A stretch of 38,124 nt of DNA from Candidatus Uhrbacteria bacterium. Lineage in GTDB: Bacteria; Patescibacteriota; Patescibacteriia; JACPHY01. The stretch spans positions 1-38,124 of the forward strand of contig JACPHY010000001.1 of the NCBI GenBank assembly GCA_016188355.1. Direction: 5' to 3'. Below the pieces are notes generated by a model. That model worked only from the letters and a program-made list of their open reading frames with translations, ran no database searches and was not told the origin of the DNA. Shown here in pieces: positions 1 through 38,124 of this stretch. A program made the translations under genes and the position numbers. Each line of letters opens with the position of its first letter. The first letter of the stretch is position 1.

Positions 1-135
1 CACCATCACGTCTGGAAGGAACACCTCCCGAGCCTCCTGCGAGAATTCGAGGCACGCTGGAACGCACCGGAATTATTTCAATCTCCGCTCACCTTCCTAG
101 AAACTTCCCTCGTGGCTGTTCCAGCTCGTTGCTAA
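1..135 (+). CDS. C-terminal end of an unidentified protein (partial)
   Basis: Frame 1 is open from the first base to a TAA at 133-135, giving 44 residues that begin HHHVWKEHLPSLLREFEARW. It is absent from the ORF track because its start lies outside the window. The charged, amphipathic composition looks like real coding sequence and the strand matches the following glycosyltransferase, 58 bases downstream. No domain can be recognised in so short a tail. It may belong to the same glycan operon, but that is inference. Confidence 0.45.
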   Translation, partial: HHHVWKEHLPSLLREFEARWNAPELFQSPLTFLETSLVAVPARC

Positions 136-193
136 AAGCCGCGGAGTGGCCGTTTGACGTTGTTCGGGAGAGGTGGTAGCGTGATCCGTTGTT

Positions 194-1387
194 ATGCGGA
201 TCGCAATGATTGGCGCAAAGGGGGTTCCCGCCACCGTCGGTGGCGTCGAACGACACGTGGAGGAGCTTGCGACGCGACTTGTCGCAAGCGGTGATGTTGT
301 GACTGTGTACGGGCGACCCTGGTACACCAAACGCGCGCCGTGGTCCGTGTGGATGCAGCGGGGGGTGCGATGCGTGATCCTGCCGTCCATTGCGACGAAA
401 CACTGGGATGCCATTTCGCACACCCTTTTCGCCACGATCCACGCGATGCGCGAGCGGCCGGATGTCTATCATTTTCATGGCGTAGGTCCTGCGTTGCTCG
501 CCTTCCTGCCGCGGTGCCTGCATCCGCGTGCACGGGTAATCGTGACGTTCCATTGTGTGGATCGTCGCCATGCGAAGTGGGGTTGGTTCGCGCGATTCGT
601 GCTCATGGCGGGTGAATGGGCGGCGTGTCGATTCCCCCATGAAACGATTGCGGTCTCCGAAATGATCCGTGGGTATTGCCGGGAGCGGTATCGGTGTGAT
701 GCGACCGTGATCCCGAATGGAATCACCGTCGCGCCATTGCCGGACCAGACAGCGACCGAGGAGGTACTGGCATCATTCGGCCTCCAGCCGCAGCGGTACT
801 TCCTGCTGGTGGCGCGCCTCGTGCCGCATAAGGCAGTGCACGTCGCCATCGATGCGTTCCGCGTATTTCGTCGTGAACATCCAGAATACGACGGCGTTGC
901 GCTGGTCGTGGTTGGCGGTTCCGCATTTACCGACGCGTACGTAGGGGAGTTGTCGATGCGCGCGGGGGGGGATGCTGCCATTCACTTCCTTGGGCCACAG
1001 TACGGCAGCACGCTCCAAGCGCTCTTCCATGCATGTCTCGCATTTGTGCATCCGTCCATGAGCGAAGGGATGCCCATTGTGGTATTGGAGGCCGCTGCAG
1101 CGGGAGTGGTTCCGATCGTATCGGATATTCCCGAGCACCGGGAAGTGGTGGATCGAATTGGCGGCTTCCTGTTTCGGGTTGGCGATGTCCATGATTGTGC
1201 GCGCATGTTGACGTTCGCCTGCATCGTACGATCGTCCTTGCCACAGGTCGGCCGTGCAATACAGGCCGCGGTGCTCCGCTGCTACCATTGGGATGATATT
1301 GCGCAGACTACACAACAGCGCTACCGCGTTGGGTGCGGTAGCGCTGCAATCGCATCGGAGCCCACGTTGCGATTGGCGATCCGATAG
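194..1387 (+). CDS. Glycosyltransferase family 4 (GT-B fold)
   Basis: A 397-residue cytoplasmic or membrane-associated glycosyltransferase predicted to move a sugar from a nucleotide donor to a growing surface glycan. The N-terminus MRIAMIGAKGVPATVGGVER carries the glycine-rich acceptor-side loop typical of GT4 enzymes. The donor half opens around VARLVPHKAVHVAIDAF, and the E-x7-E signature is present as EGMPIVVLEAAAAGVVP near residue 290. Length is normal for the family. The ATG at 194 begins exactly at the conserved beta strand, although no clear Shine-Dalgarno is visible. Donor and acceptor cannot be assigned from sequence alone. It ends 20 bases from the convergent FN3/peptidoglycan-binding gene. 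Confidence 0.9.
   Translation: MRIAMIGAKGVPATVGGVERHVEELATRLVASGDVVTVYGRPWYTKRAPWSVWMQRGVRCVILPSIATKHWDAISHTLFATIHAMRERPDVYHFHGVGPALLAFLPRCLHPRARVIVTFHCVDRRHAKWGWFARFVLMAGEWAACRFPHETIAVSEMIRGYCRERYRCDATVIPNGITVAPLPDQTATEEVLASFGLQPQRYFLLVARLVPHKAVHVAIDAFRVFRREHPEYDGVALVVVGGSAFTDAYVGELSMRAGGDAAIHFLGPQYGSTLQALFHACLAFVHPSMSEGMPIVVLEAAAAGVVPIVSDIPEHREVVDRIGGFLFRVGDVHDCARMLTFACIVRSSLPQVGRAIQAAVLRCYHWDDIAQTTQQRYRVGCGSAAIASEPTLRLAIR
1316..1346 (+). other. Perfect hairpin in the 3' end of the GT4 coding sequence
   Basis: CAGCGCTACCGC and GCGGTAGCGCTG form 12-bp perfect arms around a 7-nt loop, about 40 bases before the GT4 stop codon. There is no T-run after it, so it is not a textbook intrinsic terminator. 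Because the downstream gene is convergent and the gap is only 20 bp, this stem could help end or stabilise the transcript. Confidence 0.45.
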
Positions 1388-1407
1388 GAAGGGGAAATGG
1401 TCCTCGT

Positions 1408-2256
1408 TCAATTTTTGATCCGCTCCTGCGCAAGGAGTCCTCGGGCGATGAATCGCTGCCGGGTATTTTGGTCAAAGCGTCCCGTGATGGGCAGACGTTG
1501 TGCGCGCTGCCATCGGCGGAGCGCGTCGCGGGTCAGTGATCCAAACGTGCCGTTGACTGCGCCACGATAGCGCGCGGATGGCTCGTTGCGGAGCATGTGC
1601 TGTAAGGTGCGCACCTCGGTGCCGCGTGATCCCACACGCAGTTCGTGGACGATGGACGGTCGTTTCTGGACCGTGGGCACGGCAGTCGACGGTGCGGTGG
1701 CGGGAACGGATACCGGAGGTGGTGGCGTCACCGGTGCAGGAGCGGGAGGGGCATCTGCGGCTGGTGCGGGTTCCGGAGGAGCGACCGGAGTGGCGGGGGG
1801 CAGAGGAATCGTGGGAGTGGGCGCGGCCACGGGTTCCGGCTCGGGCAATGCTGCCGGCAGTGTGCTTGTGACCGTCACGGCAACGCTGTTGGTCGTGTTC
1901 CCGCTCGTGTCCTTCGCGCGCAGGATGTACGTATACGTGGTATCCGGCTGCACGCTGGTGTCCTGTATCCGCTGGACGTTTGCCGCGATGGTCGCGATGG
2001 GTGTTCCGGAAACGACGGGCGCTGGTGGTGTATTGCGGAGCACCTCAATGCTCGCAAGGTCGGCATCCGTGGGATCGGTCCAGGTGATCGTTATGGCGGT
2101 GGGAGTGCCACTGGCGACGATCGCGGTCGGTGGAGCGGGGGGTACGGTATCAAAGGATGGCGTGAGATCTAATGCTGCGGCATGGGCGGATTGCGCCACC
2201 ACGATTCCCATGCAGAGGAGCGCGCAGGTACGGACGAGGCGATGTGGCATACTCAT
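1408..2256 (-). CDS. Secreted FN3 and peptidoglycan-binding domain protein
   Basis: A 282-residue exported protein. Residues 1-27 form a signal peptide ending SAHAAA. Residues about 38-132 form a fibronectin type III domain (PPAPPTAIVASGTPTAITIT through the YTYILRAKDTSGN strand). A long Pro/Ala/Val linker covers about 135-205. The C-terminus, about 210-275, is a PG_binding_1-type domain with GSRGTEVRTLQHML and LTRDALRRWQRAQRLPITG. It probably binds cell-wall glycan on the outer face of the membrane. No catalytic domain is visible. Its ATG overlaps the stop of the upstream HTH gene by 4 bases (ATGA), so the two are translationally coupled. Confidence 0.85.
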   Translation of the reverse strand: MSMPHRLVRTCALLCMGIVVAQSAHAAALDLTPSFDTVPPAPPTAIVASGTPTAITITWTDPTDADLASIEVLRNTPPAPVVSGTPIATIAANVQRIQDTSVQPDTTYTYILRAKDTSGNTTNSVAVTVTSTLPAALPEPEPVAAPTPTIPLPPATPVAPPEPAPAADAPPAPAPVTPPPPVSVPATAPSTAVPTVQKRPSIVHELRVGSRGTEVRTLQHMLRNEPSARYRGAVNGTFGSLTRDALRRWQRAQRLPITGRFDQNTRQRFIARGLLAQERIKN

Positions 2257-2585
2257 GTATCCGCGTCGCGGGAGTTGGTGTCCCGACGCGTGAGCATGTG
2301 TGGGTTGGGTGAATAGAGTTTATTGCGAATGTGCCAGCGATCGACGTACTGGCCGATACCATGTCGCTCCAGTTTGTGGCGTGTGGTGGTTTGCCGTTGT
2401 GACCATTCCAGGACGCTCTCGAATGCGATGCGGTATCGTCCGCGGACGACCACATATCGGATCTCCTGATCCTTGATGGCACGGCGGATGGTTTGCGGAG
2501 AAAGTCCGAAGAGTTTTGCAGCCTCGGAAACGGAGATGCGGATCATGTCCGCTGCCTTTGATCCGGCGACCGATTTTGATGCCAT
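2253..2585 (-). CDS. Small HTH DNA-binding protein (excisionase/MerR-like)
   Basis: A 110-residue protein whose segment IRISVSEAAKLFGLSPQTIR (about residues 15-34) is a helix-turn-helix of the excisionase/MerR 'helix_turn_helix_17' kind, followed by the usual short wing RYVVVRGRYRIAFESVLEW. The C-terminal 45 residues are basic and not assignable. The ATG at 2585 gives a 13-residue leader before the domain; an internal ATG (MIRISVSEA) is an alternative start. It overlaps the FN3 gene by 4 bp and is probably the first gene of a two-gene unit. An extended -10 promoter with a palindrome in its spacer lies upstream, so autoregulation is a fair guess. Confidence 0.75.
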   Translation of the reverse strand: MASKSVAGSKAADMIRISVSEAAKLFGLSPQTIRRAIKDQEIRYVVVRGRYRIAFESVLEWSQRQTTTRHKLERHGIGQYVDRWHIRNKLYSPNPHMLTRRDTNSRDADT

Positions 2586-2716
2586 ATGATATGCGGTGCG
2601 CTCCTCTATTGTACGAGGTGCGCTGCTATTTTGCAGGAGGAGGTCCCCATGGCGCGATGATCATTCAGGGGTCATGGAGCAGGCTGGTTCTGTAGGCCGT
2701 GTTCGGCGCTGCGGTA

Positions 2717-2737
2717 ATTATAGCACGATAACGTTAT
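2717..2737 (-). promoter_or_regulatory. Extended -10 promoter with ATAACGTTAT palindrome upstream of the HTH gene
   Basis: On the minus strand TGCTATAAT is a perfect extended -10 (TATAAT at 2722-2717). The 10-bp palindrome ATAACGTTAT at 2728-2737 sits in the spacer, where a bound repressor would block RNA polymerase. No good -35 box is seen, as is common for extended -10 promoters. The half-site ATAACG recurs at 2802-2827. Confidence 0.5.
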
Positions 2738-2747
2738 AAAAATGCAC

Positions 2748-2759
2748 AAATGATCATTT
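2748..2759. promoter_or_regulatory. AAATGATCATTT palindrome
   Basis: A 12-bp perfect palindrome between the two ATAACG sites. Its core ATGATCAT also occurs at 2657-2664, and TTGATCAT occurs at 2852-2859, so TGATCA appears three times in about 200 bp. It may be a second operator; the AT-rich context makes chance possible. Confidence 0.3.
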
Positions 2760-2782
2760 TTCCTTTCAATTTTGCGCAGCTT

Positions 2783-2827
2783 TTCTCCGAACGAATCAGT
2801 TAAAATATAACGATAGCGTTATATTTT
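2783..2827 (+). promoter_or_regulatory. Candidate promoter with 26-bp inverted repeat upstream of the ECF sigma gene
   Basis: AAAATATAACG (2802-2812) and CGTTATATTTT (2817-2827) form perfect 11-bp arms around ATAG. The left arm contains TATAAC (2806-2811), a good -10, with a weak -35 TTCTCC 17 bp upstream (2783-2788). The predicted transcript would have a leader of about 100 nt before the sigma gene. The arms contain the same ATAACG half-site as the palindrome at 2728-2737, pointing to one regulator for both directions. Symmetry also places TATAAC on the minus strand. Confidence 0.45.
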
Positions 2828-2918
2828 TGTGTAGTTCTCCGACAATGACACTTGATCATATTGGCTCGATTTGCTACCGTAAGGTGACCTTATATACCCA
2901 CTGGCGAGGTGTAACGCC

Positions 2919-3536
2919 GTGCGGAAATTCCGACTTCTCTACATGAGCGAGACGACGAATCATTCCCACGACGGACTGGATTTCGAGGTGTTCTTTCGGG
3001 AACAGCTTCGTCCTCTCGAACGGTACATTGCGATGCGCGTGCGACCGACGGAGGATGTGCGCGATCTCGCCGCAGAAATCGCGTGTCAATTTCTCGAATA
3101 CTGTCGGCGCTCCGATGTGACGGTTCGGCAGCATCGTGCGCTGCTGTACAAGATCGCGCGGAATCGCATCGCGGATTACTACGGACAGGCAAAGGAACAG
3201 CGTCGCGAGATTGCGCTCGAGGATGCGCCACCGATCCGAACGCCGGGGTCGCTGCCGGTGCACCTCGATGCGCGACGTGACCTCCAGCGCACCATGGAAG
3301 CGCTCGACGCTATCCATGCGGACTATCGCGATGTGCTCCTGTTGCACGGAAATGTCGGGCTCTCCATTTCGGAGCTTGCAGAGCTTCTCGGTAAAAATGT
3401 CGTCGCGGTTCGCGTGCTCCTCCATCGCGCTCGGCGGGCACTGAAAGAGGAACTTCGTCGACGCGGCGCATTGGATGGCGTTTCTGACGATGCGGAGGTT
3501 ACTACCCCGCACCCCTCACATGCGGAACATTATTGA
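2919..3536 (+). CDS. RNA polymerase ECF sigma factor (sigma-70 family)
   Basis: A 205-residue extracytoplasmic-function sigma factor that would direct RNA polymerase to its own promoter set. Region 2 spans about residues 25-95 and ends KIARNRIADYYGQAKEQRRE, the usual -10 recognition helix. Region 4 spans about 125-190 and includes HADYRDVLLLHGNVGLSISE and VVAVRVLLHRARRALKEEL, the -35 binding HTH. There is no region 1 or 3, and the length is normal for ECF factors. The GTG at 2919 is preferred because GAGGT lies 9 bases upstream; an ATG at 2943 (MSETTNHS) has no Shine-Dalgarno. It overlaps the next gene, as sigma/anti-sigma pairs often do. Confidence 0.88.
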   Translation: MRKFRLLYMSETTNHSHDGLDFEVFFREQLRPLERYIAMRVRPTEDVRDLAAEIACQFLEYCRRSDVTVRQHRALLYKIARNRIADYYGQAKEQRREIALEDAPPIRTPGSLPVHLDARRDLQRTMEALDAIHADYRDVLLLHGNVGLSISELAELLGKNVVAVRVLLHRARRALKEELRRRGALDGVSDDAEVTTPHPSHAEHY

Positions 3537-4125
3537 TCACCATCTCGAATTGCTTCGATCGTACGATCCGCTCTCCGAAACGGATCATGCGGCGATTGCG
3601 GCACATGTTCGACGCGCAGTGGATGCGCGCGTCGGTGGTTTTGCGTCTGTCCAAACGCGCGATACGCAATCCGTGGTTCCTGCTATCCACATGGGCGCCA
3701 TGCTCCGCCGCGGTATGCTGGGTCTCTGGCGTCCCGCAGTCGCACTGACCTCGATCACCGTGATCGTGGCGAGCGCGATGACGATCGCCGAAATTGGGCA
3801 GCGCGATGCGGCACGCGAAGCGCGGGCGTTGCCGCGCGTTGCTGCGAGTCCGACGGTGACTGCGGCTGCACCGGTGGTTCCCGGAAGCGGGAACGACCTT
3901 TCCGTATTTGGAGGAACGGTTGCGGTGGTGGTGCCCGAGCAAGGGTCAACATCGGTGGAAATGCCCGCGGTATCGGTGCCGATGCGTCGCATCGTTCCAT
4001 CGACGCGACGAAATGTGCGATCCGTGAATCCCGCACCAGGTGTGTTCACGACGTGGGGAACGTCGGTGTTCTCCAAAGAGGAGTTGCTTCGCGCACAGGG
4101 GCGCGTGGGGGTATTTAGTTCCTAA
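3520..4125 (+). CDS. Putative anti-sigma factor, single-pass membrane protein
   Basis: A protein of 201 residues from the ATG at 3520, which overlaps the sigma stop by 17 nt; the ORF track's earlier start at 3475 would lengthen the overlap. The first 70 or so residues (MRNIIDHHLELLRSYDPLSE) are soluble and helical, a single hydrophobic segment follows (ALTSITVIVASAMTIAEI), and the rest is an Ala/Pro/Val-rich extracytoplasmic part. This is anti-sigma topology, and the overlap with the sigma gene supports the role. I do not see the His-Cys zinc motif of ZAS-type anti-sigma factors, so the call rests on topology and context rather than sequence identity. Confidence 0.6.
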   Translation: MRNIIDHHLELLRSYDPLSETDHAAIAAHVRRAVDARVGGFASVQTRDTQSVVPAIHMGAMLRRGMLGLWRPAVALTSITVIVASAMTIAEIGQRDAAREARALPRVAASPTVTAAAPVVPGSGNDLSVFGGTVAVVVPEQGSTSVEMPAVSVPMRRIVPSTRRNVRSVNPAPGVFTTWGTSVFSKEELLRAQGRVGVFSS

Positions 4126-4407
4126 AGTCCCATCGCATCGTCCACGTGATGGAATGGTGATTCCGCACCGTAGGGTGTGGGGCCGCCACTCCCTCGCGTA
4201 TCGGGGGAGTCCCTCGTGGAGATCTATGTGGTCTGCACGGAGATGGGCGCGGTGGGATGCGTTCGGGTGATGTTGGTTCGTCGCTCGGATGCATCTCGCG
4301 GGTCACCCGTCGAGGTGAGGGAGCAAGTGGCAGCAGAAAGGTCGATCCCGGCAACGGGAGCGCACTTGCGCACACAATAACGCCAACACGGTTCGTGAGT
4401 ATCAGAT
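4126..4407 (+). other. 282-bp non-coding leader upstream of the S-layer-like gene
   Basis: No credible gene is present. The stretch is GC-rich and holds several short inverted repeats: ACTCCC/GGGAGT at 4188-4210, CCGCACC/GGTGTGG around 4163-4179, and CCCGG/CGGG around 4348-4359. No clear TTGACA/TATAAT pair and no strong Shine-Dalgarno before the ATG at 4408 were found. A structured 5' leader, as on some abundant S-layer mRNAs, is possible. The promoter may be of ECF type, which I cannot recognise without a consensus. Confidence 0.35.
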
Positions 4408-7400
4408 ATGAGTAGCGCACTTGCTCTGGGAAAACGCGCGCTCACCTGGTCAGTGGTCGTAGCAACGATTGCGTGGTCGATGGGAGTCTCGCTCCTCGTG
4501 TCGCCGCTCGCGGCGCGCGCGGATGAGGCCCTCACGTCGGGTACCCTCATCAAGGGTTCCCTCCCCGCAGTCTATTACTACGGTGCTGACGGGAAGCGCT
4601 ACGTGTTCCCGAACGAGAAGACGTACCGAACATGGTACGCAGACTTCTCGTCTGTTCGTCGGATTTCGGATAGTCAGCTTGCAACGATTGCGATTGGTGG
4701 AAACGCAACGTACCGGCCGGGGGTCAAGATGGTGAAGATCACCACGGACCCGAAGGTCTACGCCGTTGGCGCGGGTGGCACGCTTCGCCACGTCGCAACG
4801 GAGGCAGTTGCCGCAGCGCTCTACGGAGCGAGCTGGGCGAGCATGGTGGAGGACGTTCCGGATGCATTCTTCGTGAACTACACGATTGGTGCATCGGTGA
4901 ATGCGGCATCGGATTTCGACAAGGCGGCAGTAGTTGCTGCGGCAGTGTCGATCAATGTCGATAAGAACCTCGGTGGTGGCACGACGCCTCCTCCGGCAGG
5001 CGCCCTCACCGCAATGGATGGTGGTTCGCCGTCGAACTCGAACGTTCCGTTCAGTGCAACGAACGTCATCTTTGCGAAGGTGAAGCTCTCGGGGAGTGGC
5101 ACGGTCACTGGTCTGAAGGCCACGCGGACGAACTTGTCCTCGGACACGGACCTCTCGAACGTGAAGCTCTTCGATGGCACGACGCAGCTCGGCACGTCGC
5201 AGACGCTCAACGCGGCACATCAGGCCGTCTTCACTGGACTCAATATCGCAGTGAGCGGTGAGAAGGTGCTCACGATTGCGGGTGACGTGGCGGCGTCCGG
5301 CACGGCAACGGCGGGTGACATCATTGTCCTCGGTGTTGAGTCCGCGTCGGATATTACGCTCCAGTCCGGCACCGTCGGTGGATCGTTCCCGATCCGCGGC
5401 GGTAGCATGACGCTCTCGTCGGTGTCCATTGGCTCCGCAACGCTCTACCGCGGCGCGGACATGCCGAGCTCGGACAACCAGCCCTCGCCGGATGCCGTGG
5501 ACTACCGGTTCACGCAGGTCCGGATTCAGGCGGGTTCGGTCGAGGATGTCACGATCAAGCAGATCACGGCGATTCAGTCGGGAACTGCAACGAACGATGA
5601 CATTAAGGACATCAAGCTCAAGAACGACACGAAGGGTGAGGTGGTTGCGACGGTGGCCCGCTTGAACAGCAATGGCCGCGTAGTCTTCGACAACCTCAAC
5701 ATCCCCGTGAAGAAGGGTGAGAGCATCAACCTCTCGGTTCTCGCGACGCTTTCTGGTGGTTCTTCGTCCGGCCGCACGGTCGGGTTCGAGCTCCACGATG
5801 GCGTAGCATACACGATCCAGATCGTGGGGAACACGTACGGATTCGGCATTACGCCGACTCGGAATGACTTCTGTGCGACGACCGGCGTGACTGGTGGCGC
5901 ATGTCAGAAGCAGACCGTAGCGTCGGGTACGCTCCGCGTTTCGCGCGCGGCATCGTCTCCGGCAACGGGGAAGGTTGCGCAGGGTGGCACGCAGATTCCG
6001 CTCATCGCCGTGGAATACAACATCACGGGTGAGTCGGTCCGGATCACCTCGCAGAACTGGGACTTCGCATTCGCGGATGACTTTGCTTGCTCCGAGCTCA
6101 CTTCGGTGACGCTCTACGATGCGAGCAATGCCGTGGTTGCCGGTCCGAAGGATTGTGCGTCGAACACCGTGACCTTTACGGATTCGATGACGGTTCCGGT
6201 GGGCACCAACGTCTACACGCTGAAGGCGAATATCGCCTCCACGGCGGGTGACGATGGCGATGGCACAGCGGACACGGTTGCCGCGACCCTCGATGTCTCG
6301 GAGTACACCGTAAAGGGTGTGAATTCCGGCAAGGCAACGACGGTTTCGACGACCACGGATGTCACGGGCAACACGCTCACCATCCAGGCGGCGGCGCTCA
6401 AAGTGACGAACGCCTCGACGCCGATCGCGGGATCGGTGGTTGCGGGGGTGCAGCACTTCGCATTCGCCAACCTGGACCTCGATGCATCGAGCGGTGGTGA
6501 GGATGTGAAGGTGAGCGATGTGAAGTTCACCGACACGCTTGGCGCGACGGCAGATGGTGCAGACATCATCAACCTCGAGCTTTGGGGCGACCCAGACACG
6601 AGCGATGCGGTCGACCAGGTCGTCCGTCTCGAAACCACGAACGCAACGGCAGGACTTTCGAGCGGAACGGTCACGTTCACGTTCAAGACCCCGATCCGCG
6701 TGGCGAAGAGCAGACCTTCGACCCTTACCCTGAAGGCAGATGTGAGCAAGTCGGCCACCATTGGTGGTACGGAGACTCACACCTTCGCGGTTGCTGCAGC
6801 GGCGGATGTGACTTCGACGGGTTGGTCCACGGGAACGTCGATCACGGAAACGGTTGCAGGGAGCGGTCAGGCGCAGACGGTGCGCGCCGCAGGTACGCTC
6901 AAGATTGAGGTAGCTGCCGATAGCGCAACGTCCGGCCCGGTCGTGGCAGGTTCCTCGGGCGTTTCCATGGCGAAGTACAAGCTCACCGCGAGCTACGAGG
7001 ATGTGGATCTGACGGACATCCCGCTCTTCCTCGCGAACGGCACGACGGGTGCGGGTACGCTCGCCAACGTGAAGAAGGTTCGTCTGTACAAGGATGGCCA
7101 ACCGGTCGGGAGTCAACTCGGATACACGTTCGATAACAACGCAAAGGTGACGGTCGTAGTGGACAATGGCGTCATCCGAGCGGTGAAGGACGTGCCGATG
7201 TACCTCGAGCTGCGCGCGGATTTCAACCTGAAGGAGCAGGTGTCCTCGGGTTCGGCCGCTCGCGTTGGTCTCGGTGATGCAGACAGCGATGCGAGCACGT
7301 GGGGTGGTGCGGGCAACTACAACATCACCGCGGTTGGCCGCGATGGTGGCACGCAGCTCACGGCCGCAACGCTCACGAACACGGGTGCGGCAGGTGGTAC

Positions 7401-8064
7401 GGTGAACGGCGGCAACGCATTCGGAGTGTTTGACGGTATTCTCACCGTTGGCCTCGATGCGACGGCGCCGAGCGGCGTCCAGACTGCCGGTACGGGCAAG
7501 GAAGTCTTCCGCTTCTGGCTGACGGCCACGGGTGACGATATCGCGGTCTACGATCTCGGCTTCCTCATGAGCGGATCGTCGACTGGTGGTGACGGCTCGG
7601 GCCAGATCACGGGAACGGGTGACGCGATCCTCTACAGCCCGGATCGGGCGACGCGGTATGCGGACTGGGCAACGGCCGATGTCACGCAGCCGATGGACCC
7701 CGGATCGACTGGTCTCCACATCCAGAGCGCGGACGGAACTGGCGCGTCGAGTGACGCAGGTTCTGACGGCACGGGTGGTTGGGACACGCAGCTCGTCGTC
7801 GGCGCAGGTACGACGAAGGTCGTCATCCTCACGGGTGACACCACGGGTGCGGGTGGTGCGTCCACGTCGAAGAGCTTCCAAGTTCGTCTCGATGATGAGG
7901 CAGCAACGGCTTCCGGTATCCAGTGGATGGACACGGAACTCGACAACAAGGCAGGTGCATCCTGCCCTGCGGCCTCCACCGATGCGGGCGCGGAGTGCGT
8001 CATCGACAGCGCGACGTACACGAAGACCCTCCCGGTCAACGGCAACGGCCTCACGTACAACTAA
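4408..8064 (+). CDS. S-layer-like secreted surface protein with N-terminal surface module
   Basis: A 1218-residue exported protein, probably the main structural layer of the cell surface. A signal peptide covers about residues 1-38, ending SPLAARADEA. Residues about 43-165 form a module with GKRYVFPNEKTYRTWYADF, KITTDPKVYAV and VPDAFF. A Gly/Pro linker follows, then about five Thr/Ser/Gly-rich beta domains of 110-150 residues sharing the pattern 'dVkvsdVkftdt...nlelw...tftFktpi...tLtLkADV'. Cysteines occur only in close pairs (for example SCPAASTDAGAEC near the C-terminus), fitting extracellular disulfides. Codon use is extreme (Leu mostly CTC, Lys mostly AAG, Glu mostly GAG), as expected for a very abundant protein. 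A perfect terminator follows. S-layer function is inferred from size, composition and export. Confidence 0.75.
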   Translation: MSSALALGKRALTWSVVVATIAWSMGVSLLVSPLAARADEALTSGTLIKGSLPAVYYYGADGKRYVFPNEKTYRTWYADFSSVRRISDSQLATIAIGGNATYRPGVKMVKITTDPKVYAVGAGGTLRHVATEAVAAALYGASWASMVEDVPDAFFVNYTIGASVNAASDFDKAAVVAAAVSINVDKNLGGGTTPPPAGALTAMDGGSPSNSNVPFSATNVIFAKVKLSGSGTVTGLKATRTNLSSDTDLSNVKLFDGTTQLGTSQTLNAAHQAVFTGLNIAVSGEKVLTIAGDVAASGTATAGDIIVLGVESASDITLQSGTVGGSFPIRGGSMTLSSVSIGSATLYRGADMPSSDNQPSPDAVDYRFTQVRIQAGSVEDVTIKQITAIQSGTATNDDIKDIKLKNDTKGEVVATVARLNSNGRVVFDNLNIPVKKGESINLSVLATLSGGSSSGRTVGFELHDGVAYTIQIVGNTYGFGITPTRNDFCATTGVTGGACQKQTVASGTLRVSRAASSPATGKVAQGGTQIPLIAVEYNITGESVRITSQNWDFAFADDFACSELTSVTLYDASNAVVAGPKDCASNTVTFTDSMTVPVGTNVYTLKANIASTAGDDGDGTADTVAATLDVSEYTVKGVNSGKATTVSTTTDVTGNTLTIQAAALKVTNASTPIAGSVVAGVQHFAFANLDLDASSGGEDVKVSDVKFTDTLGATADGADIINLELWGDPDTSDAVDQVVRLETTNATAGLSSGTVTFTFKTPIRVAKSRPSTLTLKADVSKSATIGGTETHTFAVAAAADVTSTGWSTGTSITETVAGSGQAQTVRAAGTLKIEVAADSATSGPVVAGSSGVSMAKYKLTASYEDVDLTDIPLFLANGTTGAGTLANVKKVRLYKDGQPVGSQLGYTFDNNAKVTVVVDNGVIRAVKDVPMYLELRADFNLKEQVSSGSAARVGLGDADSDASTWGGAGNYNITAVGRDGGTQLTAATLTNTGAAGGTVNGGNAFGVFDGILTVGLDATAPSGVQTAGTGKEVFRFWLTATGDDIAVYDLGFLMSGSSTGGDGSGQITGTGDAILYSPDRATRYADWATADVTQPMDPGSTGLHIQSADGTGASSDAGSDGTGGWDTQLVVGAGTTKVVILTGDTTGAGGASTSKSFQVRLDDEAATASGIQWMDTELDNKAGASCPAASTDAGAECVIDSATYTKTLPVNGNGLTYN

Positions 8065-8168
8065 TAACGTGATGTTGGCTCGGTGGATTGCATGATGGAG
8101 GTGTGTGGATGGGCACGACTCGTTCCAGTGCTTGCCCCGCCAACCCATGTGAATCACCGGGTGCCGTC

Positions 8169-8200
8169 GAGGACCCCCAGGCAATAGCCTGGGGGTCCTC
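8169..8200 (+). terminator. Strong hairpin terminator after the S-layer-like gene
   Basis: GAGGACCCCCAGGC and GCCTGGGGGTCCTC form perfect 14-bp arms around AATA. The following bases are AT-rich (ATATTGATATAG) rather than a pure T-run, and TTTTTT occurs at 8223-8228. It lies about 105 bases after the S-layer stop and should isolate that transcript from the TPR/protease unit. Confidence 0.8.
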
Positions 8201-8229
8201 ATATTGATATAGCGGATCGCTCTTTTTTC

Positions 8230-8256
8230 TTGGAAATCCGGTCGGCCTGGTATATG
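8230..8256 (+). promoter_or_regulatory. Candidate extended -10 promoter for the TPR/subtilase pair
   Basis: TGGTATATG (8248-8256) is an extended -10 with TGn before TATATG. TTGGAA at 8230-8235 is a possible -35 with a short 15-bp spacer. It lies between the S-layer terminator and the TPR gene. Confidence 0.4.
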
Positions 8257-8311
8257 CTGAGTCGTACTGAGCCGGTTGCGGGTGCTGGATATTTGGCTTT
8301 GCCGCGCATGT

Positions 8312-8989
8312 ATGTTTACGAAACGACAACTTCAGATCATGTCGGGCGCCGGACTCCTCGTGGTCCTTGTGGTGGTCGGGGTGGTGATTCGGGAGCGTCT
8401 CGCGCAGCGGGAGGCGCGACGATTGCCGCCGGTGGCGACGGACCTCACGCCGGATCATCGGCGGGAGCTGGAGGAGCAGGCCGCCAAAGCGGCAGCAGCC
8501 ATCGCGCAGAATCCGAGTGACTTCAATGCGCATGTGGAGCTCGCGCTCGCGAAGGCGGATCTCGGCGACCGAGATGCCGCCGCAGAAACGTATCGCACCA
8601 TGAATCAACGGTTCCCGGGCAACTACCTCTCCTTTCAGAATCTCGGTCAGCTGTACGAGGATGCGGGAAAGTATGATCTCGCCGCGGAGCAATATCTCCT
8701 GGCCATCAACAATGCGCCGCGCATTGCGCACCTCTATCGAAAAATCGTGAATCTCTATACGTACCAGCTGAAGAATCGCGCATCCGATCTGCCGCGCATT
8801 CTCCAGAAGGGACTCGGCGTGATGCCGGGGAGTATTGATCTCATGGCGATGCTCGCGGTGTACTATCGCGATCACGGGCAGCCGGAAGAGGCAATCAAAT
8901 GGTTTGAGCATCTCCTCGTGTTCGATCCGAAAAACACGGCGGCGCTCGATGAGGTGAAGGCGCTGCAGGCAAAGCTGCGGAGTAAATAA
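8312..8989 (+). CDS. TPR-repeat protein with N-terminal membrane anchor
   Basis: A protein of 225 residues from the ATG at 8312 (MFTKRQLQIMSGAG). The ORF track starts 12 codons earlier at a TTG, which would put polar residues and cysteines before the anchor. One hydrophobic segment (about residues 10-27, LLVVLVVVGVVI) is followed by a charged helix and three to four tetratricopeptide repeats, including NFAHVEL-type and NYLSFQNLGQLYEDAGKYDL helices and a final RDHGQPEEAIKWFEHLL. TPRs bind other proteins, so it probably acts as a membrane-anchored assembly partner. It is 9 bases upstream of the subtilase gene, so a shared job in surface-protein secretion or processing is plausible. Confidence 0.8.
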   Translation: MFTKRQLQIMSGAGLLVVLVVVGVVIRERLAQREARRLPPVATDLTPDHRRELEEQAAKAAAAIAQNPSDFNAHVELALAKADLGDRDAAAETYRTMNQRFPGNYLSFQNLGQLYEDAGKYDLAAEQYLLAINNAPRIAHLYRKIVNLYTYQLKNRASDLPRILQKGLGVMPGSIDLMAMLAVYYRDHGQPEEAIKWFEHLLVFDPKNTAALDEVKALQAKLRSK

Positions 8990-8998
8990 GGGAACGAT

Positions 8999-11041
8999 GT
9001 GCGCATGCGCTCCTTGCTCCGGATGGGATCCATCGTTTCTGTGATCGGCATGATCGCCGTCCCTTTCGTGGCGTCGGCGTTCGCTCCGAACGATCCGTTT
9101 GCGACGCAGCAGTGGTACCTCGATCGTATTGCTGCGCCGGCGGCATGGGAGGTGACCACCGGCAACGAGCGCTCGGTGATTGCGGTGCTCGATGTGGGCG
9201 TCGATCTGGATCATCCTGATCTTGCCGCGGCGATATGGAAGAACCCTGGTGAGGTGCCGGGCAACGCGATCGATGACGATCGTAATGGGTTGGTGGATGA
9301 TGTGCATGGGTGGGATTTCATCGGCAATGATCCGGATCCCACACCAGCGCTTGATGTGGCGGGATCGAATCCCCGCGACTTGCATCACGGCACCATTGTG
9401 GCGGGTATCATCGCCGCGCGGGGGAATAATGGCACGGGCATTGCGGGGATTGATTGGAAGGCCGTCATCATGCCCCTGCGCGTGCTGCACAGCGATGGGA
9501 CGGGCGATGTGGACTTGGTGCTCGCCGCGTTTCGGTACGCGGTGGCACATGGCGCGACGGTCATCAATTTGAGCTTCGTGGGTGACCAGCGGAGCACGGA
9601 ATTTGACGCAGTTATTGCGGATGCGGAACGGCGTGGCGTGATCGTCATTGCTGCGGGCGGCAATGAGGATCGCCAGGGGCGGGGAGATCTCGATCGATTT
9701 CCGGTATACCCCATTTGCGCGGAAACGGATGGACGTACGGTCCTGGGGGTTGCGGCGACGAATTTGGATGATGCGAAAGCGTCGTTTTCGAGTTACGGGA
9801 GTTGCGTGGATATCGCTGCGCCGGGGGAACGGATCGTTGGGACGCTGTTCCACGATCCCGGACATGCGGCCATTCCGGTGGGCGGGACGGTATTGCCGTC
9901 GACCTTCGCGCAGCCGTACGGTGGATTTTTTTCCGGCACCTCATTTGCGGCGCCGATTGTTTCTGGCGCGGTATCGCTCCTGCGTAGCGTGCTGCCGAAG
10001 GCGACACCGAAGCACGTGCAGGCGATATTCGCGCGCACGGCAGATCCGGTACGCAGCACGCCCCAGGTGACCGCGGATCGCATGGGCGCGGGGCGTCTGA
10101 ACCTCGCACGCGCGGTCGCTGCGGCAGCTGCAGAGGCCCGGATGACGCCGAACGCAACGCAGTCGCGGATCACGACGACCGTGCCGCTCGCATCGGTTGG
10201 TGAACGTGTCCCGGTGCGCGTGGAAGTCCGAGCGACAGATGGGCAACCCATTGCGGATCGGCTCGTGGCGCTGCGGTCATCGCGGTCGTCCGATGTGATT
10301 GCGCCGGTGACGGTCACCACAGATGTATTGGGTATAGCGCTGTTCACGGTACAGGCACGCGAAGAGGGCATCGCAGAGCTCGTTGTCATGGTGGAGGAGG
10401 AGGTGGTCGCGCGCGGTCGTGTGGTATTTGCACGCGCGACGACCGCGCCCATCGGAACGGGGTCGCTGCTGCGTGGTGCGTCGAGTACGACGGTGTACCT
10501 CATCGCCAGCAACGGAAAGCGGTACGCATTCCCCGATGCGCAGACGTTCCGTTCCTGGTATGCCGACGCTCATGAGGTGCAGCGGGTGGGAGATGTGGTG
10601 CTCGCTGCGTTCCCGCTCGGTGGACTCGTACCAATCCGACCGGGTACGTTCTTAGCGAAGATCACGACCGATCCCAAGGTCTACGCCGTCGAACCGCAGG
10701 GGGTACTTCGGTGGATTTCGGATGAGACCACCGCACGTGCGCTCTACGGAGCTGAATGGAGTCGCCGCGTCGTCGATGTGCCAGATGCGTTTTTTCCGAC
10801 CTACCGCATTGGCGATCCGCTCGCGGTCGGCGAGATTCCCGAGCAGACGGTGCTCGAGGATGCGACGACGGGCGAGCGGTATCTCATCACGAGCGGACAG
10901 CGGCGCCATCTCGCCTCGATGCTCGCGTTTTTGAAGAATGGCCTCCAACTCCGAGACGTGGTGCGTGCGCCGGTGGTGACGTTGCCGGACGGAGCGCCCA
11001 TCGTCGATCGAGAGCCGGCCATTGCCCTGCCGATACCGTGA
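8999..11041 (+). CDS. Secreted subtilisin-like serine protease (S8) with S-layer-type C-terminal module
   Basis: A 680-residue exported protease. A signal peptide covers about residues 1-28. The S8 catalytic domain spans about 40-380, with Asp65 in AVLDVGVDLDHPDL (Val replaces the usual Thr of DTG), His130 in HHGTIVAGI, the oxyanion Asn222 in AAGGNED, and Ser315 in SGTSFAAPIVSGA. Residues about 395-480 form an Ig-like beta domain. Residues about 485-605 repeat the module of the S-layer-like protein (GKRYAFPDAQTFRSWYAD, KITTDPKVYAV, VPDAFF). A shorter related copy (ERYLITSGQRRHLAS) follows. The enzyme is probably held at the surface by this module. The start is GTG 8999 or ATG 9005. All catalytic residues are present, so it should be active. 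Confidence 0.9.
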   Translation: MRMRSLLRMGSIVSVIGMIAVPFVASAFAPNDPFATQQWYLDRIAAPAAWEVTTGNERSVIAVLDVGVDLDHPDLAAAIWKNPGEVPGNAIDDDRNGLVDDVHGWDFIGNDPDPTPALDVAGSNPRDLHHGTIVAGIIAARGNNGTGIAGIDWKAVIMPLRVLHSDGTGDVDLVLAAFRYAVAHGATVINLSFVGDQRSTEFDAVIADAERRGVIVIAAGGNEDRQGRGDLDRFPVYPICAETDGRTVLGVAATNLDDAKASFSSYGSCVDIAAPGERIVGTLFHDPGHAAIPVGGTVLPSTFAQPYGGFFSGTSFAAPIVSGAVSLLRSVLPKATPKHVQAIFARTADPVRSTPQVTADRMGAGRLNLARAVAAAAAEARMTPNATQSRITTTVPLASVGERVPVRVEVRATDGQPIADRLVALRSSRSSDVIAPVTVTTDVLGIALFTVQAREEGIAELVVMVEEEVVARGRVVFARATTAPIGTGSLLRGASSTTVYLIASNGKRYAFPDAQTFRSWYADAHEVQRVGDVVLAAFPLGGLVPIRPGTFLAKITTDPKVYAVEPQGVLRWISDETTARALYGAEWSRRVVDVPDAFFPTYRIGDPLAVGEIPEQTVLEDATTGERYLITSGQRRHLASMLAFLKNGLQLRDVVRAPVVTLPDGAPIVDREPAIALPIP

Positions 11042-11115
11042 GCGTGGGGTCAATGCAGAACAAAAGAACCGTGGAGTTGTATTGCGGTTGTTTGCGAATA
11101 CGCGCATCATGAAAA

Positions 11116-11289
11116 GAGACCTGTTGCCCAATAGGTTTCGTCGCGAAATCTGCAGCGTTCGAATGGGAGGGATCCCTCGGCAGACCTCGGGATAAACTCC
11201 AGAAGAGCAGAGCTCTTTTGAGCATTTTTTGAAGCGTTGCAGCCGAACGCTGCGGATTGCAGCAGAAATCTTATTGGGCAACCGATCTC
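11116..11289 (+). mobile_element. MITE-like foldback element, copy 1
   Basis: A 174-bp element nearly identical to the reverse complement of 26972-27148. The left end reads GAGACCTGTTGCCCAATAGG and the right end, read inward, GAGATCGGTTGCCCAATAAG. The inverted repeats extend imperfectly for about 45 bp through a shared CCGCAGCGTTCG-like block (CTGCAGCGTTCG on the left, CCGCAGCGTTCG on the right here). The centre holds the palindrome GAGGGATCCCTC and an AGAGC..GCTCT stem. No transposase ORF is present, so it would depend on an enzyme in trans. The right end is the more degenerate, suggesting this is the older copy. It sits in the gap before the epimerase gene. Confidence 0.8.
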
Positions 11290-11333
11290 ATAAGCCGGCA
11301 CGTCGGACCGGCAGCGCGAGAGCATCGTTTATT

Positions 11334-11338
11334 GGAGG
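11334..11338 (+). promoter_or_regulatory. Strong Shine-Dalgarno fixing a GTG start
   Basis: GGAGG lies 6 bases before the GTG at 11345, one of the clearest ribosome-binding sites in the window. It decides the start of the epimerase gene, whose reading frame has no ATG in the right place. Confidence 0.8.
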
Positions 11339-11344
11339 ATTTCT

Positions 11345-12355
11345 GTGTTTGACCAGCCCATTTTCGAAAAGCCCAATATTCTGGTAACGGGAGGCGCGGG
11401 ATTTTTGGGTTCGCACCTCTGTGAGACGCTGCTCAAATCTGCAAAGGTGATTTGCGTGGATAACTTCGTTTCTGGGAATCAGCGGAACATTGAGCATCTC
11501 CTGCCGAATCCGGATTTCATTTTCCTCCGACATGATATTGCGATGCCGCTCGACCTCGAGACGTTCCCGGAGCTCGAGCGTTTTAAGGTGCGATTCCAGG
11601 GCGTGCAGGAAATTTACCACCTCGCCTGCCCCACCTCGCCGAAGGACTTTGAGGCGCAGCGTGTGGCGACGCTCCATGCGAATGCGTACGGATCGATCAA
11701 TGTGCTTCATTTGGCGCATCGGTACCACGCCAAAGTACTGCTCGCTTCTTCTTCGGTGGTATACGGATCACGACGACCGAACGTGCGCTACCATCGAGAA
11801 GATGAATTTGGTCCGCTCGATCCTACCTCGCCGCGCGCCGCGTACGATGAGGGCAAGCGTTTTGCGGAGGCAGCGTTTGCTACTTATCGACAGCAGTATG
11901 GTGTGCAGGCAAAGATCGCGCGCATTTTTCGAACCTACGGACCTCGGCAGCGACTCCGGATTGGGGAGATGGTTGCTGATTTCATCGTACATGCCCTTGA
12001 GGGGAAGCCGTTGGTGATTTACGGTGATGAGACCTTCGCGACGTCGCTCACGTATGTGGATGACCTCGTTGCCGGTCTCGTGCAGCTCATGGCGAGCGAC
12101 GAGCATGGGCCGATGAATTTCGGGAGTCCGGACGAGTATCGCATTGTAGATGTGGCGAATCTCATTATTCAGTTGACCGGATCTGTTTCCACGGTGCGGT
12201 TTGAGCCGCCGCTCCTCTTCATGAGCGCACTCGGCCTCCCGGAAATCACCCTTGCGCGCGAGCTCTTGGGTTGGACGCCCATCGTACGACTCGAGGATGG
12301 TTTGCGTCGCTCCATCGATTACTCGCAGGCGCATCGAAGCTTGCTGGGGTACTAG
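11345..12355 (+). CDS. NAD-dependent sugar epimerase/dehydratase, UDP-glucuronate decarboxylase-like
   Basis: A 336-residue extended short-chain dehydrogenase acting on a nucleotide sugar in the cytoplasm. The Rossmann motif is GGAGFLG (residues 17-23). Ser and Tyr/Lys of the active site appear in LLASSSVVYGS and YDEGKRFAEA. The YDEGK form of YxxxK, together with RIFRTYGPRQRLR, is characteristic of UDP-glucuronate decarboxylases (UDP-xylose synthases), so UDP-glucuronate to UDP-xylose is the best guess. A related 4-epimerase is the alternative. GTG start with strong GGAGG. A perfect terminator follows the gene, so it looks monocistronic, with the MITE-like element just upstream. Confidence 0.85.
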   Translation: MFDQPIFEKPNILVTGGAGFLGSHLCETLLKSAKVICVDNFVSGNQRNIEHLLPNPDFIFLRHDIAMPLDLETFPELERFKVRFQGVQEIYHLACPTSPKDFEAQRVATLHANAYGSINVLHLAHRYHAKVLLASSSVVYGSRRPNVRYHREDEFGPLDPTSPRAAYDEGKRFAEAAFATYRQQYGVQAKIARIFRTYGPRQRLRIGEMVADFIVHALEGKPLVIYGDETFATSLTYVDDLVAGLVQLMASDEHGPMNFGSPDEYRIVDVANLIIQLTGSVSTVRFEPPLLFMSALGLPEITLARELLGWTPIVRLEDGLRRSIDYSQAHRSLLGY

Positions 12356-12410
12356 ACCATTGTTGCGTGACGGGTTCTCCTCCGCGGTCCTGCATGCAGC
12401 ATCATGGATC

Positions 12411-12436
12411 AAACGGGAGCCTTCAGGCTCCCGTTT
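12411..12436 (+). terminator. Intrinsic terminator after the epimerase gene
   Basis: AAACGGGAGCC and GGCTCCCGTTT form perfect 11-bp arms around the stable TTCA loop, then TTGCTTGATT. It lies 55 bases after the stop codon of the epimerase. Confidence 0.85.
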
Positions 12437-12551
12437 TGCTTGATTGACACGCGCCTCGAGTGCGGCCATCGTGGAGGTACGATTGCGTCTCCTGTGGGGC
12501 ACCATATGATGGTGATTTTGGTCGGGTGTGCGTGCGGCGCATCATGTATTT

Positions 12552-13211
12552 GTGCGATACCTTGCCATTATTCCAGCGTTCAACGAGGCGGAGACGATCG
12601 CGGAGGTGGTGCGGCGCGTCCGGGAGATCCTCCCGGACGTCGTGGTTATTGATGATGGATCATCGGATGCGACGGCGCAGCTGGCGCGCACGGCAGGTGC
12701 GGACGTCGTGTCACATTGCGTGAATCGCGGTCTTGGTGCGGCCTTAGGTACGGGAATGGCGGCGGCACGGATGCGCAGCGCTGACATTGCGATCACGCTC
12801 GATGCGGATGGTCAGCACGATCCTGCGGAAATTCCTACGCTTATTGCGCCCATCGCCTCCGGTGATGCGGATCTCGTCATTGGGGTGCGTTCAGGCGGCG
12901 GCGCGCCGTTCCATCGACGCGTGTTCCATGGGATCGCCAATGCCATGACGCGGTTGCTGTTCGGTGTGCGATGCTCCGATACGCAGTCCGGATTTCGCGC
13001 ATGCAGTCGGCGAGCGATGGAGTGTATCGAGATACGTACCAATCGGATGGAGGTGTCCTCCGAGATTCTGGCGGAAGCGGCACGACATGATCTGCGCGTG
13101 GTCGAGGTGCCGATTCGTACGATTTATACGGCATATTCATTATCGAAGGGGCAGAGTTTTGCGGTGGGCATCAAAACCGCGTGGGCGTTGCTGCTGCGGC
13201 GGTTATTTTAA
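12552..13211 (+). CDS. Family 2 glycosyltransferase, dolichyl-phosphate mannosyltransferase-like
   Basis: A protein of 219 residues from GTG 12552 (MRYLAIIPAFNEAETI), the conserved GT2 beginning; the ORF track adds 8 residues from GTG 12528. The fold is GT-A: VVVIDDGSSDATAQLA binds the nucleotide, LDADGQHDPAEI holds the metal-binding DxD, and DTQSGFRACSRRA plus EVSSEILAEAA are acceptor-side motifs of DPM1/polyprenyl-phosphate glycosyltransferases. It would load a sugar onto polyprenyl phosphate at the inner membrane. The two following small membrane genes, including a DUF2304 gene, fit this, since DUF2304 proteins often accompany such enzymes. Confidence 0.85.
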   Translation: MRYLAIIPAFNEAETIAEVVRRVREILPDVVVIDDGSSDATAQLARTAGADVVSHCVNRGLGAALGTGMAAARMRSADIAITLDADGQHDPAEIPTLIAPIASGDADLVIGVRSGGGAPFHRRVFHGIANAMTRLLFGVRCSDTQSGFRACSRRAMECIEIRTNRMEVSSEILAEAARHDLRVVEVPIRTIYTAYSLSKGQSFAVGIKTAWALLLRRLF

Positions 13212-13217
13212 ACGCGT

Positions 13218-13622
13218 ATGCTGCTGTTGCGTACCATACGGGATCGACGTTCGTTCGGGATGGGCGCAGCATTTGGCGCGGTGCTGGTGGTATTTGCGTT
13301 TCCCTGGATGGATGCGGCGTTCGGCCTCTCGACGACTCCGTATGGTCCGGTGGCGACATTTTTTCGGCAGCGGTTCATGGTCCGATTCATGGAGATGCTG
13401 TATCTGCCCGCGCTTATGAGTGGGCGCTTGGCGGGGGGTCTTGGATTGGGGCGTGCATGTGTGCCCAATCCGGATGTGGTGGCGTGGTGTGTGCCGCGGT
13501 GGGTGTGGGATGGGATCGCGTATCTTTTTGCGGCGGTAATGCTGATGATCTGGTACGGCGTGCTTGGGGTGCTCGTCGCGCGGAGCGGTGTGTGGGTACG
13601 TCAGCGATTGGTTCGTCAGTAG
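13218..13622 (+). CDS. Small membrane protein of unknown function
   Basis: A 134-residue protein with hydrophobic segments at about 14-33 (GAAFGAVLVVFAFPW) and 97-120 (WDGIAYLFAAVMLMIWYG), probably two membrane passes. It starts 6 bases after the GT2 stop and ends 9 bases before the DUF2304 gene. This spacing and the lack of a competing frame argue that it is real. I do not recognise a family. In this position it may be a subunit of, or flippase-like partner to, the polyprenyl-phosphate glycosyltransferase. Confidence 0.65.
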   Translation: MLLLRTIRDRRSFGMGAAFGAVLVVFAFPWMDAAFGLSTTPYGPVATFFRQRFMVRFMEMLYLPALMSGRLAGGLGLGRACVPNPDVVAWCVPRWVWDGIAYLFAAVMLMIWYGVLGVLVARSGVWVRQRLVRQ

Positions 13623-13631
13623 GAAGCCTGT

Positions 13632-13970
13632 ATGCTTATGCGTTGGCTGCTGCTGGTGGTGGCGGTAGGGGGCATGGGGTGGGTTATTCGTCGATTCCGT
13701 CAGCAAAAAATGCAGGTCGGCACCTTTCTCTTGTGGCTGATGCTCTGGAGCGCAGTTGCCGTGGTGGCCATCGTCCCGGACATGACGAGTCGTATCGCGG
13801 GAGTGCTCGGGATCGGCCGCGGCGCAGACGTGGTCGTGTATACGGCGATCGTGTTGCTGCTGGTGCTGGTGTTGCGCCTCTCAGTGCGTATTGAGCAGCT
13901 CGATCGTGCGATCACGCGTGTGGTCCGAGAGTTGGCGCTCCGTGATGGTCGCACGCATCCTGAGGAGTAG
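13632..13970 (+). CDS. DUF2304 family membrane protein
   Basis: A 112-residue protein with three hydrophobic segments and the family pattern of a central IAGVLGIGRGADVVVYTAIV and a C-terminal cytoplasmic helix RIEQLDRAITRVVRELAL. DUF2304 proteins usually sit beside GT2 polyprenyl-phosphate glycosyltransferases, as here, and are thought to be membrane partners of them. The start is ATG 13632 or ATG 13638, with AGGAAG upstream. It is the last gene of this three-gene cassette. Confidence 0.8.
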   Translation: MLMRWLLLVVAVGGMGWVIRRFRQQKMQVGTFLLWLMLWSAVAVVAIVPDMTSRIAGVLGIGRGADVVVYTAIVLLLVLVLRLSVRIEQLDRAITRVVRELALRDGRTHPEE

Positions 13971-14055
13971 GTGGAATTTCGGCTTGGTTCCGTAGTCATG
14001 GCCTTTGCGTCGGTGTACATGTTGCTGTTTCAGTGCGTTTCGCTGATTTGGGCCG

Positions 14056-14084
14056 TTCTCATATTCGTACGAATAAGCGATAAT
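14056..14084 (+). promoter_or_regulatory. Candidate promoter with a 14-bp palindrome in the spacer
   Basis: TTCTCA (14056-14061) and GATAAT (14079-14084) are 17 bp apart. The perfect palindrome TATTCGTACGAATA (14062-14075) fills most of the spacer, as an operator would. The predicted start of transcription is about 38 nt before the GT2 gene at 14129, the first gene of a long operon. Confidence 0.45.
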
Positions 14085-14128
14085 TGACATTGAATGACGT
14101 GCGGGCGGGGTGACATATTTTTACATCC

Positions 14129-15241
14129 ATGGTCTACGTTGTCGTGTTGAGTTACCATGCACCGGCGGATCTCCAACGGTGTCTCACGAGTGTACTGGCG
14201 ACGCAATACCCTGCGGCGCGGTGGCGTGTGGTGGTCGTTGATAATGACGCGCAACCGGAAACGCAGGCCGTGCTCCGCACGTACGGCGATCGCCTGGATG
14301 TGGTAGTGGAACCGGTGAATCGGGGATACGCGGGTGGCATGAACGTGGGCATCCGCCATGCGCTCACGCGGGGGGCGGAATACGTCGTCGTATTGAATCA
14401 GGACACCACCGTGGACCCCCATTGGCTCGCGCGTCTGGTGGCCGCCGCGGAATCGGATCCCCGTATTGCCGCGGCGCAGGCACGCGTGATGCTCGGCGCG
14501 GATACGGATACGGTGAACAGTATTGGGAATCATATCCATGTATTCGGGTTTGGTTTTGCGGGTGGCCATCGGGAGCCGTGGCACATCCTGCGTACGCAGC
14601 TCTCGGGGTACCCGTACCCGGAGGTGACCTATCCTTCCGGAGCAGCAGTGCTGTTCCGTGCGACCGCACTGCGCGCAGTGGGGTTCCCCTGTGCGACACA
14701 TCGGGGCGTTGCCGCGCAAGGGATGGAGGCGCTGGAATTTTTTGATGAAGATTTTTTTCTGTATCACGAAGATCTCGATCTCGGGGTGCGGTTTTGGCTC
14801 CAGGGGTGGCGATGCGTGCTCGTGCCGCAGGCGGTGGTGCAGCATTACTACGAGTTCACCCGGAGCATGACCAAGCTCCATTGGATCGAACGCAATCGTA
14901 TCCTTTTTTTGCTGGAAAATCTCCGCTGGCGGACGATTGTGCTCTTGGCGCCGGCGATGCTGGTAGCGGAAAGCGTGCATGCCATTCTCGCGTTGCGGGG
15001 AGGGTGGTGGAATGCAAAAAAACAGGCGTGGCGTGCCATTGGGACGCGTGCGCATTGGGGCATGTTCCGTGCGCATCGCGCGGCAAAGCAGTCGCGGCGC
15101 ACGATGCGAGATCGCGATATCGTGTGTCGTTGGACAACCTCCATTCGGAACCAAGAGATGCCGAATCGATTCATGGAACGAGTCGGTGATCCATTGGTGC
15201 GGTGCTGGTGGCGCGTGGTGCGTCCGATGATTCGGTGGTAG
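14129..15241 (+). CDS. Family 2 glycosyltransferase, rhamnosyltransferase-like
   Basis: A 370-residue GT2 enzyme. VVVVDNDAQPETQ is the nucleotide-binding strand, NRGYAGGMNVGIRHAL is the conserved helix, and LNQDTTVDPHW carries the DxD equivalent (QDT). EDFFLYHEDLDLGVRFWLQG is the ED-containing acceptor/catalytic motif seen in WbbL-like rhamnosyltransferases. The C-terminal 100 residues include a hydrophobic segment (WRTIVLLAPAMLVAESVHA) that may tether it to the membrane. It begins an operon of at least five genes running to 19328. The donor sugar is not proven; dTDP-rhamnose would fit the rml-type genes further on. Confidence 0.85.
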   Translation: MVYVVVLSYHAPADLQRCLTSVLATQYPAARWRVVVVDNDAQPETQAVLRTYGDRLDVVVEPVNRGYAGGMNVGIRHALTRGAEYVVVLNQDTTVDPHWLARLVAAAESDPRIAAAQARVMLGADTDTVNSIGNHIHVFGFGFAGGHREPWHILRTQLSGYPYPEVTYPSGAAVLFRATALRAVGFPCATHRGVAAQGMEALEFFDEDFFLYHEDLDLGVRFWLQGWRCVLVPQAVVQHYYEFTRSMTKLHWIERNRILFLLENLRWRTIVLLAPAMLVAESVHAILALRGGWWNAKKQAWRAIGTRAHWGMFRAHRAAKQSRRTMRDRDIVCRWTTSIRNQEMPNRFMERVGDPLVRCWWRVVRPMIRW

Positions 15242-15245
15242 CCCT

Positions 15246-16364
15246 ATGCGTATCGTCCACGCGGTTTCCACATTTCCGCCGTATCGTGGCGGCATGGGCA
15301 ATGTGGCGCAGGAGCTCGCTTTGCGGGCGATTGCGCAGGGACACGAAGTGGAAGTGGTGACTCCCGGAAGAGCGAACGGATCGCACGCCGTCCTTCCGCT
15401 TTCCCCGGCCATCCCGTGGCTTTGGTACGGCAATGCAGCGTGGTGTCCCGGCATGGGGCGGACGATCACGCGACGAGCGCCCGATGTGGTGCATTTCCAT
15501 TGGCCGTTTATTGGCGGTGCGGCATCGGTATTGGCGTGGCGTCGTCGTGCCCAGGGTCGGCTGATCGTCCAGTTCCACATGGATCTGGTGGCGCAAGGGA
15601 TGCGGAAGTGGTTATTTGGGGGGTACCAGTGGTGGTCATTGCGGCGGCTGTTGTCCGCTGCGGATCGGGTGGTAGTCTCCTCCTGGGACTACGCGTGTTC
15701 GGGTGCGCTTGCGGCGCATCTCCCCAAACTCGGATCTCGTTGCGTGGCGATTCCGTTGGGAGTGGATGGGCATCGATTTGCTCCCGATCCGACCCAGTCG
15801 CGTCCACGGGTGTGCACAATGCTATTTGTGGGCGGGTTGGATCGCGCGCATGCGTTCAAGGGGGTGCCGGTACTCCTCGATGCGTGCGCGATGGTGCCGG
15901 ATGTCCAATTGCGTATCGTGGGTGATGGCGATTTGCGGGCGGCATTGCAGGAGCACGCGCGCATGCGTGGCATCGCGGATCGCGTGGAGTTTCTCGGCGC
16001 AGTGACCGCAGACCAGCTGCCGATGGTGTATCGATCGGTCGATGCGGTCGTGCTCCCCTCGACCGCACGTTCGGAGGCATTTGGGTTGGTGCTCCTGGAG
16101 GGGATGGCGTCCGGCGTGCCAGCGATTGCATCGGATCTTCCCGGCGTGCGCACGGTGATTGAAGAGGGGGTGACCGGATTTCTCGTGCCCCCCGGCGATG
16201 TGCGCGCATTGGCGGAGCGCATCCGGGCATGCGTGATCCATCGTAGCCGTTTGCGCGAGATGGGCGCGCGGGCGCGCGAACGGGTCATGGTATCGTACAC
16301 ATGGGCTGCGCTCGCGCAGCAATGGACAACACTGTACGACGACGTATGTCATACACGCGGGTAA
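15246..16364 (+). CDS. Glycosyltransferase family 4
   Basis: A 372-residue GT-B enzyme. The N-terminus RIVHAVSTFPPYRGGMGNVA holds the GG acceptor loop. The donor domain begins near MLFVGGLDRAHAFKGVPVLL, and the E-x7-E motif is EAFGLVLLEGMASGVPAIAS. Length and layout match the mannosyl/glucosyl GT4 group. It starts 4 bases after the previous gene, so the two are cotranscribed and likely act in sequence on the same glycan. Confidence 0.9.
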   Translation: MRIVHAVSTFPPYRGGMGNVAQELALRAIAQGHEVEVVTPGRANGSHAVLPLSPAIPWLWYGNAAWCPGMGRTITRRAPDVVHFHWPFIGGAASVLAWRRRAQGRLIVQFHMDLVAQGMRKWLFGGYQWWSLRRLLSAADRVVVSSWDYACSGALAAHLPKLGSRCVAIPLGVDGHRFAPDPTQSRPRVCTMLFVGGLDRAHAFKGVPVLLDACAMVPDVQLRIVGDGDLRAALQEHARMRGIADRVEFLGAVTADQLPMVYRSVDAVVLPSTARSEAFGLVLLEGMASGVPAIASDLPGVRTVIEEGVTGFLVPPGDVRALAERIRACVIHRSRLREMGARARERVMVSYTWAALAQQWTTLYDDVCHTRG

Positions 16365-17614
16365 TGGTTGCCGGTGTGGCCGTGAGCAGTGCCGTACTCC
16401 TGGTGCCGGTGCGGGTGTTCGCGCGTGCGGGAGGGGGCGGATCTTCTTCTGGTGGCGGCGGGGGATTTGGTGGCGGGGGATCGGGGTCGAGCGGCGGGGG
16501 TGATCTTTTCCTGCTAGCGGTGTACCTGATCATTTTTATTGGCGTTGTCGTGGGTGCGTATGTTGCCCAACGACGGCACCGACAGCGCGTTGCGCTGGCG
16601 AAGGCGGCGTTGCAACAGGCAGCACAGACCGATGCCGCATGGAATGAGGATGCGCTTCGGGCGCGGATTGCGGAGGTGTTTACTCGTTTTCAAGAGGCAT
16701 GGGGAACGCTTGATGTGACGGCGTTGGCGCCGTTGCTCACCGAGCCATTCCGGAAGCGGATGGTTTTGGAATTGGCAGTGCTCAAAGCGGAGGGGCGACG
16801 CAATATCCTGGAGCAGCCGCGGATCCTTGCCATGGAATTCCTGCAGGTCACGGATGCGTCCGGTTCTCAGGAGGATCGGGTACTGGTTCGTTTGCATGCG
16901 CAGGCAAAGGACACATTGCGCGATGTGGTGCGGAATGTGGATCTCTTCACGGATTCGGATGCGTTTGTTGAATACTGGACTCTTGCCCGTGAGGATGGTT
17001 CCTGGCAGCTCGATCGCATACAGCAGGCGACGGAGGCGCCGAGTCTTCGGGAGCGCACCATACAAGCATTTTCTGATCGGCATGGTTTTTATTACGATCC
17101 GGATTTCGGTTGGCTCATGATGCCGAATCGTGGCGTGTTGTTCCGGAGATCCAATTTTCGGACGTCCGACATCAATAATCACGTGATTGGGTACTACCGC
17201 GAGCGGGTGGTGGAACTCTTCACATACATCCCACGGCCGGATCGGCGACGCCGCACGGAGCGCGGATGGGTCGTGGCGCAGGCAATCCTCCCGAAGCGGT
17301 ACGTGGACATCCTGGTGGAACACCGCCGTTGGTGGCATGCGATCCTGCCGCGCCGCGGATTCCAACGTATTGCGCTGGGGAATGTGGATCTCGATCGAAA
17401 ATTCTCGGTCTGGGCATCTCCCCTGGATCAGGCGAACACGTTTGAATTATTGACGCCCACGTTCCTGGAGCGCATCCATGCGCTGCCGTTTCCGGTGACC
17501 ATTGAGGTGGTGGATCACTTCCTGTATCTCGCCACACACCATCGGTCCTCTCCGAAACAGTACGAGGAAATGTGGGAGGTGCTCTCCTGGGCATTTGATG
17601 AATTGGAGCGATAA
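16346..17614 (+). CDS. Membrane protein with Gly-rich loop and Tim44/DUF3137-like domain
   Basis: A protein of about 423 residues. The ORF track starts at 16301, but ATG 16346 (MSYTRVMVAGVAVSSAV) gives a clean signal segment; ATG 16364 overlaps the GT4 stop as TAATG and is also possible. After the signal comes a pure Gly/Ser stretch, then one membrane helix (LFLLAVYLIIFIGVVVGAYV). A cytoplasmic Tim44-like fold follows (about residues 105-210, ARIAEVFTRFQEAWGTLDV), then a DUF3137-like C-terminus (FQRIALGNVDLDRKFSVWAS). Tim44-like domains bind membranes or partner proteins. Its job in a glycan operon is unclear. Domain calls are by eye and moderately sure. Confidence 0.7.
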   Translation: MSYTRVMVAGVAVSSAVLLVPVRVFARAGGGGSSSGGGGGFGGGGSGSSGGGDLFLLAVYLIIFIGVVVGAYVAQRRHRQRVALAKAALQQAAQTDAAWNEDALRARIAEVFTRFQEAWGTLDVTALAPLLTEPFRKRMVLELAVLKAEGRRNILEQPRILAMEFLQVTDASGSQEDRVLVRLHAQAKDTLRDVVRNVDLFTDSDAFVEYWTLAREDGSWQLDRIQQATEAPSLRERTIQAFSDRHGFYYDPDFGWLMMPNRGVLFRRSNFRTSDINNHVIGYYRERVVELFTYIPRPDRRRRTERGWVVAQAILPKRYVDILVEHRRWWHAILPRRGFQRIALGNVDLDRKFSVWASPLDQANTFELLTPTFLERIHALPFPVTIEVVDHFLYLATHHRSSPKQYEEMWEVLSWAFDELER

Positions 17615-17619
17615 CTTTT

Positions 17620-18093
17620 ATGGAACGCATGGTGACTTGTCATTCCGATACCGGAGCCTTGCGACCCACCGCAATTGCAGATCTTCGATTTCGACCATCG
17701 GTATACGGAGTGATCGTGCGAGCGGGCCAGTTGCTCGTCGTGCACGATGTGCGTGGTCGGTACTGTTTTCCGGGTGGTGGTATCGAGAAGGGCGAGTGCA
17801 TGGCGGATGCGTTGACGCGCGAGCTTTGGGAGGAGACGGGCATGGCGATCACTGTAGGCGAAGTGCTCCACGTGACGGAGACTTTTTTTTACTGCAGTCC
17901 ACTGCAAGAGGCATGGCACGCGGTGCTCATCTTCTATCGAGCGGACACGACGCAGCACGCACCAGATGCTGCATGGGATCCGACGCATCCGGATGCAGAA
18001 CGATGGGCGTGGGTACCCGTGAATACGCTTCGCGTGGAGCAATTCCATGAATCGTTACAGCCTGCGGCGCGCGCGTTGCGGCTGGTATCGTGA
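17620..18093 (+). CDS. Nudix hydrolase
   Basis: A 157-residue protein with a complete Nudix box, GGIEKGECMADALTRELWEE followed by TGM, matching G-x5-E-x7-REUxEExGU, so it should bind Mg2+ and cut a nucleoside diphosphate linked to another group. The substrate cannot be read from sequence. In this operon a nucleotide-sugar or a damaged nucleotide is possible. It lies 5 bases after the Tim44-like gene, and its TGA overlaps a GTG of the following GT4 frame. Confidence 0.9.
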   Translation: MERMVTCHSDTGALRPTAIADLRFRPSVYGVIVRAGQLLVVHDVRGRYCFPGGGIEKGECMADALTRELWEETGMAITVGEVLHVTETFFYCSPLQEAWHAVLIFYRADTTQHAPDAAWDPTHPDAERWAWVPVNTLRVEQFHESLQPAARALRLVS

Positions 18094-18113
18094 CGATGTG
18101 CAGTGCACCGTAC

Positions 18114-19328
18114 ATGCGTATCCTCATGATCCACAATCGATACGGCGCGTCGGCGCGTGGGGGGGCAGAGCGCGTCATTGAGCGATTGGTGGCCTCGTTT
18201 GCCGCGCAGGGACACGCATGCGTGGTCGCTGTTCCGGGCGCGGGTATGCGCCAGCAGGTGTCAGAGGCCGATGCGTCGGTATCGGTGCGGTCATTTGCGG
18301 CGCCGAATGTTGCGTCATTGGATCGTCTCGGTGCATTGCCAGCACCCGTACGAGCAGCATGGCATGCCATCGACCTCATGCAGGTGGTTGCGGCACGGTC
18401 ATTGCGACAGCTGCTGCTCGCCGTGCAACCCGATATCGTGCACACGCACAATATCGTCGGTTGCGGGGGGAGCACCTTTGAGGTTATCCGTGCTGCCGGT
18501 ATCCCACATGTGCATACGCTCCATGACGTGCAGCTCCTCACCCCGTCCGGGTTATGGGTGCGTGGCGCGCCGCCCACTACCTGGGAGCGTTCATGGGCGG
18601 GACGCGCGTACCGTGCGCTGCGCCGTCGGCGTATGGGGAGTCCATCGGTGATTACGGGTCCCACGGAGTGGATTATTGCGGAGCATGATCGATATGGTTT
18701 TTTTCCGAGATCGGATGCTGCGGTGATCGGCAACCCGATCATGGGAATGGCACGCCAACTCCCGGAGCGTCGCGGCTGTATTCGGACACTGCTTTTCGTG
18801 GGGCAGCTCGAGGGGCACAAGGGCGTGGTCACGCTCCTCGAAGCGTATCGTCGTTTGCGGGAAGATATTCCCGAACTTGCGCTGCACGTGGTGGGCGATG
18901 GCGCCCTCCTGGCGATGTGTAAGAAATTTGCTCGTACCACGCGTGGCGTGGTGATTCGCGGACGTCTGGATGCGGTGGGCGTCGCGTTGGCGATAGAGGA
19001 AGCGGATATGGTGGTGGTCCCCTCGCTCTGCGCGGAGAATCAGCCGAGCGTCATTTTGGAAGCATGTGCAGCCGGGGTGCCGGTCATCGCTACTCGGGTG
19101 GGGGGAATCCCCGAAATGGTGCGGGAGGGGGAAACGGGATTTTTGGTGGATCCGGGAAATGTGGATGATCTCGTCCGCGCGGTACGGGCGGGCGTGGATG
19201 ATGTGCCCCGGGTGCGGAGTATGGCGGACGCGTGCCGTCGTCTCGCGCGTGCGCATGATCAGGAAACAATTGCGAGGCAATTTTTTGCGGTGTATACTCA
19301 TGCCGCGCGTATCCAGGGAGGGGAATGA
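18114..19328 (+). CDS. Glycosyltransferase family 4
   Basis: A protein of 404 residues from ATG 18114 (MRILMIHNRYGASARGGAER), the usual GT4 beginning; the track's GTG at 18090 adds 8 residues and overlaps the Nudix stop. The GG acceptor loop (ARGGAERVIERL) is intact, LFVGQLEGHKGVVTLLEAYR opens the donor domain, and the E-x7-E motif appears as ENQPSVILEACAAGVPVIAT. It closes the 14129-19328 operon. Donor and acceptor are unknown. Confidence 0.9.
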   Translation: MRILMIHNRYGASARGGAERVIERLVASFAAQGHACVVAVPGAGMRQQVSEADASVSVRSFAAPNVASLDRLGALPAPVRAAWHAIDLMQVVAARSLRQLLLAVQPDIVHTHNIVGCGGSTFEVIRAAGIPHVHTLHDVQLLTPSGLWVRGAPPTTWERSWAGRAYRALRRRRMGSPSVITGPTEWIIAEHDRYGFFPRSDAAVIGNPIMGMARQLPERRGCIRTLLFVGQLEGHKGVVTLLEAYRRLREDIPELALHVVGDGALLAMCKKFARTTRGVVIRGRLDAVGVALAIEEADMVVVPSLCAENQPSVILEACAAGVPVIATRVGGIPEMVREGETGFLVDPGNVDDLVRAVRAGVDDVPRVRSMADACRRLARAHDQETIARQFFAVYTHAARIQGGE

Positions 19329-19459
19329 CGCCTTTCTTTTCGGTCGGGAGTGTTGAGAGGTTCGTGCGCCGGGTCGTGTTTTGGACGCACGCTGGAGCAG
19401 AATCATGTCAGCGCACTCCGGAATGAGAGAAACGAAACCACAGCACCTGCTGTACGCAT

Positions 19460-20152
19460 ATGGTCCGCACGACTCCTTGGGATCGATTTGCGAAGGAGTG
19501 CCCCACGTTCTACATCGCCACGCATACGCGGTGGCGGTGGAACGAAGAGGATACGTTTTGGCGTTCCGGGGAGCGGACGGTGCAGTTTATTTGGGATCAC
19601 GTATATCCGCGACTTGCGCGACGGTTTCTTGCAATTGAAATCGGCGTGGGGATTGGGCGCCTCGCGGTGCCGATGGCGCAACGGTTCGTGCAGGTAAAAG
19701 TGGTGGATCATTCGCGGGTCATGTTGGAGCAACTCCGACTCCGGTGCGCGCGATTCGGTCGTCCGAATATCACCGCATTCCTCGATACGGCTGCTTGGGA
19801 TACGGAGCCGGCGGATTTCATTTACTCCGCGCTCACCTTTCAGCACATCTCGGAATTGGCCACGATTGAGATGTACGTTGCGAAGATCGCTCGTTGTCTT
19901 CGGGGGGTGGCATTTTTGCAATTTGATACCCGACCGCGATCTTCCTTCGAGCGCTGGCGGGAACAACTTCCGGAACAATGGATGCCGCGGACCTGGCGCA
20001 TGGGCATGCGGCGTATCCGTCGCGATGCGGACGTCCTACGGACGCTCTTCGCGCGCCACCATCTCCCCATTCTCGAAGAGTTGAATCCGGATTCTGCGTT
20101 GCACGTGTTTATTCTGGGCGCGCCGACTCCGGCGGTGCCAGCGTCGCCGTAG
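19460..20152 (+). CDS. SAM-dependent class I methyltransferase
   Basis: A 230-residue protein. The SAM-binding motif I is FLAIEIGVGIGRLAVPMA (about residues 56-73), then an acidic loop (VKVVDHSRVMLEQL) and a motif around FIYSALTFQHISEL. Length and layout match methyltransferases found in glycan clusters, which may modify a sugar or lipid. The ATG at 19460 is the first possible start after an in-frame stop at 19424-19426. Its last 44 bases overlap the convergent GT-C-like gene. The 131-bp gap before it shows no clear promoter. Confidence 0.8.
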   Translation: MVRTTPWDRFAKECPTFYIATHTRWRWNEEDTFWRSGERTVQFIWDHVYPRLARRFLAIEIGVGIGRLAVPMAQRFVQVKVVDHSRVMLEQLRLRCARFGRPNITAFLDTAAWDTEPADFIYSALTFQHISELATIEMYVAKIARCLRGVAFLQFDTRPRSSFERWREQLPEQWMPRTWRMGMRRIRRDADVLRTLFARHHLPILEELNPDSALHVFILGAPTPAVPASP

Positions 20153-22184
20153 GTGGCGATAGGTTGCGATCAAAACGGAATATGCGGAGATAGGGCAGTG
20201 CGGGGAGTTCCGTGGTTGCGATGGCGGCGGCATGTGCGGAGAGTGTGGGATATGCACGCCAGTACGCATGCAGGACGAGGTAGGCGCGTGTGACGCCCGC
20301 ATAGGTCATGGCATCCACAATGGGTTCGCGTGTGGGATTCGTATCTACGAATGTCCAGAATGCGCGCGCGATGGGACCGCCGGCGGGCAGGGGAAATGCG
20401 AGGACCTCCGTGCCATCCGTGGCGCGATGGTTCGGCTGGAATCCGAGTTCGCGAATTGCCGCAGCTCCGAGCATCTGATTGCCGAGCACGACATAGGGCG
20501 TACTGCCGGCATCACGTGCGATCGCATGGACGGCGGCAATATCGGAGGTGCTGACGCTCCAGAGACCGCTCCGCGTCTGCGCGTCATTCCGTGGGTACGC
20601 GAGGAGCAGTGTGGCAATAGCAGCGATGCCGAGGATGGTGCTCGCGGCGGCCTGGCGGCGTGCGTCGGATATTGGGGAGAGCATCGTGCCAAGACCAATT
20701 GCCGCAAGCGGGGTCATGAGGAGCGCGGTGAGCGCGAGGAGTCGTAAGGGAAATTGCGTTTGTTCTTCCGGGAGGAGCGTGGCAATAACGATGCTTCCGT
20801 ACACGAGGATACTTGCGCCACATGCGGCGCCCACGACATGCAGTGCGGGGCGTGCGCGTGCACCGAGGTGGCGAATGCCGATGATGGCCATGACGATCCA
20901 GGCAATTGGCAGGATCCGCTGCGCAATGGTGAGCGCATCGGCAAAGGTGAAATCTGTGGTGGTGTAGGTGAAGAGATTCCGGATTTGGTGCCCCGCTGCC
21001 ATGGCGGCGCTCGCGGATGGCGCGAGACGGATATCGAGATTCGGGAGGAACAGCGGCGCAATGGCGAATGCGAGGGGGATGGCAACGGCCGCAGCGATGG
21101 TGCTGGCGATCGGCAACCAGCGATATCCTCGCGCGCGGAACCATTGTCCCAGCACCACGCCGCTCACGATGATGCCGGTGAGTGGTTGGCTGAGCAGCGC
21201 GGCTCCCGCAGTTGCACGAGCAAACGCCGCGGTGGCGGGGGTGAGGAGGAAGAGTGCTGTGCAGAGGGCGAGGGCGTTGGCGAAAGATTGCGGGGTACTG
21301 ATGACGAGCGGGAGCAGCGGTGTGAGGGTGAGCGCGAGGAGGCCGAGCGTCGCTGCGCGTAGGGGAATGATGGTGCGGAGCACCGCAGCGCTGGCCGGCA
21401 CCACGAGAGCGCCGACCACGAGCGGTACGAGGATGCGATCCATGGTGGCAACGGAGAGTGCGGTGCAGTCCGCAAGGAATACGACGATCCCGTAGTATCC
21501 GCTATAAAAGTACGGCCGCGGATGGAGCGTCCCGGTGGTTGCGATGAGGTGCTCGGTGGCGGCGTGGAGGAAGTGATCGAATCCGAATCCGATGGGATAC
21601 GCTGCCCACGCAATGCCGCTGCCGAGGAGCACGGCGCACGCGATGCCCCAAGGCACGGCCCGCACCAGACTTGGCGTGTGCGCGGCCATGGCGGTGAGGA
21701 TCATGATCGCGCCAATGCTGCTGACCGCAAATAGGGGCACGGCATCCCAGGGCGATCGGATGGGTGCGGAGGTGGTGGGCTGGAGCAAGAGGAGGAGTGC
21801 GACGCTGGCGAGTACGATGCATGCGCCCCCGAAACGGAGGAGGGACGGATTGATGGGAACCCGCGACCGTAGTGGGGGAGCGCGCATGCGCCACGCGGTG
21901 ATGGCGCCTATGCCCATCAAGATGCCGAGGCGGACGGGGAGGGGATACCATCCGATGAGGAGCAGCGCCCCGGAGATCATGGTGAGTACGCTCATGCCGC
22001 GGATGCCACCGAGCGCCAGTGCATGCGTGCCGCGGAGGGCGTGTGCAGTGCCCAGGAAGAGGAGTATTGTCAATGGAATGCCAAGCCATGGGGCGTGCCA
22101 CCAGGCTGCATTGCCCACCAGGAGCAACGTGCTGAGCACGATGCCGATTCGGTAGCTCGTGATAGGATTGCGAGAGGAGTGCAT
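20109..22184 (-). CDS. Polytopic membrane protein, GT-C glycosyltransferase-like
   Basis: A 691-residue protein with about 13-15 hydrophobic segments over residues 1-540 and a soluble C-terminal domain of about 150 residues. The loop FGFDHFLHAATEHLIATTGT carries an acidic/His motif in the place where GT-C enzymes hold their catalytic Asp, followed by RPYFYSGYYGIVVFL, a typical GT-C loop. It would move a sugar from a polyprenyl-phosphate donor to an acceptor outside the cell, in line with the GT2/DUF2304 cassette. It is the only minus-strand gene in the glycan region. Its start is 17 bp from the divergent phosphatidyltransferase. Family placement is by topology. Confidence 0.7.
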   Translation of the reverse strand: MHSSRNPITSYRIGIVLSTLLLVGNAAWWHAPWLGIPLTILLFLGTAHALRGTHALALGGIRGMSVLTMISGALLLIGWYPLPVRLGILMGIGAITAWRMRAPPLRSRVPINPSLLRFGGACIVLASVALLLLLQPTTSAPIRSPWDAVPLFAVSSIGAIMILTAMAAHTPSLVRAVPWGIACAVLLGSGIAWAAYPIGFGFDHFLHAATEHLIATTGTLHPRPYFYSGYYGIVVFLADCTALSVATMDRILVPLVVGALVVPASAAVLRTIIPLRAATLGLLALTLTPLLPLVISTPQSFANALALCTALFLLTPATAAFARATAGAALLSQPLTGIIVSGVVLGQWFRARGYRWLPIASTIAAAVAIPLAFAIAPLFLPNLDIRLAPSASAAMAAGHQIRNLFTYTTTDFTFADALTIAQRILPIAWIVMAIIGIRHLGARARPALHVVGAACGASILVYGSIVIATLLPEEQTQFPLRLLALTALLMTPLAAIGLGTMLSPISDARRQAAASTILGIAAIATLLLAYPRNDAQTRSGLWSVSTSDIAAVHAIARDAGSTPYVVLGNQMLGAAAIRELGFQPNHRATDGTEVLAFPLPAGGPIARAFWTFVDTNPTREPIVDAMTYAGVTRAYLVLHAYWRAYPTLSAHAAAIATTELPALPYLRIFRFDRNLSPPTATLAPPESARPE

Positions 22185-22201
22185 GTGACGAACAGATCCC
22201 T

Positions 22202-22768
22202 GTGTCTGACCATCCTACAATTATTGACCGCTTCCTTGCACGGACGGTGCTCCGGTGCATTCCGCAGCGGGTCACTCCGAATCAGGTGACGATGGTGCGG
22301 TTTTTGACGACACCGATCGTGCTCTACCTGCTTCTCGTGGAGGAATACCAATGGGGCTTGCTCCTGTTTCTCCTGGTGGCGTCAACCGATGCAATTGATG
22401 GCGCCTTAGCGCGGACCCGAAATCAAATTACGGATTGGGGGAGGCTCTATGATCCGTTGGCGGACAAGCTGCTCATCGGGAGTGTGGTATTCGCGGTGGT
22501 GGTGCGAGAGTTGGATATGGTGCTCGGCTTGAGTATTGTTTCCGTGGAGGTGGTGATCATTGGGCTGGCTTGGTATGGCCGCGCGCACGGTCGTGTGGTG
22601 CAAGCGAATGCGTGGGGCAAGGTGAAGATGTGGCTCCAGGTGATTGGGGTCGCGCTCCTCCTCCTGGGGCTGGCGTTTGGTGTGCCGGAGGTATTTCCTG
22701 TTTCTCAGGCATCCTTCGTACTCGCGATTATTTTTGCACTGGTGTCGTTAGTGACGTATGGGATTTAG
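22202..22768 (+). CDS. CDP-alcohol phosphatidyltransferase
   Basis: A 188-residue integral membrane enzyme with the complete family signature D-x2-DG-x2-AR-x8-G-x3-D-x3-D, seen as DAIDGALARTRNQITDWG then RLYDPLAD. It would join a CDP-linked lipid or alcohol to a phosphate or hydroxyl acceptor, as in phosphatidylglycerol-phosphate or phosphatidylinositol-phosphate synthesis. About five to six hydrophobic segments follow the signature. The GTG at 22202 places VTPNQVTMVRF, the usual N-terminal motif, at residue 21. It begins a six-gene operon and overlaps the next gene by 11 bp. Confidence 0.9.
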   Translation: MSDHPTIIDRFLARTVLRCIPQRVTPNQVTMVRFLTTPIVLYLLLVEEYQWGLLLFLLVASTDAIDGALARTRNQITDWGRLYDPLADKLLIGSVVFAVVVRELDMVLGLSIVSVEVVIIGLAWYGRAHGRVVQANAWGKVKMWLQVIGVALLLLGLAFGVPEVFPVSQASFVLAIIFALVSLVTYGI

Positions 22769-24353
22769 TCGCGGGCAGCGCGCGCTGTTGGTGGGAATCG
22801 CCGCGTGTGTGGTGGTGGGCACTTCGGTGCTTTCCCGACCGCAGATGTGGGCGAGCGATTTGGCGCCCCGGTTCCATTGGCCGGATGAAACGACGAACGC
22901 GTTTTTTGCGCGACGCGTGGCAACGGGTCAATCGATGCGCGTGGAAGAACCCCGGAATACGGCGGTGGGGAACATCATCCATCCGCGCACTGCCAACGTG
23001 CGCGCCGATGGTGCGCTGGTGCCGGGCGGGTATCTCGGATTACCCCTTTGGTATGGTCTGCTGGGGAGGGGGATTGGCATATGGGCTATGGGGCTGTTCA
23101 CCCCACTGCTCGCCGGAGGCGCTCTGGTGGCGCTCGCGTATATCGTGCGAGTGGGGAGCGGGGAGGTCGCCGTGGCACTACTCGCTGCGGTGTTTCTTGC
23201 GCTGCATCCGAGTTGGTGGCTGTTCTCGGCAACGGCATTTCTTCCCAATGTCCCGTTCGCCGCGCTCCTGCTCATCGGCATCGCGCTCCTCGTGCGGCCG
23301 CTCGCGGCGAGCGCGGGAGGAGATCGACGCGTGCTCGCCGCCTGGGGGATCGGCGGCTGCATGGTGGGCGTCGCATTGACCATGCGCACGCACGAGGCAT
23401 TGTGGGTTGGTGCGCTCGTGCTCCTCATTGCGCGATGGCGGCGGGTGCGGTGGACGGCGTTGCTTGCGGCGGGCGTGGGTGCAGTGCTTCCATTTCTTCC
23501 GGTGCTCGTGCTCCAGCAGCAGCTCTACGGGCATCCATTCACGACGGGATATGCGTTGCTCCAGGAAGGAGGGGCAGCACCGACCGAATTCGTGCGTACC
23601 GGATTACCGATCCCCGCATCGCTCCAGGCATTGGTGGCGCCATTTGGATGGTATCCGTTCACTGCCCTGCGGCATGCATGGACATACCTCGTGCAGCCGT
23701 ACTGGTGGCTGGTCGGGCTCGCGGGTGTGGGGTGTGCGGTGCGATGGCGCTCGCGGAGTACATGGGCCATGCTCGCGATGGTGCTCTGGTTGCTCCTCAT
23801 GTACGGATCGTGGGTGCTTGCAGATCCGCTCGTCCGATCGACCAATGTGTGGACGATTTCCTATGTACGGTACTGGATCCCCATGATCGTGCTGTGGACG
23901 CCGTGGGCAGCGTACGGCTGCGTGTGGTTGGTGCGTCGGTGTCCGTGGCGGTGGCGACCGCTGGCGCAGGCGGTCGTGCTCGTGGGCATCGCATTTCTCA
24001 CGGTGGCGCGCGCGGTGACGGATCCGGATGAAGGCCTTCGTCGACAGGCGGCAGCGATTGCGGAGCATCGATTGCGCGCCCAAGCAGTACTCGCGGCCAC
24101 GGAGCCGGATGCAGTGATCTGTTCCGATCGCATGGATAAAACATTTTTTCCCGAGCGAGCCGTCGTGCATATTGCTCCCGCGATGGCGCAGGATCCGAAC
24201 CTGCGTGCGCGTCTCCGCGCGCTCATCGACCGGGCTCCGGTATACTGGTACGCTCCGAGCGAGTCCGTCCGTGCGGGACTGCAGCTCCAGGAGGTTCCCG
24301 GAGGAGCACTGGGGGAGCAATTGTATCGGGTGATTGGCGTGGCGGCTGCATGA
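22758..24353 (+). CDS. Polytopic membrane glycosyltransferase, GT-C/PMT-like
   Basis: A 531-residue protein with about 10-11 membrane segments and a short soluble C-terminus. The first outer loop contains HWPDETTNAFFARRVATGQS, whose Asp-Glu pair is in the position of the GT-C catalytic acidic residue, and the loop GYLGLPLWYGLLGR fits the ArnT/PMT pattern. It should act at the outer face using a polyprenyl-linked sugar. It overlaps the phosphatidyltransferase by 11 bp and ends GCATGA three bases before the next ATG. Substrate unknown. Confidence 0.7.
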   Translation: MGFSRGQRALLVGIAACVVVGTSVLSRPQMWASDLAPRFHWPDETTNAFFARRVATGQSMRVEEPRNTAVGNIIHPRTANVRADGALVPGGYLGLPLWYGLLGRGIGIWAMGLFTPLLAGGALVALAYIVRVGSGEVAVALLAAVFLALHPSWWLFSATAFLPNVPFAALLLIGIALLVRPLAASAGGDRRVLAAWGIGGCMVGVALTMRTHEALWVGALVLLIARWRRVRWTALLAAGVGAVLPFLPVLVLQQQLYGHPFTTGYALLQEGGAAPTEFVRTGLPIPASLQALVAPFGWYPFTALRHAWTYLVQPYWWLVGLAGVGCAVRWRSRSTWAMLAMVLWLLLMYGSWVLADPLVRSTNVWTISYVRYWIPMIVLWTPWAAYGCVWLVRRCPWRWRPLAQAVVLVGIAFLTVARAVTDPDEGLRRQAAAIAEHRLRAQAVLAATEPDAVICSDRMDKTFFPERAVVHIAPAMAQDPNLRARLRALIDRAPVYWYAPSESVRAGLQLQEVPGGALGEQLYRVIGVAAA

Positions 24354-24356
24354 GCT

Positions 24357-24941
24357 ATGGCGGTATCCTCGCGCATACCATGGATACGGCGAACGGCTTG
24401 GGCGAGTGCGTGCTTCTTTCTGCTGGCGCTCGCCGCGCGCGATGTGCAGTGGGATCGTCGGTTGGTGTTGACTGCTGATGTGTGGCAGAATCGCACCACA
24501 CGCTATCTCACCTCGTTTGGCCCCCCCGTTCGGGTCAATGTGGGGCCTGAGGGACTGGGTTTGGTTGGAGAGCCGGTCTACGTGAACCTTCGACTGCCGA
24601 GATGGTTTCGCCGAGTGGTCGTCGAAGTGCAGTACACGAATGCAGCGAACACGTCGTTTCGTGTGGGGGTGCGGACGCATCCCACGCAATGGTCGCTCCT
24701 CCTCAAAACGGTAGAGCCGAGCGCGGGAGATCCGGTGCGCGATCCCGAGGTGGTGGTGACCGAGCAGGATGGAGTGACGACGGCTCGGATTCCATTCGCG
24801 CTGACGCGTGCGTGGCAGACGGAGCGCAACACCTATCGGTTGGTGCTGGTCGCTGCTCCGGCAGAGCAGCCAATTCGTATCCTCGGATTCCGTGTGCTCG
24901 CGGAGCGTGATCCCATTTGTGTGGGTCGCTGGTGCCTATGA
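24357..24941 (+). CDS. Unknown protein with N-terminal membrane anchor
   Basis: A 194-residue protein not recognised. One hydrophobic segment at about residues 13-28 (AWASACFFLLALAARDV) is followed by a beta-rich, probably extracytoplasmic part of about 160 residues (RVVVEVQYTNAANTSFRVGV). Two cysteines occur close to the C-terminus (CVGRWCL). The pattern resembles a carbohydrate-binding beta sandwich, but this is a guess. It lies between the GT-C-like gene (3-nt gap) and a small membrane gene (4-nt ATGA overlap), so it is surely part of the operon and may be a partner of the GT-C enzyme. Confidence 0.7.
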   Translation: MAVSSRIPWIRRTAWASACFFLLALAARDVQWDRRLVLTADVWQNRTTRYLTSFGPPVRVNVGPEGLGLVGEPVYVNLRLPRWFRRVVVEVQYTNAANTSFRVGVRTHPTQWSLLLKTVEPSAGDPVRDPEVVVTEQDGVTTARIPFALTRAWQTERNTYRLVLVAAPAEQPIRILGFRVLAERDPICVGRWCL

Positions 24942-25348
24942 GCGCTCAAGAACAACGATCGCGATCACGGGGGATCGCCGGCGTGCGTTTGGTGGCACGG
25001 GAACTGGTACCCGTGCTCCTCGCACTCTACCCGGTCTTACTGCTCCTCGATGATATGGAGCCGGGATTCGTGCGGAGTGTCGTGAATCCGCATGGGTTCT
25101 TGCTGGCGCTCCTGGTGGCAGCTATGCTCGCCTCATCAGACTCGGAAGATCGCGCGCCACCGCGGCGGATGCGATACGTGGCGATGGGGGCATTGGCGCT
25201 CATGGGCGGAGGTTGGATGTGGTGGCGCGTTGGGGGTGATGTCGAGGGAGTGTGGATTGGTCTCCTCACGGGCATGGCCATTGCGTTGGGCGTATCGGCC
25301 GTGACGGATACTGCCGCATCGCCTCCGCATCCGGGGTCTCCTCGGTAA
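24938..25348 (+). CDS. Small membrane protein of unknown function
   Basis: A protein of 136 residues from ATG 24938 (MSAQEQRSRSRGIAG), chosen because this ATG overlaps the previous stop as ATGA; the ORF track starts 7 codons earlier at a GTG. It has about four hydrophobic segments: ELVPVLLALYPVLLLLD, FLLALLVAAMLASS, YVAMGALALMGGGWMWW and WIGLLTGMAIALGVSAV. No family recognised. It is in the operon between the anchored beta protein and RmlB. Confidence 0.65.
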   Translation: MSAQEQRSRSRGIAGVRLVARELVPVLLALYPVLLLLDDMEPGFVRSVVNPHGFLLALLVAAMLASSDSEDRAPPRRMRYVAMGALALMGGGWMWWRVGGDVEGVWIGLLTGMAIALGVSAVTDTAASPPHPGSPR

Positions 25349-25367
25349 ATGTGATTCCCGTTCGTGT

Positions 25368-26411
25368 ATGCGTATTCTCGTGTGTGGGGGTTCGGGTTTC
25401 ATCGGTTCCCATTTCATCCGGTACGTCCTCGCGGCACATCCGGAGGATGTGGTGGTGAATTACGATGCCCTGACGTATGCAGCGAATCCGGATAATTTGA
25501 TGGACGTCGCGGCGCGATTCGGGTCGCGATACGCATTCGTGCAGGGCGATATCACGGACGAGGTGGAGCTGCGGCGGACGGTGGATACGCATCGCATTGA
25601 TGCGGTGATTAATTTTGCGGCGGAGACGCACGTGGATCGTTCGATTCATCTCGGCGCGCGGCAGTTCGTGCAGACGAATGTGCTCGGCGTCTGCACGATC
25701 CTCGACACCGTGCGTCAGGCGCAGATTCCGCGGTTCCTCCAGGTTTCGACCGATGAGGTGTATGGTGCGCTCGCGCTCGAGGATGCGGAGCGCTTCACGG
25801 AGACTACGGCATTCGCGCCGAATATGCCGTATGCGGCCGCGAAGGCGGGTGGCGACCTCCTCTGCCGCTCCTATTGGGCAACGCACCGTTTGCCGGTGGT
25901 CGTCACCCATTGCTCCAACAACTACGGTCCATATCAATTTCCGGAGAAACTGATCCCCTTTGTCATTTTCCGTGCGCTCGCGGATCAGCCGGTGCCCGTC
26001 TACGGGGACGGCAAGCACGTGCGGGACTGGATTTTTGTCGAAGATCATGCGGCGGCGCTCGATCTCCTCCTCCGACGCGGTCAGCCGGGGGAAGTCTACA
26101 ACATCGGTGCCGATAATGAGCGGAACAATCTCGAAGTGGTGGGCGGCATCCTCTGCATCCTCGGCAAGCCGGATACGCTCATGACACACGTCGCGGATCG
26201 TCCCGGCCATGATCGTCGGTACGCGATTGACCCGGCAAAAATGATCACACTCGGATGGCAGCCGGTCTATCCGCGCGAGCGTTTTGCCGAAGGATTGGAT
26301 CGGACGGTGCGTTGGTATCTGGAGCACCGTGCATGGGTGGAGCGGTTGCGTGCGCGATCATCGGAAATTAACGCGCACCTCGTTCCATCGCCTGTTCGGT
26401 CGTCTGCATGA
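25368..26411 (+). CDS. rfbB: dTDP-glucose 4,6-dehydratase
   Basis: A 347-residue extended short-chain dehydrogenase that converts dTDP-glucose to dTDP-4-keto-6-deoxyglucose, the second step to dTDP-rhamnose. The NAD motif is GGSGFIGSHF (residues 7-16). FLQVSTDEVYG holds the Thr-Asp-Glu catalytic triad of RmlB, YAAAKAGGDLL holds the Tyr/Lys pair, and HCSNNYGPYQFPEKLIP is the diagnostic substrate loop. Length is normal. It is followed 3 bases later by the RmlC-like cupin. No RmlA or RmlD is in the window, so the rest of the pathway must be elsewhere. Confidence 0.93.
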   Translation: MRILVCGGSGFIGSHFIRYVLAAHPEDVVVNYDALTYAANPDNLMDVAARFGSRYAFVQGDITDEVELRRTVDTHRIDAVINFAAETHVDRSIHLGARQFVQTNVLGVCTILDTVRQAQIPRFLQVSTDEVYGALALEDAERFTETTAFAPNMPYAAAKAGGDLLCRSYWATHRLPVVVTHCSNNYGPYQFPEKLIPFVIFRALADQPVPVYGDGKHVRDWIFVEDHAAALDLLLRRGQPGEVYNIGADNERNNLEVVGGILCILGKPDTLMTHVADRPGHDRRYAIDPAKMITLGWQPVYPRERFAEGLDRTVRWYLEHRAWVERLRARSSEINAHLVPSPVRSSA

Positions 26412-26414
26412 GCT

Positions 26415-26972
26415 ATGGCACTGCTCACGGATGCACGGGTCGAGACCACGCCCATTGCGGGACTGGAGTTGCACCACACGAAGGTGGTCGGTGATGCGCG
26501 TGGACTCCTCGCGGAATTGGTGCAGGGAGGTACGGCGAATCCGGTGCTCGCTCCCGGATTGGGGAACCTGTACGTCTCCATTGCTACCGGAAAACACACC
26601 GGACGCGCCGCGCACTTCCATTTTCGATTGCGGGAATTATTTTTTACGATGACCGGATCTGCGGTTTGGTTGTTCCATGATTTTCGATCGACGTCGCCTA
26701 CCGCGGGGCAATCGTTCGTCTGTGTGCTCGGTGCAGAACGGCCGCCGGAGTCCGTCGCGGATCCGATGTACGTTCTTGCGGATCGCGACATGGTGCGCGT
26801 CGATGTGCCGGCCGGCGTGTATCACGCGTACTGGCCGCTCACCGATACGCCGGTGGTGGTGCTTGCGGCACCATCGCTGCCACACGACGACACGGACTAC
26901 GATCGCCGCAAGCCGATCGAGGTACCGGGTGGTCGCGAAGCGCTTGCACGATACGGGATTGTGATTGAGTGA
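26415..26972 (+). CDS. RmlC-like sugar 3,5-epimerase (cupin)
   Basis: A 185-residue cupin. GRAAHFHFRLRELFFTMTGS gives the paired His and the hydrophobic strand of dTDP-4-dehydrorhamnose 3,5-epimerases, and WLFHDFRSTSPTAGQSFVCV is the R-S-P-T strand found in RmlC. C-terminal PHDDTDYDRRKP also fits. Context after RmlB supports epimerisation of dTDP-4-keto-6-deoxyglucose, but the GRAAHFHF motif differs from the standard RmlC form, so a related dTDP-sugar isomerase is possible. The stop TGA (26970-26972) touches the MITE-like element directly. Confidence 0.75.
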   Translation: MALLTDARVETTPIAGLELHHTKVVGDARGLLAELVQGGTANPVLAPGLGNLYVSIATGKHTGRAAHFHFRLRELFFTMTGSAVWLFHDFRSTSPTAGQSFVCVLGAERPPESVADPMYVLADRDMVRVDVPAGVYHAYWPLTDTPVVVLAAPSLPHDDTDYDRRKPIEVPGGREALARYGIVIE

Positions 26973-27148
26973 TAGACCTGTTGCCCAATAGGATTTCTGC
27001 TGCAATCCGCAGCGCTCGGCTGCAACGCTTCAGAAAAATGCTCAAAAGAGCCCTGCTCTTCTGGAGTTTATCCCGAGGTCTGCCGAGGGATCCCTCCCAC
27101 TCGAACGCTGCGGATTTCGCGACGAAACCTATTGGGCAACAGGTCTAT
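26972..27148 (-). mobile_element. MITE-like foldback element, copy 2
   Basis: A 177-bp element with near-perfect ends ATAGACCTGTTGCCCAATAG and its reverse complement ending GGGCAACAGGTCTAT. Written on the minus strand it matches 11116-11289 almost base for base, so the two copies are inverted relative to each other. TA flanks both ends (TGA-TA-GACC and GGTC-TA-TGTT), which could be a 2-bp target duplication of the Tc1/mariner-IS630 or some IS5 groups. No transposase is encoded. It lies immediately after the stop of the RmlC-like gene, and its ends are cleaner than copy 1. Confidence 0.82.
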
Positions 27149-27161
27149 GTTCCTCCGTGGT

Positions 27162-27200
27162 CATACACCCACCGCCGATACAGTTGGCGGTGGGTGTATG
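27162..27200 (+). terminator. Hairpin terminator at the end of the rml operon
   Basis: CATACACCCACCGCC and GGCGGTGGGTGTATG form perfect 15-bp arms around a 9-nt loop, followed by only TTT. It stands 13 bases after the MITE-like element, so the operon transcript must pass through the element before stopping. It separates the operon from the giant gene at 27250. Confidence 0.75.
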
Positions 27201-27249
27201 TTTGGGGAAAGCATCTGCGACATGGGGTGTATACTGAAAGGTACTCCGT

Positions 27250-30200
27250 ATGTCGAGCATACGCACCGAACGCGTGGCGACCGACGAACACGCGAATGCG
27301 GTTCTGGAGGTGGGTCACGAAACCGAAGAGGAGCGCAACGCGCGCGAGCGCGTGGCGCGTGCACGGGAACGGTCCTGCTATCAACTGCAGGAGCGGTTTG
27401 GGTTTTGGTCGGAGCATGACCCGCGACAGCAGCTGCTCCAACGGGTTCGGCAGCGCGTGGCGCCGCATCTGCATGTTCCGGATGGTACGGTGGTGGGCAT
27501 CCGCTCCCCCATGCCGAATGCATGGGTCTTCCGTTCATTTTCGGAGATCTATCTATTGGAAGGATTGCTCCGGAAGTTTGCTGCGTGGTGCGCGGATCGC
27601 GGGCAAGCACTGACCGAGGACAAGATTGCCATGATTGTGGGGCATGAATTGAGTCACCTCGAGCAGGGGACCGAAGAGCGGACCGGAGATGCAAAGGAAG
27701 AATCGGTGTACGCAGAGACGGAGATCCTCCAGCGTCGCCGCAATGGCGAATACGATGCGGATCGGCGCGGTCTCATCGCGATGGCGAACGCAGGGTATAA
27801 CCCGCGTGAGGGGATCGCGGCGTTGGAGTTTTTGCAGTCGTTTCCGAAGGGCTTTGCATTGGTCCGTACCCATCCGCGTGATGTGGCCCGTCTTCGGGAA
27901 CTCCAAGAGCTCATCGAGAGCCCGGATACCTTTGTGCCGAATGTGGGGGTGGCGCCGACCGCACTAGCTCCGGAACTCCTCCAGGCGATACAACGGGAAC
28001 CGGAGGATCAGCCCGGGACGGCACTCTACCAGGAAGCGGGTCGCCGCGATCTGCGTGCGCTCCTGCAGCGTGCGGGTACGATCCACGATGTGATGGAGAT
28101 CGTGCAGATGGCGCAGCAGTATGACGGTCTGGCACTGGCCGAATCGCTCGCGCGGACATTGGAGGGGAAACGTCACCTGGCGCAGCAGGTGTTCGCGTAT
28201 AACGTTGCTCAGGTCGTAGAGGTGATTCGTTCGAGTATCACGAAATCGAATTCCTGGTGGTCGTCCGGTCGATTGCCGATGACCTCGGTTTTTGCGGAGT
28301 ACGCACAGCGAGCGCTGCGGGTGCCGGTCGTTCCCATGACCGCAAAGCGCATGCCCCGCGAACAGCTGCAAGAAAAAGAAAACAACCTCCTCGAACATCT
28401 GATCGAAAAGATCGACGACGCGATCGCCGATCTCGCGGGGACGGAAGATCGGCGGCATGTGGGCCTCGAATCGACGCACACCTTGCAGCGGCATCGAAAA
28501 TTTTTGGCAGATCTCGATGCGGGACGCGCGAAGGAAATGTCATGGCAGGTCGCCGGGTTGAGTCGCGCAGAAATCCTCGATCACCTCCAACGGCTGGAGG
28601 GTGCGATTCAGAAACTCAACGAGCTCAAGGTGCAATTGCCCACGGCGCTGCGGGACATGACCGATCAACATCTCGAGCAGTTTGCGGTGCAGACGCACCT
28701 GCCCACGGAGCCGCGGGAACGGTGGAGCGCACAGCAGGGGAACCGCTCGTTGGTGGAGGCGCGTGATGCTGCTGCGCTCGTTGCCTGGTGCGCGGCCAAT
28801 GGAACCCCATTTTTTGTGGACTCCACACAGGAGTCGCTCCAGAAGCGCGCGGAGCACGCGGGGAAGGGTATCGTGCATTTCGAATCCACACCGGAAACGA
28901 CATGGGACCTCACCCAGGGGGCGCAGCGGCGACGTTACTTGGATCGGGTGGCGGTGCATGCTGCCGCTCCGATTGCCGAGACCATGCTGACGCAAGCGAT
29001 GCCGCGGTTGCGGCGGGGCAGTGCCGCATCCACCGAGCTTCCGCATCTTGGGCAAATTGCCGATGGTATCCCCAGGCGTCTCCAGGAGCGGTATGCGGGC
29101 GTCCTGACGCCGGATCATGCATTGGCTTTCGCGACCATCATGGTGGGGACCATGTGGAATGCGAAAGAAGATCCGGATGTGCTCTTGCGCGCATTGGCGG
29201 AGGAATTCGGACGCGAGGAGTGTGAACGGTTTTTGCGTACATTTCCGCTTCCCCGCGTGGAAACGCAGTCTTCTGGCGATCCGATATTGCTCCAGGAGAT
29301 TGGAGTGGAGACGGATCGGTACGAATATACACCTCGGCACGAGGAGCGAACGCTGCGGCAGTTGGTGTGGACGCGCGCAGTGCGGGAAGGGTTCGCCGTA
29401 CCCAGTCCGCGGGAGCGGCTGGAGCACATGCGCCAGATGCTCGTCCGCTCCGAGGGATATACGGCCGAACGCGTGATGGATGAAATCGTGGATGCTCTGC
29501 ACGATCTCCAAGCGACCACCGCAGACGAGCTGCGTGCATTGCTGGCGCCGATGATGGGATTGCTGTCGGACGCGAGCGAATCGGTGGCTGCATTGCTCAT
29601 GAGATTGAGCCGACAGCATCCCGAGGTGCCGCCAGGCGAGATGTTCCGACTGGCGCACGGATCGAACGAGTACGAAATTTGGCATCTGTTTCAGGAGATG
29701 CAGAAGGAGTATGCAGATGCGTCGGCGAATGTACGATTGGCGATTTGGGATGCGTTATTGGACATCCTGCCGCGATGGCCGGGAAGCCTCGTCGAATGTG
29801 GACACCATGAAGATCATGCCACGCACCAGGAACGGTGCTGGGCAGAGCTCATGCGCGTTGGCGCGGAGTATGTGCGACTGTATCGCCAATGCCATCCTGA
29901 AGCGTTGCGCATTGCACCACTCCAACGGTTGACGGCTGCCGGGTGCGTGGGATTTACGGAGGATCCGCATACGAAAGAACAGCTCTTGCTGAATGACCGC
30001 GCGCTCACCGAGGAGTTCGCCACCTATACGAACCACGCATTCGTCATGCTGGCGCGGCACGCGGTAGCGGTGGAAGATCGACGCATACCGCTGCCGCGTG
30101 ATTTTCAGCATCGGCATGATCTCTGGTTGCGGTGTGTCGCGGCGAAGGCGATACACGCAAAAAATCCGGCCGCGACGCCCACCCTCGCTCAGCCCGGTAC

Positions 30201-32691
30201 TTGGTTTGATGCGCGCGGTGTGGCGCTCGAGCACAATGCGGCGGCTGTCATGGAATTGGTGCCGAAAGAAATTCGGGAACAGGCGTTGATGGGACTGCTG
30301 GATCAGTATCATTGCTCATCCGATCGGGCGATTGCGAGCGGAGTGGCAGCTGCGCTGGAACCGCTCACGGAAGCATCACGGAACCAATGGCCCTCCGCGA
30401 TCGCAGCCCTGCAGAATCCAGCAGATCTCGATGCACTGCTGAAGGACTACGATCCCAAGGCTCGGCCATTCACCGACCTGCTCCGTCGGGAGACCGAATA
30501 TAATCGGCGGCGCAGCATTTTGGAGCGGCATTTCAGGGAAACACATGCATCGGTGCTCGGGAATGCGCAGCTATCGCCCGAGGAACGTCTCGCTCGAATT
30601 GCGGCCCTCGTGCCGGAGCGCGTGTCCTTCCGCGATACGCACATTGAGCGGCTCGAGCAGTGTGTGCTCCAGGAGCATCGCTTGCCTGCCGACTGGGAGG
30701 CGGCAGCGGTACCGCTGGCGGATGCGCTCGCCGTGTACGAATTTTACGTGAAAGCGATTCCGCTCGTGAGTAATGCGGCGCTGCAGCAGGTGTATTCGCG
30801 TCGGGCAGATGCGCTGGCCCGCGTGCATCTTTCCGGATCGATGCAGTTCGTACGAGCGCTGGACCGTATCACGACGCTCTATCCCAGCTCCTCCTTTGCC
30901 CGAGATGAGGCGCTCACACGTCTCGGGAACTCGGAACTCGTGCAAACTCCGGAACAAGCGAACGACATTCTCGATCAGCTGCATGCGGCGCAGCGGCGCA
31001 CGACGACGGATCAGCAAACGCTACGGGAGCAATCCACTGCGGAATCGATTCAGGAAGTGGTGCGCATGCTCAGCCGAAGTGAGCGCATGGATTTTCTCCT
31101 CTGGTGTTCGGGGGCTGGCGATCAGCCGCCGCGGAGTCTGCGGGCGCTTGGTGGCTATTTGCACTGCTCGTTTTCGAGCACGCCCGATCTCATGTTTGCG
31201 GCAGAACCTACAGAGCGAAACGAGCTCCTCTTCTCCCTACTCATCGGTGAAAACGGCATCATGGAACCGAAGTCCGAAGATGATCAGATGCTCTTCGAGG
31301 TGTTCCTCGAGGTTTCGTTTGAGCGTCTGTTCCCATCGGACGTCACGGGGGTCAATGAACAGGGGCGGGCGATTTTGCGGAGCGTCTTCAAGACCATTTT
31401 CACCACCTATGAGCCGTTCCGTCGCGCACAGCTCTACGTGGCGGTCATGGAATCGTTGCGGACGCAGCGTCGGGAGTCGACACCCGCGGAACGTATCCGG
31501 TCGCTGCTCGAGGTGCTCGGTCCGACATTTATCAAACTGGGGCAGCTGCTGAGCGAAGAGGAGACTGCCGCAGGTGAGCCACTCCTCCCAGAGGATCTCC
31601 GGACCGAACTCCGAAAACTCAAACAATCTGCGCAGGGATTCCGTCGTACGGCGGGAATTCAGGCGCTCGCTGCCGCGGGGGAATTCACGCGTTCCGCAAC
31701 GAACCCGCAGCCCATTGCACACGTGGATGCGCTGTTGGGCGCGGCCTCGATCAAGCAGGTGTACCGGGCGACACAGACGGATGGTCGGCGGGTGGTGGAA
31801 AAGGTGCGGCGTCCCTCTATCGCAAAGCACCTTGAGGAAGATTTCCGGGTGGTGGATCACATCGTCGCCAATCTCCGGGCCATCACGGAAATTCCCGAAG
31901 GTCTCGAGACGCGCGCGAAGCGGTGGATACGGGATGAGGTGGATTTCGCGCGGGAAGCTGCCAATCACGCGATGATTGCGGAGGTGTGCACGGCGTATGC
32001 GGACGCGCGTGTGGTACGAGATGAACTCATTGCGACCGTCCGCGTGCCCGAGCTCCTGTCGCACAGCGCGGAGCACATGCGCGAAGAAGAAGCGCGCGGC
32101 TTGACGCTTGATGATCTGGCGCAAGTACGGGAAGGGGTGCGCGTCCTGGACGACGTGCTGCGCGATCGGGGCGTCGCGGCGCAGCATCGACCATATTATG
32201 CCGCGGTGGTAGCCGGATTCGATCGCGTGCGACTGCAGGCGTTCGATGCATTGGCGTATCAGCTCTTCGCTGCGGGACGTTTCCATGCGGATCTCCATGC
32301 GGGTAACATGATCATTACTCCACAGCGTGAGCTCATCATGATTGATCTCGGCAGTGCGGGTGAGGTGGCGCGTGATCAGGTACCCGCATTGCGGATGTTC
32401 TTCTTCGGGTTCACGACGCGTCATGCGGAAACGATGGCGATGGGGATCCGTGCGTTTGTTCCGGAGATCACCGAGGCGCAACTGGAACGCATCGCGGAGG
32501 TGATGGAGGATAGCCGACTCGATCGTCGGGAGCAGTTCCGAAGAACGCTGATCATTATGAGCGCGGGGGGAGCGGTCATTCACGAAGGATTTGAGAAGTT
32601 TCTCAAGGCGCTTGCCACGGGCGCGTACCTCACGCGCGGATTGCGTGAGGAGCAGCTTGCCGTTTCGCTCATGACATACGCGTCGTCGTGA
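27250..32691 (+). CDS. Giant M48-type metallopeptidase/UbiB-type atypical kinase fusion
   Basis: One uninterrupted 1813-residue frame. Near the N-terminus is an M48 (gluzincin) peptidase: HELSH at 132-136 gives two zinc ligands and the catalytic Glu, NGEYDADRRGL at 166-176 gives the third (Glu167), and RTHPRDVARLREL is the family's downstream His-Pro motif. The C-terminus, about 1400-1720, is a UbiB/ABC1/AarF-type kinase: FIKLGQLLSEE (KxGQ, Lys1429), GAASIKQVYRA (Ala-rich loop near 1497), VVEKVRRP (Lys1518), FHADLHAGNMII (catalytic loop, Asp1681, Asn1685) and IDLGSAGE (Asp1699). The 1100-residue middle is charged, mostly helical, with a likely coiled coil near 370-470, and is not recognised. 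No signal peptide or membrane helix is visible, so it should be cytosolic, unlike HtpX or UbiB. ATG 27250 has a weak AAAGG upstream. Confidence 0.85.
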   Translation: MSSIRTERVATDEHANAVLEVGHETEEERNARERVARARERSCYQLQERFGFWSEHDPRQQLLQRVRQRVAPHLHVPDGTVVGIRSPMPNAWVFRSFSEIYLLEGLLRKFAAWCADRGQALTEDKIAMIVGHELSHLEQGTEERTGDAKEESVYAETEILQRRRNGEYDADRRGLIAMANAGYNPREGIAALEFLQSFPKGFALVRTHPRDVARLRELQELIESPDTFVPNVGVAPTALAPELLQAIQREPEDQPGTALYQEAGRRDLRALLQRAGTIHDVMEIVQMAQQYDGLALAESLARTLEGKRHLAQQVFAYNVAQVVEVIRSSITKSNSWWSSGRLPMTSVFAEYAQRALRVPVVPMTAKRMPREQLQEKENNLLEHLIEKIDDAIADLAGTEDRRHVGLESTHTLQRHRKFLADLDAGRAKEMSWQVAGLSRAEILDHLQRLEGAIQKLNELKVQLPTALRDMTDQHLEQFAVQTHLPTEPRERWSAQQGNRSLVEARDAAALVAWCAANGTPFFVDSTQESLQKRAEHAGKGIVHFESTPETTWDLTQGAQRRRYLDRVAVHAAAPIAETMLTQAMPRLRRGSAASTELPHLGQIADGIPRRLQERYAGVLTPDHALAFATIMVGTMWNAKEDPDVLLRALAEEFGREECERFLRTFPLPRVETQSSGDPILLQEIGVETDRYEYTPRHEERTLRQLVWTRAVREGFAVPSPRERLEHMRQMLVRSEGYTAERVMDEIVDALHDLQATTADELRALLAPMMGLLSDASESVAALLMRLSRQHPEVPPGEMFRLAHGSNEYEIWHLFQEMQKEYADASANVRLAIWDALLDILPRWPGSLVECGHHEDHATHQERCWAELMRVGAEYVRLYRQCHPEALRIAPLQRLTAAGCVGFTEDPHTKEQLLLNDRALTEEFATYTNHAFVMLARHAVAVEDRRIPLPRDFQHRHDLWLRCVAAKAIHAKNPAATPTLAQPGTWFDARGVALEHNAAAVMELVPKEIREQALMGLLDQYHCSSDRAIASGVAAALEPLTEASRNQWPSAIAALQNPADLDALLKDYDPKARPFTDLLRRETEYNRRRSILERHFRETHASVLGNAQLSPEERLARIAALVPERVSFRDTHIERLEQCVLQEHRLPADWEAAAVPLADALAVYEFYVKAIPLVSNAALQQVYSRRADALARVHLSGSMQFVRALDRITTLYPSSSFARDEALTRLGNSELVQTPEQANDILDQLHAAQRRTTTDQQTLREQSTAESIQEVVRMLSRSERMDFLLWCSGAGDQPPRSLRALGGYLHCSFSSTPDLMFAAEPTERNELLFSLLIGENGIMEPKSEDDQMLFEVFLEVSFERLFPSDVTGVNEQGRAILRSVFKTIFTTYEPFRRAQLYVAVMESLRTQRRESTPAERIRSLLEVLGPTFIKLGQLLSEEETAAGEPLLPEDLRTELRKLKQSAQGFRRTAGIQALAAAGEFTRSATNPQPIAHVDALLGAASIKQVYRATQTDGRRVVEKVRRPSIAKHLEEDFRVVDHIVANLRAITEIPEGLETRAKRWIRDEVDFAREAANHAMIAEVCTAYADARVVRDELIATVRVPELLSHSAEHMREEEARGLTLDDLAQVREGVRVLDDVLRDRGVAAQHRPYYAAVVAGFDRVRLQAFDALAYQLFAAGRFHADLHAGNMIITPQRELIMIDLGSAGEVARDQVPALRMFFFGFTTRHAETMAMGIRAFVPEITEAQLERIAEVMEDSRLDRREQFRRTLIIMSAGGAVIHEGFEKFLKALATGAYLTRGLREEQLAVSLMTYASS

Positions 32692-32707
32692 GTGTGCGTC
32701 GCAGGAG

Positions 32708-32737
32708 AGAACCCACCAGCGGGTGCTGGTGGGTTCT
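32708..32737. terminator. Hairpin terminator shared by two convergent genes
   Basis: AGAACCCACCAGC and GCTGGTGGGTTCT form perfect 13-bp arms around GGGT, then TGTTAT. It begins 16 bases after the giant gene's stop and ends 2 bases before the WD40 gene's stop on the other strand, so it can serve both transcripts. The T-run is weak on both sides. Confidence 0.8.
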
Positions 32738-32739
32738 TG

Positions 32740-33741
32740 TTATCCTCTTCCGAAATTCGGGCGTCCGAAGTCGAAGTGCGTGCAATATCCACGGCCACGT
32801 CCATTAGCGCCGTACGTTTCGGTGCTGTTCACGACGAGCTGTTGTTCGTCCGGGGTGCATGCGATGGCGGTGATGGGGCGCACGAAATGCGACCGGATGA
32901 ACGGGGGGCACTCGCCATTGACCGGATAGATGAGGAGGCCTTCCCCCGTGCCCGCAATGAGGAGCGTGCCGTCGTTGGAGAATCGGAGCGTCTGGATGCG
33001 TTGCCCGAAGGTAGCGCCCGTTCCCAGGGTGGTGAGGTGGTTTCCCGTACGGAGATCGATGAGGAGAATGGCTCCGTCCGTGCAGCCCACCGCGAGCACG
33101 GTGTTCTGGGTGGGATCGAATGCCAGTGCACCGACGCCGTCGCGCTTCGTGCACTGGTGTTCGCCCGCGATCGCTCCCTGTCGATGCTCCGTATCCCACC
33201 ACCGCACGCGACCATCCGCAGATGCCGCGACGAAGTAGCGATCATGGGGAGAAAAGGCGAGGGCCTGGATACGCGTATCCAGTCGGGCAAGTGGCCGATG
33301 CTCATGATAGAGCGGGTCGTCGTATCGGATATGGATGGCAAGGTGTCCGTCCACGGTTCCGGTGGCGAGGAGGGTGCCGTCGGCCGAATAGGTGCATCCG
33401 CGCGGTGCGAACGGTGCGGTCCATGCGCGAATACGGTGGAGGCGATCGAAAGGATCTGCTCCCGAAAAGACGTGAATTGCATCGCCCGCATGTTCGATCA
33501 TCGCGAGTCGTTTCCCTGCCGGGGACCAGAGGATGTGCGCTGCGCACAGTGCATGGGGGAATGGCTGGGATTCCTCTCGCCAGGAGGAGGTCGGGAACCG
33601 GGAGCGCAGCGCATGTCGGTGCGCGACGGTACGGTATCCGCCCGTGAGACAGAAAGAGCCGCTCGGATCCATGGCGAGTGCCGTGGTGTCGTCCGCGGCG
33701 GGGTCGCCAAATCTTCGCTCGTTGGGATCGAGTTGTATCAC
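32740..33741 (-). CDS. WD40-repeat beta-propeller protein
   Basis: A 333-residue protein with about six to seven WD40-type blades. Examples are GCTYSADGTLLATGTVDGHL, IQALAFSPHDRYFVAASADG followed by RVRWWD, GALAFDPTQNTVLAVGCTDG followed by AILLIDL, and IQTLRFSNDGTLLIAGTGEG. There is no signal peptide or enzymatic motif, so it is a cytosolic scaffold. The GTG start at 33741 is supported by AGGAAGGAAG 7 bases upstream. WD40 proteins are uncommon in small bacterial genomes. It is divergent from the two-gene unknown unit and shares matching promoter boxes with it, so it probably works with those proteins. The competing plus-strand ORF 32692-33840 is a shadow. Confidence 0.88.
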   Translation of the reverse strand: MIQLDPNERRFGDPAADDTTALAMDPSGSFCLTGGYRTVAHRHALRSRFPTSSWREESQPFPHALCAAHILWSPAGKRLAMIEHAGDAIHVFSGADPFDRLHRIRAWTAPFAPRGCTYSADGTLLATGTVDGHLAIHIRYDDPLYHEHRPLARLDTRIQALAFSPHDRYFVAASADGRVRWWDTEHRQGAIAGEHQCTKRDGVGALAFDPTQNTVLAVGCTDGAILLIDLRTGNHLTTLGTGATFGQRIQTLRFSNDGTLLIAGTGEGLLIYPVNGECPPFIRSHFVRPITAIACTPDEQQLVVNSTETYGANGRGRGYCTHFDFGRPNFGRG

Positions 33742-33791
33742 GTGATTGCTTCCTTCCTGCTGGTGTGTGTTGGAAAAGAATTGATGTGTCT

Positions 33792-33820
33792 ACGGTACTA
33801 CGTTTCGGCGTGGATGTCAA
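33792..33820 (-). promoter_or_regulatory. Promoter of the WD40 gene
   Basis: On the minus strand, TTGACA (33820-33815), a 17-bp spacer and TACCGT (33797-33792). The -35 is perfect. The -10 is non-standard but identical to that of the divergent promoter at 33837-33865. The transcript would begin near 33785, about 44 nt before the GTG. Confidence 0.55.
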
Positions 33821-33836
33821 GGATTTTCGCCTACCC

Positions 33837-33865
33837 TTGACATTTTTCGGAATATCGTCTACCGT
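33837..33865 (+). promoter_or_regulatory. Promoter of the two-gene unknown unit
   Basis: TTGACA (33837-33842), a 17-bp spacer and TACCGT (33860-33865): the same boxes and spacing as the promoter facing the WD40 gene, with the two -35 boxes 16 bp apart. The transcript would carry a leader of about 135 nt before the start at 34007. Confidence 0.55.
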
Positions 33866-34006
33866 ATGGACTGTTGGCGCTCGTGGGTCATTCCCAATCG
33901 AGAGCAGCATGGTGTCCGGGTTCCCGTTGCCCGCCACCGCATCGTGCCCTGCGCGTTGGCGCGGGTGGATGTTGAAATGACGGAGAACAGAAGAGAGAGA
34001 AAGATC

Positions 34007-34945
34007 ATGTCCGAAAAGACGGCAACCGAGCAGGCGCTCGAGAACGAGACGTTCAGGGTTCGCGTGACCGACGCGGCGAAGATCCTCGGCATCGAGTATC
34101 TGGCGCTCGCGCAGCATCTCGTGGAGAAGCTCGGGGCAGACACCCCGGATCTCCTCCGGGAGGTCACCTTCCAGGATCTCACGGAGCTCGAGGGCACGAA
34201 GCCGGCCAAGGTGCGCGCGGCACTCAAAGAGCTCAAGGGCGAGAGGCCGGTCATCGTGGCGGTCGTCGGTGAAGACGACGGCGCGAAGGAGGCGGGCTCG
34301 CCCAAGGCGATCTCTCCGAAGAAGGCTGCCAGCATGACCATCTCGCAGCTCGTCGCGGCGTACGATCCGCGCGAGGCGGACAATCCCGTCGGCGCGCGAC
34401 TGAAGACCATCGTGGGCAGCAAGCGGTGCGTCGTGTTCACGGCGGATGGCGCGGTCGACACGGGGGCAACGACGAAGCTCGTCGACGAGCTTCGGGATGG
34501 ATTCCCGGAGCGCGATGCGTACGTGGAGGAGGGGAAGTCGCCGAGGTCGACGTTCCGTATCGGAGATCGGCCGGACAACCTCGCGGACGAGAATCCCCTC
34601 TACGCGAATCGTCCCCTGCGTCCGGACGGCACCTGCGACGTGACGTCCCGGAGCTGGGCCAAGGCGGGGTCCAGTGTGCGCGTGCTCCTGAGGATCGCGA
34701 CGCACGTCACGCAGGAGTTCCCGATGCGTTCCTCGCAGGATGCGCACGACGCGCTCGATCTCGCCATGCTCGGAGATGCGGAGCAGCGTATTCGGGTGCG
34801 GTGCCCGAAGGCCTCGATCGAGTATGATCGGCTCCAGAAGTTGGGCCAGCTCCCGACGCTCAAGGTGCAGCTCGGTGGCGTGTCGGCGACCGGCGGGTCG
34901 GATCCGTTCTTCCGCGGCCAGCAGTCCGGTCACATCCGCACGTAG
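34007..34945 (+). CDS. Unknown cytosolic protein, first of a two-gene unit
   Basis: A protein of 312 residues from ATG 34007 (MSEKTATEQALENETFRVRV), chosen for the AGAGAGAG tract upstream and the start of clean coding. ATG 33977 and the track's ATG 33866 are less likely, since 33866 lies at the promoter. The N-terminus looks helical with an HTH-like segment (VTDAAKILGIEYLALAQHLV). An acidic and Lys-rich linker follows, then a C-terminal half with RVGDRP-like and NRPLRPDGTCDVTSRSWAKA motifs. I do not recognise a family. There is no membrane segment. Codon use (CTC, AAG, GAG, GTC) is as strongly biased as in the S-layer gene, so it may be abundant. A terminator follows, yet the next gene lies on the same strand 127 bases on. 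Confidence 0.75.
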   Translation: MSEKTATEQALENETFRVRVTDAAKILGIEYLALAQHLVEKLGADTPDLLREVTFQDLTELEGTKPAKVRAALKELKGERPVIVAVVGEDDGAKEAGSPKAISPKKAASMTISQLVAAYDPREADNPVGARLKTIVGSKRCVVFTADGAVDTGATTKLVDELRDGFPERDAYVEEGKSPRSTFRIGDRPDNLADENPLYANRPLRPDGTCDVTSRSWAKAGSSVRVLLRIATHVTQEFPMRSSQDAHDALDLAMLGDAEQRIRVRCPKASIEYDRLQKLGQLPTLKVQLGGVSATGGSDPFFRGQQSGHIRT

Positions 34946-34969
34946 CGAGGACTGAGCGCTGCGGACAAG

Positions 34970-35000
34970 GGTCGCTCCCCGACTTGTTCGGGGAGCGACC
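34970..35000 (+). terminator. Hairpin between the two unknown genes
   Basis: GGTCGCTCCCCGA and TCGGGGAGCGACC form perfect 13-bp arms around CTTGT, then ATTCCTCTTCATCTTT. It may end the first transcript or let only part of it pass, setting different levels of the two proteins. Confidence 0.8.
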
Positions 35001-35072
35001 ATTCCTCTTCATCTTTCCCGCTCGGAGGAAGAGGAGCACGGCAATGAGCGGAGGACAGACAGAGAGGTGAGC

Positions 35073-36161
35073 ATGTTCGAGCAAGAGGGCGATGCGCGAC
35101 AATGGACGTACGGGTTCGTGCGGGGGCTTCCTCCGTCGACCAACATCGAGATGGATGGGTTCCGTGCGCAGGTCATGCTCGCGCCGCGGCTGAGCGGTGA
35201 GCAGACGCACCAGCTCCCGCCCGGCACTCCGGCACCGGCGTGGCGGGTGGACGATTTCGAGGCCTGTCCGGCGGGCTGGGGTCGCGGTCGCGAACGGTTC
35301 TTCGTGCCGATCCCCATGGGTCCGGACGGCAAGGGGCCGGGCATGTGGTACGACTGGCGCGGAAGCGACACGAGTCAGTACGACGTCGCGGTCATGCCGT
35401 CGACCACGGGCATGAATCCGATCACGGGCATGAAGACGGACATGCTCCGGCTCGAGCGGTACGACGAGAAGTGCCCGGAGCACGGGGTGCCGTTCCAGAC
35501 CGAACGGTTCTGTCCCGAATGCAAGTTCCGGTGGCCGGCGCAGAACTACGTCGCCCCGCCGAACACGCTCTGGTGGGACGGGTTCCGCGTCATCGGGCAG
35601 GGCGGCAAAGGCGACGTGCGGCAGTTCTGGTTCACCGACGAGGTGCTCCGGCGCGATGTTGGCGTCGCGGTCCTCGGCGGTGCGCGCGTTCCCGCATTCG
35701 GGTTCGCGTTTTTCCAGGCGAAGGAGCCGCGTCCGACGGAGTCGTGGCGTGAGCACATACCGAGGGGCATGATGTTGGGTGGCGGGTATCCCGAATATCA
35801 GGCGACGCTCGGTGGTGGTCTCAAGTCCTTCGGCACGACCAGGGGAGGCGGTCGTCTCGAATCGTATGGTGTGGGTGACGGCGGGGCCATGTCCCATACG
35901 CTCTCCGCGGGCACCCCGGCCATCCGTCGTGCGGCGGTCGAGCGCGATGTCGGCGTCGCTGCGGGATCGCGCATCGATCAGAACCTCATGCCGGATCCGA
36001 AGCCGCTCAGCGCGTGGCGCGAGGAGCCGAGCGCGGTGATCACGGTGCAGTTCGTCCCCGAGGACGTCGCCCGGCAGATCCTCCAAGGTCCGCGTCGGGA
36101 CACGATCGGTGACCGCGAGGGCGCGCTTGGCAAGCTCGGGATCCCGCTCGGTACGGACTGA
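35073..36161 (+). CDS. Unknown cytosolic protein with a zinc-knuckle-like C-x2-H/C-x2-C motif
   Basis: A protein of 362 residues from ATG 35073, preceded by GAGAGGTGA. It has no signal or membrane segment. Cys134-x2-His137 (KCPEHG) and Cys147-x2-Cys150 (RFCPECKFRW) could form a rubredoxin-like zinc knuckle. Around it are conserved-looking aromatic blocks (GMWYDWRGSDTSQYDV, NTLWWDGFRVIGQGG, VRQFWFTDEVL, VPAFGFAFFQAKEP). A Gly-rich segment follows, and the C-terminus VITVQFVPEDVARQILQGPR looks like a small folded domain. No family recognised. Strong codon bias like its neighbour. A terminator with a T-rich tail ends the unit. Confidence 0.8.
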   Translation: MFEQEGDARQWTYGFVRGLPPSTNIEMDGFRAQVMLAPRLSGEQTHQLPPGTPAPAWRVDDFEACPAGWGRGRERFFVPIPMGPDGKGPGMWYDWRGSDTSQYDVAVMPSTTGMNPITGMKTDMLRLERYDEKCPEHGVPFQTERFCPECKFRWPAQNYVAPPNTLWWDGFRVIGQGGKGDVRQFWFTDEVLRRDVGVAVLGGARVPAFGFAFFQAKEPRPTESWREHIPRGMMLGGGYPEYQATLGGGLKSFGTTRGGGRLESYGVGDGGAMSHTLSAGTPAIRRAAVERDVGVAAGSRIDQNLMPDPKPLSAWREEPSAVITVQFVPEDVARQILQGPRRDTIGDREGALGKLGIPLGTD

Positions 36162-36191
36162 ACGACTGTCGGTGCGCGCATGAGTTCTCGG

Positions 36192-36226
36192 CGCCTCACC
36201 CCTCGCGGGTGGGGCGTCTTTCTTTT
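36192..36226 (+). terminator. Intrinsic terminator after the two-gene unit
   Basis: CGCCTCACCC and GGGTGGGGCG pair over 10 bp with one T-G pair, around CTCGC (36202-36206), followed by TCTTTCTTTT. The clear T-rich tail makes this the best textbook terminator in the region. Confidence 0.8.
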
Positions 36227-36285
36227 GACGTGGGGCTGGTCGGTGCCGTGAGAACGAGCAACTATGGGGAATGGGAATCACTCGT

Positions 36286-37164
36286 ATGGATCTCAGCATT
36301 GTCATTGTTTCTTGGAATGTACGGGATCGATTGCGGGAGTGTTTGCAGTCGATCGCGACGACCACCTCGGGCACGGCGCTCGCGCGAGAAGTATTTGTCG
36401 TGGACAATGCATCTTCCGATGGAAGTGCGGAACTGGTGGAGGAGGAATTCCCCTGGGTGCGCTGCATCCGCAATACGGAGAATCTCGGGTTCGCTGCGGC
36501 GTGCAATCAGGCGATTCGAGAATCGCACGGAACGTTCGTGTTGCTGTTGAATCCCGATATGCGGGTGCTTCCCGGGACACTCACTGGCATCGTGCAGTTC
36601 ATGCGCGAACCGCGGAATGCGCGCGTCGGGGTCGCGGGTGGACGCCTCCTCGATGCGCATGGCGTGCTGGTGCCGCATGTGCGTCGCTTTCCCACACTCC
36701 GCGACCAATTAGCGATTCTCCTCAAAGTGCCGCATCTCGTGCCAGCGGTACTCGACCACTACCTCCAACGGGATTTCGATTACGAGCGCGAAGCGCAAGT
36801 GGATTCCATTCGGGGATCGTTCTTCTGCATGCAACGGGCATGCATGGATGCGATCGGGCTCCTCGATGAGGACTATTTCATTTGGTACGAAGAGGTGGAT
36901 TTCTGTCGTCGCGCCATTGATGCGGGATGGATGGTCGCCTACACGCCAACGGTGACCTGCGTGGATTATGTCGGCCAAAGTTTTCGGCAGACCGCGCTTT
37001 TTTCGAAGCAGCGCATGATGAGTCGCAGCATGCAGACCTATTTCGCGAAGCATCGTCCGCGGTGGGAGTGGATGATCATTGCGTTCCTGCGGCCACCACT
37101 GCTTGCTGCGGTCTGGTGCGCCGATCGCATGCGCGTGGGGAATCGCGCGGTTCGTGTTTCGTGA
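36286..37164 (+). CDS. Family 2 glycosyltransferase, rhamnosyltransferase-like
   Basis: A protein of 292 residues from ATG 36286 (MDLSIVIVSWNVRDRLRECL), the usual GT2 start; the track begins 5 codons earlier. VFVVDNASSDGSAELV binds the nucleotide, NLGFAAACNQAI is the conserved helix, LLNPDMRVLPGTL holds the metal-binding PD, and LLDEDYFIWYEEVDFCRRAI is the WbbL-like acceptor/catalytic motif. A hydrophobic C-terminal stretch (WMIIAFLRPPLLAAVWC) may touch the membrane. It would add a sugar, perhaps rhamnose, to a lipid-linked glycan. It is 2 bases ahead of the next GT2 gene. Confidence 0.9.
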   Translation: MDLSIVIVSWNVRDRLRECLQSIATTTSGTALAREVFVVDNASSDGSAELVEEEFPWVRCIRNTENLGFAAACNQAIRESHGTFVLLLNPDMRVLPGTLTGIVQFMREPRNARVGVAGGRLLDAHGVLVPHVRRFPTLRDQLAILLKVPHLVPAVLDHYLQRDFDYEREAQVDSIRGSFFCMQRACMDAIGLLDEDYFIWYEEVDFCRRAIDAGWMVAYTPTVTCVDYVGQSFRQTALFSKQRMMSRSMQTYFAKHRPRWEWMIIAFLRPPLLAAVWCADRMRVGNRAVRVS

Positions 37165-37166
37165 GT

Positions 37167-38124
37167 ATGTCGCTCTTGGATGTCCACTTGCTCACGTGGA
37201 ACGGTGCGCGCTATCTGCCGCACCTCTTCCAGAGTTTGCGCGCACAGACGCACCGTGATTGGGCGCTGCATATCCGTGACAATGCGTCGACGGATGACAC
37301 GGTGCGGATACTCGAGCGGGAAGCGGCGCAGTTTCCGGTTTCGGTGACGTACACACGGAATGCGGAGAATTGCGGATTTGCGGTCGGTCATAATCAACTC
37401 ATCGCACAGGCGGCCGCGTCGTTCGTATTGCTCCTTAATCAGGATACGGTACTGGCGCCGGAGTATTTCACGCAGCTGCTCGAGGTGCTGCAGGCAGAAC
37501 CGCAAGCGGCTGCGGTGCAGGGCGTGCTCCTGCGATGGCAATGTGCGGCCGATGGCTCTGCGGGGGAGCGGACGACGACGATTGATACGTTGGGGCTGCG
37601 CGTGCTGCGGAACCGACGGGTGGTGGAGTGGCATACGGGCGTGGCTTGGCCAATTCCGGAACTCGCGCTGCGCGATCGCGCGGAGGTATTCGGTGTTTCC
37701 GGTGCACTCCCCATGTATCGTCGGGCCGCGCTTGCGGACGTGGCATGGCAGGATGAGGTATTCGATGCGCAATTCGTGAGCTATAAGGAGGATGTGGACC
37801 TCGCTTTTCGTCTCCGCATGGCGGGCTGGTCCGCATATCTCGCGTCGCGCGCACGGGCCTGGCATGATCGTACTGCTGCCGGGCCTCGCACGGGGGGTGA
37901 TTGGGCGGCGCTCCAGAATCGCGCAGGTCGTTCTTCCGCGGTGCGTCGGTATTCCTTCCGCAATCATCTCGCCGTGCTCATCAAAAATGAGTACCGAGTC
38001 AATGCGCACCGGGACTGGTGGGCGATCGGATGGTACGAATGGAAGAAGTTTGCGTATCTCCTGTGCCGGGAGCCTCTGATCATCCTGGGCGGGTTGCATG
38101 ATCTCTGGCGGATGCGTCATCGTC
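37167..38124 (+). CDS. Family 2 glycosyltransferase (partial, runs off the window)
   Basis: Open from ATG 37167 to the window end, 319 codons with no stop; the ORF track misses it because it has no stop here. MSLLDVHLLTWNGARYLPHL begins the GT-A fold. HIRDNASTDDTVRIL binds the nucleotide, NCGFAVGHNQLI is the conserved helix, LLNQDTVLAPEYF is the metal site, and SYKEDVDLAFRLRMAGW is the catalytic ED motif. A final KKFAYLLCREPLIILGGLHD may be a membrane-contact segment, so little of the gene is likely missing. Confidence 0.88.
   Translation, partial: MSLLDVHLLTWNGARYLPHLFQSLRAQTHRDWALHIRDNASTDDTVRILEREAAQFPVSVTYTRNAENCGFAVGHNQLIAQAAASFVLLLNQDTVLAPEYFTQLLEVLQAEPQAAAVQGVLLRWQCAADGSAGERTTTIDTLGLRVLRNRRVVEWHTGVAWPIPELALRDRAEVFGVSGALPMYRRAALADVAWQDEVFDAQFVSYKEDVDLAFRLRMAGWSAYLASRARAWHDRTAAGPRTGGDWAALQNRAGRSSAVRRYSFRNHLAVLIKNEYRVNAHRDWWAIGWYEWKKFAYLLCREPLIILGGLHDLWRMRHR

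Follow-up and report, generated by a model that had tools for sequence, protein, structure and literature searches.

S-layer proteins follow a common pattern, in which a conserved anchor is combined with a variable assembly part and the domains are arranged like beads on a string (PMC12175726). The SLH domain (PF00395), found in S-layer proteins and surface enzymes of Gram-positive bacteria, belongs to this pattern and consists of ~55-residue repeats beside a divergent assembly part (PMC12175726). Another repeat of interest here comes from type VII secretion. The repeats of EccB1 are built of four strands and two helices and resemble PlyCB, the wall-binding subunit of a phage lysin; the authors proposed peptidoglycan binding for EccB1 without experimental data (PMC4769845). 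PlyCB itself binds the cell wall with the involvement of the cationic residue R66 (PMC4848087).

Little is understood about the cell envelope of Patescibacteria. Imaging of ultra-small groundwater cells has shown periodic surface layers and no outer membrane (PMC7906910), and a study of a Parcubacterium described envelope formation and structure as remaining unclear (PMC5220378). A text search of a recent S-layer review (PMC12175726) returned no mention of Patescibacteria.

Here, we describe a protein module shared by an S-layer-like protein (P1) and a secreted subtilase (P2) of Candidatus Uhrbacteria. Like SLH, it consists of ~55-residue repeats and lies beside a divergent assembly part, but it differs from SLH in sequence and fold and has two repeats instead of three. 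We read it, with a probability of about 0.6, as an autonomous, non-covalent anchor to the wall or envelope that would work in an SLH-like manner. The broader reading, for which we see even odds, is that a class-wide anchor module without a name so far, an SLH equivalent made of an EccB/PlyCB-type repeat, tethers the S-layer together with a set of surface enzymes to the cell wall in Uhrbacteria, Falkowbacteria, Magasanikbacteria and their relatives and would show, for most of these genomes, which gene encodes the S-layer protein. The module thus offers a way into the question of how the coat and the surface enzymes of these cells may be kept in place. For most genomes of one class, it singles out a candidate S-layer gene, along with its anchor and the proteins that may be displayed together with it.

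Gene arrangement at the P1/P2 locus

The window is the whole stretch of DNA analyzed, 38,124 nt in length. Its host is a member of the Candidate Phyla Radiation with a tiny genome (1.06 Mb, 92.5% complete) and is probably uncultivated. An earlier note on this DNA, made from the sequence alone, had assigned the reading frames of P1 and P2, and both were confirmed in place (Table 1). The locus is surrounded by glycosyltransferase and sugar-nucleotide genes, consistent with a surface-polysaccharide neighborhood. A sigma-70-like promoter was not detected there.

Table 1 Features of the P1/P2 locus, in window positions.
Feature	Position	Strand	Evidence or remark
P1, S-layer-like protein, 1218 aa	4408..8064	+	signal segment, module, flexible linker, Ig-like domain chain
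Module copy 1 (P1 aa 44-165)	4537..4902	+	BLASTP, profile comparison, model
Half-repeats of module copy 1	4540-4719 and 4720-4896	+	
P1 body, all-beta Ig-like array	4975..8061	+	model; no Pfam match
TPR protein with N-terminal membrane segment, between the P1 and P2 genes	8276..8989	+	
P2, secreted subtilase, 680 aa	8999..11041	+	Asp65/His130/Ser315 and Asn222 present
Peptidase_S8 domain of P2 (PF00082)	9173..10090	+	E=1.5e-43
Big_1-like Ig domain of P2 (PF02369)	10202..10417	+	E=3.6e-5, under the Pfam cut-off
Module copy 2 (P2 aa 486-610)	10454..10828	+	BLASTP
Half-repeats of module copy 2	10460-10642 and 10643-10819	+	
Possible third, degenerate repeat (P2 aa 616-668)	10844..11002	+	by eye

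The TPR protein encoded between P1 and P2 shows the top codon adaptation to ribosomal genes among 118 ORFs, a list in which P1 is absent. Three further reading frames deserve mention. A 1250-aa open frame runs antisense to P1 (4450-8202, minus strand) and probably arises from GC-rich codon bias. An ORF at 16301-17614 (plus strand), amid the glycosyltransferase genes, encodes a Tim44-like domain. The third, an ORF of 1813 aa (27250-32691, plus strand), is unusual in combining an M48 peptidase match close to the start with an ABC1 kinase-like match towards the end.

P1 and P2 share a module of two related repeats

The similarity between P1 and P2 that the earlier note had pointed out is real. 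BLASTP yielded a single strong local alignment of P1 residues 36-161 with P2 residues 478-605, with 65 identities in 128 positions (51%), 127 bits and an E-value of 4e-34. All five motifs named previously, GKRYxFP, RxWYAD, KITTDPKVYAV, ALYGxxW and VPDAFF, are present in both copies. The module comprises ~120 residues and is located N-terminally in P1 and near the C-terminus in P2. Similarity by chance or through low complexity was ruled out by this E-value together with the presence of four copies in the genome.

Profile comparison divided the module into two related half-repeats, which share 28% identity over 53 columns in register (P=2e-4). Downstream of the P2 module follow ~70 further residues which, judged by eye, resemble a third, degenerate repeat; the half-repeat HMMs gave no detection there.

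We found no convincing family match for the module in Pfam and NCBIfam. Assignment to a known domain of these libraries was rejected, as the matches were scattered and sub-threshold, for instance to AstE_AspA_hybrid and NdhS. The P1 module is basic (pI 9.15), but the P1-like modules are not all so, with a median pI of 5.7, and basic charge was therefore dismissed as a general mechanism of the module. Literature searches for the motif or for a described anchor in these bacteria returned nothing, which, given the mostly open-access coverage, is weak evidence of novelty.

The module recurs in exported proteins of one class

As the earlier note had suggested, an HMM of the module was used to count its copies in the host. 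Using a profile built from the first four copies, we identified exactly four in the 1.06-Mb genome, all with E<1e-58, and the next match followed at E=0.12. All four belong to exported proteins: P1, P2, an M23 peptidase that carries the module at its C-terminus, and a protein of 639 aa in which it is N-terminal. The genes of the latter two lie within about 12 kb of each other (L009, G000:C17, 3280-16150) and form a second cluster of module genes.

Beyond the host, the module was detected in 41 of 57 genomes (own genome and relatives), with up to 16 copies per genome of the same class. In a survey of the phylum (sample of 287 genomes), 20 of the 22 same-class genomes among those listed carried it. 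Outside the class, 27 genomes of this sample had much weaker matches, many of them to one half only and sometimes in tandem. Named carriers are Uhrbacteria, Falkowbacteria, Magasanikbacteria and Kerfeldbacteria. What the earlier note had seen in two genes is a class-wide surface module, more general than could be known from the sequence alone. One copy is encoded on a contig filed under Halanaerobium (L054), probably mis-binned Patescibacteria DNA.

Among 121 complete module proteins, the module directly follows the signal sequence in 97 and is located at the C-terminus in 15; in three subtilases, P2 and two others, it lies near the C-terminus and is followed by a short tail, raising the number at or near this end to 18. 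A hydrophobic, export-like segment was found in 116 of the 121 proteins, compared to 16 of 103 internal control windows. The partners of the module include S8, M23, cupredoxin, Big_7, Big_1 and fn3-type domains. Cupredoxin-like domains were matched in 14 of 73 module proteins scanned, and weakly in the 273-aa protein of locus L058. A recurrent pair of genes, encoding proteins of ~480 and ~270 residues that both start with the module, was observed at this locus and at five others (L064, L079, L081, L083 and L121).

These varied positions and partners indicate that the module is mobile and autonomous. A domain that is fused to either end of many unrelated exported proteins could also be an export, sorting or processing signal that is read by a secretion machine and does not serve as a permanent anchor. 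Sorting signals, however, usually occupy one fixed end, and the module in most cases comes after an ordinary signal segment at the N-terminus. It is moreover well folded according to the model and better conserved than the rest of the S-layer-like protein, and the one sorting-type match, to Por_Secre_tail, was at chance level (2 of 125 copies, E=0.064). We therefore regard a sorting function as very unlikely and retain the reading as an anchor.

Predicted fold and possible phage relatives

The isolated module was modeled by AlphaFold2 from 125 sequences with a pLDDT of about 96 over construct residues 10-133. DSSP assigned two repeats of about four strands and two helices each to the model. 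A repeat of about 55 residues with this composition corresponds to the pattern of EccB and PlyCB (PMC4769845). The earlier note had considered that the module might turn out to be an internal part of each fold that does not recur in other exported proteins; instead, it is predicted to fold on its own, and it recurs in such proteins.

In a fold search against the PDB, the top ten matches were all EccB (best E=0.005, probability 0.94). Because whole-chain TM-scores were low, the likeness to EccB holds for single repeats. With the periplasmic repeats R1-R4 of EccB, the best solved-structure match, the module shares the four strands and two helices per repeat. Unlike the module, EccB belongs to a secretion machine and combines a core domain with four repeats; E-values were weak and sequence similarity was not detectable. 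A sequence search against solved structures up to E=10 likewise returned neither EccB nor PlyCB, only chance matches, mostly antibodies. The likeness to PlyCB, a subunit of the streptococcal C1 phage lysin, is drawn solely via the resemblance of EccB repeat 1 to the PlyCB N-terminal domain (PMC4769845); unlike the module, PlyCB forms an octamer, and it was absent from the direct matches shown.

Among predicted viral structures, the best match was a 115-aa protein of a Rhodococcus phage (Weasels2), with E=1.7e-6 and a TM-score, normalized by target length, of 0.73. Phage CHAP, M23, lysozyme and amidase proteins were among the weak matches, with E-values of 0.05 to 2. In sequence, a single library family gave a match of any weight: phrog_9616, a phage family of 118 aa and unknown function, matched 37 of 125 module copies (best E=1.1e-5), most copies thus not matching. 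We found no match to the P2 module by tblastn in 50,697 phage records, and no relatives of the module on viral contigs.

Taken together, these likenesses point towards a possible role in wall binding. The module could also be a protein-protein docking or assembly domain of the dockerin-cohesin or lattice-contact type that would bind a second module or a different surface protein, so that enzymes would be held by the S-layer and not by the wall. In the solved structure, EccB repeats pack pairwise (PMC4769845); the module is moreover found on several different proteins within a cell, and gene neighbors share it. A candidate receptor domain was not found, however, and the module sits at the extreme N-terminus of the S-layer-like protein, the usual anchor site. 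Its presence in an M23 peptidase and the possible inclusion of phage wall hydrolases among the relatives of the repeat fold also speak against docking between proteins, which we consider unlikely. Attachment to the wall or envelope is the reading followed below.

P1 is a candidate S-layer protein

P1 is acidic (pI 4.6), with a high content of A, T, G, V and S and little Cys, His and Met. In the full-length model, the N-terminal module is followed by a linker of low confidence and a long all-beta chain of Ig-like domains, and a fold search with the whole model gave generic multi-Ig matches only. No Pfam match was obtained for P1, SLH (PF00395) included. Across 32 P1-like relatives, identity to P1 is 51-82% in the module and 19-59% in the body. 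P1 therefore shows the traits of an S-layer protein in being large, acidic, low in Cys and beads-on-a-string-like, with a conserved anchor and a divergent body. Among 88 ORFs, it has the lowest Nc, that is, the strongest codon bias, with EF-Tu second, which suggests that P1 may be very highly expressed. Taken together, P1 is a good candidate for an S-layer protein and probably the main S-layer subunit of its host.

SLH domains were found in none of 18 genomes, and sortase in four of them; in the host genome, sortase was not found. The docking or wall-binding role which the earlier note had proposed for the module is supported by several independent, albeit indirect, lines: the predicted autonomous fold, the repeated occurrence of the module on exported proteins, an M23 peptidase among them, the EccB/PlyCB-like repeats, the SLH and sortase searches and its S-layer-like carrier. 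According to the mechanism we propose, exported proteins would carry the two-repeat module at either end, and the module would attach non-covalently to a wall component, presumably peptidoglycan or a linked polysaccharide. In P1, it would dock the N-terminus and the Ig-like chain would build the S-layer.

The surface recognized may also be a foreign one. Ultra-small groundwater cells of this radiation have been imaged attached to hosts (PMC7906910), and an adhesin for the surface of a host or prey, with the protease and the M23 peptidase aimed at its wall, would give these enzymes host structures to attack; in its possible phage relatives, the fold is part of wall hydrolases. We consider this improbable, as the module occupies the N-terminal anchor position of what appears to be the most highly expressed structural surface protein and as the cupredoxin partners suggest attachment to the cell's own surface. 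Anchoring to its own wall or envelope remains our preferred reading.

P2 and the linkage of subtilase genes to P1-like genes

By sequence, P2 is a complete S8 protease, with the Asp-His-Ser triad and the oxyanion Asn in place. The match to Peptidase_S8 reached 149.6 bits against a cut-off of 21.8 and covered profile positions 4-287 of 288. A weak Big_1-like Ig domain is placed between the protease domain and the module. P2 resembles S8 subtilases in domain and triad; its C-terminal module belongs to no library family. Classification as a type VII secretion mycosin (TIGR03921) was rejected, with 160.2 bits against a curated cut-off of 278.75.

P2 is the only subtilase detected in the host genome. 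In eight of 17 subtilase-bearing genomes, a subtilase gene lies within about 10 kb downstream of a P1-like gene on the same strand. Given that genomes of ~1 Mb contain one to three subtilases, this linkage is far above chance; the binomial value of 5e-10, at an assumed chance of 2% per genome, serves as a guide only since the genomes are related. The linkage supports a joint surface role of the P1-like protein and the subtilase.

The earlier note had placed the protease in the same layer as P1. The shared module and the gene order in eight of 17 genomes favor this view. Against it, the neighboring subtilase lacks the module in four of the eight linked genomes and ends in FG-GAP-type repeats (FG-GAP assigned by eye), so that the linkage of the genes is more general than the shared module. 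Using the same anchor as P1, P2 would act at the cell surface next to the S-layer, and we lean slightly towards a display of P2 at the same surface as P1. That P2 processes the S-layer, as had also been proposed, is plausible, but it is a speculative and rather doubtful step further, which the gene linkage favors and no other observation does; cleavage of other surface proteins by P2 would be equally speculative.

In three of the four genomes with a module-less neighboring subtilase, a separate module protein is encoded between the two genes. The FG-GAP or integrin-alpha-like ends that replace the module in subtilases beside P1-like genes were observed at loci L138, L143, L144 and L152.
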